Below the pieces are notes generated by a model. It saw nothing but the letters and a program-made list of their open reading frames with translations, had not been told where the DNA came from and did no database searches. Positions 1 through 64,000 of a DNA stretch of 64,000 nt are shown here, in pieces; within the stretch, counting starts at the first letter, position 1; the number at the start of each line of letters is the position of its first letter. The translations under genes and the position numbers were made by a program. The DNA comes from Nocardioides coralli (lineage in GTDB: Bacteria > Actinomycetota > Actinomycetes > Propionibacteriales > Nocardioidaceae): assembly GCF_019880385.1 (NCBI RefSeq), contig NZ_CP082273.1, forward strand, positions 620,001-684,000. Reading direction: 5' to 3'.

Positions 1-1014
1 CTCGATAACCAGGTCGAGGTTGGCGTGCTCGCGCCACACAGTGCTGTGGTCGACTGGGGCCAAACGGCGTCCGCACAACAATTCGACGAGCGGCTGCATT
101 GCCCTCGGGCGGTGCTCGATCAGCCAGCCCAGCGTGTTCGAGTGGAACAGCTCCTGAGCCGCCTGCGACATGCTCCACAACAGGTCACCGGACAACGCGT
201 CAAAGAGAGGCGCTACCTGCTCGAGGAGGCTCGGCTCCTCACCATCGGCGCTGTCGATGAGCTCCCGCACCCTCGACGGGGCCTGAGCATCAGCCTCGAG
301 CCCGGTGAAGTCGCGGTACGACAGGTAGCGCACCGGGTTGGCAGAGCCCGGCTTGAAGAGGTGGGAGACGTCGAGGCCTGCCCAACGCTGTCGTTGGGCA
401 TCGATCTCGCCGGAGAAGCCGACCCGGTGCTCCCAACCTGGCTCGTGGCAGGACTCCCAGGCGGTGGGCCGGTACGCCTCCCGGACCTCTCCGCCCGCGA
501 CGGCGAGGACGAGGCTGATGCCGGGGAGGCGTTCCCGGTTGAGCACCCACCAGTGGCGCGTTGCGTCGTACAGCTCCTCGGGGGTGATCGCGGGGTGCCA
601 CGCCTGGCTGATGCGGAGCACGAGGATGGTCTCGCCGGAGGTGTGTAGTGACGGTGGCGAAGCTGTCGCGGGTGTACGCACCTCGTCCACTGTCGCGTAG
701 CGGACCGGGTTGGCAGCGCCAGGCTTGAAGAGGTGTCGGACGTCGTACCCGAGCCAGTCGGCCGCGTCAGGAGCGACCTTTCCCTCGAAGCCGTAGCGGT
801 ACGGCTCGCCCGCTGGCCACCGGTCCCAGGCGTAAGGCTCGAACGCGGCGACGACTCGTCCGTGCGCGACGGCTAGAACGCGCTCGACCTGCTCTGCCTT
901 CTCCAACTTCGTCCGCCACCAGTGGCGGGTGACGGCGTAAACCTCGTCGTCGGTCATGCTCGGAGACCACGACTGTGAGATGCGGAGCAGGAGAACGGAC
1001 TGATCGGCCGGCAT
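1..1014 (-). CDS. Tandem-domain protein with PD-(D/E)XK-like C-terminus (3' end outside window)
   Basis: Open from an ATG at 1014 to the left edge without a stop. Residues about 7-107 and 130-228 are two copies of one roughly 100-residue domain: both begin with a VLxLRISQxWxPxxT core followed by TRHWW, and both end in HLFKPGxANPVRY. After a linker, QELFHSNTLGWLIEH resembles the opening of PDDEXK_4-type nuclease-like domains, and the last visible residues (NLDLVIE) would fit the metal-binding Asp strand; the expected ExK lies outside the window. An AAGGAG ribosome site precedes the start. Function is inferred as nucleic-acid processing in a defence-type neighbourhood. The duplication itself is plain in the sequence; the nuclease assignment is tentative. 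Confidence 0.7.
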   Translation of the reverse strand, partial: MPADQSVLLLRISQSWSPSMTDDEVYAVTRHWWRTKLEKAEQVERVLAVAHGRVVAAFEPYAWDRWPAGEPYRYGFEGKVAPDAADWLGYDVRHLFKPGAANPVRYATVDEVRTPATASPPSLHTSGETILVLRISQAWHPAITPEELYDATRHWWVLNRERLPGISLVLAVAGGEVREAYRPTAWESCHEPGWEHRVGFSGEIDAQRQRWAGLDVSHLFKPGSANPVRYLSYRDFTGLEADAQAPSRVRELIDSADGEEPSLLEQVAPLFDALSGDLLWSMSQAAQELFHSNTLGWLIEHRPRAMQPLVELLCGRRLAPVDHSTVWREHANLDLVIE

Positions 1015-1087
1015 GGCGACTCCTTCGGCGGGGTGGGCGCTGTGCACACGCTAGGACAACCTGGCCACGCCCAGAGGTGAGTCGACT

Positions 1088-1093
1088 TACCCT
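1088..1093 (+). promoter_or_regulatory. Putative -10 box TACCCT, leaderless start
   Basis: TACCCT ends 6 nt before the GTG at 1100 and there is no Shine-Dalgarno sequence, so transcription would begin at or next to the start codon. The same layout recurs at many genes in this window, which is the main support. Confidence 0.4.
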
Positions 1094-1099
1094 GCGACG

Positions 1100-1831
1100 G
1101 TGATCAACGATGTCTTGGGCCACGTCTGGCTGAACACCCAGGATGGGCCCGCGGGCAAGTGGCGACTGCCCACCGCGGAACCGGCGTCAGTCGGCCGCGC
1201 ACCTGGTCATGGCCTGGTGATTCCGAACTCGTGGGTGCCGAGGAACCTGTGCCGGTTCGTCCCGGCCCCCATGGGATGGATCGTGCAGCTCGGCTCTCGC
1301 GCGCGGGTCCGCGTGGTCAACGAGTTCGTCGGCGACCACGTCTTCGGCTGCCACGCGCTGATCGCGTTGCAGGAGGGCAAGTCGACGCTGACCTTCCCCG
1401 AGCTTGACGAGCTCATCCAGCTTGGTGTGGTCATCCAGTCGCTCCCGCTGGTCGATCCTCACACCGAGGAGCTCGCGTGGGACGTGCCGGAGCTGCAGGA
1501 CGCGCGCGACCCCGGGGAGGTGAGCAGCACCAGATACGGCGCCCACCGCCTGAACCTGACGACGACCCAGCGGCAGCGGATTGCGGCCACGTTCCGGTGG
1601 CTCCTGGTCGGCGAGCCCGCCCCGGCCAATCTGCTGTCCGCGGCCGCCTCTGCCCTCGGCATCGGGCAGCCGGCGTTGACGAAAACGGTGCTTGCGGTCC
1701 GTGACCGGGTCAACGAAGAGCGGTGGCTGAACCTCGAAAGCTTGGACCAGCTCGGTCACTACCTGTGCCACCTCACCCGAACTATCACCATCGACGACCT
1801 CCCCGCTGACCTCGCGCCCCGGTGGAGGTAA
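1100..1831 (+). CDS. Conserved actinobacterial protein, possibly FHA-like
   Basis: A 243-residue protein without signal peptide or membrane segment. The N-terminal half (NSWVPRNLCRFVPAPMGW, then QLGSRARVRV and LIALQEG) has the strand-rich look of an FHA-like fold: a residue run around an R followed by a GW strand and a SRxR turn. The C-terminal 80 residues (from LTTTQRQRIAATF) are helical and resemble a helix-turn-helix-like bundle. I do not recognise a named family with certainty. The GTG start is preceded by a TACCCT -10 box at 6 nt, which suggests a leaderless message. It stands alone, 78 bp before the ARPP-1 gene on the same strand. Confidence 0.6.
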   Translation: MINDVLGHVWLNTQDGPAGKWRLPTAEPASVGRAPGHGLVIPNSWVPRNLCRFVPAPMGWIVQLGSRARVRVVNEFVGDHVFGCHALIALQEGKSTLTFPELDELIQLGVVIQSLPLVDPHTEELAWDVPELQDARDPGEVSSTRYGAHRLNLTTTQRQRIAATFRWLLVGEPAPANLLSAAASALGIGQPALTKTVLAVRDRVNEERWLNLESLDQLGHYLCHLTRTITIDDLPADLAPRWR

Positions 1832-1909
1832 GTCGAGTCACCCTCCCAATGACGGTCCACTTGTCACAGTCCTCCCGCCGGACACAACGCCGGCGAATGG
1901 GAGGCAACG

Positions 1910-2755
1910 ATGAACACACTGCACGTAGGTCGCGGGATCACCCGGGGCGCGATGACGGTCTTCCCGCTGTGGGCGGACCGAGCCGGCTGGAGCCGGTACA
2001 CGACGAGCGCGAAGACGCTCGACATCAGCGAGGCCGACAACGGGCCCGACGTCGGTCAGCTCATGGTGGGCAACCACGGTGACCGGCCGGTGCTGGTGCT
2101 CGAAGGCCAGCTGTTCGAGGGTGGCTGGCAGCACCGGATGGCTACCCTGTCGGTCATGGTCGGTGTCCACCAGCGGATGCCGGTCGACGTCGCGTGCGTC
2201 GAGCAGGGCCGCTGGGCGGGGTCGACCCGACAGACCAGCCGGGGGCGGCGCGCGACGCCGTACCTTCGGGACGCCGTCCGCGGGGGAGGCGACGTCCAGC
2301 GCACGGTCTGGAGCCGGGTCGCCGAGCACACCGCCGGCACCACCAACGACACCGACTCGTTCGTGCGTCACCTGGACGGGACGACGGTCGACACCTCCGC
2401 CTTCCGGGCGCTGCCCGGCCAGGTCGGGGTGCTGATCGGGCTCGGCGGTCAGCCCTACGTCGCCGAGGTGTTCGACTCCACGATCACGCTGCGCCGAGAG
2501 TTCCGGGCGATCATCGACGCCGCCGCCCTCGACGCGCGGTTCGCACCCGAGGTCGCGACGCCGGGTCGGCGGGCCCGTCGCTTCCTCGGAAGGGCTGAGC
2601 TGGTCCACGACCGCTACGTGCAGGGTGCCGGGGTCGCCCAGCGCGGGGTCGGCGCGACCGAGCACGTCGACCGGGTCCGGCTCGAGTGGCAGGGCCGCGA
2701 CGTGCACACCCGGCTGAGCAACGTGCGCCACCCGATGCTGGCAGGTGTGCGATGA
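1910..2755 (+). CDS. ARPP-1 domain protein
   Basis: A 281-residue protein of the ARPP-1 type, the family named for its association with ADP-ribosylglycohydrolases (ARG) and rhodanese/phosphatase-superfamily domains. Typical features seen are the LMVGNHGDRPVLVLEGQ strand pair, the GGWQHRMATLSVMV segment, and the C-terminal GVGATEHVDRVR region. The biochemical role is not established; the family was predicted from genome context to work in NAD/ADP-ribose-linked metabolism. The start is set by a GGGAGG site at 1899-1904. Its TGA overlaps the ATG of the ARG-phosphatase gene by 4 bp (ATGA), so the two are almost certainly translated together and act in one pathway. Confidence 0.8.
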   Translation: MNTLHVGRGITRGAMTVFPLWADRAGWSRYTTSAKTLDISEADNGPDVGQLMVGNHGDRPVLVLEGQLFEGGWQHRMATLSVMVGVHQRMPVDVACVEQGRWAGSTRQTSRGRRATPYLRDAVRGGGDVQRTVWSRVAEHTAGTTNDTDSFVRHLDGTTVDTSAFRALPGQVGVLIGLGGQPYVAEVFDSTITLRREFRAIIDAAALDARFAPEVATPGRRARRFLGRAELVHDRYVQGAGVAQRGVGATEHVDRVRLEWQGRDVHTRLSNVRHPMLAGVR

Positions 2756-4236
2756 GGCTGACCTCGGCACAGATCGACCGGGCCTGCGGGGTGCTGCTGG
2801 CCTCGGCCGCGGGTGACGCACTGGGCGCCGGCTACGAGTTCGGGGCAGCGCCGTACGACGGGACGCCGGCGATGATCGGCGGCGGGCTCGGTGGCTTCGC
2901 CCCCGGCGAGTGGACCGACGACACCGCTCAGGCGGTGGCGATCGCCCGGGTGGCCGCGACCGGCGCGGACCTGCGCAGCGCAGAGGCGCTCGACGCTGTC
3001 GCGGACGGGTTCGCCGAGTGGTACGCCGGGGGGCCGGCCGACGTCGGTATCCAGACCAGCCAGGTGCTGCGCTTGGCGGGCCGATCGGCCACCGGCGCCG
3101 AGATGGCCGAGGCAGCGCGCCGGGTGCACGAGCAGAGCGGACGCTCCGCCGGCAACGGGTCGCTGATGCGGACCGGGCCGGTGGCGCTCGCCCACCTCGA
3201 CGACCCCGCCGCGCTGGTAGAGGCCGCCAAGGCCGTCAGCGCGCTCACCCACCACGACCCGCTGGCGCAGGAGGGAGCCGCGCTGTGGTGCCTGATGATC
3301 CGGCACGCGGTGCTGACGGGTGAGCTCCCGACGGCGGCGCAGGCCCTGGCCGAGCTCGAGGATGCCGGGGGTTTCGAGGCTCGCTCCGCTCGCACCTCAA
3401 CCACCGGCGACATCGACTGGGCGGCGCTGCTCGCGGAGGCGGAGGCCAACCCGCCCTCGGCGTTCGCGCAGAACGGATGGGTCGTGGGCGCGCTGCAGGC
3501 GGCGTGGTCGGCGATCGTCCACACACCGGTGCCCGAGGTGATGCCGTGCCGGCAGCTCCAGGACGCGCTCGCCACCGCAATCGGCATCGGCCACGACACT
3601 GACACGGTCGCCGCGATCGCCGGTGCGCTGCTCGGGGCCCGGTGGGGTGCCAGCGCCGTACCGCTGGCGTGGGTGTCGATGCTGCACGGCTGGGGTGCCC
3701 CTAGCGGGCAGGCGCTGGTCGAGCTCGCGACGCGCACCGTGGCGCCTCGCCCGGGTCACTGGCCTGACGTCGACCGGATGGACTACGCGGACTACGACTA
3801 CCACCGGGCGTTCGTGCCCCACCCGACTGTCGAGCACGTGTGGATCGGCGGGGCGACGGCGCTCGACGACCTGCCCGACACCATCGATGTCGTCGTGAGC
3901 CTGTGCCGGGTCGGGCGGACCCAGGTGGTCGGTCGCGAGCACGTGCAGGTGCGCCTCATCGACACCGAGCCCGCCGACAACCCGAACGTCGACTGGGTCA
4001 TCGACGACGCCGCGCGGACCGTGCTGCGGCTGCGCGACGAGGGCAAGCGGGTCTACCTGCACTGCGCGGCTGCCCAGAGCCGCACGCCCACGGTGGCCGC
4101 GCGTGTGGCGGTGCTGGAGGGGGCGTCGCTCGAGGACGCCCTGACTCAGGTGACGGCGGCGCTGCCTGCTGCCTCGCCGCGGCGGTTCTTCGTCGAGGCG
4201 CTCGAGAGCCTCGCGAGTGCGCGCCGTACGTCCTAG
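2752..4236 (+). CDS. ADP-ribosylglycohydrolase fused to dual-specificity-type phosphatase
   Basis: A 494-residue two-domain enzyme. Residues about 8-330 are an ARG (DraG-like) fold: SAAGDALGAGYEF, the Mg-binding WTDDTAQ, GNGSLMRTGP and the second metal site GHDTDTVAAIAGALLGARWG are all present, so hydrolysis of an ADP-ribosyl or related N-glycosidic bond is expected. Residues about 350-490 are a cysteine phosphatase domain with the signature HCAAAQSRT near residue 435. The fusion partner and the coupled ARPP-1 gene match a known association for NAD-derived metabolites; the substrate is unknown. A dispersed repeat at 3365-3408 is read through in frame and adds about 15 residues (GGFEARSARTSTTG) to the ARG domain. 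The ATG at 2752 is chosen for the ATGA overlap. Confidence 0.88.
   Translation: MRLTSAQIDRACGVLLASAAGDALGAGYEFGAAPYDGTPAMIGGGLGGFAPGEWTDDTAQAVAIARVAATGADLRSAEALDAVADGFAEWYAGGPADVGIQTSQVLRLAGRSATGAEMAEAARRVHEQSGRSAGNGSLMRTGPVALAHLDDPAALVEAAKAVSALTHHDPLAQEGAALWCLMIRHAVLTGELPTAAQALAELEDAGGFEARSARTSTTGDIDWAALLAEAEANPPSAFAQNGWVVGALQAAWSAIVHTPVPEVMPCRQLQDALATAIGIGHDTDTVAAIAGALLGARWGASAVPLAWVSMLHGWGAPSGQALVELATRTVAPRPGHWPDVDRMDYADYDYHRAFVPHPTVEHVWIGGATALDDLPDTIDVVVSLCRVGRTQVVGREHVQVRLIDTEPADNPNVDWVIDDAARTVLRLRDEGKRVYLHCAAAQSRTPTVAARVAVLEGASLEDALTQVTAALPAASPRRFFVEALESLASARRTS
3365..3408 (+). repeat. REP-like dispersed repeat inside the ARG gene
   Basis: The segment GGGGGTTTCGAGGCTCG followed by CTCGCACCTCAACCACCGG matches the element at 19530-19577. 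It is carried in frame within the ARG coding sequence and is translated. Confidence 0.6.
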
Positions 4237-4847
4237 GAGCGGAACTCGTAAGTGGTCTCGGCGGTCGGGGCGATGCTGGTGATCAGCTGGTCGTAGAACA
4301 CCGCGGTCTGCTCCTCGAGCAGGTCCTGGTTCGACTCGATGTAGGTGTCACGGGCGTCGTCGTTCAGGATCTCGTTGACCATCTCGACCTTGTCGACGTC
4401 CGGGGTGACCCAGCTCAGGGGCCCGTCCTCCTCGACGGCCACCCTGAAGGTCGGCTCGTCGTACCCGATGAAGATGAACTCGGGGACGGAGACCTGGTAC
4501 TTGTCCTCACCGGTCCGGGTCACCGTGACCTCAGCGCCGTCGATGCCGAGCTTGGCGTCGAAGTTGTACTGGAGGAAGACCGTCTCGGCGCTGCCCGGGA
4601 TGGACTGCCCGAACACCTCACGGCTCTCGGTCTTGTCGGTGATTCCCTGGATCCCGAGGCTCAGCAGGGAGACTTCCTGCGTCCGCTCGATGGCGCGGAT
4701 CACCTGCGAGTCGTTGGTCTCGGACTGGATCCCGAAGGGTGAGAGCCATCCGAGGCTCTTCGCCACGGAGAAGACGCCGAGTGAGACGACGAATGTCAGG
4801 AGGAGGGGCAGGAGGCGCAGTGCCGACCTGGTCAGCCGTCGTGTCAT
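4233..4847 (-). CDS. DUF4230-like single-pass membrane or exported protein
   Basis: A 204-residue protein. Residues 1-35 carry basic residues (MTRRLTR) followed by one hydrophobic segment (LLPLLLTFVVSLGVF), so it is anchored with the bulk outside or is exported. The remainder has the ERTQEVSLLSLGIQG helix and the C-terminal helical LLEEQTAVFYDQL segment seen in DUF4230 proteins. Function is unknown. The ATG at 4847 starts right before the signal-anchor; an earlier in-frame start would add an unlikely 63 residues. The stop shares bases with the stop of the convergent ARG-phosphatase gene. The 214 bp upstream hold no gene I can support. Confidence 0.65.
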   Translation of the reverse strand: MTRRLTRSALRLLPLLLTFVVSLGVFSVAKSLGWLSPFGIQSETNDSQVIRAIERTQEVSLLSLGIQGITDKTESREVFGQSIPGSAETVFLQYNFDAKLGIDGAEVTVTRTGEDKYQVSVPEFIFIGYDEPTFRVAVEEDGPLSWVTPDVDKVEMVNEILNDDARDTYIESNQDLLEEQTAVFYDQLITSIAPTAETTYEFRS

Positions 4848-5062
4848 GAGAAGTCCCGAGCCTTGTGGTGTCGTGATGCAGAGTATGGCGGGCGGTTGAT
4901 CACCGCCGGGGTGAACGCTACTTGCCGATGTCTCGAGCCGGGGGCCTTTCGGCACAGTGCATCGACGCGCGCCAGATCGCGCCGGTGGGCTCGCACCGAC
5001 TCCCCCCGTGTTGTCAGCCCCGTCGACTACTGTCACGCAAGGATCGACTCTCGGGAGGAAAC

Positions 5063-6040
5063 ATGAGCGACTTCGAGATCCGCTATGACCGCCGTGTCTC
5101 GGACGATCTGCTGGCTCACTTTCGCCCCAAGGGCGTGGCCGCCTCGCTGACCCGCATGGTCACCAAGCGCGCGCTCTATCCTCTCGACCTGCAGTTCCGC
5201 AGGTCACCCAAGTCCGGCGCAGAGCACGCCACGCTCTACACGGGGCTCACGGCGGTGCTCAACCTCCACCGCACCAAGGACGGACTGAAGCTGAGCGGCC
5301 ACCAGACCTGGACCGGCAAGGGTCACGGCTTCGACCAAGACTGGCGCAAGACTGCGCCGGTCGACACCTGGCGTGAGCGCTGGCACGACGTCGAGCTCTA
5401 CCTCGAGCGCGTCATCCCGGTCGCCACGAAGAACCACGGCGTCACCGAGGGAGCTGTGCAGGCGGCCGTCAGCTCGGGCACGAGTCGCAAGCGCGTCATG
5501 CTCGACCGCGAGGTGGTGCCCCACTTCCGCGACAAGAAGACGAAGGAGCGGATGCTCAGGGACTGCCGGCGCCCCATCCTGGACGTCCTGCACCGACACG
5601 ACTTCGGGCCGGGGAAGGTTCCCACGAACTTCGGAGCGGAGTGCGACCTCCTCGCGCTCGAGGCCAGCGGCGAAGTGCTCGCCATCGAGGTCAAGCCGCT
5701 CGCGGGCGGTGGGGTCCCGTGGGTGGCCGCTCAAGCGACCATGTATGCCCGGGTGCTCCAGACGTGGATCGACGAGGACGGTCACGCGCTCGCGCGGGAA
5801 GTCCTGGGCGACACACTCCGTCAACGCCGCGAGCTCGGGCTCTGCCCCAAGACTGACGTGACGCTGCCCGGTCGACTGTCGGTGCGGCCCGTCGTGGCTC
5901 TCCAGCGTGGCGCCACCCAGAAGCTGAAGGACCGCATGCTTGCGGTGCGCGATGCCTTGAACGCCGCCGACCTCGGGGTCCCGGACGTGCGCGTCTACGA
6001 GGTCTCGATCACCGGGGACTTGAAGGAGCTTGCCGGATGA
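5063..6040 (+). CDS. PD-(D/E)XK-like nuclease family protein
   Basis: A 325-residue soluble protein. Around residues 190-215 it has FGAECDLLALEASGE and then LAIEVKP, the D...ExK arrangement of PD-(D/E)XK nuclease folds, followed by a helix rich in A and Q (WVAAQATMYARVLQTW). It is likely a DNA- or RNA-cleaving enzyme or a relative; no specific family is recognised. A strong GGGAGG site at 5053-5057 fixes the ATG at 5063. Its TGA overlaps the ATG of the next gene, also a PD-(D/E)XK protein, so the two were an expressed pair before the second was broken. Confidence 0.72.
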   Translation: MSDFEIRYDRRVSDDLLAHFRPKGVAASLTRMVTKRALYPLDLQFRRSPKSGAEHATLYTGLTAVLNLHRTKDGLKLSGHQTWTGKGHGFDQDWRKTAPVDTWRERWHDVELYLERVIPVATKNHGVTEGAVQAAVSSGTSRKRVMLDREVVPHFRDKKTKERMLRDCRRPILDVLHRHDFGPGKVPTNFGAECDLLALEASGEVLAIEVKPLAGGGVPWVAAQATMYARVLQTWIDEDGHALAREVLGDTLRQRRELGLCPKTDVTLPGRLSVRPVVALQRGATQKLKDRMLAVRDALNAADLGVPDVRVYEVSITGDLKELAG

Positions 6041-7239
6041 CCGGCGCCTTCGTGCTGGCCGAGCGAGCAAGAGCAGCGCGATGGAAGAACTCGACAACAT
6101 CGCTCCCCGACGAGGCCCGGCTCCCGGCGCCGTACGTCGGGTAGGACGGTCTCAGCGGCACCACTGACCATGACTTCTGCCTCCCGCCTGAGCATGCCGC
6201 CCTCACGTTGTTGCCCGACGTTCGCAGCACAGCGCTCCGCGTCTTCGAGGAGCTGGGTATTCCCTGGCACGCGGGAGTCGGGAACGGACCCAGCAACCAC
6301 CTTCTGTCGTCGCAGGTCCAGTGCGTCAACGCACTCGCTCGCATGGTCGACGACCCCACGAGGATCGCCAGGGCCTTCGCGTCCGTGATCGAGGTCGGCG
6401 AGGTCCTCGAGATCGAACCCGGACGCTTCCTGACCTTCGAGTACATCGGGCCCACCGACTTCTTCGGCGAGTCCGTCACCGGCTCGAGGACTCGAGGTGC
6501 GAGGTGCACGAGCGTGGACGCAGCGTTCCTCCACCGAACCCCTGACGGGGTCGTCGAGCTTGTCCTGGTGGAGTGGAAGTACACGGAGTCGTACGGGCAG
6601 CGGAAGCCCGACAGGCGAAGGGACGAGGTCCGTGCCGGACGCTACAAGCCATTCGTCGAGGACCCGTCGGGGCCGGTTCGGAGCGACGTGCTGCCGTTCG
6701 AGCTGCTCCTGGACGAGCCCTTCTACCAGCTGGTCCGCCAGCAGCTGCTCGCCCACGAGCTGGAGCGGGCGGGCGCCGAGGGCGCCCAACGCGTGCGCGT
6801 GGTCCACGTGCTACCTCGTGGCAACGACGCGTATCAAGCCTCGTTGACCCGGCCCGAGCACCGAGCACTGGGCGCGTCCGTCAGCGAGGTCTGGCAGCGG
6901 CTCATCCGGGTGCCCGACAGGTTCGCAAGCTTGGACGCGTCCGCCTTCCACGACCCGGCGGTCACGTCACGGGAGTACGCGCTGCGCTACGGGAACCGCG
7001 CAGCCCATGATCGCCGGGGACTCCTCGAGGCGATGGGCGCCGACGACGACTCGGGGGTGGAGGACCGCCTCTACGTCGATGTGGACTTCGACGGCGACGT
7101 GCAGCTGCATCAGGACGGCGTGGAGCTCATCGTGGGTCGGGCCGGCACCTTCGTCGCGTACCCGTTCCTGATCGAGGAGCTGTTCGAGCTGGCACCTCAG
7201 CTCGCAGCCGAGGCGGAGCAGCTCGCGCGCGACGACTGA
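6037..7239 (+). pseudogene. PGN_0703-like PD-(D/E)XK nuclease gene interrupted by in-frame TAG
   Basis: Reading starts at an ATG overlapping the upstream stop (ATGA) and gives 35 residues ending ...LPAPYVG, then TAG at 6142-6144. The same frame runs on without another stop to 7239 and encodes typical family sequence: YDFCLP-like HDFCLPPEHA, LLPDVRS, PSNHLLSSQVQCVNAL, then the catalytic SVDAAF strand and LVEWKYTESYG (ExK). No frame change is needed; a single sense codon at 6142 would restore a 400-residue protein. There is no good start just after the TAG; the first possible one is a TTG at 6208 that would lose conserved N-terminal residues. It is either a true nonsense mutation, an error in the sequence, or amber readthrough. 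Confidence 0.8.
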
Positions 7240-7356
7240 TCGGCCCTGAACCGCACCGTTGTCGCCCAGGAGAGGCACGGGCAGCTCCTCCCGGTTGTCG
7301 GTGGCCGTCTGTAGCGTCGTCACGTCGGGCCGCACGGGTCCGCGGAACGGGGAGTC

Positions 7357-7470
7357 ATGGCGCGCTGGGAGTGCGACTACTGCGGCAGTGAAGGGACGTC
7401 CTCCGACGACGAGTGTGTCGAGATGAACCCGTGCCCCAACTGTGGCGAGCCGGTCATGGAGGTGCGGTGA
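7357..7470 (+). CDS. Zinc-ribbon microprotein, 37 residues
   Basis: ATG at 7357 with a GGGGAG ribosome site at 7348-7353, ending at TGA 7468-7470. The product holds two CxxC pairs (ECDYCGSEG and NPCPNCGEP) separated by 16 residues, a treble-clef or rubredoxin-like zinc ribbon with an acidic insert between the knuckles. Such small ribbons bind nucleic acid or protein partners, but nothing here tells which. It lies between the broken nuclease gene and the DUF6884/GIY-YIG gene, on their strand, with 71 bp to the next start. Confidence 0.65.
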   Translation: MARWECDYCGSEGTSSDDECVEMNPCPNCGEPVMEVR

Positions 7471-7540
7471 CCTGATCGGCCATGTTGCCGGCGAAGAAGC
7501 GGGTCTGGCGAATGATTGGTTGCATGGCCACCCTGTATCC

Positions 7541-8848
7541 ATGGCAGCGAACTGGCGTGCGTTGGCCAGGCACCTCAGCACACAGGGCGAGCGCGTCGAG
7601 CTGAGCTGGCCCGAGTTCGACGCCCTCGTGGGGGGTGTACCGGAGTCAGCGTTGAATCACGTGCCCTGGTGGAGCGGGGACCGTCCGCACACGCGCGCAT
7701 GGCGGGCCGCCGGCTTCGAGCTGGAGTCCCGGGAACCCGGCGTCTCCGTCACCTTTGTGCGGACCGGCGGCGGGGGTGTCCCGGACAGTCGACCGATGCA
7801 GACCCTTGTCGCACACGGTGCGGCAACTGCAGTCACGGCTGACCGGCTAGCGGATCGAGGTCGGGTGGTCCTGGTGTCCTGCTCCAAGACCAAGCGTGAC
7901 AAGCCGAGTGCCGCGAAGGACCTCTACTCCTCAACGCGGTTCTCGAAAGCGCGGAGGTACGCCGAGGGCGCAGGAGTTCCCTGGTTCATCCTCTCCGCCG
8001 AGCACGGTCTCGTGAGCCCAGATGAGTGGTTGGCGCCGTACGACCGCTATCTACCGGACACGCCTCGTGCCTACCGTCGCGTGTGGGGTGAGTGGGTCGT
8101 TGCCCGGTTGAGCTTGCTGCTCAACGGTCTGGGCGGGCGCACCATCGAGATCCACGCCGGGCGGCAGTACGTCGGGCCGCTTCACGGGCCGCTGCGAGCT
8201 GCGGGCGCCACGATCCAGCTCCCATTGGCCGGATTGTCACTGGGTTCGCAGCTGCAGTGGTATGGCCGCGTCGGGTCCACGGACCGCTCGCACTTGTTCG
8301 CCGGGGACGTGGAACCGGTGTGGCGCCGACTGGCGGACGAGTCGGTGGCGACGTCCGCAAGCAATGGGCGCCTACTGTCAAGGACGGAGCTGGCCGGACC
8401 GGGCCTGTACGCCTGGTTCGTGGACGACTCCGGCGCGGCGGACTTGGCGCGAGGACTCGGTGAGCCGGTGGCGCCCGGTCTCATCTATGTCGGACAGACA
8501 GGCGCTACCAAGTGGCCAACGGGTACACGGAGCGCGAGCACGCTCCGCACGCGGATTCTTGGGCAGCACCTGGGACGTCGCCGGTCGGCGTCGACACTTC
8601 GCCGGACCCTCGGTGCCGTGCTCGACGAGACGCGCGGCCGGATCCTGGGCCCACCAGAACTCACCGACTGGATGCGCGAGCACCTCAGCGTGGTTCTGTT
8701 GAGGCTCGATGACGGGGACGTGATAGGGGATCTCGAGCGTCGCGTGGTTCATCGTCTCGACCCTCCGCTGAACCTCGACCACGTCAGCACGTCGCCACTA
8801 CGTGTACGACTGAAGGCTCTCCGCGCTGGCGCCGCGGGCCGGGAGTAA
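7541..8848 (+). CDS. Three-domain protein: DUF7662-like, DUF6884 and GIY-YIG nuclease
   Basis: A 435-residue protein. Residues 1-75 resemble the short DUF7662 module (LSWPEFDALVGG, WWSGDRPHTRAWRAAGF). Residues about 108-260 are DUF6884, a presumed base-modification or glycosylase-related fold, with the signature LVSCSKTKRD, AKDLYSS and LSAEHGLVSPDEWLAPYD. Residues about 284-420 are a GIY-YIG nuclease domain: GLYAWFVDD, LIYVGQT and a conserved R in RTRILGQHLG. The combination suggests a nucleic-acid recognition, modification or cleavage enzyme in defence. The ATG at 7541 begins the first domain; a longer GTG start would overlap the zinc-ribbon gene. Confidence 0.78.
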   Translation: MAANWRALARHLSTQGERVELSWPEFDALVGGVPESALNHVPWWSGDRPHTRAWRAAGFELESREPGVSVTFVRTGGGGVPDSRPMQTLVAHGAATAVTADRLADRGRVVLVSCSKTKRDKPSAAKDLYSSTRFSKARRYAEGAGVPWFILSAEHGLVSPDEWLAPYDRYLPDTPRAYRRVWGEWVVARLSLLLNGLGGRTIEIHAGRQYVGPLHGPLRAAGATIQLPLAGLSLGSQLQWYGRVGSTDRSHLFAGDVEPVWRRLADESVATSASNGRLLSRTELAGPGLYAWFVDDSGAADLARGLGEPVAPGLIYVGQTGATKWPTGTRSASTLRTRILGQHLGRRRSASTLRRTLGAVLDETRGRILGPPELTDWMREHLSVVLLRLDDGDVIGDLERRVVHRLDPPLNLDHVSTSPLRVRLKALRAGAAGRE

Positions 8849-8920
8849 ACCGCCGCGTGCAGCCGGACTGTCAGTGGTCGCCCCTAACGTGTGATCTGCA
8901 CGACGAGAACGGGGGTCGAG

Positions 8921-10222
8921 ATGACGGATGAGCTGGAGCGTCGGTGGGACGACGCAGTGGAGAAGGCCTGGAGCGAGTTCAGGCAGCGGCTGGGAGACCG
9001 GCTGGCGGAGCTGGGCGCCGACGAGTCGGTCGTCGTGGAACTGCCCCAGGACGACGAGCTCGAGGGTGCGACGCCCTACTGCCAGGCGCTGGCCTACGGT
9101 GACCAGCTGCGCGTCGAGGCAGTCAGCAACGAGTTCCTCGACCGGGCCCACGCGCTGGACGAGACGGGCGAGCAGGCGATGCGCGAGCTCGGGTTCGCCC
9201 TGCCGCAGCCGGACGCCTCGCCGAACTACTGGACGGACCTCGAGCAGCGAGAGGCCGACCTCGCAGCCGTGATGATGGTCCGCGCCCTGCGTGAGGTCTA
9301 CGGGGTGCTCCACCCGATCTACCTCGACGCCGGGGGGCTCGAGCCGCAGCCGAGGGAGCCCGAGTCCGACCCAGGGGAGGCAGCGGACGCCGACCGGACC
9401 ACCTTCGCGGAGAACGCGGACGAGGTCAGGGCAGCCCTCGACGCCGCGCTCGCCCCCGTCCTGGGCCACGCCCCCCACTGGGACGAGGACGGCGACCTCC
9501 CGATCATGACCGAGCGGTCGGTGCTCTACCTCACCATCGCCCAGTCGGCGCCCCGCATCCTCATGCACGCGACCCTGGTCGTCGACGTGGTGGACGAGCA
9601 GCGGGCCCTGAGCGAGGTCAACCTCCTCAACCAGGCCGAGTTCGGGCTCACCTTCGTCCTCGCCGAGCGACGGATCACCGTCCGGCGAGAGCTGCCGGTG
9701 GCCGCCTTCGTGCCGGAGGTCCTCCGCGCAGAGATCAAGCGTGTCGGGGACAGCATGGACCGATGGGTGAGCGAGCTCGTCACCCGAGTGGGAGGACGGG
9801 ACGTTTTCTCTGACGAGGCCGCCCAGTCGCCCCAGGCAGCCACGCCTCCGAGCCGGGAAGCGGACGGGCCGCACGACGAGCGGCTCCAGCAGGCGCTGCG
9901 TGTCCTGCGCGAGCTCGAGAGCGAGGAGCGCGGGTCGGTCGACCCGAGCACCATGCTCCGGATCTTCCACGGCGACCGCGACCTGCTGCTCGCCGCGATC
10001 CGGCACTCCCTCGCGCGGGCCAACAAGTGGGGTGTGCGCCTGCGTGAGGCCGAGAAGGAGGGCCGGACGGCCACGGCCAAGCTGTCCCGAGCGCGGCAGC
10101 GCTACTACCACGGGCTGCGGGCGCGTCAGCGGAGCGCGCTGCGACTGGCCGTGCAGGCCCCGGCGAAGCCGGACCGGCAGGAGCAGCTGACGCTGTTCCC
10201 CGAGGACGAGGCGATCTCGTGA
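8921..10222 (+). CDS. YbjN/T3SS-chaperone-like protein (TY-Chap type)
   Basis: A 433-residue soluble, acidic protein. Residues about 165-290 (RAALDAALAPVLGH, RSVLYLTIAQSAPRILMHATLV, LNLLNQAEFGLTFVLAERRITVRRELPV split by short loops) have the alternating strands of the YbjN/T3SS-chaperone fold, where the domain clamps peptides. The last 110 residues are helical and basic (LARANKWGVRLREAEKEGR, LSRARQRYYHGLRARQR). It ends in ATGA/GTGA-type overlap: its TGA at 10220-10222 overlaps the GTG of the NERD-helicase gene. Such chaperone-like proteins are found with conflict systems and probably escort or restrain a partner, here the nuclease-helicase. The partner role is inferred. Confidence 0.68.
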   Translation: MTDELERRWDDAVEKAWSEFRQRLGDRLAELGADESVVVELPQDDELEGATPYCQALAYGDQLRVEAVSNEFLDRAHALDETGEQAMRELGFALPQPDASPNYWTDLEQREADLAAVMMVRALREVYGVLHPIYLDAGGLEPQPREPESDPGEAADADRTTFAENADEVRAALDAALAPVLGHAPHWDEDGDLPIMTERSVLYLTIAQSAPRILMHATLVVDVVDEQRALSEVNLLNQAEFGLTFVLAERRITVRRELPVAAFVPEVLRAEIKRVGDSMDRWVSELVTRVGGRDVFSDEAAQSPQAATPPSREADGPHDERLQQALRVLRELESEERGSVDPSTMLRIFHGDRDLLLAAIRHSLARANKWGVRLREAEKEGRTATAKLSRARQRYYHGLRARQRSALRLAVQAPAKPDRQEQLTLFPEDEAIS

Positions 10223-11861
10223 CCCGGCTGCTCCCGGAGCGGCCGCAGTTCGCCAGCGAGGCCGAGAAACAGGTGTGGGAGCGACTGCGTGACACGCTCC
10301 CCGGCGACGCCTTCCTCATCGCCAACCAGCGGCTCGTCGACCACAACCTCGACCACGAGGCCGACCTGATGGTCCTCCTGCCCGACGCGGGGGTCGTGGT
10401 GGTGGAGGTGAAGGGCGGATCCGTCTCCTACGACGGCGGGCGATGGACCCAGCGCGGCGGCGGCGAGCGCGAGATCCGCCCGGTCGACCAGGCGATCCGG
10501 GTCAAGTACGCCTTCCGCGACTACGTCGAGGCCGACCCCCGGTGGGGCGGGCGCGGCCACGTGGTGTGGGCCCACGCGGTCGTGACGCCGTACTCCGCCT
10601 TCCCCGCCGACTTCGCGGCGCCCGACTGTCCGCGGTGGGCGCTCCACGACCGCGACGACGTCCACGACCTCGCCGGCCGGCTCGCGGAGAACGCCCGCTG
10701 CGCGTCGCAGTCCCACAGGGCGCCGTCCCACGCCGACGTCGAGCTCATCAGCGAGATCCTCCGGGGGCGCGGCTTCACCGGCCACGACCGCAACGCCGAG
10801 GCGCTCGAGCGGCAGGCCGAGGCCGACCGGCTCACCGCGGAGCAGGCCGCACTGCTCCAGGTGACTCGGCTGCTCAACCGGATCGAGGTACGGGGCGGGG
10901 CGGGGAGCGGCAAGACGGTGCTCGCCCTCGCGCAGGCCAAGGAGCTGACGCGGGGCCGACACGACGCCCCACCCCAGCGGGTCGCGGTGCTCTGCTACTC
11001 CATCGGCCTCGGGCAGTTCCTGCGGCGCGAGGTCGAGTCGTGGCCGAAGGGCACCCGCCCGGCGTACGTCGGCACCTTCCACGAGTCGGGCGACGGTGGG
11101 GCGCCCCCGAGGGCGACCGCGAGGACAGCGAGTTCTGGGAGGAACGGCTGCCCGAGCTGATGGCCGACCTCGCCGCCGACCTGGCCGACCACGACAAGTA
11201 CGACGCGATCATCGTCGACGAGGCGCAGGACTTCGCCGACAGCTGGTGGGTGCCGTTGCTGCGGGCGCTCAAGGACCCCGAGCACGGCGGGGTCTACGTC
11301 TACTCCGACGAGAACCAGCGGATCTTCGCCCGGTTCGGTCAGCCGCCCGTGCCGCTCGTGCCGCTCGTGCTCGACCACAACCTGCGCAACACGCGTCAGA
11401 TCCACGAGTCGTTCAAGCCGCTGGCGCCCACCCGCATGACGTCGCGGGGCGGCGAGGGTGCCGCGGTCCACTTCATCCCCACGGCCGACGACCCGGTGGG
11501 TGCGGCCGACGACGCGATCGACATCCTCCTCGACGCTGGCTGGGCGCCCGGCAACATCGCGCTGCTCACGACCGGCAAGCGCCACAACGTCCAGGTCGAG
11601 CTCGCCGAGTCGCGCGGCCAGGTCGGCTATTGGCGCACCTACTGGGACGACGAGGTCTTCTACGGCCACGTCCTCGGCTGCAAAGGCCTCGAGCGACCGG
11701 CCGTCGTGCTCTGCGTCAACGAGTCGGCCGCCCACGACCGCTCGCGGGAGAAGCTGTACGTCGGCATGTCGCGTGCCACCGACCAGCTGATCGTCGTCGG
11801 CGACCCGGCGCTGGTGCGGGACATCGGCGGACCGGCGGTGGCCGAGCAGCTCGGGATCTGA
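10219..11861 (+). pseudogene. NERD nuclease-SF1 helicase gene with one-base deletion
   Basis: GTG start overlapping the previous stop. Residues about 11-120 are a NERD nuclease-like domain (NLDHEADLMVLLPDAG, VVVVEVKGG). A UvrD-type helicase follows with Walker A GGAGSGKTV near residue 226. After TFHE (codon 11083-11085) the frame is lost and the reading ends soon after. The next frame carries RRWGAPEGDRED, Walker B VDEAQDFAD, a QRI motif, LDHNLRNTRQI and EKLYVGMSRATDQL to 11861. Inserting one C after 11085 restores TFHELGRRWGAP, the sequence expected of the family, so a single-base deletion (or sequencing error) explains everything. Intact, it would be about 547 residues. Confidence 0.85.
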
Positions 11862-12052
11862 GGTCGCTTCGTTGGTGCGGCATTCGACCAGTGCTTCCGA
11901 GGTGGCGTGCGGCGCAAACCGGCGAGCCAAGCGACTGCAAGGCTAAGGTCGACCTCGACCCGAAGGCGGAGTGCAGGGATTGCATACCGCTCTACGGAGG
12001 CGCGCATACAAACGGCGCCACCTTCTAGACACCCACACCGGGGTTCGTCGTG

Positions 12053-14971
12053 CTACGGCTGGAGCCCGAGCAGGTCGTCCGCAGTCCATCCCGGTTCCAG
12101 CACCGTCTTGTCGCGTGCGACCTCGCCCACGAGATCGAAGAACCCCTCGTGGACTCCACTGGCGGGATCCTCCACGGTTCCGGCTGCGAAAAGAAGCACG
12201 AAGCGAACGGGTCGCCCGTCGGATTTCCTGCGGATAACGCGTCCGAGGCGTTGCACCATCTGGCGGCGCGAGCGGCTAGCCGTCATCACGACACCGAGGT
12301 CCACCGTGGGCACGTCGATGCCTTCGTCGAGCAGCTTGGGAGCAGCCAGCGCCTGCAGCCGCCCGGAGGCCAGTCCATCCACGCTCTGCTTGCGCTCGCC
12401 GTCGGGCATCCCTCCATGCAGCGCGGAGGCCTTGATGCCCCACTCCCGCAGCCGCAGAGCAGCGTCCTCCGCCACCTCTTTCGACTGGGTGAAGATGACC
12501 GTGCCCTGGCTCTGCTCGACGAGCTCGCTGAGTTCCTCGATTGCGTCGAGCTTGCCTGTGAGTCCCGCGAGCAGGCGCCGACGTGCTCGCATGCCCGACT
12601 CGGCTGAGCGAGCGGCGGCGCCGATCTGTCCACTGGCACCTCTGAGGCGGCCGAGTTGGCGGACGACGTCTCCGCCGCCTGACTTCAGTGCGCCGCTGTT
12701 GCGGAGCACCTTGAGCCCGTTCGAGATCTGGCGGCTGACAGCGTCGTACTGCTCTTGCTCTTCGCCGTCGAGGCTGATCGGAGCCATGACTAGTTTGAAG
12801 GGGGCGACCACGTTCTCGCGCAGCGCGCGATCAAAGTCGACAGTGAGGATCGATCCTCCGAAGTAGGGGAGCAGTACCTCTTCCACCGCGTCGTCGCCTG
12901 ATCGTTCGAGAGTGGCCGTGAGACCCAGTCGCCGGGCATACCGGGCCCGCAGGGCGTACTGGAACTGTTCGGCGCCGTAGCGGTGCACCTCGTCGGCCAC
13001 CACCAGGGAGTCGTCGGACAGATCGCTCAGGTCGTGAGTCAGCGCTGAGTGAACGACCGCGACCGTTACGTCGGCCCGGTGAGGGTCGCCGGCCTTGTGG
13101 CCGCCCACTCTTGCGAGTCGCAAATGGGGCAGGAAGGTCGCGAACCTCTCCACCCACTGCTGCTGGAGGTCTACCGACGGTACGAGCACCGTGGTCCGCT
13201 GCCCCGCAGTCGCGGCATGGGCCGCAGCCTCTAACCCGAGGTGGGTCTTGCCTGTGCCGGTGACTGCCTCGACGATGCCGTGACAGCCGTGCGCGTACCA
13301 GGCGGCCATGGCTTCCTGCTGCCAGGTAAGGAGGCCGAGCACTTGGTCGGGGAGTGGCCTTGGCTCGACCGGGCGTCGAGCCACCGGCTGGACAGGCGAG
13401 GTCCGCGCCGGGGTGGCCATGGCGACGAGATCGGCGTACGCCGTCCCCTCGTCATGGTCCCGGCGGTGCAGCTTGGCAACCGTCTCGCCGCGCGTCGGTC
13501 CGCCAGCCACGGTAGCGGCGCTGCCGTCGGCGTGCACGAGACTCCACCTTGGTACACGCGAGTCGTCCTTACAGAACACTTGAAGGTCTCGGTACAGGGC
13601 CGAGTTGACGTCACCCCGCGCCACCGACGGGAAGTCGCCGCGGCTGAGAGCAAACGCGATCTCGCGAGCGGTGGAGTCCGGGACCTCCGACAGGTACCGG
13701 ATGATCGCCGAGCGCAGGCTGTTGTCCGACGGCAGCTCCAGGTTCGAGGCTCCGCCGACGATCTGACCCAGGAAGACGTGGCGGCCATGCGCCAGGGTCA
13801 CTGCGTTCCCCTCCTGGTCGACCCAGACGCGACCGCCCTCGGGCCGCACAGCGAGGAACTGACTGACCAACCGGTTCGCGACATCCTTCCCGACGACTCC
13901 GGCCAAGCCTTGATGATCACTGAGCCGGGTCATGCTCCGCGTCGCCGCACTAAGGCGCCAGCGCTCGCGGCCGGGTTCGTTGTCCCAGGGGGTCCCCGGG
14001 CTCGGAACGAAGCGTCGCTCCAGCGTTGGTCTACGCGTCACGTGCGGGGTCGTACTGGCGGATGGAGTGCTCGGCTGAGCGTCCTGCGGGCCCGGCACGT
14101 TCTCGAGCTGTGCCTGGCGCTCACGTGCTCTCTCGTCCAGCTTCTCGATGGACTCGAGCAGCCTGGGTAGCTGTTCACTGAGGGCATCGACCTGGGACTC
14201 GAGCTGCTCCACACGGGCGCCGTCAGCAGACCGCGAATGAAGATCCGAAAGCTCCTGTTCAGCCCGTGCGAGCTCTGCCTTCTTCGACACGAGCTCGTCG
14301 CGAGCCGCGTCTGCTTCCCGATGTGCCTCGGCGGCCTTCTCTTCGGCAGCCATGCGCGCTTCTTTCTCCGCAAGCCGCGCCTCCTCGGCCTCGTGCATGA
14401 GCGCTTGTGCCTCGTCGTCCTTGCCACGGCTCTCGTACGCGGCCAACACATCCTCCGGCGGCGACTCGAGGCACTCGACCAGCCGCATAGTGAGGTTCTC
14501 TCCAAGCTGCTCCACGAGCTCCCAGACATCTCCCTCGTGGCGGCAGGCCCGAAGTGACGCGAAATGGCTTTCACTGACACCGAGCCGCTGCAGGAACTGG
14601 TCGCTGAGGTGATGGAGTACTCCGTCGGCGGATCGCGGCTCCTCGACGCTGTCGTGGCCGACGGCGATTGCCTGCTCGATCGCCACAGGATTGCCCGCCC
14701 GTGCGTGCGCCCGGTAGACGTCGTCGTGCTCGCCCACCCTCAGCAGATGGACCTGCGTCCCCTCCGGCCGAACAAGGACGCGACGACCTTCGCCCAGGTA
14801 GACGGTCCATGCGTCACCGACGCGATGGATTTCCTTGCACGCGCGCGTTCCCTCGCGGCTCAGCAGTGCCTCGAGCCGAGTCAGATCCTTGAGAACGCGA
14901 GGATTGTCGATCAGCTCCCTACGATCCTGTAGGTACTGAGGAGACGGGACGATCTGATAGTGCTCAGCCAC
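12053..14971 (-). CDS. XPB-like SF2 helicase with RelE-like N-terminus and coiled coil
   Basis: A 972-residue protein. Residues 1-110 look like a RelE/ParE-type toxin fold (EIHRVGDAWTVYLGEGRRVL, LLRVGEHDDVYRAH). Residues about 195-290 are an Ala/Glu/Arg-rich coiled coil. A middle region of about 150 residues (SLRSAIIRYLSEVPD, DVNSALYRDLQVF) resembles winged-helix DNA-binding segments. Residues from about 550 are an SF2 helicase: Walker A VTGTGKTHL, DEVH box VVADEVHRYG, LTATLERSGDD, and motif VI QRLGRVIRR. The GTG at 14971 has a GGGAGG site 5 nt upstream and a TAGCCT -10 box at 14986-14991. It faces the NERD-helicase gene tail to tail and is probably a stand-alone or defence helicase. Confidence 0.85.
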   Translation of the reverse strand: MAEHYQIVPSPQYLQDRRELIDNPRVLKDLTRLEALLSREGTRACKEIHRVGDAWTVYLGEGRRVLVRPEGTQVHLLRVGEHDDVYRAHARAGNPVAIEQAIAVGHDSVEEPRSADGVLHHLSDQFLQRLGVSESHFASLRACRHEGDVWELVEQLGENLTMRLVECLESPPEDVLAAYESRGKDDEAQALMHEAEEARLAEKEARMAAEEKAAEAHREADAARDELVSKKAELARAEQELSDLHSRSADGARVEQLESQVDALSEQLPRLLESIEKLDERARERQAQLENVPGPQDAQPSTPSASTTPHVTRRPTLERRFVPSPGTPWDNEPGRERWRLSAATRSMTRLSDHQGLAGVVGKDVANRLVSQFLAVRPEGGRVWVDQEGNAVTLAHGRHVFLGQIVGGASNLELPSDNSLRSAIIRYLSEVPDSTAREIAFALSRGDFPSVARGDVNSALYRDLQVFCKDDSRVPRWSLVHADGSAATVAGGPTRGETVAKLHRRDHDEGTAYADLVAMATPARTSPVQPVARRPVEPRPLPDQVLGLLTWQQEAMAAWYAHGCHGIVEAVTGTGKTHLGLEAAAHAATAGQRTTVLVPSVDLQQQWVERFATFLPHLRLARVGGHKAGDPHRADVTVAVVHSALTHDLSDLSDDSLVVADEVHRYGAEQFQYALRARYARRLGLTATLERSGDDAVEEVLLPYFGGSILTVDFDRALRENVVAPFKLVMAPISLDGEEQEQYDAVSRQISNGLKVLRNSGALKSGGGDVVRQLGRLRGASGQIGAAARSAESGMRARRRLLAGLTGKLDAIEELSELVEQSQGTVIFTQSKEVAEDAALRLREWGIKASALHGGMPDGERKQSVDGLASGRLQALAAPKLLDEGIDVPTVDLGVVMTASRSRRQMVQRLGRVIRRKSDGRPVRFVLLFAAGTVEDPASGVHEGFFDLVGEVARDKTVLEPGWTADDLLGLQP

Positions 14972-15241
14972 AACTACCTCCCGAGAGGCTAGGTGCCCAC
15001 CTTGGCACTACAGACCTTCGCTGGGAAGGCACTCGGTGCGGAGAGAGTTGTCGTGGTTCGCGAGTCGGTGGTGTCTGCCGAGCAGACCGACGCGCTGTCG
15101 GCGATCATTCTTCTGCTGCGAGGAACCGCCATCTCGAGGAAACTCCGCTTCGCTCAGCTCCGGTGGATCGGCGTCTCGAAACCAACGGTCGCCTGACCCC
15201 GATGGCCTAGGCTGACGACGACGACGTGACGGGGGACGACC

Positions 15242-16138
15242 ATGGATGACGTGGACGACCTGGACGACGGGGTGGACCCGATGGTGCTCGGGACCGGCTA
15301 CGCGCTCTACCGGCACGGTCAGGACCGGCTAGCTGCGCAGATCACGGACGGCGTACGTGCCGCCCTGAGCGAGTGGGACCCCGGAATCCCCGAGGGCGGG
15401 TCGCCGGGTGCGTCCGAGATCCGGTGGGGTGTTGCGCCGGTCGACCTCACGGCGACGCGCTTCACTCGGGACTGGTCGAGTCTCATCGGGCAGGACCACC
15501 TGCGGGAGCGATTCGGCGTGCGGGTTGAGTCCGCGCTCGCGCGGCACGGACGGTTGCCCCACACCTTGCTGGAATCCCAGGAGTACGGGATGGGCAAGCG
15601 CCACTTCGCCCGGGTGCTCGCGAGCCTGGTCGACGTGAAGCTGGTCGAGCTCATCGCTCCCTTTCCGGCGAGGGCCTTGTACGACGCCCTGGCGCTGCTG
15701 GACTACCGCGACATCCTGTTCATCGACGAGATCGACCGCATCGACGGGTTCGGGGCGGCAGCGCTGACGACGCTGCTGGAGGCACGGACGGTCCAGTTCG
15801 AGGGCGAGGAGGTCCTCGCGTCGGAGATCACCGTCATCGCCGGGACCGTCATGCCGGACGCGCTACCGGCGGCCGTCATCGACGGCTTCCCGGTCACCGA
15901 CCAGCTCGTCCCGTACACGTGGGAGGAGATGGCGAAGATCGCCATCGAGCTGATCTTCGAGCATCGGTGCGAGGAGCTGATCGACAACACCCTCGCCAGT
16001 CGGATCGCCGGTCGGGTGACCACGCCGGCGCACTGCCGGCGACTCGTCGTCGCGGCTCGTGACCTGATCATGGCCCGCGGCGAATGCACCATCGACGACG
16101 TGATGGCGATGGTCGTGAGTGTCGCCGCCCCAGGGTGA
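15242..16138 (+). CDS. RuvB-like AAA+ protein with degenerate Walker A
   Basis: A 298-residue protein related to RuvB: SLIGQDHLRERF (compare IGQ in RuvB), then the nucleotide loop, Walker B ILFIDEIDRID, a sensor-like ITVIAGTVMP and a C-terminal helical lid (HCRRLVVAARDLIM). The P-loop reads SQEYGMGKRHFA, so the Lys is present but the following Thr/Ser is replaced by Arg, and ATP hydrolysis is doubtful. It lacks RuvB's C-terminal winged helix. The real RuvB is expected elsewhere with ruvA/ruvC. A TAGGCT -10 box lies at 15208-15213. The 270 bp before it hold no gene I can support. Confidence 0.72.
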   Translation: MDDVDDLDDGVDPMVLGTGYALYRHGQDRLAAQITDGVRAALSEWDPGIPEGGSPGASEIRWGVAPVDLTATRFTRDWSSLIGQDHLRERFGVRVESALARHGRLPHTLLESQEYGMGKRHFARVLASLVDVKLVELIAPFPARALYDALALLDYRDILFIDEIDRIDGFGAAALTTLLEARTVQFEGEEVLASEITVIAGTVMPDALPAAVIDGFPVTDQLVPYTWEEMAKIAIELIFEHRCEELIDNTLASRIAGRVTTPAHCRRLVVAARDLIMARGECTIDDVMAMVVSVAAPG

Positions 16139-16250
16139 GGCCACCGGCCTCCTGCCGGGCTGACGGACGAGGCGTGCACCGGCGCGTTGGCAGGGTCCGC
16201 ACCTGAGGACCGGTAGCGTCCACGCGACGTCGATGACGAACGGGGAGCAC

Positions 16251-16895
16251 ATGAGTCAGCTTGTCGCCTACTACGAGGACAAGCCCATCGAGGTGAAGGG
16301 GCAGGTCGAGCTCCACCAGGTGCCGATCGCGGCGGCGGCGGACCGCAGGTCGGTCGAAGGTGCCGTGCGAACCTCCGTCGTGTACGTCGAGAGGGCCAGT
16401 GAGGCCGGGCCCTTCCTGATCCCTTTCGCCGACTACGACGACTGGTCACTGCGCGACCGCTACAACGAGGCGATCCGGATCATGAACACCCTCGGCGCCT
16501 CGACGATCACCTGCGAGACGTTCCGGGAGGTTGCCACGCGGCGCGGGCTCCGCGCCCGGGTCAAGCGACGGGGCGCCGAGCTGCAGCAGCAGCGGCTCGA
16601 GAACAGCGGTTTCGACTTCCGCCACAACGGTGCGGGGAGCGCGCCCCGCGATCCTCGTCCGCTCCGGTGGCCCGACGAGCCGGGCTTCGCCGCGGCCGTG
16701 AGCAGCGTCCTCGAGAACGCCGCCACCGAGGTCGTCATCAACATCAAGAGCAACCGCACCCATGCCGTCGACGGCGAGCTCGGCATCCGCTTGAAGCAGC
16801 TCGGGTTCGAGCTGGGCGGCGGTGTCGAACGCTCCGCCGCCACGAGCCTCCACATCCGGGCTGGCTTCCCGCAGGCGAGGAGGCTCTGGAGGTAG
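16251..16895 (+). CDS. Hypothetical protein, 214 residues
   Basis: No family is recognised. The product is soluble; it starts with a strand-rich segment (QLVAYYEDKPIEVKGQVELH), has a central helical part with basic residues (TRRGLRARVKRRGAELQQQR) and ends in FPQARRLWR. The ATG at 16251 is chosen for the GGGGAG site at 16242-16247 and conserved-looking MSQL beginning. It follows the RuvB-like gene by 112 bp on the same strand and is the last gene of the accessory block; a link to it is possible but unproven. Confidence 0.6.
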   Translation: MSQLVAYYEDKPIEVKGQVELHQVPIAAAADRRSVEGAVRTSVVYVERASEAGPFLIPFADYDDWSLRDRYNEAIRIMNTLGASTITCETFREVATRRGLRARVKRRGAELQQQRLENSGFDFRHNGAGSAPRDPRPLRWPDEPGFAAAVSSVLENAATEVVINIKSNRTHAVDGELGIRLKQLGFELGGGVERSAATSLHIRAGFPQARRLWR

Positions 16896-16985
16896 CGCCC
16901 TCGGCCGCCTCGGCAAATGTGCCGATACCGGCCCCATCTCTCCCGCTGCCATGCTGGAGGATCGCGGGGGGCGAGGTGACGGGGG

Positions 16986-18269
16986 ATGGTCGCGAGCGGA
17001 CGCCGGCGGTTGACCGGCTTGGCTGCGGTAGTGACAACCCTCGTCCTCACAGCGACAGCGGGACCGGCGGACTCGGCGGCACCGGCCGCCGGTCCCGGCG
17101 CCGGTTCGGCGTGGCACCAGCCCCTCAAGCAGGCACCGGCACGCGTCGGCGTGTTCGACCACGACGTCGCGATGGGCGACCGCGTCGCCGCCATCGCCTG
17201 GGCCGGCACGCGAGGAGTACGCGTCCGGCTGCGCGTGCCCGGCACGGACTGGCACCAGAAGGTCCGCCTCGACGGTCGGGGCTCGCGTTCGCCCAGCGTC
17301 GCGGTCAACGACCGCGGTGACGTCGCCGTGGCCTGGACCCGGGAGGGCCGCAACCACACGCGGCTCCGGGTGAGTCGTCGGACGGCAGGCGGGCAGTGGA
17401 ACGGCCCCACCACGCTGGCGGTGGGCACCCCGGCGTTCGGCACTGACGGGCCCGAGGTCTCGGTCGGCCCGCGGGGCAAGGTCTCGGTCGGCCTGTCCTA
17501 CGCGCGGCGGGGCGGGTGGCAGCCGCGACCGCGCGTCTTCACCTTCCTCGACGGACGCTGGGGAGGCCCGGCAACCCTGGCACGCCGCGGTGGCAACGGG
17601 CTCCGCCTCGTCACCGGGCCGCGCGGACGCGTCACGGCTGCCTGGGTCAACGACTCCGGCGCGCGGTGCGTCGCCAACGGTGCCAACCGGACCTGGAGTC
17701 CAGCCCGCTGCTGGGCCAGGCCCTGGGCCGGCGTACCCCTGGACCTCGCCGTCGACGACCAGGGCCGCGTCTACCTGATGAGCTACCACGGTGTCTGGTC
17801 CCGCGCGCCCGGCGGTGAGATGCGGCGCGAGCCGGTGCCCTACGGCAGGCACGACGCGTTCGGCGGTGACAACTCCTTCTCGCTCGACGCCTCCGCGCCG
17901 GGCCGGGCCGCGGTCGTCTGGAGCTCTGGCCGCCAGACGGGCCGAGCCTCCGTCGCGTGGCGCACGTTCGCCTCCGTGCGCAGCCCGGACGGCAGCTGGA
18001 GTCCACGGGCGCAGCTGTCCCGGGAGCCGGCTGCCTCCGTCGCCGTCAGCGACGTGGGCACGACGACGGTGGCCTGGCCCGCACGCGACGGCATCCAGGT
18101 CGTGCGCAAGCTGGACGGGCAGCCCTGGAGCGACCGCCGGACCGTCGTCGGGAAGCCGATGTCCTCGGCGCCGTACCTCGACGTCAACGCGTCCGACGAC
18201 GTGATGCTGCTGTTCACCCGTCGGTTCGACACCAGCCACGCCAGCCTGTGGACCGCCTGGCGGCCTTGA
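16986..18269 (+). CDS. Exported beta-propeller-like protein
   Basis: A 427-residue protein with a clear signal peptide (RRRLTGLAAVVTTLVLTATAGPADSA, cleavage near residue 30; shown only in part here as a motif). The mature part repeats a pattern of about 50 residues with GDVAVAWTREG, GRVTAAWVND, GRAAVVWSSG and GTTTVAWPAR strands, suggesting a six- or seven-bladed propeller that binds a ligand or cell-surface target. No catalytic residues stand out. It is monocistronic and ends 8 bp before a convergent gene. Confidence 0.65.
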   Translation: MVASGRRRLTGLAAVVTTLVLTATAGPADSAAPAAGPGAGSAWHQPLKQAPARVGVFDHDVAMGDRVAAIAWAGTRGVRVRLRVPGTDWHQKVRLDGRGSRSPSVAVNDRGDVAVAWTREGRNHTRLRVSRRTAGGQWNGPTTLAVGTPAFGTDGPEVSVGPRGKVSVGLSYARRGGWQPRPRVFTFLDGRWGGPATLARRGGNGLRLVTGPRGRVTAAWVNDSGARCVANGANRTWSPARCWARPWAGVPLDLAVDDQGRVYLMSYHGVWSRAPGGEMRREPVPYGRHDAFGGDNSFSLDASAPGRAAVVWSSGRQTGRASVAWRTFASVRSPDGSWSPRAQLSREPAASVAVSDVGTTTVAWPARDGIQVVRKLDGQPWSDRRTVVGKPMSSAPYLDVNASDDVMLLFTRRFDTSHASLWTAWRP

Positions 18270-18276
18270 GCCTTTC

Positions 18277-18624
18277 TCACTTGGGCGGCAGCGAGCTCAC
18301 GTGGTCGTGGGCCCGGCGGATCAGGGGAGCCAGCTGCTCGGCGTCCGCCACGATCGGCTCGGGCACGATCGCGAAGTCCTTCATCACTGAGCCGTAGGAC
18401 ACCGGGCGCTCCGTGCCGTGCTCGGAGAGGAACGCCTCGAGGTCGTCCGTGCCCAGCCGGATCGCGACCTCGCCCTCCTTGCCGAGGTACGTCGCCATCC
18501 ACCCGTTCCCCGAGGTGTAGGGGTTCGCCGCGCCCTTGCGGGTGACGCCGTCGACCAGCGCGATCGCGGCGTCGTACTTGTCGAAGGCCTCCGCGGGGCC
18601 GCGGTAGTCCTTCCTCGTGCCCAT
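18277..18624 (-). CDS. Small conserved hypothetical protein, 115 residues
   Basis: Soluble, no signal. It shows a YDAAIALVDGVTRKG segment, then GNGWMATYLGKEGEVAIRLG, which looks like an antiparallel sheet, and a C-terminal helix (DAEQLAPLIRRAHDHV). It reminds me of small MmcQ/TfoX-like proteins (PSxGNxWxATY type), but the resemblance is weak and function is unknown. ATG at 18624 has a TAGGCT -10 box at 6 nt upstream (18631-18636), fitting a leaderless transcript. Confidence 0.65.
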   Translation of the reverse strand: MGTRKDYRGPAEAFDKYDAAIALVDGVTRKGAANPYTSGNGWMATYLGKEGEVAIRLGTDDLEAFLSEHGTERPVSYGSVMKDFAIVPEPIVADAEQLAPLIRRAHDHVSSLPPK

Positions 18625-18630
18625 CTCCCG

Positions 18631-18636
18631 AGCCTA
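18631..18636 (-). promoter_or_regulatory. Putative -10 box TAGGCT, leaderless start
   Basis: On the minus strand TAGGCT is followed by 6 nt and then the ATG at 18624. GGGAG within these 6 nt could also serve as a ribosome site if transcription starts further upstream. Confidence 0.45.
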
Positions 18637-18740
18637 GCCAGCCGTGCGCGTCGCGGCGCCGGTCCGGGACCTGGGACATGCCTGTCGCCCGAGGTGGGTA
18701 CAGGGCAGTCTTCAGAGTGGGGAGCTGGGGAGGGGACCTG

Positions 18741-19454
18741 ATGGGGCATCGGACGCCGAAGGTGCTGGTGGGGGTGGCGGCGATCGTCGCGATGGTCGCC
18801 TCCGCCTGCGGCGCCGTCACGAGCAAACCGCGGACGTCGGGACCCGTGCCGCCACCGTTGCTGGTGCTCGGCGAGCGCGGAGCGGACGCCGATCCCGCTG
18901 CCGGGTTCTGCGCCGGCGTCCTCATCGGACCCAAGCAGGTCCTCACCGCCACACGCTGCCTGCGCAAGCGCAAGGCGCGGTCGGTCAACGTGCGGGTCCT
19001 CAAGGCCGAGGGGTGCCTGGTGCGGATGCGGCGGCGCGGTGTCGACGCGACGCGCGCGTCGCTCGGGACCGCGAGCGTGGTGAAGCTGCAGGCGAAGGTG
19101 CCGCCGAAGGCGGCCGCGCCGCTGCCCCGCGGTGATGTCCCGACCGGGGGTGACATCGTCGTGGCGTGGGGCTGGGGCCCCGGTCGGCCCGGAGGTGGGT
19201 GCGTGCCACGGCCCGAACGGCTCACCGTCGTCTCCGAGGAGGAGTGCGCCGACGTCGTGGGGGAGGACCGGCTGTCCGTCTACTTCTGCGCGGTTCCCGA
19301 GGGGGACTTCAACGCCTGCCCGGGTGACCTCGGGGGTCCCGTCCTCGACGAGGAACGGCGGCTGGTCGGGCTCACCGTGAACGAGAAGAAGTGCGGCACC
19401 GACAAGGCGGTGCGGTTCTGGTCGACGTCGAACCTGGTGAAGCGGGCCAGCTGA
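18741..19454 (+). CDS. Exported trypsin-fold pseudo-protease
   Basis: A 237-residue protein with an N-terminal signal ending in VASACGA, so it may be a lipoprotein (lipobox weak: Ala at -3). The rest aligns with chymotrypsin-type S1 domains: CAGVLIGPKQVLTATRCL corresponds to the usual TAAHC block but has Arg for the catalytic His, and CPGDLGGPVLD corresponds to GDSGGP with Leu for the catalytic Ser. Two of three catalytic residues are therefore missing and the protein should bind rather than cut. ATG at 18741 follows GGGGA; an upstream start would place 21 residues before the signal. Confidence 0.7.
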   Translation: MGHRTPKVLVGVAAIVAMVASACGAVTSKPRTSGPVPPPLLVLGERGADADPAAGFCAGVLIGPKQVLTATRCLRKRKARSVNVRVLKAEGCLVRMRRRGVDATRASLGTASVVKLQAKVPPKAAAPLPRGDVPTGGDIVVAWGWGPGRPGGGCVPRPERLTVVSEEECADVVGEDRLSVYFCAVPEGDFNACPGDLGGPVLDEERRLVGLTVNEKKCGTDKAVRFWSTSNLVKRAS

Positions 19455-19481
19455 GCGGCTTTCCGGCGTACGGCGGTGGGG

Positions 19482-19580
19482 GTCTCGACAGGCTCGACCT
19501 CCGTGGGGTCGGGTTGGCCTTGGTGGGCCGGGGGTTTCGTGGCTCGGGCGTTGCACGCCCTCGCACCTCAACCTCCGGCG
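19482..19580 (+). repeat. REP-like repeat cluster between genes
   Basis: The 206 bp between the pseudo-protease and nfeD contain GGTCTCGACAGGCTCGACC at 19482-19500 and a copy of the GGGGGTTTCGNGGCTCG...CTCGCACCTCAACCNCCGGC element at 19530-19577, then a partial tandem copy of CCTCAACCTCCGGC. The second matches the repeat inside the ARG gene at 3365-3408. Confidence 0.55.
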
Positions 19581-19661
19581 GCCTCAACCTCCGGCTTCGG
19601 CGGGGGTGGGATTTCCACAAGCCACGTAGCATGGACGGCACACTCACGAGTGGGTGGAAGC

Positions 19662-20120
19662 ATGTGGTGGTTGGTCTGGCTGTTCCTGGCCGTGGTGCTC
19701 GGCGTGGCTGAGTTCTTCACGCTGACGCTGGCGCTCGGCCTGCTGGCCGGTGCCGCCCTGACGGCCTCGATCGCTGCGGGGCTCGGCGCTCCCGTCGCCA
19801 TCCAGTTCCTCACCTTCGCCGCCACCGGCGGCATCGGCCTCGTGGCTGTCCGTCCCATCGCGAAGCGGCACCTCAAGCTGATGCCCGCCTCGCGCGACGG
19901 CAGCGACGCGCTGGTCGGTCGTTCCGGGCTGGTGACCCGCGAGATCACCGCCTCGAGCGGACTGGTGAACCTCTCCGGGGAGGACTGGACGGCCCGGCCC
20001 TACCAGGAGGACCTCGTCATCCCGGCGGGCGTCAAGGTCGACGTCCTCCAGATCGAGGGCGCCACGGCGCTCGTGCACCCGCGCGACCCGCTTCCCGACC
20101 CGCTCCCTGGAGAAGGGTGA
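19662..20120 (+). CDS. NfeD family membrane protein
   Basis: A 152-residue protein with two or three N-terminal membrane helices (WWLVWLFLAVVLGVAEFF and onward) and a C-terminal OB-fold-like domain (ALVGRSGLVTREI, GEDWTARPYQEDLVIPAG, LQIEGATALVHP) exposed to the cytoplasm. NfeD proteins accompany SPFH/stomatin proteins and modulate membrane microdomains. The SPFH gene starts 4 bp after its stop, a conserved pairing. ATG at 19662 begins right at the first hydrophobic segment. Confidence 0.88.
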   Translation: MWWLVWLFLAVVLGVAEFFTLTLALGLLAGAALTASIAAGLGAPVAIQFLTFAATGGIGLVAVRPIAKRHLKLMPASRDGSDALVGRSGLVTREITASSGLVNLSGEDWTARPYQEDLVIPAGVKVDVLQIEGATALVHPRDPLPDPLPGEG

Positions 20121-20124
20121 GCAC

Positions 20125-21150
20125 ATGGAAGCGATGGTGCCGATCATCGTCCTGGCGGCATTCGTCGCCTTCGTGGTGGGCGCGGCGATCCGGATCGTCC
20201 CGCAGGCCCGGCGCTACAACATCGAGCGGTTCGGGCGCTACCAACGGACCCTGCAGCCGGGACTCAACCTGATCATCCCGCTGGTCGACCGGGTCAACAC
20301 CAAGCTCGACATCCGCGAGCAGGTCTACTCCTCCGACCCCAAGCCGGTCATCACCGAGGACAACCTGGTCGTCGCGATCGACACCGTCCTCTACTACCAG
20401 ATCACCGACCCGCGGGCCGCGGCGTACGAGGTCGCCGACTACCTCAAGGCGATCGACCAGCTCACCGTGACCACGCTGCGCAACCTGATCGGCTCGATGG
20501 ACCTCGAGAGCACGCTCACCTCCCGGGAGACCATCAACACCCGCCTGCGCGAGGTGCTCGACTCCGCCACCGGCAAGTGGGGGATCCGGGTCAACCGCGT
20601 CGAGATCAAGGCCATCGACCCGCCCAAGACGATCAAGGAGGCGATGGAGAAGCAGATGCGCGCCGAGCGCGACAAGCGCGCCGCGATCCTCCACGCCGAG
20701 GGCGAGCGGGCCTCGCTGATCCTCACCGCCGAGGGCACTCGCAACAAGCAGATCCTCGAGGCCGAGGGCAAGCAGCAGGCGATGGTGCTCGAGGCCGACG
20801 GCGAGGCCAAGGCGCTCGAGCGGGTCTTCCAGGCCGTGCACGCCAACGACGCCGACGCCAAGGTGCTGGCCTACAAGTACCTCGAGATGCTCCCGCGGCT
20901 GACCGAGAACGGGAACGGCTACCTGCTGATCCCCGGCGAGTTCACCGAGGCCGTCAAGACGGTGACCTCGGCCTTCGCCGAAGGAGGGGGTACGTCGGCT
21001 CGTGCTGTCAACGACACCAACCGGATCATCGGGCCCGTCGCCCGGCCGCAGGCGGTCGAGGCTGCCACCCAGGCTGCGGACGACGCCAAGGCGCTCGTGG
21101 ACGAGGCCAAGGCGCAGGCCGAGGACGCCAAGCGGTCGATCATCGGCTGA
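20125..21150 (+). CDS. SPFH/Band 7 (stomatin-like, QmcA-type) protein
   Basis: A 341-residue protein: N-terminal membrane hairpin (MVPIIVLAAFVAFVVG), SPFH domain (residues about 25-180, with RFGRYQRTLQPGLNLIIP, LDIREQV and WGIRVNRVEIK), then an Ala/Glu/Lys-rich coiled coil (AEGERASLILTAEGTRNKQ onward) and an Ala-rich tail. Members oligomerise in the inner leaflet and organise membrane domains or proteases. Co-transcribed with nfeD. Length is normal for the slipin class. Confidence 0.92.
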   Translation: MEAMVPIIVLAAFVAFVVGAAIRIVPQARRYNIERFGRYQRTLQPGLNLIIPLVDRVNTKLDIREQVYSSDPKPVITEDNLVVAIDTVLYYQITDPRAAAYEVADYLKAIDQLTVTTLRNLIGSMDLESTLTSRETINTRLREVLDSATGKWGIRVNRVEIKAIDPPKTIKEAMEKQMRAERDKRAAILHAEGERASLILTAEGTRNKQILEAEGKQQAMVLEADGEAKALERVFQAVHANDADAKVLAYKYLEMLPRLTENGNGYLLIPGEFTEAVKTVTSAFAEGGGTSARAVNDTNRIIGPVARPQAVEAATQAADDAKALVDEAKAQAEDAKRSIIG

Positions 21151-21156
21151 CGACGC

Positions 21157-21594
21157 TCAGGCCATCTGGTCCCACACCCGCGCCGTCGCCTCCCCGGCGC
21201 CGGGCAGCCCGATGCGCTGGAAGTTGCGGCCGCCGCGGGAGAACGCGTAGCCCACCTGCTCGGGCACCAGCAGCGGGTCCACCGGCTCGGCCAGCCACTC
21301 GCACGGCCTGACGTGGACCAGGTCGGCCGCCGCTGCGCCGCGGTCGTCGTCGCGGCGGCAGGGGCCGGCGAGCCGACCGAGCCGGAACGAGGTGTCGTCG
21401 AGCGTCCACACGAAGCTGCCGTCCGGGACGGCGCAGAACCGCTCCAGCCGGGCGGCGGCCCGCTCCTCGAGCGGCTCCCCGATCCCGCACAGGCCGAGCT
21501 CGAGCGCCCGGCGTACGGCGAGGCGGTGGTCGACGTCGTCGCGGCGCGACTGCATCGGGGCGCGGTAGGCGTCAGGAGGCACGGCGCGGCTCAC
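21157..21594 (-). CDS. Conserved protein coupled to alarmone synthetase
   Basis: A 145-residue soluble protein. It has SFVWTLDDTSFRLGRLAG with a following DLVHVRPCEWLAEPVD segment, and ends in RVWDQMA. I do not recognise a family; it occurs beside RelA/SpoT-type genes in related actinobacteria as far as I recall, but that is not provable here. The GTG at 21594 overlaps the stop of the upstream synthetase gene (GTGA), which decides the start and suggests a shared role or fixed stoichiometry. Confidence 0.65.
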   Translation of the reverse strand: MSRAVPPDAYRAPMQSRRDDVDHRLAVRRALELGLCGIGEPLEERAAARLERFCAVPDGSFVWTLDDTSFRLGRLAGPCRRDDDRGAAAADLVHVRPCEWLAEPVDPLLVPEQVGYAFSRGGRNFQRIGLPGAGEATARVWDQMA

Positions 21595-22589
21595 TCCGTG
21601 GTCAGCCGCTGCAGCCGCGTCTGCAGCTGCGAGACCCGGTGGGCGTTGCCGGTGAGCCCGACGTACTGCTCGCCGAAGATCGCGAGCAGCGCGTCGTCGA
21701 GCCGGCGGACCGCGCCGGCGGGGTAGCGGTAGCCCATCCGGCGGATGACCGCGTCGGGGTCGACCGAGGTCAGCAGGTCGGCGAGCTCGCCGAGCGAGGT
21801 GATGCCGAGCTCGAGCAGCAGGCCGGCGATCCAGCCGTAGTGGTCGGTGTGCGACCAGCCGGCGTCGGCGTACTGCCCGGCCAGGAACGCCGCCAGCTCC
21901 TGTCCGCTGATCCGCGGGTCGGCCGGGTCGGCCTGCGGCGTCTCGGGTGGCGCGCCCTCCTGCAGTCGCGCCCGGATCGCCGAGAACTCCTGGTCGGCCA
22001 GCTCGAGCAGACCCGCCGCCAGCGTGAAGCGCCGGTCGAGGTCGGGCACGTGCTCCTCCGGCACCGTGCCCTTGTAGCGGATGTCGTGCTCGAACTCCGC
22101 CCACGCGTGCTGCAGCACCGTCCGCACCTGGATGCTCGCCCGGTGGCCGAGGAGGTCGTCGTACGTCGCCGGTGCCGGCTCGCGCGCCTCCACGAGCAGG
22201 TGGCGGCTGGCGTAGCCGAAGCCGCCCTGCCGGGCCGTCTGCTCACCCATGTCGCGGTCGTCGAGCACGTGCAGCTGGTCCTCGAAGACGTCGACGACCG
22301 CAGCGACGTCGGCGTGCACGTAGGTGATGACGCGCACTCCCAGCTGGTCGGTGATCTGCTCGAGCGGGTCGGGGTAGAGCGGTCGTCCGTCGACGGTGCG
22401 AGCGGCCTTGGCGGCGAAGGACGCCACGCTCTTGGTGCGGCCCTCGACGGTCAGGTAGTTGATGCCGGCCTCGTCGAGGAGCGCGGTGACGAGCTCCACG
22501 AACCGCTGCGTCGGCCGCCGCAGGCTCGGCTGCCGGGCCGCGTAGGTGCGCACGGCCTCGCGCACGGGGGTGTCGGGGGAGTCGGTCAC
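21591..22589 (-). CDS. RelA/SpoT-domain (p)ppGpp synthetase, small alarmone synthetase type
   Basis: A 332-residue protein. Residues about 45-220 are a (p)ppGpp synthetase domain: TKSVASFAAKA, ITDQLGVRVITYV, GGFGYASRHLLVE and SIQVRTVLQHAWAEFEHDI, so the GTP- and ATP-binding residues appear intact. No HD hydrolase or TGS domain is present. The remaining 110 residues are a C-terminal extension (ISGQELAAFLAGQYADAGW) of unknown use. It would transfer pyrophosphate from ATP to GDP/GTP during stress. The GTG at 22589 follows an AGGGTGGA ribosome site. Confidence 0.85.
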   Translation of the reverse strand: MTDSPDTPVREAVRTYAARQPSLRRPTQRFVELVTALLDEAGINYLTVEGRTKSVASFAAKAARTVDGRPLYPDPLEQITDQLGVRVITYVHADVAAVVDVFEDQLHVLDDRDMGEQTARQGGFGYASRHLLVEAREPAPATYDDLLGHRASIQVRTVLQHAWAEFEHDIRYKGTVPEEHVPDLDRRFTLAAGLLELADQEFSAIRARLQEGAPPETPQADPADPRISGQELAAFLAGQYADAGWSHTDHYGWIAGLLLELGITSLGELADLLTSVDPDAVIRRMGYRYPAGAVRRLDDALLAIFGEQYVGLTGNAHRVSQLQTRLQRLTTE

Positions 22590-22615
22590 AGGTCCACCCT
22601 GCACCACGGGACGCC

Positions 22616-24085
22616 TCAGGCGGCCTCGTAGGCGAGGGAGAAGTCGCTGGGGTAGAGGTCGACGCCGTCGGGTGCGGTCAGGATGAGCTCCGCGTCGTCA
22701 GGGGCGAGGCGGTGGGAACCGGTGTGGTCGACGAGGGTGCAGACCCCCCACGGGGACTGCCAGAGGTAGCGGCCGGGGCCGGACTGTCGGCAGCGGTAGC
22801 CGCCGTGGGTCTTCCAGCGATGATGTCGGCGGCGGAGTGGGCCGGAGTTGTGGCTCCCGGTCTGGCCGGGCGGCCCGCCGGCCACGTGGGCCGTCGAGTG
22901 GTCGAAGTCGACTGCGGCGCGGGTGGCGGAGCGCGGCGAGTGGGGGAAGACGTCACCCCCGGCCAGCAGCCACACCCGGTCCTTGAGGGGGTCGGGGTGC
23001 TCGTAGGCGTCGGTGCGGACGCGGCCGTTGAGGTCGATCACGGGGGTGACCCGGACGTCGGCGTGCCCGATCAGCTCCGCCAGCCCCTGGACGAGCATCG
23101 GGCCGATGCCCTCCACCCGGGCGACGCCGGCCTGGGACCGGACGGCCGCCTCGGTGAGGTGGACGAAGACCTGGGCGTTGCCGCGCAGGGACGCGAGCTG
23201 GCGGCACGACATCGAGGCGAGGCGGTCGACGGTGTCGCGCAGGTGGTCGGGCGCCCATGCGGGCTGCTCCGACGCCTCGCTGTCGGTCGGGGTGTGGTCG
23301 AGCAGGAGCGTGAGCAGGTCGGCGGGCCGCGCCAGCCAGCCGAGCGCGAGCGACCGGAGCTCGTCGCGGTTGTGGTCGTGGCCGTGCTCGGCGGCGAGGA
23401 TGTCGGCGACCCGGTCGACCATCGCGTCGATCCAGGCGGCGTCGCCGGCCGTGACGCGGGCGATGAGGCACCGGTAGCCGAACTCGTCGGACCGGGACAG
23501 CGTGACGTAGCGCCGGTGGCGGTCAAGCTCCCGGCGCATCGCGTAGGTCTCCGGGTCGGCCTCGATCACCTTCGCCTGGGCGATCTCCAGCACCGTGGAC
23601 GGGGCGTGGCCGGCGATGGCGGCGGCGACCGCGCGGTCGACGACCGCTACCGCCTCCCGAGGAACGGCGCGACAGATCACAGCCACCTTGCGCGCCACCC
23701 AGGGCTCGCACGCGAGAGCCGTGACATGGGCCCACGTCCGCGGCAGCCGGTGGGCGAGGTCGAGCGCGTCGGCCACCAGGGCCCGCGTGGTCGCGGTGTG
23801 GGTGTCACGGGCCATCGCCAGCTCGGGCAGGCAGTACTCGCGGACGTCGAGGGTGCCGTCGCCACCGACGGCCGACATCGGGTCGCGGTCGTCCCGCGGC
23901 TCGCCGTTGAGCGCCGCCCAGTGGGCCGCGATCCGCAGCTCCTCGACCTCGGTCGCCCGCCGCGCACGGACGGCCGCCGTGGCCGCCTCGAGGGTCGCCC
24001 GCGCGTCCCGCTCGTCGAGCAGCGCACCCTCCCCGGGCACGGTCGCCGGGGCGGCGGTGCCCGGGGTGAGGAGGGGGGTCGTCAT
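22616..24085 (-). CDS. DUF222/HNH (13E12 repeat-type) protein, SOS-controlled
   Basis: A 489-residue protein of the 13E12/DUF222 type. The long helical DUF222 region (from LDERDARATLEAATAAVRAR to about residue 340) precedes a C-terminal HNH nuclease module: DFDHSTAHVAGG, then SHNSGPLRRRHHRWKTHGG. The usual zinc cysteines of the HNH are missing in part. Family members occur in many copies in actinobacterial genomes and their role is unknown; several in mycobacteria are known to be induced by DNA damage. A perfect LexA box and a TAGACT -10 box sit just upstream, so this one should be SOS-induced and leaderless. Confidence 0.85.
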   Translation of the reverse strand: MTTPLLTPGTAAPATVPGEGALLDERDARATLEAATAAVRARRATEVEELRIAAHWAALNGEPRDDRDPMSAVGGDGTLDVREYCLPELAMARDTHTATTRALVADALDLAHRLPRTWAHVTALACEPWVARKVAVICRAVPREAVAVVDRAVAAAIAGHAPSTVLEIAQAKVIEADPETYAMRRELDRHRRYVTLSRSDEFGYRCLIARVTAGDAAWIDAMVDRVADILAAEHGHDHNRDELRSLALGWLARPADLLTLLLDHTPTDSEASEQPAWAPDHLRDTVDRLASMSCRQLASLRGNAQVFVHLTEAAVRSQAGVARVEGIGPMLVQGLAELIGHADVRVTPVIDLNGRVRTDAYEHPDPLKDRVWLLAGGDVFPHSPRSATRAAVDFDHSTAHVAGGPPGQTGSHNSGPLRRRHHRWKTHGGYRCRQSGPGRYLWQSPWGVCTLVDHTGSHRLAPDDAELILTAPDGVDLYPSDFSLAYEAA

Positions 24086-24091
24086 GCGACC

Positions 24092-24097
24092 AGTCTA
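24092..24097 (-). promoter_or_regulatory. Putative -10 box TAGACT next to LexA box
   Basis: TAGACT on the minus strand, 6 nt before the ATG at 24085. The LexA box begins 1 nt upstream, so bound LexA would block RNA polymerase. Confidence 0.5.
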
Positions 24098-24098
24098 G

Positions 24099-24114
24099 TC
24101 GAACACGTGTTCGA
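24099..24114. promoter_or_regulatory. LexA (SOS) box
   Basis: TCGAACACGTGTTCGA is a perfect 16-bp palindrome identical to the mycobacterial/actinobacterial LexA consensus TCGAAC-N4-GTTCGA. It overlaps the promoter of the DUF222/HNH gene. Confidence 0.85.
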
Positions 24115-24156
24115 ACACCAGTACTCTGCGGGTTTCCCACAGACCCGCTGGGAGTG

Positions 24157-24948
24157 TCAGCCAGCCGTCACCAGCTGCGGAGCCAGCGCCTCCGCCAGCA
24201 CGTCGGGCCGGTTGGTGATCACGCCGTCGACGTCCAGGTCGAGGACCCGCCGCATGTCCCCGGGGGCGTCGACGGTCCACACGTTGCACGCCAACCCGGC
24301 GGCGTGGACGGCGGCGACGTACTCCTCCGTGGCGACCCGGTGACGTGGGTTGACCTGGTGGGCCCACGTCGCCAGCCGTGGCAGCCGGCGCACCGGCGGC
24401 CGGCCGAGCAGACCGACGGGGATGTCGGGCTCGAGGGTCGCGAAGCGGCGCATCACGGCATGGTCGAAGGACTGGACCACCAGCCGCTCGTGGGTCGTGC
24501 CCTCGCGGACGAAGCCCGGGAAGCGGCGGAGCGTGGTGCTGATGTCGACCGCGATGCCCGGGTGGAGCGCCGGCTTCTTCACCTCCAGGAGCAGCCCGGT
24601 GCCGGTGTGGTGGAGCAGGTCGATGGTCTGCTCCAGCGTCGGGATCCGCTGCTCGGCGTACGCCGGGCTGAACCACCGGCCCGCCTCGAGGCGCAGCAGC
24701 TCGCGGTAGGTCAGGTCCTGGACCCGCCATGGTGCGCGCCGCGGGTAGACCCGGCACACGTCGGTGGTGCGCGTCAGGTCGAGGTCGTGGAGGAGAACGA
24801 GGACGCCGTCACGGGTCCGCTGGACGTCCACCTCCACCATGTCGCAGCCCATGACGATGGCCCGTTCGAGCGCAGCGATCGTGTTCTCGGGAGCGTGGGC
24901 ACTCGCGCCGCGGTGGGCGATCCGCGTGACCGGTCCGGTGGTGCGCAT
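24157..24948 (-). CDS. Glycerophosphodiester phosphodiesterase
   Basis: A 263-residue cytoplasmic enzyme. IAHRGASAHAPENTIAAL and MVEVDVQRTRDGVLVLLHD hold the metal- and substrate-binding residues (HR, E, ExD, H), LLLEVK the next acidic strand, and FDHAVMRRFATLEPDI and VNTWTVD-like CNVWTVDAPGDM the end of the barrel. It hydrolyses glycerophosphodiesters to glycerol 3-phosphate and an alcohol. ATG at 24948 is chosen for the GAGGAG site about 6 nt upstream. It is monocistronic. Confidence 0.92.
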   Translation of the reverse strand: MRTTGPVTRIAHRGASAHAPENTIAALERAIVMGCDMVEVDVQRTRDGVLVLLHDLDLTRTTDVCRVYPRRAPWRVQDLTYRELLRLEAGRWFSPAYAEQRIPTLEQTIDLLHHTGTGLLLEVKKPALHPGIAVDISTTLRRFPGFVREGTTHERLVVQSFDHAVMRRFATLEPDIPVGLLGRPPVRRLPRLATWAHQVNPRHRVATEEYVAAVHAAGLACNVWTVDAPGDMRRVLDLDVDGVITNRPDVLAEALAPQLVTAG

Positions 24949-25146
24949 CCATGTCTCCTCGCGTGAGGGAGCTCCGTCGACCGCGAGGTTGCTCGGACGA
25001 GGTGACGGTCGCATGACCGCGACATGGATGGCGCCGGACCATCGAGCGACAGGTGCACAGGTGGGTAAAAGTTCGGCAAAGCGCCCGCCGGGGGTCTGGG
25101 GGGTCTTCCACCCTGTATCAACCTTTGACGGAGGGGGACCCCCAAC

Positions 25147-25773
25147 ATGAGCATTGCACCGACCGCACGGGAGGCCGCTCGGCGTCAGCACGACAAGGCG
25201 ATGCGGATCACGCGCTACGCCGAGCTGGACGGTCTCGGAGCCGAGGGTCAGCAGACAGCAGCGGCGCTGCACCAGCTGCCGGAGGAGAAGTGGATCGTCT
25301 TCCACGACCTCCGGCTCGGGCGCGCCGTCCTGGACCACGTGGTCGTCGGCCCCCCCGGCGTCTTCGTGGTCGACCGCCGTAGCTGGACCGGCACGATCAC
25401 GGTGAAGGGCGATGTGCTGCGTCGCAACGGCATCTGGCACAACCTGGCGCTGCGCCGCTCGACCCGGTACGCCGAGGCGCTGCTCGCCCTGGTGCCGACG
25501 ATGCGCCGCGAGCTGGTCTGGCCGGTACTGAGCGTGGCCACCGAGGAGCAGGTGCTCGGCTGCGCCAAGGAGGTGCTGATCGCCTCGACGCCGACCCTCG
25601 CCTGGACGATGAAGGGGTGCCCGCAGGTGCTGTCGGTGACCGAGATCGACCGCCTCGCCTGGGAGATGGAGGCGAGCCTCGACGGTCACGTGATCGTGCC
25701 GCCGGCTGGTTGGGGCCGCGAGTCGACCCCGGTCCAGGTGCCCGTGGCTCCGCGGCACCGCGCCGCCGGCTGA
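25147..25773 (+). CDS. NERD-like domain protein with altered catalytic Lys
   Basis: A 208-residue protein. Residues about 30-130 resemble the NERD nuclease-related domain: GAEGQQTAAALHQLP, LDHVVVGPPGVFVVDRRSW. Classical NERD has an acidic residue then a Lys (VxDTK or VEVK) in this last strand; here the position reads DRRSW, so the Lys is Arg and activity is uncertain. No helicase or kinase domain is attached. ATG at 25147 has a strong GGAGGGGGA site. Proteins of this kind stand alone in many actinobacteria; the role is unknown. Confidence 0.7.
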   Translation: MSIAPTAREAARRQHDKAMRITRYAELDGLGAEGQQTAAALHQLPEEKWIVFHDLRLGRAVLDHVVVGPPGVFVVDRRSWTGTITVKGDVLRRNGIWHNLALRRSTRYAEALLALVPTMRRELVWPVLSVATEEQVLGCAKEVLIASTPTLAWTMKGCPQVLSVTEIDRLAWEMEASLDGHVIVPPAGWGRESTPVQVPVAPRHRAAG

Positions 25774-25805
25774 GCTCGTCCGTTGTCGGGGTCCGGCCCG
25801 GTGAC

Positions 25806-26990
25806 TCAGGGTCGGCGCGCGAGGTTGACCTTGCCCGACCACGGGCCGGGACCGACCCGGGAGAGCGCGCGGACGCGGCAGGTGTAGCGGGTGCCGCGGC
25901 TGAGCCCTCTCACCGTCACCGGCGCCTTGTTCTTCTTCCGCTTGGCGGTCTCGACGGCGCCGCGTGGTGAGACGCACCTGGCCTTGTAGCCGGTCACCTT
26001 GGCCCCGCGCGGCTTCGCCTTGTCGTAGCCCACCTTCCCCGTGCGCGCCGCGGTGCGGCTGGCGCGCAGATTGGTGGGCCGGGTCGGAACGACCTTGCCG
26101 GTCCTCACCTTGAGGCGCCGGACGCTGAAGGTCATGTCGGTCACCTCGATCTCGGCCGGCGACGCGGGGGTGGACTTGACCACCGACGAGCTCGAGATCG
26201 GCCCGGCGCCGGCGACCACCAGGCTGGCGGGCGTCACGGTGCCCGGGTCCGGAATGAAGAAGTTCTCGCGCAGGAAGTCGTTGGGCAGCACCGCCTCGAA
26301 GTGGCCGCGGTAGACGGTCGTCCCGTCGGACTCGAAGTGCGGTGCGCCAAAGTCGAGCCGCATGGTCGCGATCCCCGTCGCGTCGTCGTAGGTGACGCCG
26401 GGCGGGAAGCTGGTGACCTCGACGTTGGTCCAGAAGTCGACGCCGAAGAAGGCCCGGCGCTGCGTGGCGTCGCTCCAGAAGTGCCAGTCGAGCAGCTGGC
26501 TGGCCAACCGCAGGTCCTCGTCGGTGGCGTTGGTGGGGCAGGGCCAGGGGAACGGCGACGCGGCGCAGCCCTCCGCGACCAGGGTCGGCTCCGCGGTCAT
26601 CGACACGGTCCACGTGCCGTCGCCGTCGTCGGTCCGGACGACCTCGCCGTTGCGCCCGGCGCCGAAGTTGACCCGCGGCACCATCGTCCCCACGTCGAGG
26701 ACCACCTCCCAGCGACCGGCGGCCGCGCCGGTGAGCTCGTAGGCGCCGTTCTGGGCCAAGTTCCACTGGACGTCGTGGCCGGCGTCGAAGACCGACAGGT
26801 CGACCTGCCACACGGGGTCGGTCGGCGTGATGCCCACGCCGTCGCGCTTGACGGACACGATGCACGGCGCCGTGGCTCCGGGGGCGCTGCACCAGTCAGC
26901 CGGATCAGCGACCGAGGGTGTGGCGGGGAGGACGACCAGGCCGGCGGCCAGCAGGCCGCCCAGACCGGTGAGCAACGGGAATCGGGACAC
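25806..26990 (-). CDS. Exported protein with C-terminal fibronectin type III domain
   Basis: A 394-residue exported protein. GTG at 26990 is followed by a signal peptide (SRFPLLTGLGGLLAAGL, cleavage near VADPADW). The body (residues about 35-290) is strand-rich with four cysteines in CSAPGATAPC and CAASPFPWPC, of unknown family. The last 95 residues (PTNLRASRTAARTGKVGYD to VRALSRVGPGPWSG) form an FN3 domain of the Lys-rich type seen in actinobacterial surface proteins. Likely cell-surface or secreted binding protein. Confidence 0.65.
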   Translation of the reverse strand: MSRFPLLTGLGGLLAAGLVVLPATPSVADPADWCSAPGATAPCIVSVKRDGVGITPTDPVWQVDLSVFDAGHDVQWNLAQNGAYELTGAAAGRWEVVLDVGTMVPRVNFGAGRNGEVVRTDDGDGTWTVSMTAEPTLVAEGCAASPFPWPCPTNATDEDLRLASQLLDWHFWSDATQRRAFFGVDFWTNVEVTSFPPGVTYDDATGIATMRLDFGAPHFESDGTTVYRGHFEAVLPNDFLRENFFIPDPGTVTPASLVVAGAGPISSSSVVKSTPASPAEIEVTDMTFSVRRLKVRTGKVVPTRPTNLRASRTAARTGKVGYDKAKPRGAKVTGYKARCVSPRGAVETAKRKKNKAPVTVRGLSRGTRYTCRVRALSRVGPGPWSGKVNLARRP

Positions 26991-27084
26991 GGGGCACCCC
27001 TTCGACCGGGCGGCACGTCGCTGCCGCTGGGCCTCATGGTGGTGCCTGTTGCACGCCGGCGCCACCCCTCGGATGGGCTATGTC

Positions 27085-28932
27085 TCAGCCCCGGTCGTGC
27101 TCTTGCAGGAACCGCCGGAGACCCGGGAGGTCGTCGGTGTTGAGGTGGTCGACGTCGGCGGCGAGCAGCTCGCGCCACACCGCCTCCCGCGCCGGGACGT
27201 CGAGGTCGGGCGTGGCCCGGAAGCGGACCCGGTAGCCGGCGGCGTGAGCCTCGTCGACGATGCGGTGCAGCTTGTCGCGCTCGGCCCGGGGCATCGGGCC
27301 GACGCCCTGCCAGGTGAAGTGGCGGGTCCAGCTGTCGCTCAGCAGCGGCATGTCGGAGGCCGGCAGCCCGGAGCCGAGGTCGGGCATCCGGCCGTCGTAG
27401 CCGGCGTAGCGCGTCTCCTGGGCCTGCATGAACGGCAGGTCGCGGCTGCCGCTGAAGACGGCGGTGACCGCACGGTCGTCGACGCGACCGCCGCGGAAGG
27501 ACGTCATGATCCGGCGGTGCTCCCGCAGCTCGGCGTCGATCGCCCGGTAGGTCGGCCTCGCCTCGCTCTTGACGTCGATCAGCAGCTGGAAGACGCCGTC
27601 CCAGTCCTCGTAGACCGCGCCGTCCTGCTGCTCCGCGCGCTCCACCAGCGGGTCGAGGTAGAGCGACTCCAGGGTGCGACCGGGCCGCACCTCGTGCCGG
27701 TCGTGGGCCACCAACAGCTCACCGTCGACCAGCCACACGTCGGCCTCCACGCTGCTGAAGCCGTGGTCGAGGGCGTCGCGCAGCGGACGGGCGTGCTCGT
27801 AGTCGTTGTGGGCGTGCGCGCGCGCCAGCGGCGCGGCCGCCATCTCGTTGTCGTCCTCCGGCTCGTCCCGGGAGTACGCCGGCGGCAGCTCGAGGCCGCG
27901 TTCGGCCATCAGCTCGCGGAGCCGGTCGGGGTAGTCGGTGATCAGCCCGTCCACGCCGGCGTCCATCAGCGAGGCCATCGTCGGCTTGTCGTTGACCGTC
28001 CACGGGATCACGGTGATGTCGGCGCGGTCGGCACGACGGACCATCGCCCGCGTGACGTAGGGCCGGTAGTCGGGGTCGGTGACCTTCCCGCGCTGCGGGA
28101 ACCCGTGGACCGGTGAGAACGCGTCGGCGCCGAAGGAGTCGATCGCGGCGATCGGGTCGTCGTCGAAGTCGTCGATGTCGATGCCGCCCAGCCACGGCGA
28201 GGCGCCCGGCCGGTCGACCTGCAGGAAGTCGTGGTTGGTCAGCGCCACCAGCGGCAGTCGCGGCTCCACCTCGGACATCCGCATCAGCGCGCCCCAGTCG
28301 AAGCTCTGGATGGTGACCTGGTCGAGCATCCCGGCCCGCCGGGTGTCGCGGGCCACCACCTGGACGAACTGCTCACGCGGCGCGGTCTCCTGCGGCGCGC
28401 CCGCCTCGACCTTCGTCTCGACGTTGAGGACCACGTCGTCGGCGTCGTAGGCCGTCACGAGGTCGTAGACCTCGGTGAGGGTCGGCATCCGCTCGCCGGG
28501 GTGGAGCTCCTGGTCCGGGTGGTCCGGCTGACGGAGGCTGCCGCAGTCGAGGGTCTTCACCTGCGCGAAGGTCAGGGTGTTGACGTACCTGCCGACGTAG
28601 GGCCACTCCCGGTCACCGGGGGTGGCCGGTGCGGTGTCGAGGCACTTCTTGTCGCTGACCTTGCGGTCGTGGGTGACGACCGCGACGCCGTCCTCGGTGA
28701 TCTGGGTGTCGAGCTCCAGCGTCGTGACGCCGAGCTCGAGGGCCTTGGCGAACGCCGGCAGCGTGCCCTCGACCGTCAGGCCGAGCCCGCCGCGGTGGGC
28801 CTGGAGGTCGAAGCCCTCCTCCAGGTCGTCGTCGGCCTGCGCCGCAGGGGCGACCAGGACCAGGAGGGGGGTCGACAGGGCAGACGCGACCGCGGCGCAG
28901 ACGAGCCGCGGTACCCGAGATGTGTTCCGCAT
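27085..28932 (-). CDS. Exported protein with two glycerophosphodiesterase-like domains
   Basis: A 615-residue exported enzyme. A signal peptide (LVCAAVASALSTPLLVLVAP, cut near QADDD) precedes a GDPD domain at residues about 42-340: FDLQAHRGGLGLTVEGTLPA, TLELDTQITEDGV and VVTHDRK. A second PI-PLC/GDPD-like domain spans about 365-610: AHAHNDYEHARPL, GFSSVEADVWLVDGELLVAHD and LLIDVKS. Both keep the HR/HN...E-D...H metal residues. It likely degrades phospholipid head-group diesters or teichoic-acid-type polymers outside the cell. The start at 28932 is set by the signal peptide. Confidence 0.85.
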   Translation of the reverse strand: MRNTSRVPRLVCAAVASALSTPLLVLVAPAAQADDDLEEGFDLQAHRGGLGLTVEGTLPAFAKALELGVTTLELDTQITEDGVAVVTHDRKVSDKKCLDTAPATPGDREWPYVGRYVNTLTFAQVKTLDCGSLRQPDHPDQELHPGERMPTLTEVYDLVTAYDADDVVLNVETKVEAGAPQETAPREQFVQVVARDTRRAGMLDQVTIQSFDWGALMRMSEVEPRLPLVALTNHDFLQVDRPGASPWLGGIDIDDFDDDPIAAIDSFGADAFSPVHGFPQRGKVTDPDYRPYVTRAMVRRADRADITVIPWTVNDKPTMASLMDAGVDGLITDYPDRLRELMAERGLELPPAYSRDEPEDDNEMAAAPLARAHAHNDYEHARPLRDALDHGFSSVEADVWLVDGELLVAHDRHEVRPGRTLESLYLDPLVERAEQQDGAVYEDWDGVFQLLIDVKSEARPTYRAIDAELREHRRIMTSFRGGRVDDRAVTAVFSGSRDLPFMQAQETRYAGYDGRMPDLGSGLPASDMPLLSDSWTRHFTWQGVGPMPRAERDKLHRIVDEAHAAGYRVRFRATPDLDVPAREAVWRELLAADVDHLNTDDLPGLRRFLQEHDRG

Positions 28933-29029
28933 GCCCCACACGGGAACCGCTCCAGGCGGACGGCAGGTGACCGGCGCCCGACCTCGGGATGACCTGACGG
29001 ACAACCCTCGGCCGGGCGCCGCTCCCGCC

Positions 29030-31111
29030 TCAGTTGGCCGGGACGGTCACCTCGACGTGTCTGCCGCCGAGCTCGCCGGTGACCCGGAAGTCCCGGTAGG
29101 GACCGGAGAACCCGAACTTGCCGCGCGCCCGCAGCCACCCGTCCTCGCCTCGGGGTCCGTCGACGTCGACGATGAAGCGCAGACCGTTGGCCCCGAAGAG
29201 GTGCCAGGTGGTGCGACCGGAGACCGCCACGTTGCGTGCGAGCTGCGCCTGGTCCAGCCAGATCAGCGCCGGCCTGCCCGAGAAGTCGCGGTAGTCGAAG
29301 GAGCCGCCGCCACCCCGGAGGGCGGTCAGCCCGCCCCTCGCCCCCGGGACCCGGAAGCTGCGCAGCCAGGCGTCGCGGACCGTCTGCACGACCACCGTGG
29401 CGATCTTGCGGTGCACCGGGCGGGAGCGGTCGCCGGGCGCCGGGGTCGCCGGCGCCGCGCCGCGAGCGTGCTCGGGGAACTTCGACGTCGTCGGGACGAC
29501 GTTCGCCGGCTCGTCGCAGTCGTCCGCCGCCGGCGGCGTCAAGGTCCGCACGAAGGCGTGGAAGAGCTCCCGCGCGCACTCGCTCCAGCCGGCCGCCGGG
29601 TGGGCGGCACCCGCTGCCTCGACGTGGTGTGCCGCCGGGAAGACCTCGAGCAGCTCCCGGGACATGTCCGTCGGGACCTGGGTGTCGCGGTCCCCGGTGA
29701 GCATCAGGGCCGGGACCCCCGCCGGGACGGTCGCGCCGTCGGGGATGGCCGGGACGAACCGGTCGGGAGCCGGCCAGCGCAGGCACCACCGCGGCCAGAA
29801 GTACTCGGTCCACGCCTCGGCCGTGAACGGCGCGAAGGCGTCGGCGGCAGCCAGGGCGGCGTAGGCGGCGGCGTACTTCGCCTCGCGGGTCGACCGCGGG
29901 TCGCCGCGGTCCCACACCGGGTCGGCGTCGTTGCAGAAGACGGCCGCGTTGTTGCCGAGCGAGTCGAACTCGGGTGGCGCCGAACCGCCTACTCCGCCGA
30001 GGTGCAGGGTCTCGGCGGCGAGCCGGAGCAGGGGTCGCCGGTCGCCCCGGCCGAGCGCCTTGGCGGCGGCAGCGAGCTCACCGTTGTTGATCCAGTTGCC
30101 CCGGGACAGCCACGCCAGCGCTTCCATGTCGGCCGTGACGCGACGCCGCCCGACGTCGGACACCCTCACCCACCCGGACACCGGGCGGTCGCGCAGGATG
30201 TCGGCGATCCGGGCGAGGGCCGTGTCGGCATTGGGCTGGGCCGCGTGGCAAGCCGGAGCGCGCCGGCAGTCCAGCCCGACACCCTCGGCGATCGCGGGCG
30301 GGATCTCCGTGCCCCAGGTCCACTCGTGCCGGTCGTCGGTCACCGGGGTCGGGGCGTCGAGGATCGCGGCCCGGAGCCGGCCCGGGTAGCGGACGGCGTA
30401 GGCCGACACGAAGACGCCGCCGTAGGAGAGGCCGTAGAAGCTGATCTGGTCGTAGCTCAGGGCTGCCCGCACGGCCTCGAGGTCCATCGCGACGTCACCG
30501 CTGCCGTAGCGGTCGGCGTCGTCGCCGAGCTGGCGACCACACGCGCCGATGGCCCGGACGGCGTCCTCCTGGGTCACGACGCCCTCGAACAGGTTCTGCA
30601 GCTTCGGGCAGTCGATGGCCCCCGACTGGCCGGTGCCGCGGTGGTCGACGACCACGAGGTCACGGTCGTCGTTGAGCCCGCCGCCCAGGAAGCCGAGGAA
30701 CCAGCGGTTCGCCACGTTGGAGACCCCGGGGCCGCCGTCGGTCAGGAAGACGGCGTCGGTGGCGGTCGACGTGGGGTTGCTGCGGGGGAGCACCGCGAAG
30801 GCGATCGGCAGCTCGCGACCCCCCGACTCGGCCCGGTCGAACGGCACGTCCACGGTCCCGCAGAGCCAGCCGTCGTCCTCCGGGCAGGGTGCGAGGGCCA
30901 CGCCAGGGTCGGCTGCCAGCGTGCCGGGTCGGGCCCGGCCGCGGACCGACCTGTCCCGGAGCAGCTCGGGCTGCGCCAGCTGGATCGCCTTGTCCGCGGA
31001 GCGGTCTGGCCCCGGATGGCCCCGCCCGGGTGCGGCGCCGGCCGCAGGTACGGCCAGCAGGCTCAGGGCGGCGGTGACCGCGATGATCCGCAGTGTTCTC
31101 GACGTTTCCAT
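29030..31111 (-). CDS. Secreted TAP-like alpha/beta-hydrolase (prolyl/tripeptidyl aminopeptidase type)
   Basis: A 693-residue secreted hydrolase. Signal peptide (RIIAVTAALSLLAVPAAGAA), then an alpha/beta-hydrolase of the S33/TAP family: oxyanion loop TDGGPGVS, VVDHRGTGQSGAIDC, nucleophile elbow GLSYGG, acid in LTGDRDTQVP and His in GAAHPAAGW. The last 130 residues (DFSGRPALIWLDQAQLARN) are an additional strand-rich domain not usual in TAP. Expected role is release of N-terminal peptides or ester hydrolysis outside the cell. An AGGGGGAG ribosome site supports the ATG at 31111. Confidence 0.85.
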   Translation of the reverse strand: METSRTLRIIAVTAALSLLAVPAAGAAPGRGHPGPDRSADKAIQLAQPELLRDRSVRGRARPGTLAADPGVALAPCPEDDGWLCGTVDVPFDRAESGGRELPIAFAVLPRSNPTSTATDAVFLTDGGPGVSNVANRWFLGFLGGGLNDDRDLVVVDHRGTGQSGAIDCPKLQNLFEGVVTQEDAVRAIGACGRQLGDDADRYGSGDVAMDLEAVRAALSYDQISFYGLSYGGVFVSAYAVRYPGRLRAAILDAPTPVTDDRHEWTWGTEIPPAIAEGVGLDCRRAPACHAAQPNADTALARIADILRDRPVSGWVRVSDVGRRRVTADMEALAWLSRGNWINNGELAAAAKALGRGDRRPLLRLAAETLHLGGVGGSAPPEFDSLGNNAAVFCNDADPVWDRGDPRSTREAKYAAAYAALAAADAFAPFTAEAWTEYFWPRWCLRWPAPDRFVPAIPDGATVPAGVPALMLTGDRDTQVPTDMSRELLEVFPAAHHVEAAGAAHPAAGWSECARELFHAFVRTLTPPAADDCDEPANVVPTTSKFPEHARGAAPATPAPGDRSRPVHRKIATVVVQTVRDAWLRSFRVPGARGGLTALRGGGGSFDYRDFSGRPALIWLDQAQLARNVAVSGRTTWHLFGANGLRFIVDVDGPRGEDGWLRARGKFGFSGPYRDFRVTGELGGRHVEVTVPAN

Positions 31112-31207
31112 CCTGCTCCCCCTCAGGGTTGGGCTGACGCCAGCGTTCGACTTTCCCACCGAGGACAGGCATGGGGAAGACCGGACGTTGACGCGCGGTT
31201 GGGTGGT

Positions 31208-32836
31208 TCAGACCAGTCGGTGCTCGTAGGCGTACGCCGTCGCGGCCGTCCGCGAGCCGACGCCGAGCTTGGTGAAGATGTTGGACAGGTGACGGGCGAC
31301 CGTCTTCTCGCTCAGCACCAGCTCGGCGGCGATGTCGGCGTTGCTGCGCCCGCCGGCCACCAGCCGCAGCACCTCGGCCTCGCGGGCGGTCAGGCCGCCG
31401 GGCAGCGCGGCCGGGGCGAGCAGCTCCTCCGCCTGGTCGGCGGCCGGCCGGGCGCCGAGCCGCCGCAGGGTGGTGCGGGCCGTCTCGAGCTCGCGCCGGG
31501 CCGAGGCCTCGTCGCCCGCGGCCAGGAGGGCGCGGCCGGTGACGAGCTGGGTCCGGGCCCGCTGGAAGGCGTCGTCACAGCGCGCCCAGAGCTGCTGGGC
31601 CTTGCGCAGGTAGGGGAGGCCGCCCGCCGGGTCACCGGCGGCGAGCTCGACGGCTCCGGCGGCGTGCGCCGCGGCGGCGAGCAGCCAGTCACAGCCGAAG
31701 CCGGCGGCCACCTCGTCGAGCTCGGCCGTGACCGTCCGGGCCCGGTCGACCTCGCCGGTGCTCAGCAGCACCTCGACGGCGGCGGGCAGCAGCCGTCCCC
31801 GGTGCACGGGGCCGCCGGTCTCCGCGAGCAGCCGCTCCACCGCGGCCCGGGCGACGTCGGTCTGCCCGCGGGCCAGCCACAGCAGCGCGAGGCCCGGCTG
31901 CGGGTCGAAGCCGTGGTCGGCCGCCCGCTGGTAGGCCTCGTCGGCGCCGGTGTGGTCGCCCTGCAGGCGCAGCACCTCGCCCGTCTCGTACGCCGAGAGC
32001 CCGACCGCGTCCGGTGCCCCCACCCGCTGGTAGCGGTCGGCCGCCAGCTCGAACTCGGCGAGCGCGCCGCCGAAGTCACCCCGCAGGCGCAGCAGCTGGC
32101 CGCGGTGCACCGCGCACTGGCCGGTGAAGGCGAGCAGCCCGGGCTGCTTCGCGCACCACCGGTCGAGCGCGGCCGTCCACTCCGCGACCCGGGCGAAGTC
32201 GCTGATCTCCTGGCAGCCCTCGATGGCGGTGCAGTAGACGTGGCCGGCGAGGATCGGCGAGGTCGTCTCACCGGCGATCACCCGGACCATCGCCTCGTCG
32301 AGCCGGGCCAGCCCCTCGGTGAAGCGGCCGGCGTAGAGCGAGAGCCGGCCCTGGGAGCACAGCCCCAGGGCCATCAGGTCAGGGTCGCCGTGCCGGCGGC
32401 CCGCCGCGGTCACCTCGGCGGCGCAGCTGGCGGCGGTCACGAGGTCGCCGGCGCCCAGGGCCCGGAACATGCGAGGGAAGGCGATCCACGCGTGCTCGAC
32501 GGCGTCGGGCGGGAGGCCCTCGAGGAGGCTGTCGGCCCGGGCGGTCCACCCCGCGGCGAGGGCCGGCTCGCCGTGGGTCAGCAGCGTCATCGACAGCCGG
32601 AAGACGCAGCGGACCGCGGCGGTGACGTCACCCGCGGCCTGGGCTCCGGCGAAGGCGCGCTGCAGCACCGCCACCGCCCCGTCGTGGTCGCCGAGCAGCT
32701 CGGCGGTGGTGGCGAGACGGTCGAGGTCGGCGTGCTCGAGCGCATCGTCCGGGACCTCGCCGAAGGCGCTGTGGGCCGCGACCCAGTCGCCGCGGTCGAA
32801 CGCGGCCCGGGCCTGCTCCAGCCCCGTAGCACTCAC
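31208..32836 (-). CDS. LuxR-family regulator with TPR-like sensor region
   Basis: A 542-residue transcription factor without the ATPase of LAL regulators. Residues 1-450 are helical repeats of TPR type ([21 protein letters not shown] onward), and the C-terminal 65 residues a GerE-type helix-turn-helix ([37 protein letters not shown]). It has a paralogue at 45403-47055. The GTG at 32836 has a well-placed GGAGGT site and begins where the family usually begins; an ATG at 32872 overlapping the upstream stop (ATGA) is a possible alternative adding 12 residues. Co-transcribed with the flavin monooxygenase. Confidence 0.85.
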
Positions 32837-32868
32837 GGCGAGCACCTCCGCCCCGAGCCTAAGCCCGT

Positions 32869-33969
32869 TCATGCCGCGGCGGCCCGCGCTGCGGACCGGG
32901 AGGTGCGCCGGACCAGCTGGTCGACGACGTACGCCGCGTCGCGGCCGACGCCGGGAAGCAGCATCGAGCTGAAGGAGTACTGGAAGCTCAGGCCGCAGAA
33001 GTACAGCCCCGGGGCGTCCTCGACGACCCCGCGCCGCTCGGCCGGCCAGCCGTCGTCGCGGAGGACCGGCAGCCGGATCCAGTCGAAGGTCTGGCGGAAG
33101 CCGGTCGCCCAGATCACGGTCCCGACCTCGCGCGGCGTGCCGTCGACGACGGGCAGCCCGTCGGTGACCTCCTCGATCCGGGAGGTGACCCGCTCGACGC
33201 CACGGTCGGCCAGGTCGGAGCGCTTGACCCGCAGCATGGGCCCGCCGTGGTGGCGCACCTGCGGCATCGCCTTGCGGCCCACGGGCGTCCGGCGGGTCAT
33301 CACGTGGCGCCACACGAAGAGCAGCACCGGGAACATCACGTTCATGACCGGGGCGTCCAGGCGCGGCGGGATCTGGCCGCAGTCGCGTCCCGCGAGGATC
33401 GTCGGGTGGTGCTCGGCCACCTCGTAGGCGATGTCGCTGCCGGAGTGGCTGGCGCCGACGACGAGCACGGGGCCGTCGCGGAGCTGGCCGGGGCGGCGGT
33501 ACTCGCTGGAGTGGAGCTGCAGGATCCCCGGGTCGAGCTGGTCGGCGATCGCGGGGACGCTGGGGGCGCGGCCGAAGGTGCCGGTGGCCACGACCACGTT
33601 GTCGCAGGTCCAGGCGCCGTGGTCGGTCGTCACGCGGTAGCCCTCGCCGTCGCGCTCGAGGGCGCTGACCCGGGTGCCGAGCCGGACCGGCAGCTCGAAG
33701 TGCCGCACGTAGGACTCGAGGTAGTCGCCGACGGCGTCCTTGCCGGGGAAGCTGCCGCGGGGTGCGGGGAAGTCGAGGCCGGGCAGGCCGTCGTACTGCG
33801 CCGGGGTGTAGAGCTTCAGGGAGTCCCACTGCCGGCGCCAGTTGTCGCCGACCCGGGCGCTGCCGTCGAGGATCACGAACTCGCGGCCGTGCTGCTGCAG
33901 GTGGTGACCGGTCGCCAGGCCGGCCTGGCCGGCGCCGATCACGACGGTGTCGATGTGTGTGGTGTCCAT
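32869..33969 (-). CDS. Flavin-dependent monooxygenase (FMO/BVMO-like, YUCCA type)
   Basis: A 366-residue enzyme with two Rossmann motifs: FAD-binding [16 protein letters not shown] at residue 9 and NADPH-binding [14 protein letters not shown] near 165, plus a final ATGFRQTF strand (the ATG motif of the family). Substrate is unknown. ATG at 33969 is preceded by TAGCGT at 7 nt and no ribosome site, so it is probably leaderless. The stop overlaps the alternative start of the LuxR gene, and the two form an operon, perhaps one in which the regulator controls its own neighbour. Confidence 0.88.
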
Positions 33970-33976
33970 GCCGCCG

Positions 33977-33982
33977 ACGCTA
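33977..33982 (-). promoter_or_regulatory. Putative -10 box TAGCGT, leaderless start
   Basis: On the minus strand TAGCGT is followed by 7 nt and the ATG of the flavin monooxygenase at 33969; no ribosome site lies between. Confidence 0.5.
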
Positions 33983-34033
33983 GGGACGGGGAGGCCCGCT
34001 CCGCGTCGGGCGGAGCACCCAAAGGACAGGCAA

Positions 34034-34063
34034 GCGGGCATGGGCCGAACTGCCCATGCCCGC
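34034..34063 (-). terminator. Rho-independent-type hairpin after first small-protein gene
   Basis: A perfect 12-bp stem (GCGGGCATGGGC with GCCCATGCCCGC) and a 6-nt loop, 13 bp beyond the stop of the 83-residue gene on the minus strand. It is followed on that strand by the moderately T-rich TTGCCTGTCCTTT. It would separate this gene from the flavin monooxygenase promoter. Confidence 0.7.
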
Positions 34064-34075
34064 CTGTTCCGGGGC

Positions 34076-34327
34076 TCAGCGACGGTGCTGGAAGGCGCGG
34101 TCCTCGCGGTTGGTCCCGGCGTAGCCGTTGGGGTCGAAGCCGGGGTACCGGTCGAGGTCGAACTCCGACTCCGCCGGTGCCGGCGTGATCGGGAGCACCT
34201 CGTCGTCGAGCACCACGCTGGCGATCCCGAAGCCGGCCCCGACGGCCAGCAGGGCTCCGGCGAACGCGAGTGCCGTGGCCTTGACGGAGATGTGGTGATG
34301 GCCCGGGTGGGCGGTGGTGATGGTCAT
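34076..34327 (-). CDS. Small membrane-anchored protein, copy A
   Basis: An 83-residue protein beginning MTITTAHPGHHHISVK, a His-rich cytoplasmic start, followed by one hydrophobic helix (ATALAFAGALLAVGAGFGIA) and an acidic outer tail ending in DRAFQHRR. It is paralogous to the 92-residue protein at 38677-38955: the first 35 residues are nearly identical and the tails differ. Function is unknown. Its promoter carries an array of direct heptamers of the SARP type (34387-34426) with a CACAAC box 8 bp away, and a strong terminator follows the gene, so it is a monocistronic unit probably switched on by the BTAD regulator next door. Confidence 0.75.
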   Translation of the reverse strand: MTITTAHPGHHHISVKATALAFAGALLAVGAGFGIASVVLDDEVLPITPAPAESEFDLDRYPGFDPNGYAGTNREDRAFQHRR

Positions 34328-34386
34328 GACGGCTCCCCCTCGATGTGTTGTCCTTCGGTCGTCGTGGTCACCGTTGTGCAGGACAC

Positions 34387-34426
34387 CGGTATCCAGACGG
34401 TCTCGGGCCGGTAACGACCCGGTAAT
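34387..34426 (-). promoter_or_regulatory. SARP-type operator: four direct heptamers, 11-bp period
   Basis: Plus-strand heptamers cggtatc (34387), cggtctc (34398), cggtaac (34409) and cggtaat (34420) are separated by exactly 4 bp each. Read toward copy A on the minus strand, the last heptamer ends 8 bp before CACAAC (34373-34378), the spacing SARP activators need between repeats and -10. The ATG of copy A lies about 45 nt further on. For the divergent regulator gene no such spacing exists. Confidence 0.75.
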
Positions 34427-34479
34427 GGGAGCGACAGGGGGCCATTGACCGCTCCTCGCCGGAGGGCCACTCTCGACAG

Positions 34480-37400
34480 ATGGGCATCGCGGTCTTGGGC
34501 CCGTTGCTGATAGATGGGGGGAAATCCACGCTCGCTCGGCGCGAACGCGTGGTCCTCGCAGCGTTGGCACTGCGGGTCGGGGAGGCGGTCAGCAGCGAGC
34601 AGCTGGCCGAGGCGCTGTGGCGCGACCGGCTCCCCGCGACCTGGCCCAAGGCGCTGCAGACCGCGATCGTCCAGATCCGCAAGACCCTGGGCCCCGGCGC
34701 CGTCGAGACCGTCGGCCACGCCTACCGGCTCGCGCTGCCGAGGGGCGAGGTCGACGCCCGCGAGTTCGAGCGGCTGGTGGCGCGGGCGCGGGAGCTGCTG
34801 ACGCAGGGGGAGCCGGACCGCGCCACCTACCTGCTCGACCAGGCGCTGGCGATGTGGCGCGGTGAGGCGCTCGTCGAGCTCAGCGACTGGGAGCCGGGGC
34901 GGCAGGAGGCCGACCGGCTGGGGGAGCTGCGCCGCGACGCCGAGGAGCTGAGGGTCGACGCAGCGCTGCGCGACGGCCGGCACGGCGACGTCCTCGTCGA
35001 CGCCCGTCGGCTCGTCGAGCAGGCGCCGCTGCGGGAACGTCGCTGGGAGCTGCTCGCGCTCGCCCAGTACCGCTCCGGGCAGCAGGCCGACGCGCTCCGC
35101 ACCCTCCACCAGCTGCGTCGGACGTTGGTGGAGGAGCTCGGCATCGACCCGGGGCCGGACGCGATCGAGCTCGAGACCCGGATCCTGCGGCAGGACCCCG
35201 ACCTCCAGCCGGAGGAGGCGACGCCGACCGCCGCCCGGGCCTGCCCCTACCTCGGTCTGGTGCCCTACGACATCGCCGACAGCGACGCCTTCTTCGGCCG
35301 GGAGAAGGACGTCGCCGCGTGCCGGCGGCGACTGGCCGACACGGGGGTCGTCGCGGTCGTCGGGCCCTCGGGGTCGGGCAAGTCCTCGCTGGTCCGGGCC
35401 GGCGTGGCGGCAGCCCTGCGCGCCGACGGGGAGCGGGTCGTGGTCATCACCCCCGGCCGCCGGCCCCTCGACGCGCTCTCGGCCGTGCCGCGGGACCCCC
35501 GGGTGGTCCTCATCGTCGACCAGGCGGAGGAGGCGGTGATGGCGCCCGACGACCCCGCCCAGGTCGAGCAGTTCTTCGCGGCCCTCACCCTCCACGCCGC
35601 CGGCGGCCGGCTGGTCGTGGCGCTGCGGGCGGACCGCTTCGGCGACCTGGCGGCGTACGCCGTCTTCGCGCGGCTGGTCGAGCAGGGCCTGTTCGTCCTC
35701 ACCCCGATGAGCGGTGACGCACTGCGCGACGCCATCGAGGGCCCCGCCCAGCTGGCCGGGCTGCGTCTCGACGCCGGCCTGGTCGAGCTGCTCGTCGCCG
35801 AGGTCGAGGGCCAGCCGGGCGCGCTGCCCCACCTGTCCCACGCCCTGCGCCAGACGTGGGAGCGGCGCGAGGGCGGGGTGCTGACGATCGACGGCTACCG
35901 GTCCACCGGTGGGATCCGCGACGCCGTCGCCCGGTCGGCCGAGCGGGTCTACGAGGAGCTGTCGAGCGACCAGCGGGTGATGCTGCGCGACGTGATGCTG
36001 CGGCTGGTGTCCCCCGGTCCGGACGGTGAACCGGTCCGCAGCCGGGTGCCCCGGCGGCTGCTGACCGCCGACCCGGAGCACGACCGGATGATGGAGCGGC
36101 TGGTCGCGGCGCGGCTGGTCAGCAGCGACGACGAGGCCGTCGAGCTGGCTCACGAGGCGCTCGCGCGGTCGTGGCCGCGGCTGCAGGGCTGGCTCGACGA
36201 GGACACCGAGGGCCAGCGGATCCTGCGCCACCTGGCGATCGCCGCCGACACCTGGGACTCCATGGGCCGGCCCGACGACGAGCTCTACCGCGGCAACCGG
36301 CTGGCCGCCGCGCTGGAGTGGCGCGACCGCACCGAGCCGGACCTCACGCCGGTGGAGGCCGACTTCCTGGACGCGGGCAGCAGGCGGCACCGGGCCGAGA
36401 AGCGCTCCCTGCTCGAGCAGACCGCCCGGCAGGCCCGCACCAACCGCCGGCTCCGCGCGCTGCTCGGCGTGGCCGCCCTGCTGCTCCTCGTGTCGGCGGT
36501 GACCGGCACGCTGGCCATCGGGCAGGCCAACCGTGCCGCCGACGTGACCCGCACCGCCGACGCCCGCCGGGTCGCTGCGCAGGCCCAGCTCGCCGCCGGC
36601 GTCGACCGGTCGCTGGCGCTCGCTGCGGCGGCGTTCGGTGCGGAGCCGTCCACGGAGTCCCAGGCGGGCCTGCTCGCGGCGCTGACCCGGTTCCCCGAGC
36701 TCGTCGCCGTCAGGCCGGTGCCGGGTGCGTGGTCGGGCTCCAGTCCCGACGGGAGCGTGGCCGCCCTCATGGACTACAACCACCAGGTCAGGTTCCTCGA
36801 CACCGAGACCCTGCGGCAGCTGGGGCAATACGACCCCTACCCGGGCCTCGCGGTCCAGGCGGTCGCCGGCAACGTCTCGCCGCTCGCCTTCAGCGGGAAC
36901 GGGTCGACCATGGCCGTGGGTGTCCTCACCATCGAGGACGAGGTCGTCCGGTTGCTCGACAGCGCGACGTACGCCGAGGCGCGCCGCCAGCCCGGCGGAC
37001 AGCCGCCCTGGGCCTACCCCACGGACGTCCAGCTCAGCTCCGACGGTCGCCAGCTGGCCGTCAGCGTGGGTGTGGTGCAGGGACCACAGCAGGGGGAGAA
37101 CCTGATCTACCTGTGGGACCTGGCGCGACCCGCCCGTCCGAGCCAGGTGATATCGCTGCCCGGCGACACGTTCTTCGTGGCGTTCTCCCCGGACGGCCGC
37201 CGGCTCCACGCATCGCCCGGCTGGAACTCCGACGCGCCCCCCGGCCGGTGGACCTGGTCGACGCGGACGGGCGAGCTCCTCGGGACCTCCCCGGACGGCG
37301 GGCAGGGGTTGTCGATCAATCAGGCCGGCACGCTGCTCGGCTACGCCCAGGGCTCGACGGTGGTGCTGGTCGACGAGGACACCGGCGAGATCGAGGAGCG

Positions 37401-38670
37401 GCTGCGGGGCCCGCAGGGACAGGTGCGACAGGTCGCGTTCTCGCCCGACGGGCGCACGGTCGCGGCGATCGCCGACGACCCGGCGGTCTTCGTGTGGGAG
37501 GTGCTCACCGGGGACCTGCTCGAGGAGATCGTGCTGGAGGACCAGGGGCACGACGTCGGGTTCGACCTCGCCAGCGACCGGCTGCTGGTGCCGAACGGCT
37601 CGCGCCTCGACGTGTTCGGCCTCACCGGCCTCGAGCGCTACGTCGCCCGGGTGCGTCGGGGCACGCCGGGGACGGCGGGGGACTTCCGGGTCACGCGCTA
37701 CGGCTCGCCGTACGAGCCGGTCGTCGCGACCAGCTCCTACGAGCCGGCGCGCGGGGCCTCGGTGCTCGACATCCGGTCGCGCGTCACGGAGCAGCCGGTG
37801 GCCGAGCTGGGCCTGAGCTGGGCGGGCAACACCTTCGAACCGGCGTGGTCCCCGGACAACGAGCACCTCGCGTTCGTCGACTCGCGCGACCGGTTGCGCG
37901 TCTGGAACTGGCGCGAGGAGGAGCTGGTCACCACGCGCACCTTCCGCGCCAGCCAGCTCGCCTACGACGAGGACGGGAGGCGGATCTTCGCCGTCACCCC
38001 CCGCGGGCTCGTCCTGCTCGACGCGCAGGACCTGCTGCCAGTGGGCAGCCCGATCCAGCTGACGAACCGGGTCACCGACGCAGCGCTCGGTGCGGGGGAC
38101 GAGACGGCCGTCCTCATCACCGCGGAGCCCAACAACAGCGCCTTCGGCTACACCGTGACCGACCGGTGGCGGGTCGTCGACCTCGAGACCGGTCAGACGG
38201 TGAGGTCGGGATCGCTCCGGCAGCCCGGCACGGCCCTGGTGCTGTCGCCGGACCGCAGCCGGATGGCCGTCTCCGGTCCGGCGGGGGTCGAGATCGTCGA
38301 CCTCGCCACCGCTGCGTCCACGGTGTCCCAGGACCGCACCGGCGCCGCGGAGGCCGAGGGCCAGCTGCCGACGTTCTCTCCCGACGGTCGGCTCATCGCG
38401 ACCGCCGACGGGATGGGCAGCGTCAGCCTCTGGGACGGTCGCACCGCCGAGCTGCTCGGGACCGTGCAGCCGGGAGACTCGCAGGTGCAGCCGTTGTTCC
38501 TCGACGCCGACACGCTGTTCCTGCAGTACAGCGACGGCGCGGCCTACATCTGGCGGACCAGCCCCGAGCACGCGCTTCGCACGGCCTGCCGCATCCTCGA
38601 CGGCGGGCTCGACCCCACCGAGTGGCAGGAGTGGTTCGGCGAGCGGCCCTACGTCGACGTGTGTGCGTGA
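34480..38670 (+). CDS. Transmembrane SARP-type regulator: BTAD, STAND NTPase, WD40
   Basis: A 1,396-residue protein. Residues 1-100 are an OmpR-like DNA-binding domain (VVLAALALRVGEAVSSEQLA, KALQTAIVQIRKTLG) and about 100-245 the bacterial transcriptional activator (BTAD) helices. Residues about 250-640 are a STAND NTPase: YLGLVPYD, FFGRE, Walker A GPSGSGKSSLVRAG and Walker B VVLIVDQAEE. A hydrophobic helix (LRALLGVAALLLLVSAVTG) follows at about 660-680, and then WD40-type repeats to the end (FSPDGRTVAAIADDPAVFVW and others). The helix would put the propeller outside the membrane as sensor while BTAD stays with DNA. It lies between the two small genes whose promoters carry the heptamer arrays and is the obvious candidate for binding them. 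Confidence 0.88.
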   Translation: MGIAVLGPLLIDGGKSTLARRERVVLAALALRVGEAVSSEQLAEALWRDRLPATWPKALQTAIVQIRKTLGPGAVETVGHAYRLALPRGEVDAREFERLVARARELLTQGEPDRATYLLDQALAMWRGEALVELSDWEPGRQEADRLGELRRDAEELRVDAALRDGRHGDVLVDARRLVEQAPLRERRWELLALAQYRSGQQADALRTLHQLRRTLVEELGIDPGPDAIELETRILRQDPDLQPEEATPTAARACPYLGLVPYDIADSDAFFGREKDVAACRRRLADTGVVAVVGPSGSGKSSLVRAGVAAALRADGERVVVITPGRRPLDALSAVPRDPRVVLIVDQAEEAVMAPDDPAQVEQFFAALTLHAAGGRLVVALRADRFGDLAAYAVFARLVEQGLFVLTPMSGDALRDAIEGPAQLAGLRLDAGLVELLVAEVEGQPGALPHLSHALRQTWERREGGVLTIDGYRSTGGIRDAVARSAERVYEELSSDQRVMLRDVMLRLVSPGPDGEPVRSRVPRRLLTADPEHDRMMERLVAARLVSSDDEAVELAHEALARSWPRLQGWLDEDTEGQRILRHLAIAADTWDSMGRPDDELYRGNRLAAALEWRDRTEPDLTPVEADFLDAGSRRHRAEKRSLLEQTARQARTNRRLRALLGVAALLLLVSAVTGTLAIGQANRAADVTRTADARRVAAQAQLAAGVDRSLALAAAAFGAEPSTESQAGLLAALTRFPELVAVRPVPGAWSGSSPDGSVAALMDYNHQVRFLDTETLRQLGQYDPYPGLAVQAVAGNVSPLAFSGNGSTMAVGVLTIEDEVVRLLDSATYAEARRQPGGQPPWAYPTDVQLSSDGRQLAVSVGVVQGPQQGENLIYLWDLARPARPSQVISLPGDTFFVAFSPDGRRLHASPGWNSDAPPGRWTWSTRTGELLGTSPDGGQGLSINQAGTLLGYAQGSTVVLVDEDTGEIEERLRGPQGQVRQVAFSPDGRTVAAIADDPAVFVWEVLTGDLLEEIVLEDQGHDVGFDLASDRLLVPNGSRLDVFGLTGLERYVARVRRGTPGTAGDFRVTRYGSPYEPVVATSSYEPARGASVLDIRSRVTEQPVAELGLSWAGNTFEPAWSPDNEHLAFVDSRDRLRVWNWREEELVTTRTFRASQLAYDEDGRRIFAVTPRGLVLLDAQDLLPVGSPIQLTNRVTDAALGAGDETAVLITAEPNNSAFGYTVTDRWRVVDLETGQTVRSGSLRQPGTALVLSPDRSRMAVSGPAGVEIVDLATAASTVSQDRTGAAEAEGQLPTFSPDGRLIATADGMGSVSLWDGRTAELLGTVQPGDSQVQPLFLDADTLFLQYSDGAAYIWRTSPEHALRTACRILDGGLDPTEWQEWFGERPYVDVCA

Positions 38671-38676
38671 GGCGCG

Positions 38677-38955
38677 TCAGCCCCGGTCGGTGGTCCCCGG
38701 TCGCATCCACGAGTCGCGGACGCCGTTCTCGGTGCCCGGGACGGAGTTGCGGTTGCCGCGACGGTCCCAGGAGTCCCAGGCGCCGCCGGTGTTCACGACC
38801 TTCGCGGGCTGCCGGCCCGGGGAGGTGACGTCGTCGCCGGTCAGCGCGGCGATCCCGAAGCCGGCCCCGACGGTCAGCAGGGCCCCTCCCATGGCGAGCG
38901 CGGCGCTCTTGACGGAGATGTGATGGTGTCCCGGGTGGGCGGTGGTGATGGTCAT
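38677..38955 (-). CDS. Small membrane-anchored protein, copy B
   Basis: A 92-residue paralogue of copy A: MTITTAHPGHHHISVK, hydrophobic helix SAALAMGGALLTVGAGFGIAA, then a polar tail with WDSWDRRGNRNSVPG that is unrelated to that of copy A. The coding start, the 5' leader and the whole operator are also duplicated, so the copies arose by duplication of the gene with its promoter and then diverged in the extracytoplasmic tail. It ends 6 bp from the stop of the regulator, tail to tail. Function is unknown. Confidence 0.75.
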   Translation of the reverse strand: MTITTAHPGHHHISVKSAALAMGGALLTVGAGFGIAALTGDDVTSPGRQPAKVVNTGGAWDSWDRRGNRNSVPGTENGVRDSWMRPGTTDRG

Positions 38956-39013
38956 GACGGCTCCCCCTCGTGTCGTGTCTGCAGTCGTCAGTGGCCACCG
39001 TTGTGCCGCACGT

Positions 39014-39064
39014 CGGTATCCACCCGGTCTCGGAGCGGTAACGGGGCGGTAATGGGGCGGTCAG
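39014..39064 (-). promoter_or_regulatory. SARP-type operator: five direct heptamers, 11-bp period
   Basis: Heptamers cggtatc (39014), cggtctc (39025), cggtaac (39036), cggtaat (39047) and cggtcag (39058) with 4-bp spacers. The same four heptamers in the same order precede copy A. On the minus strand the array ends 8 bp before CACAAC (39000-39005), about 45 nt upstream of the copy B start. Confidence 0.75.
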
Positions 39065-39095
39065 CGGGCGTCGGCCGGGCAACCGGGGAAGCGGC

Positions 39096-39383
39096 TCAGG
39101 GGCCGTGGGTGCGGGCGCGCTCGGCGATGCGCTCGAGGAACGCGCGGGGGCCACCACGTTCCGGATCGCCCAGGTAGTAGGACCCCTTGTGCCACAGCAC
39201 GCTCTCGAGCGCCTCGTCAGAGGGCGCCCCGGCAAGGACGTGATCGACCTCCTTCCGCAGCTGCTCCGCCAGCTCGGGGTCGGCCTGCAGGAAGGCGTCT
39301 ATCTGCTGCTGCTCCGTGCCTTCGTGTCGCCAGTCGGGGTGGAAGTAGGCGCCGAGCAGGTTCTCCAGGAGTGGGGTGTCCAC
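39096..39383 (-). CDS. CdiI-type immunity protein
   Basis: A 95-residue acidic helical protein matching the contact-dependent inhibition immunity (CdiI_2-like) pattern: LLENLLGAYFHPDW at the start, a central LRKEVDHVLAG helix, then KGSYYLGDPERGGPRAFLERI. It should bind and neutralise the RNase A-like toxin encoded directly upstream on the same strand. The GTG at 39383 has an AGGGAG site and begins 2 bp after the toxin stop, guaranteeing co-expression. Confidence 0.85.
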   Translation of the reverse strand: MDTPLLENLLGAYFHPDWRHEGTEQQQIDAFLQADPELAEQLRKEVDHVLAGAPSDEALESVLWHKGSYYLGDPERGGPRAFLERIAERARTHGP

Positions 39384-39384
39384 G

Positions 39385-40773
39385 TCATCTCCCTACCGGG
39401 TGGGGGAATCCGGTCACAACCCGGAATCCGTCGGGCATTCCGGCATCCTTGCGCAGAATCACGCGGAGTCCGGTGGGGAACTCGGGTCCAGCGGGTCCCA
39501 CGCTGATCCCGACAGGGCGACCGAGGTCATGGCTGACGAGAAGGTTGCGCCCTCCGCCGCCGGACATCCAGTCGTCGACCTTCTGCGCGTTGCCGCGAAG
39601 GGCGGCGGCGACGAAGGTCTCTGCCTCGTCCTGATTGCGGAAGGACGACGCGTAGGGCAACCCCTCGGCGGCGCGACGTTGCGCGAGCTGAGCCTCGCTC
39701 TGGCCCACGTGCTTGCTGATCGTGTGACCCCCACCGCGCTCGTGGGCCCGGAGCCAGCCGCGGCGCCAGCGGGCAGGGCCGAGGACGAGGTGGCCCGCCT
39801 CGGTGCGGGTGGGCAGGCCGAGGAAGCGGTCGAGCCGCGCCCGCTGGGTGGCGACCGAGGCACGGGTGGCACGGACCGAGGCCGCGATCGCCGACGTGGT
39901 CGACCGCAGCGACGCCAGCACGGCGAGGAAGCGGGGCGACTGCTTCGCGACGCGCGCGGCGATGGCGCCCAGACCCACCGCCGCTCCGGCGCCGGCGGTG
40001 ACGGCCGCGAGGGCGGCGCCGATCACGACCCCCTCGACGACGAGCCGGAGCACCTCGTGCACCAGCGCCAGGACCTCGGCGCGACGAACCTCGACCGCGT
40101 CGGCGTACGCCTCGCACTTCACGCCGAGCCCGAAGCAGGAGTCCGCCAGCTCGTCGACGGTCGCGCGCAGGTCGCTCGCCGCGTCGACGGCCAGCGGGAT
40201 CTCGGGGGAGCGCTGGGACTCGAGCGTGGTGGCAGCCACCCCGGCGAACCCGGCGGCGTCGCGGAGCGACCCGCCGATGCGGCGCCACACGGCCGACGCC
40301 GCGCGGAGTGCGGCGACGTCGGCGTCGGGCCACACGAAGCCCTCGAGGTGGTCGAGGACCCAGGCCTGCTGTGGCGTCAGCGCTGGCAGGTCACCGCCCA
40401 GCGAGGTCGGCAGCGTCGTCGGGAGCACCGCTCGGTCGGCGTCGTCGGCCACCGGCGCACACGGCTCGACGACTACCGAGCCGCCGACCAGCGAGCGTGC
40501 CTCGGCCCGTCGGTGGTTGTCGGCCGACTCCCGGGTCAGCCGCCCGAGGGTCGCGAAGGCGGTCACGGCGTCCCGGACGCCGGCGAGCAGCTCGTCCGCT
40601 GCTCCGTCGTACGCCGCCGCGAACTCGGTGCCGGAGGCGTCGTCACCCGCCATCCCGGCCAGCGGGGCGAGTCCGGTCACGAGGAGATCGTGGGCCTCGG
40701 CGACCGCGTGGTTGCCGGTGCGGAACGCGTCCGCCGCGGCGACGTAGCTGCCGGCCTCGACGTCGAGGATCAT
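39385..40773 (-). CDS. Polymorphic toxin with C-terminal RNase A-like (CdiA-CT) domain
   Basis: A 462-residue protein. The first 330 residues are helical with a WXG100/LXG-type N-terminus (YVAAADAFRTGNHAVAEAHD) and a hydrophobic stretch (GVVIGAALAAVTAGAGAAVG) that may help translocation. The last 120 are the bacterial RNase A-like toxin: AHERGGGHTISKHVG with the expected catalytic His, a middle SSFRNQDEAETFVAAALRGN and an ending RVILRKDAGMP...FRVVTGFPHP. It should cleave RNA in rival cells after type VII secretion. ATG at 40773 overlaps the upstream WXG100 stop (ATGA). The secretion machine is not in this window. Confidence 0.85.
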   Translation of the reverse strand: MILDVEAGSYVAAADAFRTGNHAVAEAHDLLVTGLAPLAGMAGDDASGTEFAAAYDGAADELLAGVRDAVTAFATLGRLTRESADNHRRAEARSLVGGSVVVEPCAPVADDADRAVLPTTLPTSLGGDLPALTPQQAWVLDHLEGFVWPDADVAALRAASAVWRRIGGSLRDAAGFAGVAATTLESQRSPEIPLAVDAASDLRATVDELADSCFGLGVKCEAYADAVEVRRAEVLALVHEVLRLVVEGVVIGAALAAVTAGAGAAVGLGAIAARVAKQSPRFLAVLASLRSTTSAIAASVRATRASVATQRARLDRFLGLPTRTEAGHLVLGPARWRRGWLRAHERGGGHTISKHVGQSEAQLAQRRAAEGLPYASSFRNQDEAETFVAAALRGNAQKVDDWMSGGGGRNLLVSHDLGRPVGISVGPAGPEFPTGLRVILRKDAGMPDGFRVVTGFPHPVGR

Positions 40774-41072
40774 CCGACCTGCCGCCACATCGCGAGGTTC
40801 GTCTCCCCGGCCGTCGCGTAGTTGCGGCGGGCGGTCCCGGCGGCGCCGGCCATCGCCGCGAGCGCCGTGCGCATCTGCGCGAAGCCGTGGTCCCACCTCG
40901 CCTGCGCGACGAGGTGCGCCGCGGCCGCGGCGCCCTCCCAGTCGTCGTGCAGCCGCGCGACCCGGGCGCCGAGGCGGTCGGCCAGCGCGACCAGCCGGGC
41001 ATGGTCACGTTCCAGCTGCGCGACCACGTCGGCGAGGTGGTCGAGGTCGACGCGGAACCGCTCGGGGGTCAT
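40770..41072 (-). CDS. WXG100 family protein (second)
   Basis: Exactly 100 residues, two helices joined by the DWEGAAAAA turn (W-x-G motif) typical of Esx proteins secreted by type VII systems. It probably pairs with the preceding WXG100 protein and carries the toxin to the secretion machine. ATG and TGA overlaps (4 bp each) tie it to both neighbours. Confidence 0.82.
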   Translation of the reverse strand: MTPERFRVDLDHLADVVAQLERDHARLVALADRLGARVARLHDDWEGAAAAAHLVAQARWDHGFAQMRTALAAMAGAAGTARRNYATAGETNLAMWRQVG

Positions 41073-41380
41073 CCGCCCAACCGCCCGTGGAGCCGGTCGA
41101 GCCCGGCGGCCGTCGCCGTGTCGGTCGCCGTCAGGTCGCGCCGGGTGGCCGCGAGGGCGTCCCGGAGCGCACCCAGCGCCTCCCGGACCTCTTCCTCGCC
41201 GGCCAGCCAGTCCTGCCACGCCTCGTCGAAGGACGCCGCGGCCGCTCCCGCCCAGCTCCCGTCGAGGAGCAGCCCGACCTGGCGCGCGGCCGACGTGCGC
41301 GTCTCCGCCAGCTCGGCGACCGCCCCGCCGACCGCCGCGAGCGCGTCGTCGACGGTGGTGTGCCCGAGAACGATCTGCAT
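41069..41380 (-). CDS. WXG100-like protein (first of toxin operon)
   Basis: A 103-residue helical hairpin with the turn GSWAGAAAASF (W-x-G). It opens the four-gene toxin operon. The ATG at 41380 has no ribosome site; GATGCT 6 nt upstream could be a -10 box of a leaderless transcript. Partner of the second WXG100 protein by position and by the 4-bp overlap. Confidence 0.75.
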   Translation of the reverse strand: MQIVLGHTTVDDALAAVGGAVAELAETRTSAARQVGLLLDGSWAGAAAASFDEAWQDWLAGEEEVREALGALRDALAATRRDLTATDTATAAGLDRLHGRLGG

Positions 41381-41406
41381 GCCCCGAGCATCACCGAGAT
41401 CCGCGG

Positions 41407-42129
41407 TCAGCGGCGAGCGCTGTCCACAGGGTCTGCCGGTGCCCGGCTGCGCGCCCGCACCCACGGCCACGTCGCCAGCGCCCACGCCGCCAGCAGGATG
41501 GCGATCTCCGCCGCGACGTACCAGGGCCACGGGCCGAGCAGGTCGAGGATGGTGGCGCTGCCGGGCTTGCGGTTGAGGAACCCGTAGTTGGTGCCGGCCA
41601 GCAGGTTGAAGCCGAACACGGCGAGCGCCCACACCGCGGTCACAGCCACGGCGAGCCGGTAGCCGCGCCAGTCCGGCGTCACCCGGCGCCCCCACGTCAG
41701 GTAGGCCGCGGCCCAGATCGTGCCGATGTGCATCCCCCAGAACAGCCAGAACACCGGGTGGCCGACGGGCTGCTCCAGCGTCGGGGTCGCGATGGCCTGG
41801 GGGGTGAGGGTGAGACCCCAGAAGTAGGTCAGGGCCACGGCCCACCACCGTCGCGTCCAGAGCGCGTACGCCGCCACGACCGAGGCCACGTCGCACAGCT
41901 GGATCGGGATCGTGGTCTGCAGGTCCCAGTAGGCGGGCGTGAAGTACAGGACCTGGAGCGGGATGGTGGTCACGAGGATCGCGATCGCCAGCACCTTGCC
42001 GAGCCGGTCGCGGTCGTCGCGCACGCGTCGGCCCGCGACGGCCAGACCCACCGCCCCGCCCACCAGGACCAGCACCGCCACCAGGTGGGCGGTGCCGTAG
42101 GGCTCGAACTGCTCCGCGGTGGCGAGCAC
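41407..42129 (-). CDS. TIGR02206/YwaF-type integral membrane protein
   Basis: A 240-residue protein with six or seven membrane helices, for example LVAVLVLVGGAVGLAVAG, WAVALTYFWGLTL and YVAAEIAILLAAWALATW. It shows the family's DLQTTIPIQLCDVA and YWGLTL/PQAIATP motifs and the NYGFLNRKP loop. Function is unknown; the family was described only as a conserved membrane protein. The GTG at 42129 is the first plausible start. Confidence 0.8.
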   Translation of the reverse strand: MLATAEQFEPYGTAHLVAVLVLVGGAVGLAVAGRRVRDDRDRLGKVLAIAILVTTIPLQVLYFTPAYWDLQTTIPIQLCDVASVVAAYALWTRRWWAVALTYFWGLTLTPQAIATPTLEQPVGHPVFWLFWGMHIGTIWAAAYLTWGRRVTPDWRGYRLAVAVTAVWALAVFGFNLLAGTNYGFLNRKPGSATILDLLGPWPWYVAAEIAILLAAWALATWPWVRARSRAPADPVDSARR

Positions 42130-42183
42130 GCCACCATCATCCCGCGCCCGGCATATCTGCGCGCCGGTGCGGGTTGCCCCGGT

Positions 42184-42564
42184 ATGAACATCTTCCTGTG
42201 GGTGCTCACCGTGGGGCTCGCCGTGGCCTTCCTCGGCGCCGGGGTGATGAAGCTGACGAGGACCAAGGAGGACCTCCACCAGGCAGGGATGGGCTGGGTC
42301 GAGGACTTCTCGCAGCCGACGATCCGCATGATCGGCGTGCTGGAGCTGCTCGCCGTGGTCGGGCTGATCCTCCCGGCGGTGCTCGACATCGCCACCGTCG
42401 TCGTGCCGCTCGCGGCTCTCGGCCTCGTGCTGCTCATGCTCGCGGCGGCCGGGACCCACGTGCGCCGGGGCGAGTGGCAGTACGTCGGTGTCACGAGCAC
42501 CCTCCTGGTGCTGGCCGCCGTCGTCACCTACGGCCGGTTCGGCCCGGCGCCGGTGGGAGGCTGA
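42184..42564 (+). CDS. DoxX-like membrane protein
   Basis: A 126-residue protein with four membrane helices ([20 protein letters not shown] through [13 protein letters not shown]) and the DoxX pattern [16 protein letters not shown] followed by [19 protein letters not shown]. Family members are associated with quinone or redox stress, but the role is not known. Its stop is 4 bp before the haloalkane dehalogenase start, so the two share a transcript. Confidence 0.82.
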
Positions 42565-42568
42565 CCCC

Positions 42569-43459
42569 GTGACCGACGCGCTGCGCACCCCCGACGAACG
42601 GTTCCGGGACCTCCCCGACTACCCCTTCGCACCTCATTGGACCGAGCTCGCGAACGGGTTGCGGATGCACCACGTGGACGAGGGCCCGGCTGACGCGGAC
42701 CCGGTGCTGATGCTCCACGGCGAGCCCACGTGGAGCTATCTCTACCGCCACATGGTCCGCGGCTTCGCCGACGCCGGGTTGCGGGCGGTCGCCCCCGACC
42801 TGATCGGGTTCGGCAAGTCCGACAAGCCCCGCCGCCGTCACGACTACAGCTACCAGTCACACATGGACTGGCTGACCGAGTGGCTGCTGGCCCACGACCT
42901 GCGCCGGATCACGCTCGTCTGCCAGGACTGGGGCTCGCTGCTCGGGCTGCGGCTGGTCGCCGAGCAGCCCGACCGGTTCGACCGGATCGTCGTCGCCAAC
43001 GGCTTCCTGCCCATCGCCGACCGGCCCGCCCCGACGGCGTTCCGGCTGTGGCGGGGCTTCGCCGTGCGGACCCCGGTGTTCCCGGCGGGCTGGATCGTCG
43101 AGGCCGGCACGCGCCGCCGGCTGGGGCGGGCCGAGCGAGCGGCGTACGACGCGCCGTTCCCGACCCGCGCCCACCAGGCCGGCGCGCGGGCCTTCCCGGC
43201 GCTGGTCCCGACGACTCCCGACGACCCCGCCGTCCCCGCCAACCGCGAGGCCTGGCGTCGGCTGGGGGAGTGGGAGAAGCCGGTGCTGACCGTCTTCGGC
43301 ACCGGCGACCCCATCCTCGGCCGGGCCGACCGCCCGCTGCAGCGCCACCTCCCCGGCGCCGCGGGGCAGCCGCACGCCCGCGTCAGCGGCGGGCACTTCG
43401 TGCAGGAGGACGCCGGCGAGGAGATCGTGCGGCGCACCCTGGCGTGGATGGCCGCCTGA
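42569..43459 (+). CDS. Haloalkane dehalogenase, HLD-I type
   Basis: A 296-residue alpha/beta-hydrolase close to the DhlA-like class. [14 protein letters not shown] holds the first halide-binding region (Glu and Trp), [12 protein letters not shown] the nucleophile Asp followed by Trp, FGTGDPILG an acidic residue, and [11 protein letters not shown] the catalytic His. It would convert alkyl halides to alcohol and halide; the natural substrate is unknown. GTG at 42569 follows the DoxX stop by 4 bp. Confidence 0.88.
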
Positions 43460-43465
43460 CCCCGC

Positions 43466-44137
43466 TCAGAGCTCGACCAGCACCTCGCTGAGCGGCTTGC
43501 GGGTGATGTCGGGCACCCGCGCGTCCGGCGCCGGGTAGCCCACCGGGATCAGCACGAAGGGCCGCTCGTGCGCGGGCCGCTCCAGCACCTGGTTGATCCA
43601 CTTCATCGGCGACGGGGTGTGGGTCAGCGTCGCGAAGCCGGCGCGGTGGAGCGCCGCGAGCAGCAGGCCGACCGCGAGGCCCACCGACTCCTTGGCGTAG
43701 TAGGGCTTCGGGGTCTCCGTACTGCCGTGGACCTCGAACACCGCGATCACGACGGGCGCCTCCTCCAGGAACGGCTTGCGCCAGTCGGTGCCGAGCGGGG
43801 CGAGGGCCGCCAGCCACTCCTCCGACGCGCGGGCCTCGTAGAAGGTGCGCTCCTCGTCCTCGGCGCCCTGCCGCAGCAGCCGCTTGCGCTCGGCGTCGGT
43901 GACGACGACGAACCGCCACGGCTGCAGGTTCGCCCCGCTGGGCGCGGTCGCGGCGGCCCGGACGGCCTCGCGCACGGCCTCGAGCGGGATCTCCTCGGTC
44001 GAGAAGTCCCGGATCGTCCGTCGCCCGGCCATCTCGTCGGCGAACTCGCGGCAGCGGGCGACCGACTCCTCGGGTCTGGGCCGCGGCCGGGCGGGCGCGG
44101 GCACGGTCGGGTGGTCCGGGAGCTGGTCGGGGGTCAC
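43466..44137 (-). CDS. Nitroreductase family protein
   Basis: A 223-residue FMN enzyme with GRRTIRDFS and APSGANLQPWRFVVV, the FMN-phosphate and isoalloxazine-binding segments, and the end motif RKPLSEVLVEL. The N-terminal 20 residues (Pro-rich) are a linker. It reduces nitroaromatics or iodotyrosine-type substrates with NAD(P)H; the true substrate is unknown. It converges with the dehalogenase gene, 6 bp apart. Confidence 0.88.
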   Translation of the reverse strand: MTPDQLPDHPTVPAPARPRPRPEESVARCREFADEMAGRRTIRDFSTEEIPLEAVREAVRAAATAPSGANLQPWRFVVVTDAERKRLLRQGAEDEERTFYEARASEEWLAALAPLGTDWRKPFLEEAPVVIAVFEVHGSTETPKPYYAKESVGLAVGLLLAALHRAGFATLTHTPSPMKWINQVLERPAHERPFVLIPVGYPAPDARVPDITRKPLSEVLVEL

Positions 44138-44205
44138 CCGCCCATCCTGCCCTTGCCGCCGACCCAGGGCCGGAGCAAGGTGGAGGGAAGCACGGAGGTG
44201 GTGTG

Positions 44206-44391
44206 ATGCACGCGAACGTGGGCGACCGCCTGGTCGTCGAGAGCAACAAGGTCGACACGCCTCGGCGTGAGGGCGAGATCGTCGAGGTGCGTGGCGAGGG
44301 CGGCGGCCCGCCGTTCCTGGTCCGCTGGAGCGACGGGCACGAGGGGCTCACCTTCCCGGGGCCCGACGCGCACGTCGTCCCGGCCGGCTGA
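44206..44391 (+). CDS. DUF1918 small protein
   Basis: A 61-residue protein with the typical VGDRLVVES start, RREGEIVEVRGEGG and PFLVRWSDGHEGL, and a final HVVPAG. The fold is a small SH3-like barrel; function is unknown, though it is widespread in actinobacteria. GGAGGTGG upstream fixes the ATG at 44206. Confidence 0.85.
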   Translation: MHANVGDRLVVESNKVDTPRREGEIVEVRGEGGGPPFLVRWSDGHEGLTFPGPDAHVVPAG

Positions 44392-44401
44392 CACCTACCG
44401 G

Positions 44402-45253
44402 TCACGCCCTCGTGGCGACGACCACGAGGTACTCGTAGGCGTACTCCGCGCCCGGCCCGTCGGGCGTGCGGTTCGCCCCGGTGGCGAAGGCGAGGAAGTC
44501 GCGGTCGAAGGCGGCCCGGCGCTCCGGGTCGTCGGCCAGCGCGGCGTACGTCGCGGCGACCGGCCCGAAGGTCTCGGTGAACAGGTCGCAGTAGGCCTGC
44601 GGGCTCGCGGCCCGCTCGAGGTAGGTCCGGCGCTCGGTGCGGAGGTCGCTGACGCGGTCGCCGAACAGCGACCGGACGTGGTCCTCGTCCCCCCACAACG
44701 GCGGCGGCAGGGCGCCGGGCGGTGGCGGCGGCAGGTAGGGCGCGAGCGCACCGAAGAAGTCGGAGATCAGTCCGGTCGGCGTGAAGTTGAGCATCCCGAT
44801 GGTCCCGCCGGGTCGGCACACGCGGGTCAGCTCGTCCGCGACGACCTGGTGGTCCGGGGCGAACAGGGCGCCGAACGACGACGTCACGCAGTCGAACTCC
44901 CCGTCGGCGAACGGCAGGGCCTCGGCGTCCGCCTCCACCCACTCCAGCTCCACCCCGACCTCAGCGGCCTCGCGTCGGCCCGCCTCGAAGTTCTCCGGCG
45001 TCAGGTCCGAGGCGATCACCCGGGCACCGCGCTGTGCGGCGCGGATGGCGGTGTTGCCCGTGCCGGCGGCGACGTCGAGCACCCGGTCGCCGGCCCGGAT
45101 CCCGCAGGCCTCGACCAGCACCTCACCCCCGCCCCACACGGTCGCCTTGGCGAACCGGTGGTAGTCGCCCTGCGCCCACGCCGCCCGCGTCGCGGCCTTG
45201 AGCTGTCGGTCCAGCTCGGTGCTGTAGGGCGCCTCGGTCCTCACCCTGGTCAT
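44402..45253 (-). CDS. Class I SAM-dependent methyltransferase
   Basis: A 283-residue enzyme. VLDVAAGTGNTAIRAAQRG is motif I, IASDLTPENF the acidic residue for ribose and ADAEALPFADGEFDCVTS the following strand. The sequence of UbiE/menaquinone type, but the PPPPPGALPPPLWGDED loop is unusual. Small-molecule substrate is likely. ATG at 45253 has a strong GAGGAGG site. Confidence 0.85.
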   Translation of the reverse strand: MTRVRTEAPYSTELDRQLKAATRAAWAQGDYHRFAKATVWGGGEVLVEACGIRAGDRVLDVAAGTGNTAIRAAQRGARVIASDLTPENFEAGRREAAEVGVELEWVEADAEALPFADGEFDCVTSSFGALFAPDHQVVADELTRVCRPGGTIGMLNFTPTGLISDFFGALAPYLPPPPPGALPPPLWGDEDHVRSLFGDRVSDLRTERRTYLERAASPQAYCDLFTETFGPVAATYAALADDPERRAAFDRDFLAFATGANRTPDGPGAEYAYEYLVVVATRA

Positions 45254-45402
45254 GGCTCCTCCTCGGCCGGGTCGCACGCTCGGCGACCCTCTTGGCGACT
45301 CTTGGGGCGACCGTAGGTCCGCGAGGGAGGGGTGCGCTTCGCCGTAACCGACCACGTCGGTGGCCCCCGGACTGGCCGGTTCTGGCTACGCCCGGAGGGC
45401 CG

Positions 45403-47055
45403 TCACCCCCGGCCGGTGTCGCGCTGGAGCCAGTGGGCGGCCGCGGCGGTGCGGGAGGTCAGGCCGAGCTTGCGCAGGAGGTTGGTGACGTGCCGGTGGA
45501 CGGTGTGCTCGGAGATCCCGAGCCGCTCCGCGACGTCCCTGTTGGCCAGCCCCTCGGCGACGAGGGACAGCACCTCCTGCTCGCGCGGGGTCAGTCCCTC
45601 CTCGCGCTCCGCCCCGGTCCGTCCCAGCAGGTCGCGGGCCCGTCGTGCCTCGGCCTCCGCGCCGAGGCCGACCAGCACTGCGCACGCCGCCTCCGCCTCG
45701 CGGTGCGCCTCGTGGCCGCGGCCGAGGGCGGTGAGGGTGGTGGCGAGGTCGAGCCGTGCCACGGCCGCCTCGTACGGCGCACCCAACCGGTCGAAGCGGT
45801 CGACGGCGTCCTCGAGGAGCCGCCGCCCCGACTCGTGCTCCCCCGCGGCGGCGTCGACGACCCCGCGGGCGGCGTCGGCGGCAGCCAGCACGGGTTCGGT
45901 CCCGATCAGGCGGGAGACCTCCTGCAGCGACCCGAGGGCGTCGCGGGCACCGGCCAGGTCGCCGCTGGCCACCCGGGCCCGGACCAGCAGCTCGTACGCC
46001 GGCGCACGGGTGAGCCGCGACCGCTCGGAGGTGCCGCGGAGGTGGCGCTCGGCCAGCTCGACCGCCCGGCCCGGCCGACCCTCGTCGAGGGCGAGGCGCG
46101 CCCGGGTCAACCAGGCCGGCGTCGACCCGCCGGCGCGCTCGAGGAGGGACCGGGCGTCGTCGGCCCGTCCCTGCCGGCGGCGCAGCTCGGCCAGGCCCTC
46201 GATCGGGCGGCCGACCATCCCCGGCCGGGAGCGTCCGAAGTCCTCGACCGAGCCCTCGAGCATGGTCTCGGCGTCGCGCCACCTGCCCTGCCACAGGTAG
46301 ACGGCGCCGTACTCGGCCCGGCACGTCGCCAGCAGGTAGCGGCTGCCGTAGCGCTCGGCGAGCTCCTCGATCCGCTCGCACCACTGACCCGCCCGCTCGA
46401 AGTCGCGCACCGCGTTGCAGGAGCCCACGAGGAAGCAGCAGGCCCAGGCCCCCGAGATCGGGATGGTGGTCTCGCCGGCGAGGGCGGCGGCGGTGGCCTC
46501 GTCGAGGCATCCCATGCCTTCCTCGACGTCCGCCTCCGAGACGAGCACGGCACCGCGGAGCGCCAGCCCGAGGACCTCCAGGTCGGGCACGCCGAGGTCC
46601 CGGCCGACCTCGGCCGCCCGGGTCGCCAGCTCGAGCGCCCGCCCGGTGTCGCCGACGATCCGCGCGAGGTAGCCCTCCTGGAAGGCGAGCCACCCGTGCT
46701 CGGGCACGTCCGGGAGGCCGTGCAGGTGTTGGTGGGCGCGACGGAGCCAGCCCTGCGCCACGGCCGTGGCGCCCCGGAAGTCGACCTCGTCGGCGGCGAG
46801 CCAGGTCGCCATCCGGGCGGCGTCGACCGGGCTCTGCCGCGTGAGGTAGAGCCGGTAGGCCGCCTCGCGCGCCGCGAAGACGGTGTCGGCGTCGTCGAGC
46901 CACCAGGCGGCCCAGCTCAACCCCTCGTGGGTGCCGGGGTCGTCACCGAGCGAGCCGGCGAAGGCGGCGCGGGCAGAGTCCCACTCCGCGGCCGCCAGGT
47001 GTCGCCAGCCGGCCGCGAGCCGGTCGGCTCTCGCCGCGTCGCGCGAGCCCGTCAC
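45403..47055 (-). CDS. LuxR-family regulator with TPR-like sensor region (paralogue)
   Basis: A 550-residue regulator with the same layout as the one at 31208: helical repeats to about residue 480, then LTPREQEVLSLVAEGLANRD and ISEHTVHRHVTNLLRKLGL, a GerE helix-turn-helix. There is no ATPase. Both keep a LDEAxxxxxxGETT-type segment in the middle (CLDEATAAALAGETT). The signal is unknown. GTG at 47055 is preceded by GACAAT at 7 nt, another possible leaderless start. Confidence 0.85.
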   Translation of the reverse strand: MTGSRDAARADRLAAGWRHLAAAEWDSARAAFAGSLGDDPGTHEGLSWAAWWLDDADTVFAAREAAYRLYLTRQSPVDAARMATWLAADEVDFRGATAVAQGWLRRAHQHLHGLPDVPEHGWLAFQEGYLARIVGDTGRALELATRAAEVGRDLGVPDLEVLGLALRGAVLVSEADVEEGMGCLDEATAAALAGETTIPISGAWACCFLVGSCNAVRDFERAGQWCERIEELAERYGSRYLLATCRAEYGAVYLWQGRWRDAETMLEGSVEDFGRSRPGMVGRPIEGLAELRRRQGRADDARSLLERAGGSTPAWLTRARLALDEGRPGRAVELAERHLRGTSERSRLTRAPAYELLVRARVASGDLAGARDALGSLQEVSRLIGTEPVLAAADAARGVVDAAAGEHESGRRLLEDAVDRFDRLGAPYEAAVARLDLATTLTALGRGHEAHREAEAACAVLVGLGAEAEARRARDLLGRTGAEREEGLTPREQEVLSLVAEGLANRDVAERLGISEHTVHRHVTNLLRKLGLTSRTAAAAHWLQRDTGRG

Positions 47056-47120
47056 CTTGCCGATTGTCGTCGCTGTCGTCCCCGGGTGCCACGGGTCGCG
47101 CGTGCGTGCCTCAGGATGCG

Positions 47121-47741
47121 TCAGCGTGGGGTGCCGACGAGCCGGGCTACGGTGCGGTCGGACACGGGGGCGAGCGCGGCGAGCAGGAGCAGGCCCGCGA
47201 CGCCGGCGGCGACCAGCCAGGCGGTCCGGACCGGGTCGCTGAACGGCCCCAGCGGGTAGGGCGAGTCGATGCCCAGGAACCCGACGGTGACCACGGGGGC
47301 GAGGATCGCGACGGCGAGCACGGCGGCCAGCCCGGAGCCGGGTCGCGCCACGCCCCGCCGCGATGCGAGACCGGCGGCGCCGAGGCCCGTGCCGACGGCG
47401 ACAGCACCGATCAGCAGCCAACCGGGCCGCGACAGCGGCAGGTCGCCGGGACGTGCCAGCACGACGGCCGCCCAGAGGGCGAGCGGCAGCAGGGCCACGG
47501 CGGCCCGCGCCGTACGCCGCCAGTCGCTGCCGCGCGGGGTGACGGTCACGACCGAGGTGGCCGGCTCGTCGAAGACGAAGCCCGCGGCGGCGGCGCAGCA
47601 GGCGAGCAGGGCCGGCAGCATCATCGGGGAGCTCTCGGGCCAGCGTGCGACGAGCGCAGCCACGACCGCCGCGGCGGCGCAGCAGCCGAGGACCGGCTGC
47701 CACGCCACGCCGCGGCGGAGGTACCAGGCCCGCTGGGTCAC
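47121..47741 (-). CDS. Integral membrane protein, probable ABC transporter part
   Basis: A 206-residue protein with six hydrophobic segments (VLGCCAAAAVVAALVA through WLVAAGVAGLLLLAALAP). GTG at 47741 overlaps the stop of the upstream permease-like gene (GTGA), so it belongs to the sigma factor/ABC operon that begins at 50931. The permease role is inferred from context. The C-terminal 30 residues are soluble. Confidence 0.72.
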   Translation of the reverse strand: MTQRAWYLRRGVAWQPVLGCCAAAAVVAALVARWPESSPMMLPALLACCAAAAGFVFDEPATSVVTVTPRGSDWRRTARAAVALLPLALWAAVVLARPGDLPLSRPGWLLIGAVAVGTGLGAAGLASRRGVARPGSGLAAVLAVAILAPVVTVGFLGIDSPYPLGPFSDPVRTAWLVAAGVAGLLLLAALAPVSDRTVARLVGTPR

Positions 47742-48631
47742 GTGGCGACCTGGAACGGGACAGGCTTCGACTGGCGGTTCTCCGACGGTCCGGTGGTCGT
47801 CGCGAGGGCCAGGCAGGCCAGTCCGACGACGGTGACACCGACGATCGCGGTGGTGAGCCGCGAGCTGCGCGCGGTGCGGTCGTGCCAGATCGCGACCAGC
47901 CCGGCAGCGGCACACAGGCACAGCAGGTAGCCGGTGTAGAAGGCGGGGTTGCCGGCGTAGACGAAGGCGGTGCCGTCGGGCCAGCTGCCCGAGTGCCAGA
48001 GCGCCCACGGCGCCCACAGCCGCATCCTCGACTCCTCGGTGTCGGCGGGGAGCTCGGCGAGGATGCTCAGCGCCACGAGGGCCACCACGGCCACCGCCGC
48101 CGCTCCGGGGAAGTGGAGCCACCGGCCGACCAGCACGCCCACCACGGCGCCGCCCAGGCACGCGACGGGGCCCAGGGCGACGAGGATGCTCCAGACCTGC
48201 CAGTCGGGCATGGTGCCGAACCACCACTCGTGGGGATGCACACCCATGATCGCGGTCAGGACCAGCACCGCGCCCGTGAAGACGACACCCGCCGCGAACG
48301 GCACGACGCAGGCCGCCAGCAGGGCGGCGGTGCGCCGCGCCTCGGTGCCCGGAGCGGTGGCGACCGCCTCGACGGCCGTCTCGGTCGACCGCGTGAGCCG
48401 GGCGGTGGCCACCAGGCTGGGGAGGCCGATGAAGAAGGCCGGCAGCACCGGGACCGAGAGGAGGTCGGACGCGACGGGGTCGTCGTCGAGGACGATGGTG
48501 AGCGCCAGGACGCCGAAGGCGAGCAGGGTGCCCACGAGGAAGGCGGGGTGCCGCGCGAGCCGTCGGGCCTCGATGGCGGCCATCGCCCGGGTGCCGGCGG
48601 TGCCGGTCGCGGGCAGCGAGATGCTGGTCAT
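47738..48631 (-). CDS. ABC-2-type permease-like membrane protein
   Basis: A 297-residue protein with about seven helices (FLVGTLLAFGVLALTIVL, FFIGLPSLVATARL, AAVAVVALVALSILAEL and others) and an EARRLARHPAFLVG start typical of ABC-2 permeases. It sits downstream of the ABC ATPase gene (28 bp gap) and overlaps the next membrane gene. Substrate unknown; export or self-protection is usual for such units. Confidence 0.78.
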   Translation of the reverse strand: MTSISLPATGTAGTRAMAAIEARRLARHPAFLVGTLLAFGVLALTIVLDDDPVASDLLSVPVLPAFFIGLPSLVATARLTRSTETAVEAVATAPGTEARRTAALLAACVVPFAAGVVFTGAVLVLTAIMGVHPHEWWFGTMPDWQVWSILVALGPVACLGGAVVGVLVGRWLHFPGAAAVAVVALVALSILAELPADTEESRMRLWAPWALWHSGSWPDGTAFVYAGNPAFYTGYLLCLCAAAGLVAIWHDRTARSSRLTTAIVGVTVVGLACLALATTTGPSENRQSKPVPFQVAT

Positions 48632-48659
48632 GGTGACTCCCGGTGTGTGTGGTGGGTTC

Positions 48660-49525
<866 letters not shown>

Positions 49526-49529
<4 letters not shown>

Positions 49530-50353
49530 AGAACGGCTCCGATCTGACGGTCCGCCCGGGAGCGGATGACGAGGACCAGGCACGCGACCGCGGCCAGGAC
49601 GAGGTAGGCGAGCTGCTGGTCGGCCTCGATGGGCCACGTGGCCGGGAGCCGGCGCAGCGGGGCCACGACGACCACGCTCCACCCGACGGCGACCACCGCA
49701 GCGGCGGCACGCGGGCCCACGAAGCTCGACAGCGCCAGCAGCACCGGCACCAGCATCAGCGCCGGGCCGAGCCACGCCGCAGCCACCCAGAGGGGACCCG
49801 GAAGCAGCAGACCCAGGGCCGCAGTGGCCGGCAGCACCGTGACCAGCACCGCCACCGTGCGGATCAGGACCAGCCGGGTCCGGCCCACGGGCGCGGTCAC
49901 GACCAGGGTCTCCAGCGGGTCCTCCTGCGGGCCGTACGCCGCGGCCACCCCGAGCACGGGCACCAGCGGTGCCACCAGCAGGAACGGGGCCAGCGTGAGG
50001 CCCTCGGCGAGGGCGGTGGCCACCACGGCGAAGGCGACGGCGACCACGGCGCTGACCAGCCACGCGGTCCGCAGCGAGGCGGCCGCGGCGAGCAGCACCG
50101 CGGTGGAGTCGGGCAGCCCCAGCCGGCGGGCGAGCCGGATCGGCAGCGGCAGCGGCGGGCTCTGGACGGCGTCGCGGACGCCGCGCCAGGCGAGCTCGAG
50201 CGGGTTCGGGTCGACGTGGCCGCGGATCGCGGTGCGGCACTCGGCGCAGCGCGTCAGGTGCTGCTCGACCGAGGCGGCGGCGACCGCGTCGAGGCGGCCC
50301 GCGACGTACGCCGCCAGCAGCTCGTCGTCGGTGTGCCAGGTCCGGGTGCTCAT
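49526..50353 (-). CDS. Zinc-finger (zf-HC2) anti-sigma-like domain fused to membrane protein
   Basis: A 275-residue protein. Residues about 10-50 are a putative zf-HC2/anti-sigma domain with HLTRCAECRTAI (H-x3-C-x2-C). The rest has six or so membrane helices (LVSAVVAVAFAVVATALA, LVTVLPATAALGLLL and others) like ABC-2-type permeases. It directly follows the sigma-factor gene, so it probably tethers and inhibits that sigma factor while acting as part of the transporter. ATG at 50353 overlaps the sigma stop and has AGGAGG at the right distance; the ATG at 50359 is too close to it. Confidence 0.82.
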
Positions 50354-50931
50354 CGCCATCCCTCCTGCGGCTCGGTGAGGGCGCCCCGCAGCTGCGCCTT
50401 GGCCCGGTGGAGCCGGGTCTTCACGGTGTTCTCACGGACACCGAGCAGCCGCCCGGCCTCCTTGGTGGTCAGCCCGTCGAGGACCACGGCCTGCACCACC
50501 GCGCGGAACTCCGGCGACAGCCGGCGCAGGGCACCGGCGAGGTCGCCGTACTCCACGCCGAGCAGCACCTCGTCCTCCGCGCTCGGCCCGGTGGAGCTGG
50601 ACCGCGCGGCGTCGGGCTGGGTCGTTTCCCAGTCAGGGAGGAGGATCAGGTCCTTGCGCGACCTCAGCCGCGACACCATCCGACGGAAGGCGATCCCCCA
50701 CAGCCAGGCCGCGACCTCCCCCTCGCCGCGGAACTGTCGGGAGTCCTTCCACAGGGCGACGAAGGTGTCCTGCACGACGTCGAGGACGACCTCGGCGTCG
50801 TTGCAGCGGCGCACCAGCCGGGCGTGGAGCCACGCGGCGTGCCGGTCGTAGAGCTCCTTGAGGGCGCCGGTGTCACCGTCGGCGACCAGCCCGATCAGCT
50901 CGGCGTCACTGCGGCCCCCCGTACCCTCCAT
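50350..50931 (-). CDS. ECF-type sigma-70 family factor
   Basis: A 193-residue sigma factor with region 2 (LYDRHAAWLHARLVRR, VVLDVVQDTFVALWKD, WLWGIAFRRMVSRLR) and region 4 (LSPEFRAVVQAVVLDGLTTK, LLGVRENTVKTRLHRAKAQL). It starts an operon with the zf-HC2 membrane protein, ABC ATPase and two permease-like proteins, each overlapping or close. Release of the anti-sigma domain would switch on its own transporter. Confidence 0.9.
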   Translation of the reverse strand: MEGTGGRSDAELIGLVADGDTGALKELYDRHAAWLHARLVRRCNDAEVVLDVVQDTFVALWKDSRQFRGEGEVAAWLWGIAFRRMVSRLRSRKDLILLPDWETTQPDAARSSSTGPSAEDEVLLGVEYGDLAGALRRLSPEFRAVVQAVVLDGLTTKEAGRLLGVRENTVKTRLHRAKAQLRGALTEPQEGWR

Positions 50932-50990
50932 GCCCTCACTGTCGCACCGGGTGGCCGAAATGGTTCCCGGTCCGGTCAGGTCGGGTTGGC

Positions 50991-50996
50991 TAGGTT
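50991..50996 (+). promoter_or_regulatory. Putative -10 box TAGGTT, leaderless start
   Basis: TAGGTT lies 6 nt before the ATG at 51003 and no ribosome site intervenes. The identical box, 7 nt from the start, precedes glgC. Confidence 0.5.
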
Positions 50997-51002
50997 GACG
51001 AC

Positions 51003-52229
51003 ATGCCGCTCCCCGCCCGTGCCGACGTCGTCGTCGTGGGCGCGGGACTGGCCGGGCTGGCCGCCGCGGTCCGGCTCCAGGAGGCGGGCGTCGAGGCGGT
51101 CGTCGTCGAGGCCGCCGAGGCCGTGGGGGGCCGCGTCCGGACCGACGTCGTCGACGGCTTCCGGCTCGACCGCGGCTTCCAGCTCCTCAACCCGGCCTAC
51201 CCCGAGGCGCAGCGGGTGCTCGACCTCGACGCGCTGGACCTGCAGCCCTTCCAGGCGGGGCTCGTCGTGGCCTGCGCCGGCGGCCGCTGGATCCTGGGAG
51301 ACCCCCGGCGGATGCCGGGCTCCGTCGTGCACGGCCTCACCGCCCCGGTCGGTTCGCTCAAGGACAAGGCGGCCCTGGTCCGGTGGGTGACCGGGGTGGC
51401 GTTCGGCTCGCCCGACACCGTCCTGCACGCCCCGGACCGACCGCTGATCGAGGAGCTGCACCACCGCGGCGTCGGCGACGTGATGGTCGACCGGGTGCTG
51501 CGGCCCTTCCTCGCCGGGGTGCTCGCCGAGGAGGAGCTCACCTCCTCGCAGCGGATGGCCTCGATGCTGCTGCGGTCCTTCGCCCGCGGCAACCCGTCGC
51601 TGCCGGCGCTCGGCATGCAGGCGATGCCCGACCAGCTGGCGGCCCGGCTCGCGTCGGACTCGCTGCACCTCGGCGTCCGGGTCGGGTCGGTCGCCGGGGG
51701 CGTCGTCGCCACCGACGCCGGGTCGGTCCGTGCGGGTGCTGTCGTGGTCGCGGCCAACGGCCACACCGACAGCGCGCTGGGGGTCCCCGGCTCCCCGACC
51801 CGGTCGCTCACCACCTGGTGGTACGCCGCCGAGCACCCGCCGATGGACAAGGCGCTGCTGCACGTGGACGGCGAGGCACGCGGCCCGGTCACCAACACCG
51901 TCGTGGTCACCAACGCGGCGCCCAGCTACTCCGCCGACGGGCGGGCGCTGGTCGCGGCGACCGTCGTCGGTGCGCGTCCCGAGCTCGGTGGCGACGTACG
52001 CCGGCACGTGCGGCAGATCTACGGCGCCGACTCCTCCGGGTGGGAGGAGCTGCGGGTCGACGTGGTCGAGCACGCGCTGCCCGCCCACCCGCCGGGTCAG
52101 CCGCTGCAGCAGCCGGTGGACCTCGGCGACGGCCTCTTCGTCGCCGGCGACCACCGCGACACCCCCTCGATCCAGGGGGCGCTGGTGTCGGGGCGCCGCG
52201 CGGCCGACGCGGTCCTGGCCGCGCGCTAG
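51003..52229 (+). CDS. FAD-dependent oxidoreductase, amine oxidase/phytoene desaturase-like
   Basis: A 408-residue enzyme with the dinucleotide-binding VVVVGAGLAGLAAAVRLQ, GGRVRTDVVDGFRLDRGFQL after it, and a C-terminal FAD-contact strand VAGDHRDTPSIQGALVSG. The family includes carotenoid desaturases and protoporphyrinogen-type oxidases; this branch is typical of actinobacterial genes near photolyases and carotenoid genes. It likely oxidises a polyene or other lipid. Its stop overlaps that of the convergent SRPBCC gene. Confidence 0.82.
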   Translation: MPLPARADVVVVGAGLAGLAAAVRLQEAGVEAVVVEAAEAVGGRVRTDVVDGFRLDRGFQLLNPAYPEAQRVLDLDALDLQPFQAGLVVACAGGRWILGDPRRMPGSVVHGLTAPVGSLKDKAALVRWVTGVAFGSPDTVLHAPDRPLIEELHHRGVGDVMVDRVLRPFLAGVLAEEELTSSQRMASMLLRSFARGNPSLPALGMQAMPDQLAARLASDSLHLGVRVGSVAGGVVATDAGSVRAGAVVVAANGHTDSALGVPGSPTRSLTTWWYAAEHPPMDKALLHVDGEARGPVTNTVVVTNAAPSYSADGRALVAATVVGARPELGGDVRRHVRQIYGADSSGWEELRVDVVEHALPAHPPGQPLQQPVDLGDGLFVAGDHRDTPSIQGALVSGRRAADAVLAAR

Positions 52230-52600
52230 GACACCAGCCGCTTCAGCGCGAGCCGGGCGAGCGGCAGGTAGGGCACCACCAGCGGCCACGGGGCGTGCAC
52301 GTCCACCCATGCGGCGCTGCCCTCGTCGGTGCCGTCGACGCCGTGCTCCATCGTCACGGCGACCGGCCGCATCCCGACCCGCCACGACCACCGGCACGCC
52401 TCGTCCTCGACGCTCAGCACCTCGAACGGCGCGCGCGCCCACAACGGGCCGAGGACCCAGCCCCGGTCGCCGGGCAGCACCGGGTCGACGGTGCCGACGA
52501 CCCCGGTGATCTGGGGTGACCAGGACGGCCACTCGGCGGGGTCGGTGTAACGGCGCCAGACCTCTGCGGCCGGCGCGGGTCCCGTGGCCTCGATGCGCAT
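52226..52600 (-). CDS. SRPBCC-family protein
   Basis: A 124-residue helix-grip protein with the start MRIEATGPAPAAEVWRRYTD and PAEWPSWSPQI typical of polyketide cyclase/dehydrase-like lipid-binding folds, and a W-rich middle strand. It binds a hydrophobic ligand of unknown nature. It is 11 bp upstream-adjacent to TspO (same strand, TspO first), so both are probably in one transcript. Confidence 0.82.
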   Translation of the reverse strand: MRIEATGPAPAAEVWRRYTDPAEWPSWSPQITGVVGTVDPVLPGDRGWVLGPLWARAPFEVLSVEDEACRWSWRVGMRPVAVTMEHGVDGTDEGSAAWVDVHAPWPLVVPYLPLARLALKRLVS

Positions 52601-52611
52601 GCGTCCCCTCG

Positions 52612-53097
52612 TCAGTTGAGCTGCCAGATCGCGGCGTTGAGCAGGGTGGCGAAACCCACCCACGCAAGGTACGGCACCAGCAGCAGCGCGGCAGCCGTCG
52701 ACGTACGCCGGAAGAGCGCCGTGGTCACGGCCACCGCCACCAGCAGCACCACGATGTCGACCAGCGCCCAGCCGATGAGCCCCAGCCCGAAGAACAGCGG
52801 CGTCCAGGCCGCGTTGAGCACGAGCTGCACCACCCACAGCGTGAGCGAGCGGGTCCAGCCGTCACGGCGCCAGACCAGCCAGGCGGCGACGGCGATCGCG
52901 ACGTAGAGCACGGTCCAGACCGGTCCGAAGAGCCACGACGGCGGCGCGAAGCCCGGCAGCTCCAGCTCGCGGTAGGTCTCCGGCGCCGACCCGGCGGCCC
53001 AGCCCCCGAGGCCCGCGGCCACCGCGACCGCCAGCAGGAAGCCGGGCAACGCGGCCCACCGTGCGCCGGTCCGTCCTGGGGGTGCCGAGGTCGTCAT
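52612..53097 (-). CDS. tspO: TspO/MBR tryptophan-rich sensory protein
   Basis: A 161-residue protein with five membrane helices and the Trp/Pro-rich core PPSWLFGPVWTVLYVAIAV, then LVLNAAWTPLFFGLGLIG and the late YLAWVGFATLLNAAIW. TspO binds porphyrins and cholesterol-type ligands and affects light and redox responses; in Rhodobacter it modulates pigment genes. It lies divergent from a second SRPBCC gene and next to the photolyase, which fits a light/pigment theme. Confidence 0.92.
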   Translation of the reverse strand: MTTSAPPGRTGARWAALPGFLLAVAVAAGLGGWAAGSAPETYRELELPGFAPPSWLFGPVWTVLYVAIAVAAWLVWRRDGWTRSLTLWVVQLVLNAAWTPLFFGLGLIGWALVDIVVLLVAVAVTTALFRRTSTAAALLLVPYLAWVGFATLLNAAIWQLN

Positions 53098-53122
53098 GGA
53101 CCCAGTTTGAGGGACTGCTGGC

Positions 53123-53128
53123 TAGTGT
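53123..53128 (+). promoter_or_regulatory. Putative -10 box TAGTGT, leaderless start
   Basis: TAGTGT ends 7 nt before the ATG at 53136; the 38-bp region is shared with the divergent tspO gene. Confidence 0.45.
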
Positions 53129-53135
53129 CGAGGCC

Positions 53136-53564
53136 ATGGAGATCCAGCGCAGTGTCGAGACCCAGGCCTCCCCGGACGCCGTCTTCGCCTACCTCAGCGA
53201 CTTCACCAACACCACCGACTGGGACCCGGGCACGGTGTCCACCGAGCTCGCCCAGGGCGACGGTGGCGTCGGCTCGGTCTACCACAACGTCTCGGAGTTC
53301 AACGGCCGCAAGACCGAGCTCCGCTACACCGTCGTGGAGCACCAGCCGCCGAACCGGCTCGTGCTCCGCGGCGAGAACAAGACCGTCACCGCGGTCGACA
53401 CGATGGCGATCGAGCCGAGCGGCTCCGGCACCCGGGTGACCTACACCGCCGACTTCGAGTTCAAGGGCCTCGCCAAGCTGGTGACGCCGTTCCTCGGCGG
53501 TGCCTTCAAGAAGCTCGGCGACGAGGCCGAGGAGGGGCTGCGCGAGGCCCTCGCCCAGCTCTGA
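53136..53564 (+). CDS. SRPBCC-family protein (second)
   Basis: A 142-residue protein beginning MEIQRSVETQASPDAVFAYL and containing TDWDPGTVSTEL, RYTVVEHQPPNRLVLRGE and a C-terminal KKLGDEAEEGLREAL helix, all standard for the helix-grip lipid-binding fold. It is 4 bp upstream of the photolyase gene, likely co-transcribed; the ligand is unknown. Confidence 0.88.
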   Translation: MEIQRSVETQASPDAVFAYLSDFTNTTDWDPGTVSTELAQGDGGVGSVYHNVSEFNGRKTELRYTVVEHQPPNRLVLRGENKTVTAVDTMAIEPSGSGTRVTYTADFEFKGLAKLVTPFLGGAFKKLGDEAEEGLREALAQL

Positions 53565-53567
53565 CCC

Positions 53568-55055
53568 ATGGCCGCGCTGCGGTGGCTGTTCGGGGACCAG
53601 CTCGGGCCGCACTTCATCGACGACCACCGCGGACCGGTGCTGCTCGTCGAGTCGCGTGCCGTGCTGGCCCGCCGGCAGTTCCACCGCGCCAAGGCCCACC
53701 TCGTCCTGTCGGCGATGCGCCACCGGGCGCGCGAGCTGGGTGACAAGGCGACCTACGTCCGGACCGACGGCGGGTACGCCGACGTGGTGCGGTCGCACGC
53801 GGGGGACCAGCCGCTCGAGGTGGTCCACCCGACGTCGTACGCCGCCCTCGGACTGGTCGAGCGGCTGGGCGCCTCGGTGCTCGAGCCGCGGGGGTTCGCC
53901 ACGTCGCGTGACGACTTCACGCGGTGGGCCGAGGGTCGCGGCGGCAAGCGGCTGCTGATGGAGGACTTCTACCGGCGGGCGCGGCAGGCCCACGAGGTGC
54001 TGCTCGACGGCACCGGCCCGGCCGGTGGGAGGTGGAACTTCGACCACGAGAACCGCGAGCCGCCGCCGCGCGACGCCGACACGCTCGGCGTACCGGAGCC
54101 GTGGTGGCCCGAGGAGGACGAGGTCGACGAGGAGGTGCGCGACGACCTCGACCGGTGGGAGCGGGACGGGCACGTGTCCTTCATCGGTCGGGACGGGCCG
54201 CGCCGGTTCCCCGCCACGCGTCGCCAGGCCCTCGCGGCGCTCGACCACTTCGTCGAGCACCGGCTGCCGCACTTCGGGGCGCACGAGGACGCGGTGATGG
54301 AGGGCGACCCGTGGATGGCGCACTCGCTGGTCTCCGCCCCGCTCAACCTCGGTCTGCTCGAGCCGCTCGAGGTGGTGCGCCGGGCCGAGGAGGCCTACCT
54401 GGCCGGTGACGCACCGATCGCCTCGGTGGAGGGGTTCGTGCGTCAGGTGCTCGGCTGGCGCGACTACGTGTGGCACCTCTACTGGCACTTCGGCGACTCC
54501 TACCGGCGTCGCAACGCGCTGTCCGCCACCGAGCGGTTGCCGCGGTGGTTCGCGACCCTCGACGGGTCGGCCACCGACGCGCGGTGCCTGTCCCACACGC
54601 TCGACCAGGTGGCGACGTACGGCTGGGTGCACCACATCCCTCGGCTGATGGTGCTCGGCTCCTACGCGATGCAGCGCGGCTGGTCGCCGACGCAGGTGAC
54701 CGACTGGTTCCACCGGGCGTTCGTCGACGGCTACGACTGGGTGATGGTGCCCAACGTCGTCGGCATGAGCCAGCACGCCGACGGCGGTGAGATGGCGACC
54801 AAGCCCTACACCTCCGGCGGCGCCTACCTGAGCAAGATGACCGACCACTGCGGCTCGTGCCGCTTCGACCGGCGGAAGCGGGTGGGGGAGGACGCGTGCC
54901 CGTTCACCGCGGGCTACTGGTGGTTCCTCTCGCGCAACCGGTCGGAGCTCTCCGGCAACCACCGGATGGGGCGCGCGCTGCAGGGGCTCGACCGGCTCTC
55001 GGACCTCGACGAGCTCGTGGCGCAGGAGGAGAAGCGGGGCAACCGCGCGCCATGA
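53568..55055 (+). CDS. FeS-type (6-4) photolyase/cryptochrome (PhrB family)
   Basis: A 495-residue enzyme of the FeS-BCP class: N-terminal Rossmann-like part (WLFGDQLGPHFID), and C-terminal FAD-binding part with VEGFVRQVLGWRDYVW. The 4Fe-4S cysteines are present: a first in RCLSHTL, then HCGSCRF and EDACPF, the last pair spaced CxxC-12-C as in bacterial PhrB. It repairs UV (6-4) photoproducts with blue light. Neighbouring TspO, SRPBCC and pigment-type oxidoreductase genes suggest a joint photoprotection locus. Confidence 0.92.
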   Translation: MAALRWLFGDQLGPHFIDDHRGPVLLVESRAVLARRQFHRAKAHLVLSAMRHRARELGDKATYVRTDGGYADVVRSHAGDQPLEVVHPTSYAALGLVERLGASVLEPRGFATSRDDFTRWAEGRGGKRLLMEDFYRRARQAHEVLLDGTGPAGGRWNFDHENREPPPRDADTLGVPEPWWPEEDEVDEEVRDDLDRWERDGHVSFIGRDGPRRFPATRRQALAALDHFVEHRLPHFGAHEDAVMEGDPWMAHSLVSAPLNLGLLEPLEVVRRAEEAYLAGDAPIASVEGFVRQVLGWRDYVWHLYWHFGDSYRRRNALSATERLPRWFATLDGSATDARCLSHTLDQVATYGWVHHIPRLMVLGSYAMQRGWSPTQVTDWFHRAFVDGYDWVMVPNVVGMSQHADGGEMATKPYTSGGAYLSKMTDHCGSCRFDRRKRVGEDACPFTAGYWWFLSRNRSELSGNHRMGRALQGLDRLSDLDELVAQEEKRGNRAP

Positions 55056-55688
55056 CTAGGTGAACAGGCCGGTGACGTCGGTGAGGCGCTCGATCTCGCC
55101 GGTGCCCGAGGAGCGGTCGATCAGGACGCTGCGGATGCCCAGGGCCGTGGCGCCGTCGCAGAACCGCTGCTGGTCGTCGACGAACACCGCGTCCTCGGCC
55201 GGGACCCGGAGCTCGGTGAGCGCTGCCGTGTAGATCCGGGGGTCGGGCTTGGCGGCACCGACCTCGCAGGAGAGGACGGCGGCATCGACCAGGTCGAGGA
55301 GGCCGAGCCTGTCGAGGAGGGGTCGGGTGTTGTCGGCGCAGTTGCTCACGAACGCGGTGCGCACGCCCCGGGCCGCCAGCTCCTCCAGGAACGGGACCGT
55401 GTCCTCGTGGAGGACGGCGAGCTCGTGGATCAGCTCCCGGTCGCGGGCGACGAGCCGGTCGAGCTCGGCGTCGTCGGTCACGGCGTCCAGCCCCCGCAGC
55501 GCCTCGCCGAGCGCCGTCCGGAGGCTCGCGCGCCCGTCCGACACCTGGTCGCCCCACGGGCTGACGGCCGCCATGAACGCCTCGGGCTCGACCCGCGCGA
55601 GCGAGGCGATCTCGCGCGTGTGGTCGTGGAAGTCGACGCTCAGCACCGTCTCGTAGACGTCGATCAGGCAGGCGGCGTACGACGGCAC
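55056..55688 (-). CDS. HAD-like hydrolase
   Basis: A 210-residue enzyme. Motif I is CLIDVYETVL (Asp nucleophile, second Asp replaced by Tyr as in haloacid dehalogenase-type members), then VSNCADNT (motif II), KPDPRIY (Lys) and FVDDQ (motif IV). A dehalogenase or phosphatase. The GTG at 55688 is preceded by TAGCGT at 7 nt (leaderless). An alternative GTG at 55697 lies within that box, so it is less likely. Confidence 0.85.
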   Translation of the reverse strand: MPSYAACLIDVYETVLSVDFHDHTREIASLARVEPEAFMAAVSPWGDQVSDGRASLRTALGEALRGLDAVTDDAELDRLVARDRELIHELAVLHEDTVPFLEELAARGVRTAFVSNCADNTRPLLDRLGLLDLVDAAVLSCEVGAAKPDPRIYTAALTELRVPAEDAVFVDDQQRFCDGATALGIRSVLIDRSSGTGEIERLTDVTGLFT

Positions 55689-55695
55689 GGGAGCC

Positions 55696-55701
55696 ACGCT
55701 A
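55696..55701 (-). promoter_or_regulatory. Putative -10 box TAGCGT, decides HAD gene start
   Basis: On the minus strand, TAGCGT then 7 nt then GTG at 55688. The other candidate GTG (55697) is inside the box, which favours 55688. Confidence 0.45.
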
Positions 55702-55804
55702 ACGAGAACCTGGCGCCTTCGGTGCCCTCGCGGTGCCATGGTGGACGCTTCCTGGGCGACCAGATGGGTGGTGGCGGCGGGGCCGCCTGACGGCTCGCGT
55801 CTCG

Positions 55805-56419
55805 CTACACGCGCTCGACTGGCTGGCGCAGGATGGTGCGCAGCTTCTCGGGCGCAACGCGTCGGGCGTCGCTGAGGTAGACCTCGTGGTGCCTCCCGGT
55901 CATCCGCAGGCCGGAGTCGGGGATGAAGCGGTCGTGCATCTCGGCGAGGACGTCGGCCTCGGCGTCGTAGGGGCCGACGTGGAGGGTCTGGACGCTGAGT
56001 CCTTCCTCCAGCGTCTCGAGGCGTACGTCGTCGAGACGGGTCGGACGGTCCTTGGCCGCGACCTTCGCGACCGCCTGGGCGACGAGGTCGGCCGGGACCC
56101 AGTCGGGGGTCATGATCATGGCGGTCCACGACCACCGGGACTTGTCCCGGGCCGACGTGAAGGCGGTCATGTCGTCGGCCCACCACAGGGCCTCCAGGGG
56201 AGGGACGACGTAGTCGCGTCCCAGCTCGCGCTTGCTGGCGAACTTCAGGCCGTAGGCCACCGGGTAGAGGGCGGCCAGCGCGTCGGCGTACTCCCGTGAG
56301 GTGTTGGGGTCGCCGTGGCCGTCGACCATCAGGTACCGCAGCGGCGGGATCTCGACGACCCGGAACACGCCGCGTCGCGCGGCGTAGGAGTCGAGGGACT
56401 TCTTGGGGTCGACCTTCAC
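55805..56419 (-). CDS. GyrI-like small-molecule-binding protein
   Basis: A 204-residue protein of the GyrI/AraC effector-binding type. PPLRYLMVDGHGDPN and SVQTLHVGPYDAEADVLAEM with a final RHHEVYLSDARRVAPEKLRT are characteristic. It has no DNA-binding domain and presumably binds or modifies a small toxic compound. GTG at 56419 is preceded by CATACT at 6 nt. Confidence 0.82.
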   Translation of the reverse strand: MKVDPKKSLDSYAARRGVFRVVEIPPLRYLMVDGHGDPNTSREYADALAALYPVAYGLKFASKRELGRDYVVPPLEALWWADDMTAFTSARDKSRWSWTAMIMTPDWVPADLVAQAVAKVAAKDRPTRLDDVRLETLEEGLSVQTLHVGPYDAEADVLAEMHDRFIPDSGLRMTGRHHEVYLSDARRVAPEKLRTILRQPVERV

Positions 56420-56425
56420 GGGACG

Positions 56426-56431
56426 AGTATG
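56426..56431 (-). promoter_or_regulatory. Putative -10 box CATACT, leaderless start
   Basis: CATACT on the minus strand followed by 6 nt and the GTG at 56419; only one base from TATACT. Confidence 0.4.
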
Positions 56432-56530
56432 CGAGACGTTCGCGGGACCGGCTTCCGTCCACAGCCCGGGTCGTCCGAGAGTTCTGAACAGGGGTCGTCC
56501 GGGTGGTCGGTCTCTGTCCTTGGGGCGGCC

Positions 56531-56536
56531 TAGCGT
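56531..56536 (+). promoter_or_regulatory. Putative -10 box TAGCGT, leaderless start
   Basis: TAGCGT 6 nt before the ATG at 56543. Unlike the other DUF222 gene it has no LexA box nearby. Confidence 0.5.
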
Positions 56537-56542
56537 CGGGGT

Positions 56543-57811
56543 ATGAGCCAGTCCACTGTTCCGTTTCCGCACCCGTACCTGGGGTGTGTGGCGGCGGTGG
56601 CGGCTGCGGTGGACGGGGTGGTGGGTGCGAACCCGGTGTTCCTGTCTTCGGCGGCGAAGGCGGAGGTGCTGCTGGGGTTGTCGGAGCAGGTCGCGCGGTT
56701 GGAGGGGCTGCGGCTCGCGGTGCTCGCGGCCGCCGGCGACGTCGCGGAGGAGCACGGGGCCCGGACCGCGGGGGCGTGGTTGGCGCACCAGGCGCGGTTG
56801 GAGCGGCCCGAGGGCCGGAGGCTGCAGCGGTTGGCCGAGGCGCTGGACCAGCGGTGGTCGGTGGTGGCGGCGGCGTTGTTGGCCGGTGAGGTCAGTCGGG
56901 CGCAGGCGGAGGCGATCGTCGCCGCCCTCGAGGCGTTGCCCGGTGACCTCGACCCCGAGCTGCTGGGGAGGGCGGAGACCCGTCTGGTGGGACTGGCCGC
57001 GGAGTTTGGGCCGGCGCAGCTGCGCCGGCTGGGGCAGCGGATCCTGGACGTGGTGGCCCCCGCGGTGGCCGAGGAGCACGAGCGTCGTGCCCTCGAACGT
57101 GCCGAGCGGCGTGCCCGGGTCCGGATGCGGGTCCGCCGGCAGGACCTGGGCGAGGGGCTGGTGCGGATCACCGCCGACCTGCCGGTGCTGCACGCCGACC
57201 TGCTCTACACCCAGCTCCACGCCCACGCCTCACCACGACGCGACCACCTCGAGCAGCTGGCGCACGTGGACCGCCGCGACCCCGAGTCCGGAGAACGGGT
57301 CCCCTACGCCACGTTGCTGGCCCAGGGGTTCTGCAGCCTGCTCGAACGGCTCCCCCAGCAGGCGGCGCCCCGGCACGGTGGGGATGCGGCGTCGCTGGTG
57401 GTGACCATCGACCACGACCGGCTCGCCGAGCAGGTCGGGGTGGCCCGGTTGGGCACCGGGCACGCGATCAGCGTCGGGGAGGCCCGCCGGCTGGCCTGCA
57501 GCGCCGGGATCCTCCCGATGGTCCTCGACGGCGCCTCCCAACCCCTCGACGTCGGCCGGACCAAACGCCTCCACACCCCCGCGATGCGCAAGGCCCTCGC
57601 CGTGCGCGACCGCGAGTGCCGCGCCGAGGGCTGCGACATCCCCGCCGCCTGGACCGAAGCCCACCACCAGGCCCCCTGGTCACACGGCGGACCCACCACC
57701 GTCAACGACGCCGTGCTGCTCTGCTCCTGGCACCACCACCGCGCCCACGACCGCCGCTACGACACCCGACGCCTGCCCAACGGCGACCTCCGCTTCCACC
57801 GACGGACCTAG
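56543..57811 (+). CDS. DUF222/HNH (13E12 repeat-type) protein with intact HNH
   Basis: A 422-residue protein: DUF222 helical region (AKAEVLLGLSEQVARLEGL to about residue 330), then an HNH endonuclease module with zinc cysteines: DRECRAEGCDIPAAWTEAHH, WSHGGPTTVNDAVLLCSWHH and HRAHDRRYD. All HNH ligands are present, unlike the LexA-controlled paralogue at 22616. Multicopy family of unknown role. Start is leaderless with TAGCGT. An inverted repeat follows the stop. Confidence 0.88.
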   Translation: MSQSTVPFPHPYLGCVAAVAAAVDGVVGANPVFLSSAAKAEVLLGLSEQVARLEGLRLAVLAAAGDVAEEHGARTAGAWLAHQARLERPEGRRLQRLAEALDQRWSVVAAALLAGEVSRAQAEAIVAALEALPGDLDPELLGRAETRLVGLAAEFGPAQLRRLGQRILDVVAPAVAEEHERRALERAERRARVRMRVRRQDLGEGLVRITADLPVLHADLLYTQLHAHASPRRDHLEQLAHVDRRDPESGERVPYATLLAQGFCSLLERLPQQAAPRHGGDAASLVVTIDHDRLAEQVGVARLGTGHAISVGEARRLACSAGILPMVLDGASQPLDVGRTKRLHTPAMRKALAVRDRECRAEGCDIPAAWTEAHHQAPWSHGGPTTVNDAVLLCSWHHHRAHDRRYDTRRLPNGDLRFHRRT

Positions 57812-57812
57812 A

Positions 57813-57870
57813 CCGACGCGCCCTCCTGCGTCTCCGGCTCGCCCGGATGGTGTATGTCGCGGCGCGTCGG
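57813..57870. repeat. Inverted repeat after DUF222/HNH gene
   Basis: CCGACGCGCC at 57813-57822 and its exact reverse complement GGCGCGTCGG at 57861-57870, 38 nt apart, begin 1 bp after the stop. Could be a terminator-like stem with long loop or the border of a small mobile unit. Confidence 0.35.
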
Positions 57871-57943
57871 ACGTCGCCGGCCCCGGAAAGGGGTTCACTG
57901 GAGCTCGAGCTGCTTGTCCCGGAAGCCCAGGAAGGAGGCCGCC

Positions 57944-58141
57944 ATGAACCGGATCACCTTCGTCGAGGGGGAGCGCTACGACGCGACGTTCCGCCGCCTC
58001 GACGGCAGCCTGCGGACGTACCTGTTGCTGGTCCACCAGGGCCGGGTGCTCCTCGACTCCTTCGACCTCGGCGCGGTCGAGGACTTCCCGTTCGAGTGGC
58101 ACCCCTGGAGCGAGGCACGGTTCGAGCAGCGGAGTGCGTGA
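57944..58141 (+). CDS. Small hypothetical protein, 65 residues
   Basis: Strand-rich small protein: MNRITFVEGERYDATFRRLD, LRTYLLLVHQGRVLLDSFDL and VEDFPFEWHPWSE. No family recognised and no membrane segment. A GGAAGGAGG site about 10 nt upstream supports the ATG at 57944. Confidence 0.6.
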   Translation: MNRITFVEGERYDATFRRLDGSLRTYLLLVHQGRVLLDSFDLGAVEDFPFEWHPWSEARFEQRSA

Positions 58142-58247
58142 GGTCCAGGGTCCCCAGCTAGCCTGACCTGCGGCGGTCCACTCCCGGCGCCGCCCCGGAC
58201 GAGACGCGCCGTACCCGGCCCTGCACGACGACGCACCAGGAGTCGTC

Positions 58248-58499
58248 ATGCTCGTCGTCGAGATGTCCGGAGCCGCGATGGTGCTGCTCGCGTTCGTGCT
58301 CACCCAGCGCGGGGTGCCGCCCCGGTCCCTGCTGATCCTGCTCCTCAACGCCGTCGGTGCCGGGGCACTCTCGGTGATCGCGCTGCTCGAGGAGCGGTGG
58401 GGTTTCCTGCTGCTGGAGGGGAGCTGGACCCTGGTCGCCCTCGTCACGCTGTGGCTCACCCTGCGCGTACGCCGCGGCCGACCGGCTCACGCCGGCTGA
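58248..58499 (+). CDS. Small two- to three-helix membrane protein (CBU_0592-like)
   Basis: An 83-residue protein with hydrophobic segments GAAMVLLAFVLTQRG, LLILLLNAVGAGALSVIALL and GSWTLVALVTLWLTLRV, ending in basic RRGRPAHAG. It resembles small CBU_0592-type membrane proteins of unknown role. It overlaps the convergent gene's end by 13 bp. Confidence 0.65.
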   Translation: MLVVEMSGAAMVLLAFVLTQRGVPPRSLLILLLNAVGAGALSVIALLEERWGFLLLEGSWTLVALVTLWLTLRVRRGRPAHAG

Positions 58500-58906
58500 G
58501 CCAGCACCTCGTCCATCGGCACCGGCACCAGGTCGACGTCACAGGCCCGGTGGACCACCTCGACGCTCACACGCGAGATCCGCGCGGCGTCGTAGAGCGA
58601 CCGCGCCCACGCCTTGTCCTCGAGGGTCAGGCCACCGGCACCGGGACGCGACCGCAAGAAGGCCACCCGGCCACCCGGGACGACGTCGGTGACCAGCATC
58701 TGCAGCATCTCGGCGAAGCTCCGCTGCTGCTCGTGGGACGGGAGGCGGTCCGCCTCCTCGATCTGCGTGAGGTGGGGGAGGGGTCGGTGGTCGGCCCGGA
58801 TCAGCATCAGCCAGATGCTGCGCCCGGAGAACCCGAGCGGGCCCATCAGCCGCGACCAGGTCTCGTGGAGGTCTGACTGGGATCGGATGATCGGTTCGAA
58901 GGTCAT
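58487..58906 (-). CDS. Hypothetical protein, 139 residues
   Basis: Soluble. RSIWLMLIRADHRPLPHLTQ and GGRVAFLRSRPGAGGLTLED segments give it the look of a small JAB/RadC-like or similar alpha/beta fold, but no catalytic His pattern (HxH) is visible, so function is unknown. ATG at 58906 lacks a ribosome site; CAGGGT 6 nt upstream may be a weak -10 box. Confidence 0.6.
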   Translation of the reverse strand: MTFEPIIRSQSDLHETWSRLMGPLGFSGRSIWLMLIRADHRPLPHLTQIEEADRLPSHEQQRSFAEMLQMLVTDVVPGGRVAFLRSRPGAGGLTLEDKAWARSLYDAARISRVSVEVVHRACDVDLVPVPMDEVLAQPA

Positions 58907-58980
58907 GTCGAGACCCTGCAACGGAAGCCGGCGCGGCGCGACCGGCCATCCACAGGCCGCTGGTGTGCGAGGGTGCGGCC

Positions 58981-59604
58981 ATGACGCACCCCCCGGCGGC
59001 ACCCCCCGACCTGCCGCTCGAGGTCCGCACCGGCGACACCCCCGCCCGCGTCACGGTCGCGCTGCTGCGCGCCCGCGGCTGGGTGCTGGCGCTGCTGGTG
59101 GGTACGACGCTGGCCGGTGCGCTCGTCAGCGCGGGCGTCGCGGCGATCCCGCAGGCGCTCGCCCTGTCGGGTGCGATGCTGGCGCTGATCGCGGGCGTGG
59201 TCGTGGTCGCCGTCTGGATCACCTCCGGCTACTCGCTCACCGTGACGCACACCGAGCTCGTGCTCCGCCGGGTCCGGACCCGGACCCTGGCCCGCGCCGA
59301 CCTCGGTGAGCTGGTGATCGGCTTCTGCACGGTCCAGGCGACCGACCCCGCCGCGATCCAGCTCTGCATCACGACCCGGCAGGGTCGTCGGTTCGCGACG
59401 CTCGGGCTGATCCACTGGCCACCCGACGAGCTGCACCGGGTCGCCTCGGCGCTCGGAATCGAGCCCCGGGACCAGACGCCCGACGACACGAGGCTCTCGC
59501 CGCTCTGGATCCGGCGGCCGTTCCTCTTCATCGGCGGGTGGACGGTCGGGGCGTTCGCCCTCGTCATCGTCACGATCGCCGTCGTGATGGCGGTGGCGGG
59601 CTGA
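58981..59604 (+). CDS. Membrane protein with PH-like segment
   Basis: A 207-residue protein: a soluble start (LPLEVRTGDTPARVTVALL), two helices (GWVLALLVGTTLAGALVSAG, LALSGAMLALIAGVVVVAVW), a strand-rich middle (YSLTVTHTELVLRRVRTRTL, IQLCITTRQGRRFA) that resembles bacterial PH-like domains, and a final helix (GAFALVIVTIAVVMAVAG). Role unknown. ATG at 58981. Confidence 0.68.
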   Translation: MTHPPAAPPDLPLEVRTGDTPARVTVALLRARGWVLALLVGTTLAGALVSAGVAAIPQALALSGAMLALIAGVVVVAVWITSGYSLTVTHTELVLRRVRTRTLARADLGELVIGFCTVQATDPAAIQLCITTRQGRRFATLGLIHWPPDELHRVASALGIEPRDQTPDDTRLSPLWIRRPFLFIGGWTVGAFALVIVTIAVVMAVAG

Positions 59605-59627
59605 CGCGCAGACCCGGCGGGGCTCCG

Positions 59628-60035
59628 TCAGTCGAGCGACCCCGGGTCGTCCGGTACGTCGACGGAGTGCTCGGTCAGCACCTCGATCGGGATCACCTCG
59701 AGGGCGCGGTAGTTGGTCGAGGACAGCACGATCGGCGCCGCCACCCCGGCCTCGTAGGACTGGCGCCACCGGCCGGCGACGACGCACCAGCGGTCGCCGG
59801 GCGCGAGCCCCGGGAACTGCCACTCCGGCCGCGGGGTGGTCAGGTCGTTGCCGACCGACGCCTGGTGCTCGAGAAACTCCGCCGTCATCACCGCGCAGAC
59901 GGCGTGCAGGCCCGGGTCGAGCGGGCCGCAGGTGCAGCTGCCGTCGCGGTAGAAGCCGGTGACCGGGTCGGTGCCGCACGGCTGCAGCGTGCCGCCGAGC
60001 ACGTTGCGCTGGGTCACCTGCTCCTGCTCGGTCAC
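59628..60035 (-). CDS. DUF2237 protein
   Basis: A 135-residue protein with the DUF2237 sequence pattern [25 protein letters not shown] (given in parts: [18 protein letters not shown]), [26 protein letters not shown] and [11 protein letters not shown]. Conserved cysteines may bind a metal; function unknown. GTG at 60035 overlaps the glycogen glycosyltransferase stop (GTGA), implying co-translation. Confidence 0.88.
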
Positions 60036-61222
60036 GCCACCACCCCGGCGTACACCTCGAGTGTGCGCTCGGCGATGGCGTCCCAGCTGAAGTCCCGCTC
60101 GGCACGCTCCCGTCCGGCGCGCCCCATGGCCGCCGCGCGCTCGGGATCGCCGACGAGCGAGGTCAGCGCGTCGGCGAAGTCGGCGACGTACCGGTCGGGG
60201 TCCAGGGGAGTGCCGGTGCCGTCGGTGGCCTGCTCGATCGGGACCAGCAGCCCGGTCTCGCCGTGCACCACCACCTCCGGGATGCCGCCCGTCGCGGTCG
60301 CGACCACAGCGGTGTCGCAGGCCATCGCCTCGAGGTTGACGATGCCGAGCGGCTCGTAGACCGACGGGCAGGCGAAGACGGTGGCGCTGGTGAGCAACGC
60401 GATGACGTCGGCCCGCGGCAGCATCTCCCGCAGCCAGACGACTCCCGTCCGTGCTGTGGCCAGCTCGGACGCCAGGCCCTCGACCTCCGCCTCGATCGCT
60501 GGGGTGTCCGGGGCGCCGGCGCACAGGACGATCTGCACCTCGGGCGGCAGCGCGGCGCAGGCCCGGAGGAACAGCGGCAGCCCCTTCTGCCGCGTGATGC
60601 GACCGACGAAGACCACGCTCGGCCGGTCGGGGTCCACGCCCAGCTCGCGCACCCGGTCCGGGTCGTCGACGGGGTGCCACGTCGTCGTGTCGATCCCGTT
60701 GTGGACGACCTCCACGCGTGCGGGGTCGAGGTCGGGGTAGCAGCGCAGCACGTCGTCGCGCATCGCGGCCGACACCGCGATCACCCGCGCCGCCGCCAGG
60801 TAGGCGGTCTTCTCGACCCAGGAGGACACGGCGTACCCGCCGCCCAGCTGCTCGGCCTTCCACGGCCGCAGCGGCTCCAGCGAGTGGGCGGAGACGACGT
60901 GCGGGATCCCGTGGAGCAGGCCGGCCAGGTGTCCGGCCATGTTGGCGTACCACGTGTGCGAGTGGACCAGGTCGGCCCCGGCGCAGGCGTCGGCCATGGC
61001 GAGGTCGACCCCGAGCGTCCGCAACGCGGCGTTGGCGTCCGCGAGCTCCGCGAGGTCGGCGTACGACGAGGTGCCCGACTCCTCCCGGTCCGCCCCGAAC
61101 GCGTGGACCCGCGTCTCGACGTCGCCGCGGGCGCGCAGGGCCCGCACCAGCTCGGCGACATGGACACCGGCTCCGCCGTAGATCTCCGGTGGGTACTCGC
61201 GGCTCAAGACGTCGACGCGCAT
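60032..61222 (-). CDS. glgM: Glycogen synthase/maltose-1-phosphate synthase (GT4, GlgA/GlgM type)
   Basis: A 396-residue GT-B glycosyltransferase of the actinobacterial GlgA type: [15 protein letters not shown] at the start (glycine-rich acceptor loop), [20 protein letters not shown] and [13 protein letters not shown] (the E-x7-E donor site). It is 396 residues, like the mycobacterial GlgM that makes maltose-1-phosphate from ADP-glucose and glucose-1-phosphate, and unlike the 480-residue GlgA of enterobacteria. It faces away from glgC over 39 bp. ATG at 61222 is leaderless, with TAGCGT 6 nt upstream. Confidence 0.9.
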
Positions 61223-61261
61223 GCATCGACGCTACCGCCGATGATCACTAGGTTGGTGGGC
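61223..61261. promoter_or_regulatory. Divergent leaderless promoters of glgM and glgC
   Basis: Minus strand: TAGCGT at 61229-61234, 6 nt before glgM. Plus strand: TAGGTT at 61249-61254, 7 nt before glgC, with TCGACG (61226-61231) 17 bp upstream as a poor -35. The two -10 boxes are within 15 bp, so the polymerases must compete. Confidence 0.5.
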
Positions 61262-62521
61262 ATGCCGAGCGAATCGGGACGGGAATCGAGAAGGAACGTC
61301 CTCGCGATCGTCCTGGCCGGCGGTGAGGGTAAACGGCTCATGCCGCTCACCGCGGATCGCGCCAAACCCGCGGTCCCCTTCGCCGGCATCTACCGGCTGA
61401 TCGACTTCGCGCTGTCCAACGTCGTCAACTCCGGCTACCTCAAGGTGGTCGTCCTGACGCAGTACAAGTCCCACAGCCTCGACCGCCACGTCACGCAGAC
61501 CTGGCGGATGTCCACGATGCTCGGCAACTACGTGACGCCGGTGCCGGCCCAGCAGCGGGTCGGCAAGCGGTGGTACCTCGGCAGCGCCGACGCGATCTAC
61601 CAGAGCCTCAACCTCATCAACGACGAGAAGCCCGACATCATCGTCGTCGTGGGCGCCGACCACGTCTACCGGATGGACTTCGCCCAGATGGTCGAGCACC
61701 ACGTGGAGACCGGTGCCGCGTGCACGGTGGCGGCGATCCGGCAGCCGATCGGGCTGGCCGACCAGTTCGGCGTCATCGACGTCGACCCGGAGGACCCCAC
61801 CCGGATCCGCGACTTCCTGGAGAAGCCCACGAACCCCGACGGCCTGCCCGACTCGCCCGACGAGGTGCTCGCCTCGATGGGCAACTACGTCTTCGACGCC
61901 GCGGCGCTCGTGGACGCGGTGACCCGCGACGCCGACCTCGACAGCAGCGCCCACGACATGGGCGGCGACATCGTGCCGGCGTTCGTCCGACGCGAGCAGG
62001 CCGCGGTCTACGACTTCAAGGACAACGTGGTGCCCGGTGCCACCGAGCGCGACCGCGGCTACTGGCGCGACGTGGGGACGCTCGGCTCCTACTACGCCGC
62101 CCACATGGACGTCGTGAGCCCGCTGCCGATCTTCAACCTCTACAACTTCGCCTGGCCCATCTACACCTCCTACGGGCCGCAGCCGCCGGTGAAGGTGGTC
62201 CAGGGGGAGGGCGGCCGCGGGGCCGAGATCGGCGACGCCGTGCTGTCGCCCGGGGTCGTGGTGACCGGCGGCCGCGTGGAGCGCTCGGTCCTCTCTCCCG
62301 ACGTCCGCGTCGAGCGGGGGGCGGACGTCGAGGACAGCGTGCTCATGAACGGTGTCCGGGTCGGAGCCGGCGCGGTGGTCCGCAACGCGATCCTCGACAA
62401 GGGCGTCGTGATCCCGGCGGGGGCCGAGATCGGGCTGGACCCGAAGGCCGACGAGAAGCGCGGGCTCGTGGTCGAGGACGGGCTGACCGTCATGGGCAAG
62501 CTGGCCCGCTTCCCGGACTGA
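61262..62521 (+). CDS. glgC: Glucose-1-phosphate adenylyltransferase
   Basis: A 419-residue enzyme making ADP-glucose, the first committed step of glycogen and maltose-1-phosphate synthesis. Seen: [47 protein letters not shown] (metal Asp), FLEKPTN and a left-handed helix C-terminus ([20 protein letters not shown]). Its product feeds GlgM encoded divergently. ATG at 61262 has GGTGGG upstream and a leaderless -10 box; both are possible. Confidence 0.96.
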
Positions 62522-62527
62522 GCCGGG

Positions 62528-63094
62528 TCAGAGCACGCCGGCCGCGCGGGCCGGCGCGGCGTAGGCCGCGGCCAGGGTGTCGATCGTCTCGTGGGCGTTG
62601 AGGCCGCTCGGGTTGGGCACCACCCACAGCTCCGCGCCGGCGAGGTCCTCCGGCTGGCGGCCGAGCGCGGCCCGGCGTACGCCGAAGGCGGTGCGGTAGG
62701 CCGTCACGCCGGCGACCGCCACCACCCGGGGACGCACCCGCGCGACCAGCGCCGCCAGTGCCTCGCCGCCGGCGTGGAGCTCCTCGTCGGAGAGCTCGGC
62801 GGCGCGGGCCGTCGCCCGGCGGGCGAGGTTGGTGATGCCCAGGCCACGGGCGGTGAAGCGGGCGCGGTCCTCGTCGGTCATCCCGTCCGAGGCGCTGACG
62901 GGGTGGTCGATGATCCCGGCCCGCAGCAGCGCGGGGTAGAAGCGGTTGGCGGGGTGGGCGAAGTGCGTCTGCGTGGCCGCGGTCCAGAGCCCCGGGTTGA
63001 TGCCGACGAAGAGCAGCCGCACGTCGGGTCCGAACAGGTCGGGCACCTCGTGGTCGCGGAACTGCTCCAGCTCGGCACGGGTGAAGCGGGCCAT
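62528..63094 (-). CDS. mug: Mismatch-specific uracil-DNA glycosylase (Mug/TDG type)
   Basis: A 188-residue enzyme with LFVGINPGLWTAATQTHF (GINPG active-site loop, Asn), a central NLARRATA and the C-terminal VVPNPSGLN, the motif inserting into the DNA minor groove. It removes uracil and thymine mispaired with guanine. The stop is 6 bp from glgC's end (convergent). It starts 2 bp after the stop of the phosphodiester glycosidase gene, so the two form an operon. Confidence 0.9.
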   Translation of the reverse strand: MARFTRAELEQFRDHEVPDLFGPDVRLLFVGINPGLWTAATQTHFAHPANRFYPALLRAGIIDHPVSASDGMTDEDRARFTARGLGITNLARRATARAAELSDEELHAGGEALAALVARVRPRVVAVAGVTAYRTAFGVRRAALGRQPEDLAGAELWVVPNPSGLNAHETIDTLAAAYAAPARAAGVL

Positions 63095-63096
63095 CG

Positions 63097-64000
63097 TCAG
63101 GGCCGCACCTGCACGACGAGGGCGTCGGGCACCGGCCGCTGCGCGCCGTCGGACGGCCGGTTGAGGGCGCGCAGGCGCCCGTTGCGCCGCAGGCCGGCGA
63201 TCGTCGTCGACCCGCCGCCGTCGAGGTTGAGCGCCACGTCGGCGCCCTTCTTCTTGAGGATCCGGGCCAGCTCGACCAGCGTGGCACCGCGACTGTGGCG
63301 CTGGCGGCCATCGACGGCGAGGAGCAGGACCTTGCCGGTGTGGTGGTCGACGCCGACGGCGGTCCGGGGGTGCAGGATCCGGTCGTCGCTCACCTGGAGC
63401 CGACCGCCGCGCAGCAGCACGGCCTCGCCGCCGATGGCGAAGCGGGCCTTGCGGCCGAGTGACCATCGCAGTCGGACCCGCTGTCCGACGGCGAGCTCGC
63501 GCAGCTGTTGCGCGCCCGGTCCGCGGCCGACCAGCACCCGGCCGACGATGGGCTCGCCCGCGGACAGGCGCCGGCTGTTGGCCACGACGACACCGCGCTC
63601 GACCACCACCATGCGCACGCGCCGCTTCTGGCCGTCGGTGACCGAGTACCCCGACGTGGTCCCCCACGAGGAGTCCCAGATGCCGACCTTGCCCTCACGC
63701 ACCCGCGGCGTGTTGACGTTGGAGATCTCGATCTCGGGACGTCCGACGATCTCGGCACTCAGCGGCATGTCGCCGACCCGGTACCGGCCGCTGCGGTTCA
63801 TCCAGAACGCGTTGCGCCAGGTGAACCGGGCTGCATGCAGGAAGCCCCGCTGACGGTCCTGACCCACACCGAGGGGCGCCCCGGTGTCGTAGATGTCGAA
63901 GAAGCCGCCGTTGATCCCCGCGACGGCGTCGTTGCGGTGCAGCAGCTGCGTGAGCGGGAGCCGCTGGGGCACGACCTCGCCCATCGCGTGGTCGAGCCGG
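63097..64000 (-). CDS. Phosphodiester glycosidase family protein (5' end outside window)
   Basis: At least 301 residues, no stop to the right edge. Seen: AVAGINGGFFDIYDTG, PRTAVGVDHHTGKVLLLAVD, RGATLVELARILKKKGAD and ALNLDGGGSTTI, the family's substrate-binding and catalytic sequences (NAGPA domain). It removes GlcNAc-type caps or cleaves phosphodiester-linked sugars; in bacteria often exported. The signal peptide, if any, lies beyond 64000. An internal ATG at 63984 is unlikely to be the start as conserved family sequence continues upstream. Confidence 0.85.
   Translation of the reverse strand, partial: RLDHAMGEVVPQRLPLTQLLHRNDAVAGINGGFFDIYDTGAPLGVGQDRQRGFLHAARFTWRNAFWMNRSGRYRVGDMPLSAEIVGRPEIEISNVNTPRVREGKVGIWDSSWGTTSGYSVTDGQKRRVRMVVVERGVVVANSRRLSAGEPIVGRVLVGRGPGAQQLRELAVGQRVRLRWSLGRKARFAIGGEAVLLRGGRLQVSDDRILHPRTAVGVDHHTGKVLLLAVDGRQRHSRGATLVELARILKKKGADVALNLDGGGSTTIAGLRRNGRLRALNRPSDGAQRPVPDALVVQVRP

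Follow-up and report, generated by a model that had tools for sequence, protein, structure and literature searches.

What is the purpose of two short arrays of CGGT heptamers that flank a large regulator gene in Nocardioides coralli, each placed next to a gene for a small protein? The question arises in a stretch of 64,000 nucleotides, here called the window, for which the initial annotation had proposed that the BTAD regulator encoded between the arrays binds both of them and activates both small genes. The features relevant to this question are as follows.

34076..34327, minus strand: small gene 1, 83 amino acids, with a hydrophobic segment near the N-terminus.
34373..34378, minus strand: -10-like element (CACAAC) of small gene 1, separated from array A by 8 nt.
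34387..34426, plus strand: array A, predicted operator shared by small gene 1 and the regulator gene.
34431..34437, plus strand: degenerate fifth slot (GCGACAG) of array A, 14 nt before TTGACC.
34445..34450, plus strand: TTGACC, -35-like element of the regulator promoter, assigned from sequence and relatives.
34468..34473, plus strand: -10-like element (CACTCT) of the regulator, located 6 nt before the ATG.
34480..38670, plus strand: regulator, 1396 amino acids, with a winged helix, BTAD (residues 91-236), nSTAND1 (256-599), a transmembrane helix, and a double WD40 propeller.
36463..36519, plus strand: codons of the predicted transmembrane helix (residues 662-680; hydropathy, flanking charge, and model).
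38677..38955, minus strand: small gene 2, 92 amino acids, a diverged copy of small gene 1 (59% identical).
39000..39005, minus strand: -10-like element (CACAAC) of small gene 2, separated from array B by 8 nt.
39014..39064, plus strand: array B, predicted satellite operator, with no TTGAC to its right.

All nine heptamers described in the initial annotation are present, with 4-bp spacers throughout. CGGTATC, CGGTCTC, CGGTAAC, and CGGTAAT begin at 34387, 34398, 34409, and 34420 in array A and at 39014, 39025, 39036, and 39047 in array B, which also carries CGGTCAG at 39058. Likewise, CACAAC (minus strand; GTTGTG on the plus strand) does lie 8 nt from the first heptamer of each array. The CGGT sequence reads on the plus strand, which is the coding strand of the regulator, and both small genes are on the minus strand. 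In their starts and the regions upstream of them, the small genes are diverged copies of each other (123 nt at 88% and 79 nt at 78%). Heptamers 1-4 are the same in the two arrays at 28 of 28 positions while the spacers have drifted to 8 of 16 (Fisher p = 7e-5), which is a mark of selection on the heptamers. To the right of array B the next recognizable gene is on the minus strand, yet the heptamers there have been kept. The heptamers of the window have drifted from the family consensus.

Relatives of the regulator, whose loci are given L numbers here, were collected in two ways. A search with the whole regulator against 215 genomes of the genus (E <= 1e-60) returned at least 40 places in 26 genomes, although copies may have been missed because two candidates were scored per genome. 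A scan of named genomes yielded 80 loci, the closest of which belong to Nocardioides, Kribbella, Phycicoccus, Knoellia, Agromyces, Demequina, and uncultured relatives. Loci were left out when the match fell short of the N-terminus, which applied to 6 of the 40 genus places (including L061-L064) and to 54 of the 80 named-scan loci. The remainder of the named scan comprised 16 family members (two duplicates were dropped), nine outgroup loci, and L120, which was inspected but not counted. Comparisons were made with the resulting 48 nonduplicate loci that have an N-terminus; the genus search contributed 34 of them and the named scan 14 (of which L080 is another Nocardioides). These 48 loci are related, and 42 are left after a 60% ungapped identity filter.

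Within 170 nt upstream of the regulator in the 48 loci, there are 118 CGGTATC-like heptamers (at least six of seven matches), compared to 11.5 in shuffled sequences. The initial annotation had named loss of periodicity at orthologous loci as evidence that would count against its proposal, and the 11-bp phasing is instead kept, with 98 of 120 heptamer pair distances being multiples of 11 (shuffle mean 0.15, maximum 2). A pair separated by a multiple of 11 is carried by 37 of the 48 loci (0.1 in shuffles) and is absent from the other 11 at the threshold used. Inverted heptamers number 13, which is near the shuffle level of the direct heptamer. For finer comparison 44 loci were anchored by hand on the first heptamer, and L050, L068, L154, and L156 were dropped because they have no anchored array. 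The first heptamer precedes TTGAC by 47 nt in most of these loci, by 58 nt in the window, L043, L052, L059, and L150, and by 91 nt in L040; nine of the 44 deviate from 47+11k by one or two bases (46, 56, or 57). Occupancy differs by slot: 40 loci fill the first, only five (the window among them) fill +11, 42 fill +22, 39 fill slot 25, and 35 fill slot 14, which has decayed in the window.

On the side of the small genes, the arrangement resembles that of promoters activated by SARPs, for which the available part of one account describes repeats spaced by 11 or 22 bp, a distance of 8 bp between the 3' repeat and the -10, and CACTGT as the weak -10 of the afsS promoter (PMC10936776). In arrays A and B the same distance of 8 bp separates the array from the -10-like element. 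CACAAC is a poor -10, having T at neither end, and small gene 1 has no evident -35. The most conserved flanking bases upstream of the first heptamer are a C at 16 nt (40 of 44 loci) and a T at 10 nt (33 of 44). Read on the minus strand of the 44 aligned loci, these describe a hexamer with A as its second base and a G two bases past its end, located 8 nt from the heptamer, which fits a weak -10; the 8-bp distance of the initial annotation thus recurs among relatives. A leader hairpin in the small genes was also considered and dropped (mean z -0.65, with 15 of 44 below -1 and the window at +0.96).

The opposite side of the array faces the regulator's own gene. In 39 of 47 loci TTGAC precedes the start codon by 35 or 36 nt, and in 33 of 47 the hexamer that ends 6 nt before this codon has A as its second and T as its sixth base. 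The promoter so defined is apparently leaderless. Furthermore, 102 of 116 heptamers are located exactly 14+11k nt before TTGAC, 11 are one base off, and three are elsewhere. Judged from these alignments, array A is fixed in phase to the putative -35 of the regulator as well as to the -10-like element of the small gene. This phase, together with an array in L071 that has no divergent exported gene beside it, makes autoregulation appear at least as well supported as control of the small gene.

In most relatives, the divergent gene apparently encodes a short, variable, exported protein. A hydrophobic divergent ORF accompanies 40 of the 44 anchored arrays and none of the four loci without one (p = 4e-4), where the count of 40 may be too high because hydrophobicity was part of the score used to pick the ORF. 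Of these ORFs, 33 encode 63-140 amino acids and seven are longer (190-470), and a signal peptide, lipobox, or membrane segment was judged by eye and hydropathy. As a separate observation, L074, which was counted as having none, does have a lipoprotein-like ORF. Besides the two proteins of the window, at least three homologs were found at E <= 0.01 (10 candidates scored), and there are weak matches in four other genomes of the genus (E 8e-5 to 9e-4).

The best explanation for this locus, which as a whole is probably correct, is that array A serves as a two-way operator shared by a divergent gene pair, array B as a leftward satellite, and the protein encoded between them as a membrane-anchored regulator. 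The regulator would bind the CGGTATC-type heptamers as side-by-side SARP protomers, one on each, along one helix face. Toward the left it would replace the missing -35, 8 bp from a weak -10, and thereby activate the small gene. Toward the right it would sit just upstream of the -35 of its own, apparently leaderless promoter and tune its own expression. Array B would have arisen when the small gene and its operator were copied across to the far side of the regulator, and it would retain only the leftward function. The proposal that the BTAD regulator acts at both small genes is favored by comparison, through its SARP domain, the phasing, and the 8-nt spacing, and its core is very likely right, but it was incomplete in that the regulator's own promoter must probably be included as well.

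Autoregulation could instead be the only function of the array, with the 8-bp distance to the small gene being a by-product of a compact intergenic region. The fixed phase to TTGAC would agree with this, and so would the strand of the heptamers. In the available part of the published account of PimR, its CGGCAAG repeats are on the coding strand of the target pimM; by this parallel, heptamers on the regulator's strand suggest an array that faces the regulator. Compared to PimR, the orientation agrees for the regulator's promoter and is opposite for the small genes, although few SARPs enter this comparison. Such one-way facing is opposed by the 8-bp geometry and by the satellites that stand beside small genes. 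Additional evidence comes from arrays that lack a partner. The second arrays of L056 and L047, like array B, have a small gene on their left and no TTGAC on their right. Other arrays turned up as 42 downstream regions were examined: that of L051 belongs to the next regulator, and for that of L152 an ORF beside it was not found. In L071 three heptamers are kept although the ORF criteria applied gave no divergent ORF, and its sequence shows another such regulator ending upstream in the same orientation; this again would agree with autoregulation alone. L155 has an array and no exported divergent ORF. Arrays thus persist whichever partner is absent, which favors use in both directions. With the satellites that adjoin a small gene, the identity of the heptamers of B and A despite drifted spacers, and the -10-like bases conserved at 8 nt all standing against it, autoregulation as the sole function is unlikely.

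The regulator might bind the array and repress its own TTGAC promoter, the small gene, or both. The regulator promoter has a good -35 and an acceptable -10, such that an activator would not be needed there. Repression is nevertheless quite improbable, since the array covers neither TTGAC nor either of the -10-like elements, and since the small gene has no evident -35 and has the spacing of SARP-activated promoters as given in the available part of PMC10936776.

The arrays might also be bound by some other winged-helix regulator that uses 11-bp direct repeats, such as PhoP or another SARP. Binding by PhoP is conceivable given that PhoP and AfsR overlap at the afsS promoter, according to the part of PMC10972967 available. 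The association between operator and regulator gene speaks in the other direction. An operator pattern that has the commonest spacing, and hence does not match the window's own arrays, was used to search the 215 genomes with no protein information. It occurs at 26 places in 19 genomes (reversed control 0), and at 23 of the 26 a regulator of the family studied here starts 34-38 nt past TTGAC. At the remaining three (L197, L201, and L205) there is no BTAD match, and L201 is the satellite array of G043. Moreover, a CGGTATC pair is absent from nine of nine more distant BTAD relatives (L084-L091 and L093). Binding by another regulator therefore has very little probability.

In the window's own genome (3.53 Mb), the pattern (CGGT N7)x3 CGGT is found only in arrays A and B, as three overlapping matches (reversed control 0). 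GGTATC pairs with an 11-bp period and no more than one mismatch number four, all in array A, array B, or a paralog locus (L150) that has its own array, at genome positions 2685602-2685629, and its own TTGAC; with two mismatches there are 51 further places (55 in total; reversed control 18). At 22 bp, pairs with one mismatch are again found at four places, all within these three arrays, and two mismatches add nine (control 2). Such counts alone prove little, because bare arrays are common, and the pattern search was rejected as proof by itself. The bare pattern of four CGGT units is present in 68 of the 215 genomes. Among 29 such loci, a part of the matches outside the window's genome, 27 are minisatellite-like, with spacers of neighboring units more than 50% identical, and none of the 29 has a BTAD match within about 1.5 kb on either side. 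The argument is carried by position and conservation. Thus, although 11-bp CGGT minisatellites are common in the genus and the spacers of array B are 0.63 identical between units, the idea that the arrays are functionless minisatellites copied once with the small gene is hardly credible, given a spacer identity of 0.33 in array A, the conservation of heptamers and not spacers between A and B, and the phase to promoter elements conserved in relatives.

A two-way shared operator with a leftward satellite thus remains the preferred reading, and the features of the regulator itself extend it. The protein qualifies as a SARP (BTAD E 1e-35; Trans_reg_C above the cut-off), and its first 245 residues match AfsR (8hvr, E 5e-31) and EmbR (E 1e-23). 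The C-terminal NB-ARC and TPR domains of the AfsR type are replaced by nSTAND1 and WD40, and the regulator reaches 135 bits with the NCBIfam AfsR equivalog, whose cut-off is 1430. Among 48 regulators, Q at residue 65 is unique to the window, whose heptamers have drifted, and aligns with R92 of AfsR by manual count of the alignment. Covariation between recognition helix and site was considered and is not clean: L081 and L083 combine a different recognition helix with CGGTATG, but in L045 and L075 CGGTAAC goes with an ordinary helix, which breaks the pairing, so that the pattern is only suggestive.

A hydrophobic stretch occurs near residue 660 in 43 of 43 regulators longer than 900 amino acids (at 632 in L154; hydropathy only). 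The net charge in these 43 is +2 to +7 in the 15 residues before the stretch and -3 to +2 after it. Under the positive-inside rule, flanking charge indicates membrane orientation, and this balance would place the WD40 propeller outside. The propeller is thus probably outside, with the SARP and nSTAND1 portions inside. Two C-terminal cysteines are invariant in 42 aligned sequences, which together with the charge balance suggests an outside sensor. An AlphaFold2 model of residues 640-1396 has one long helix followed by WD40-type strands (pLDDT 85.8, pTM 0.83). Foldseek matched double-propeller proteins such as AIP1 and Apaf-1 at E <1e-21 with TM-scores of only about 0.25-0.35, indicating that the propellers match and the overall arrangement does not.

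The C-terminal half of the regulator is modular, as can be seen from 861 pairwise comparisons. N halves are at least 35% identical throughout. C halves are 15-35% identical in 751 of the 861 pairs, and a separate group of 51 pairs is at 50-70%; in 60 pairs the N half is at least 65% and the C half at most 33% identical. Identity drops at about residue 680-720 when pairs are traced along the sequence. Pairing of small proteins and ectodomains as ligand and receptor was another candidate and is unsupported: the residual distance within families was as low in 1291 of 2000 permutations, where the families were defined by single linkage and are probably over-merged. One small-protein family, F1 (assigned by eye), was found with two ectodomain types, and this lack of one-to-one correspondence argues against a simple ligand-receptor pair.

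With one membrane helix anchoring the regulator, SARP and nSTAND1 inside, and the double propeller probably outside, an envelope or external cue would likely be coupled to the making of small exported proteins. Very likely, the repeats let this large membrane-anchored regulator control such proteins and itself, and the same layout is met again in relatives among soil bacteria. A more tentative generalization is that there might be a class of membrane-tethered SARPs with a conserved cytoplasmic SARP-nSTAND1-membrane half, discrete and swapped WD40 ectodomains as outer sensors, one shared 11-bp-phased operator, and interchangeable small exported proteins that can also be copied with the operator as satellites. 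If true, this class would be a portable sensor-to-export switch of actinobacteria. Among the open-license PMC papers that literature searches returned, none describes by title or abstract a class combining SARP or BTAD with WD40. Conserved phasing predicts the binding site base by base. Operator, regulator, and target lie next to one another, and further genomes can be searched for such systems with the operator pattern. The second face of the operator toward the regulator promoter, the membrane anchor, and the conservation across families all go beyond the initial annotation.

Most of what is known of SARPs concerns regulators of antibiotic clusters in Streptomyces; here a SARP half is combined with an NTPase, a membrane helix, and a propeller. 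The comparisons that follow hold for the parts of the published accounts available for each SARP system. AfsR/afsS of Streptomyces coelicolor is similar in having a SARP domain fused to a STAND-type NTPase, an adjacent small-protein target gene, 11-bp direct repeats, and a weak -10. AfsR differs in having TPRs, with no WD40 or membrane helix described, and in its heptamer, which is of the CGTTCATCG type. A further contrast is that the operator in the window also faces the promoter of the regulator gene itself, and the small proteins there are apparently exported. PimR/pimM of Streptomyces natalensis (a SARP-LAL system) shares a large SARP, the divergent arrangement, and an operator of three CGGCAAG heptamers, separated by 4 bp, that lies between the two genes and outside the -35. 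In contrast, its target pimM is a PAS-LuxR activator, its C-terminal half is LAL-type rather than nSTAND1-WD40, its operator is 93 and 58 nt from the start sites and so far from both promoters, and it is reported without control of its own gene. At the oxy promoters of Streptomyces rimosus, the repeat for OtcR likewise starts CGGTC, has an 11-bp period, and places its 3' copy 8 bp from the -10, whereas OtcR is a small SARP with antibiotic-cluster targets, and the oxyI site is written as CGGTCGAAG.

Activators of the ToxR/CadC type have an N-terminal winged helix, one membrane helix, and a sensor domain behind it. The regulator of the window is likewise predicted to have a single transmembrane helix between its DNA-binding and sensor domains, but a BTAD and an NTPase precede the membrane, the sensor would be a double WD40 propeller, and the topology is deduced from sequence. 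Overall, the system is SARP control, which is already known, in a new form.

Among the relatives of the regulator (the 1396-aa winged helix/BTAD protein encoded in the window), pairwise identity falls sharply past the membrane helix, at residues about 680-720. Judged from sequence, the conserved cytoplasmic halves look as though ectodomains had been swapped between regulators. The Nocardioides coralli genome itself encodes a second regulator of this family (locus L150, genome position 2685672), which has its own heptamer array, its own TTGAC and a divergent ORF. Cross-regulation between the two regulators is possible.

The array of L040 (upstream of 1501) is longer, reaching 91 nt before TTGAC, and retains the 11-bp phase. 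Two more distant BTAD relatives (L088 and L089) have two CGTAT-type repeats upstream of the regulator, 11 bp apart, which perhaps represent a different heptamer. CGGT minisatellites with an 11-bp unit (L004-L032) are also present in many genomes of the genus, and across genus genomes the forward form of the CGGT 11-bp pattern is much commoner than the reversed control.

Other genes were noted in the window, including those directly upstream of array B:

31208-33829, minus strand: 873 aa ORF whose product carries TPR and, C-terminally, a LuxR-type helix-turn-helix
39096-40896, minus strand: gene whose domains are WXG100-like and bacterial RNase A (CdiA-CT), with a CdiI_2-type immunity gene after it

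The 873 aa ORF is overlapped on the opposite strand by a 1601-aa ORF, for which there was no Pfam match. The two genes beside array B are likely a toxin-immunity pair.
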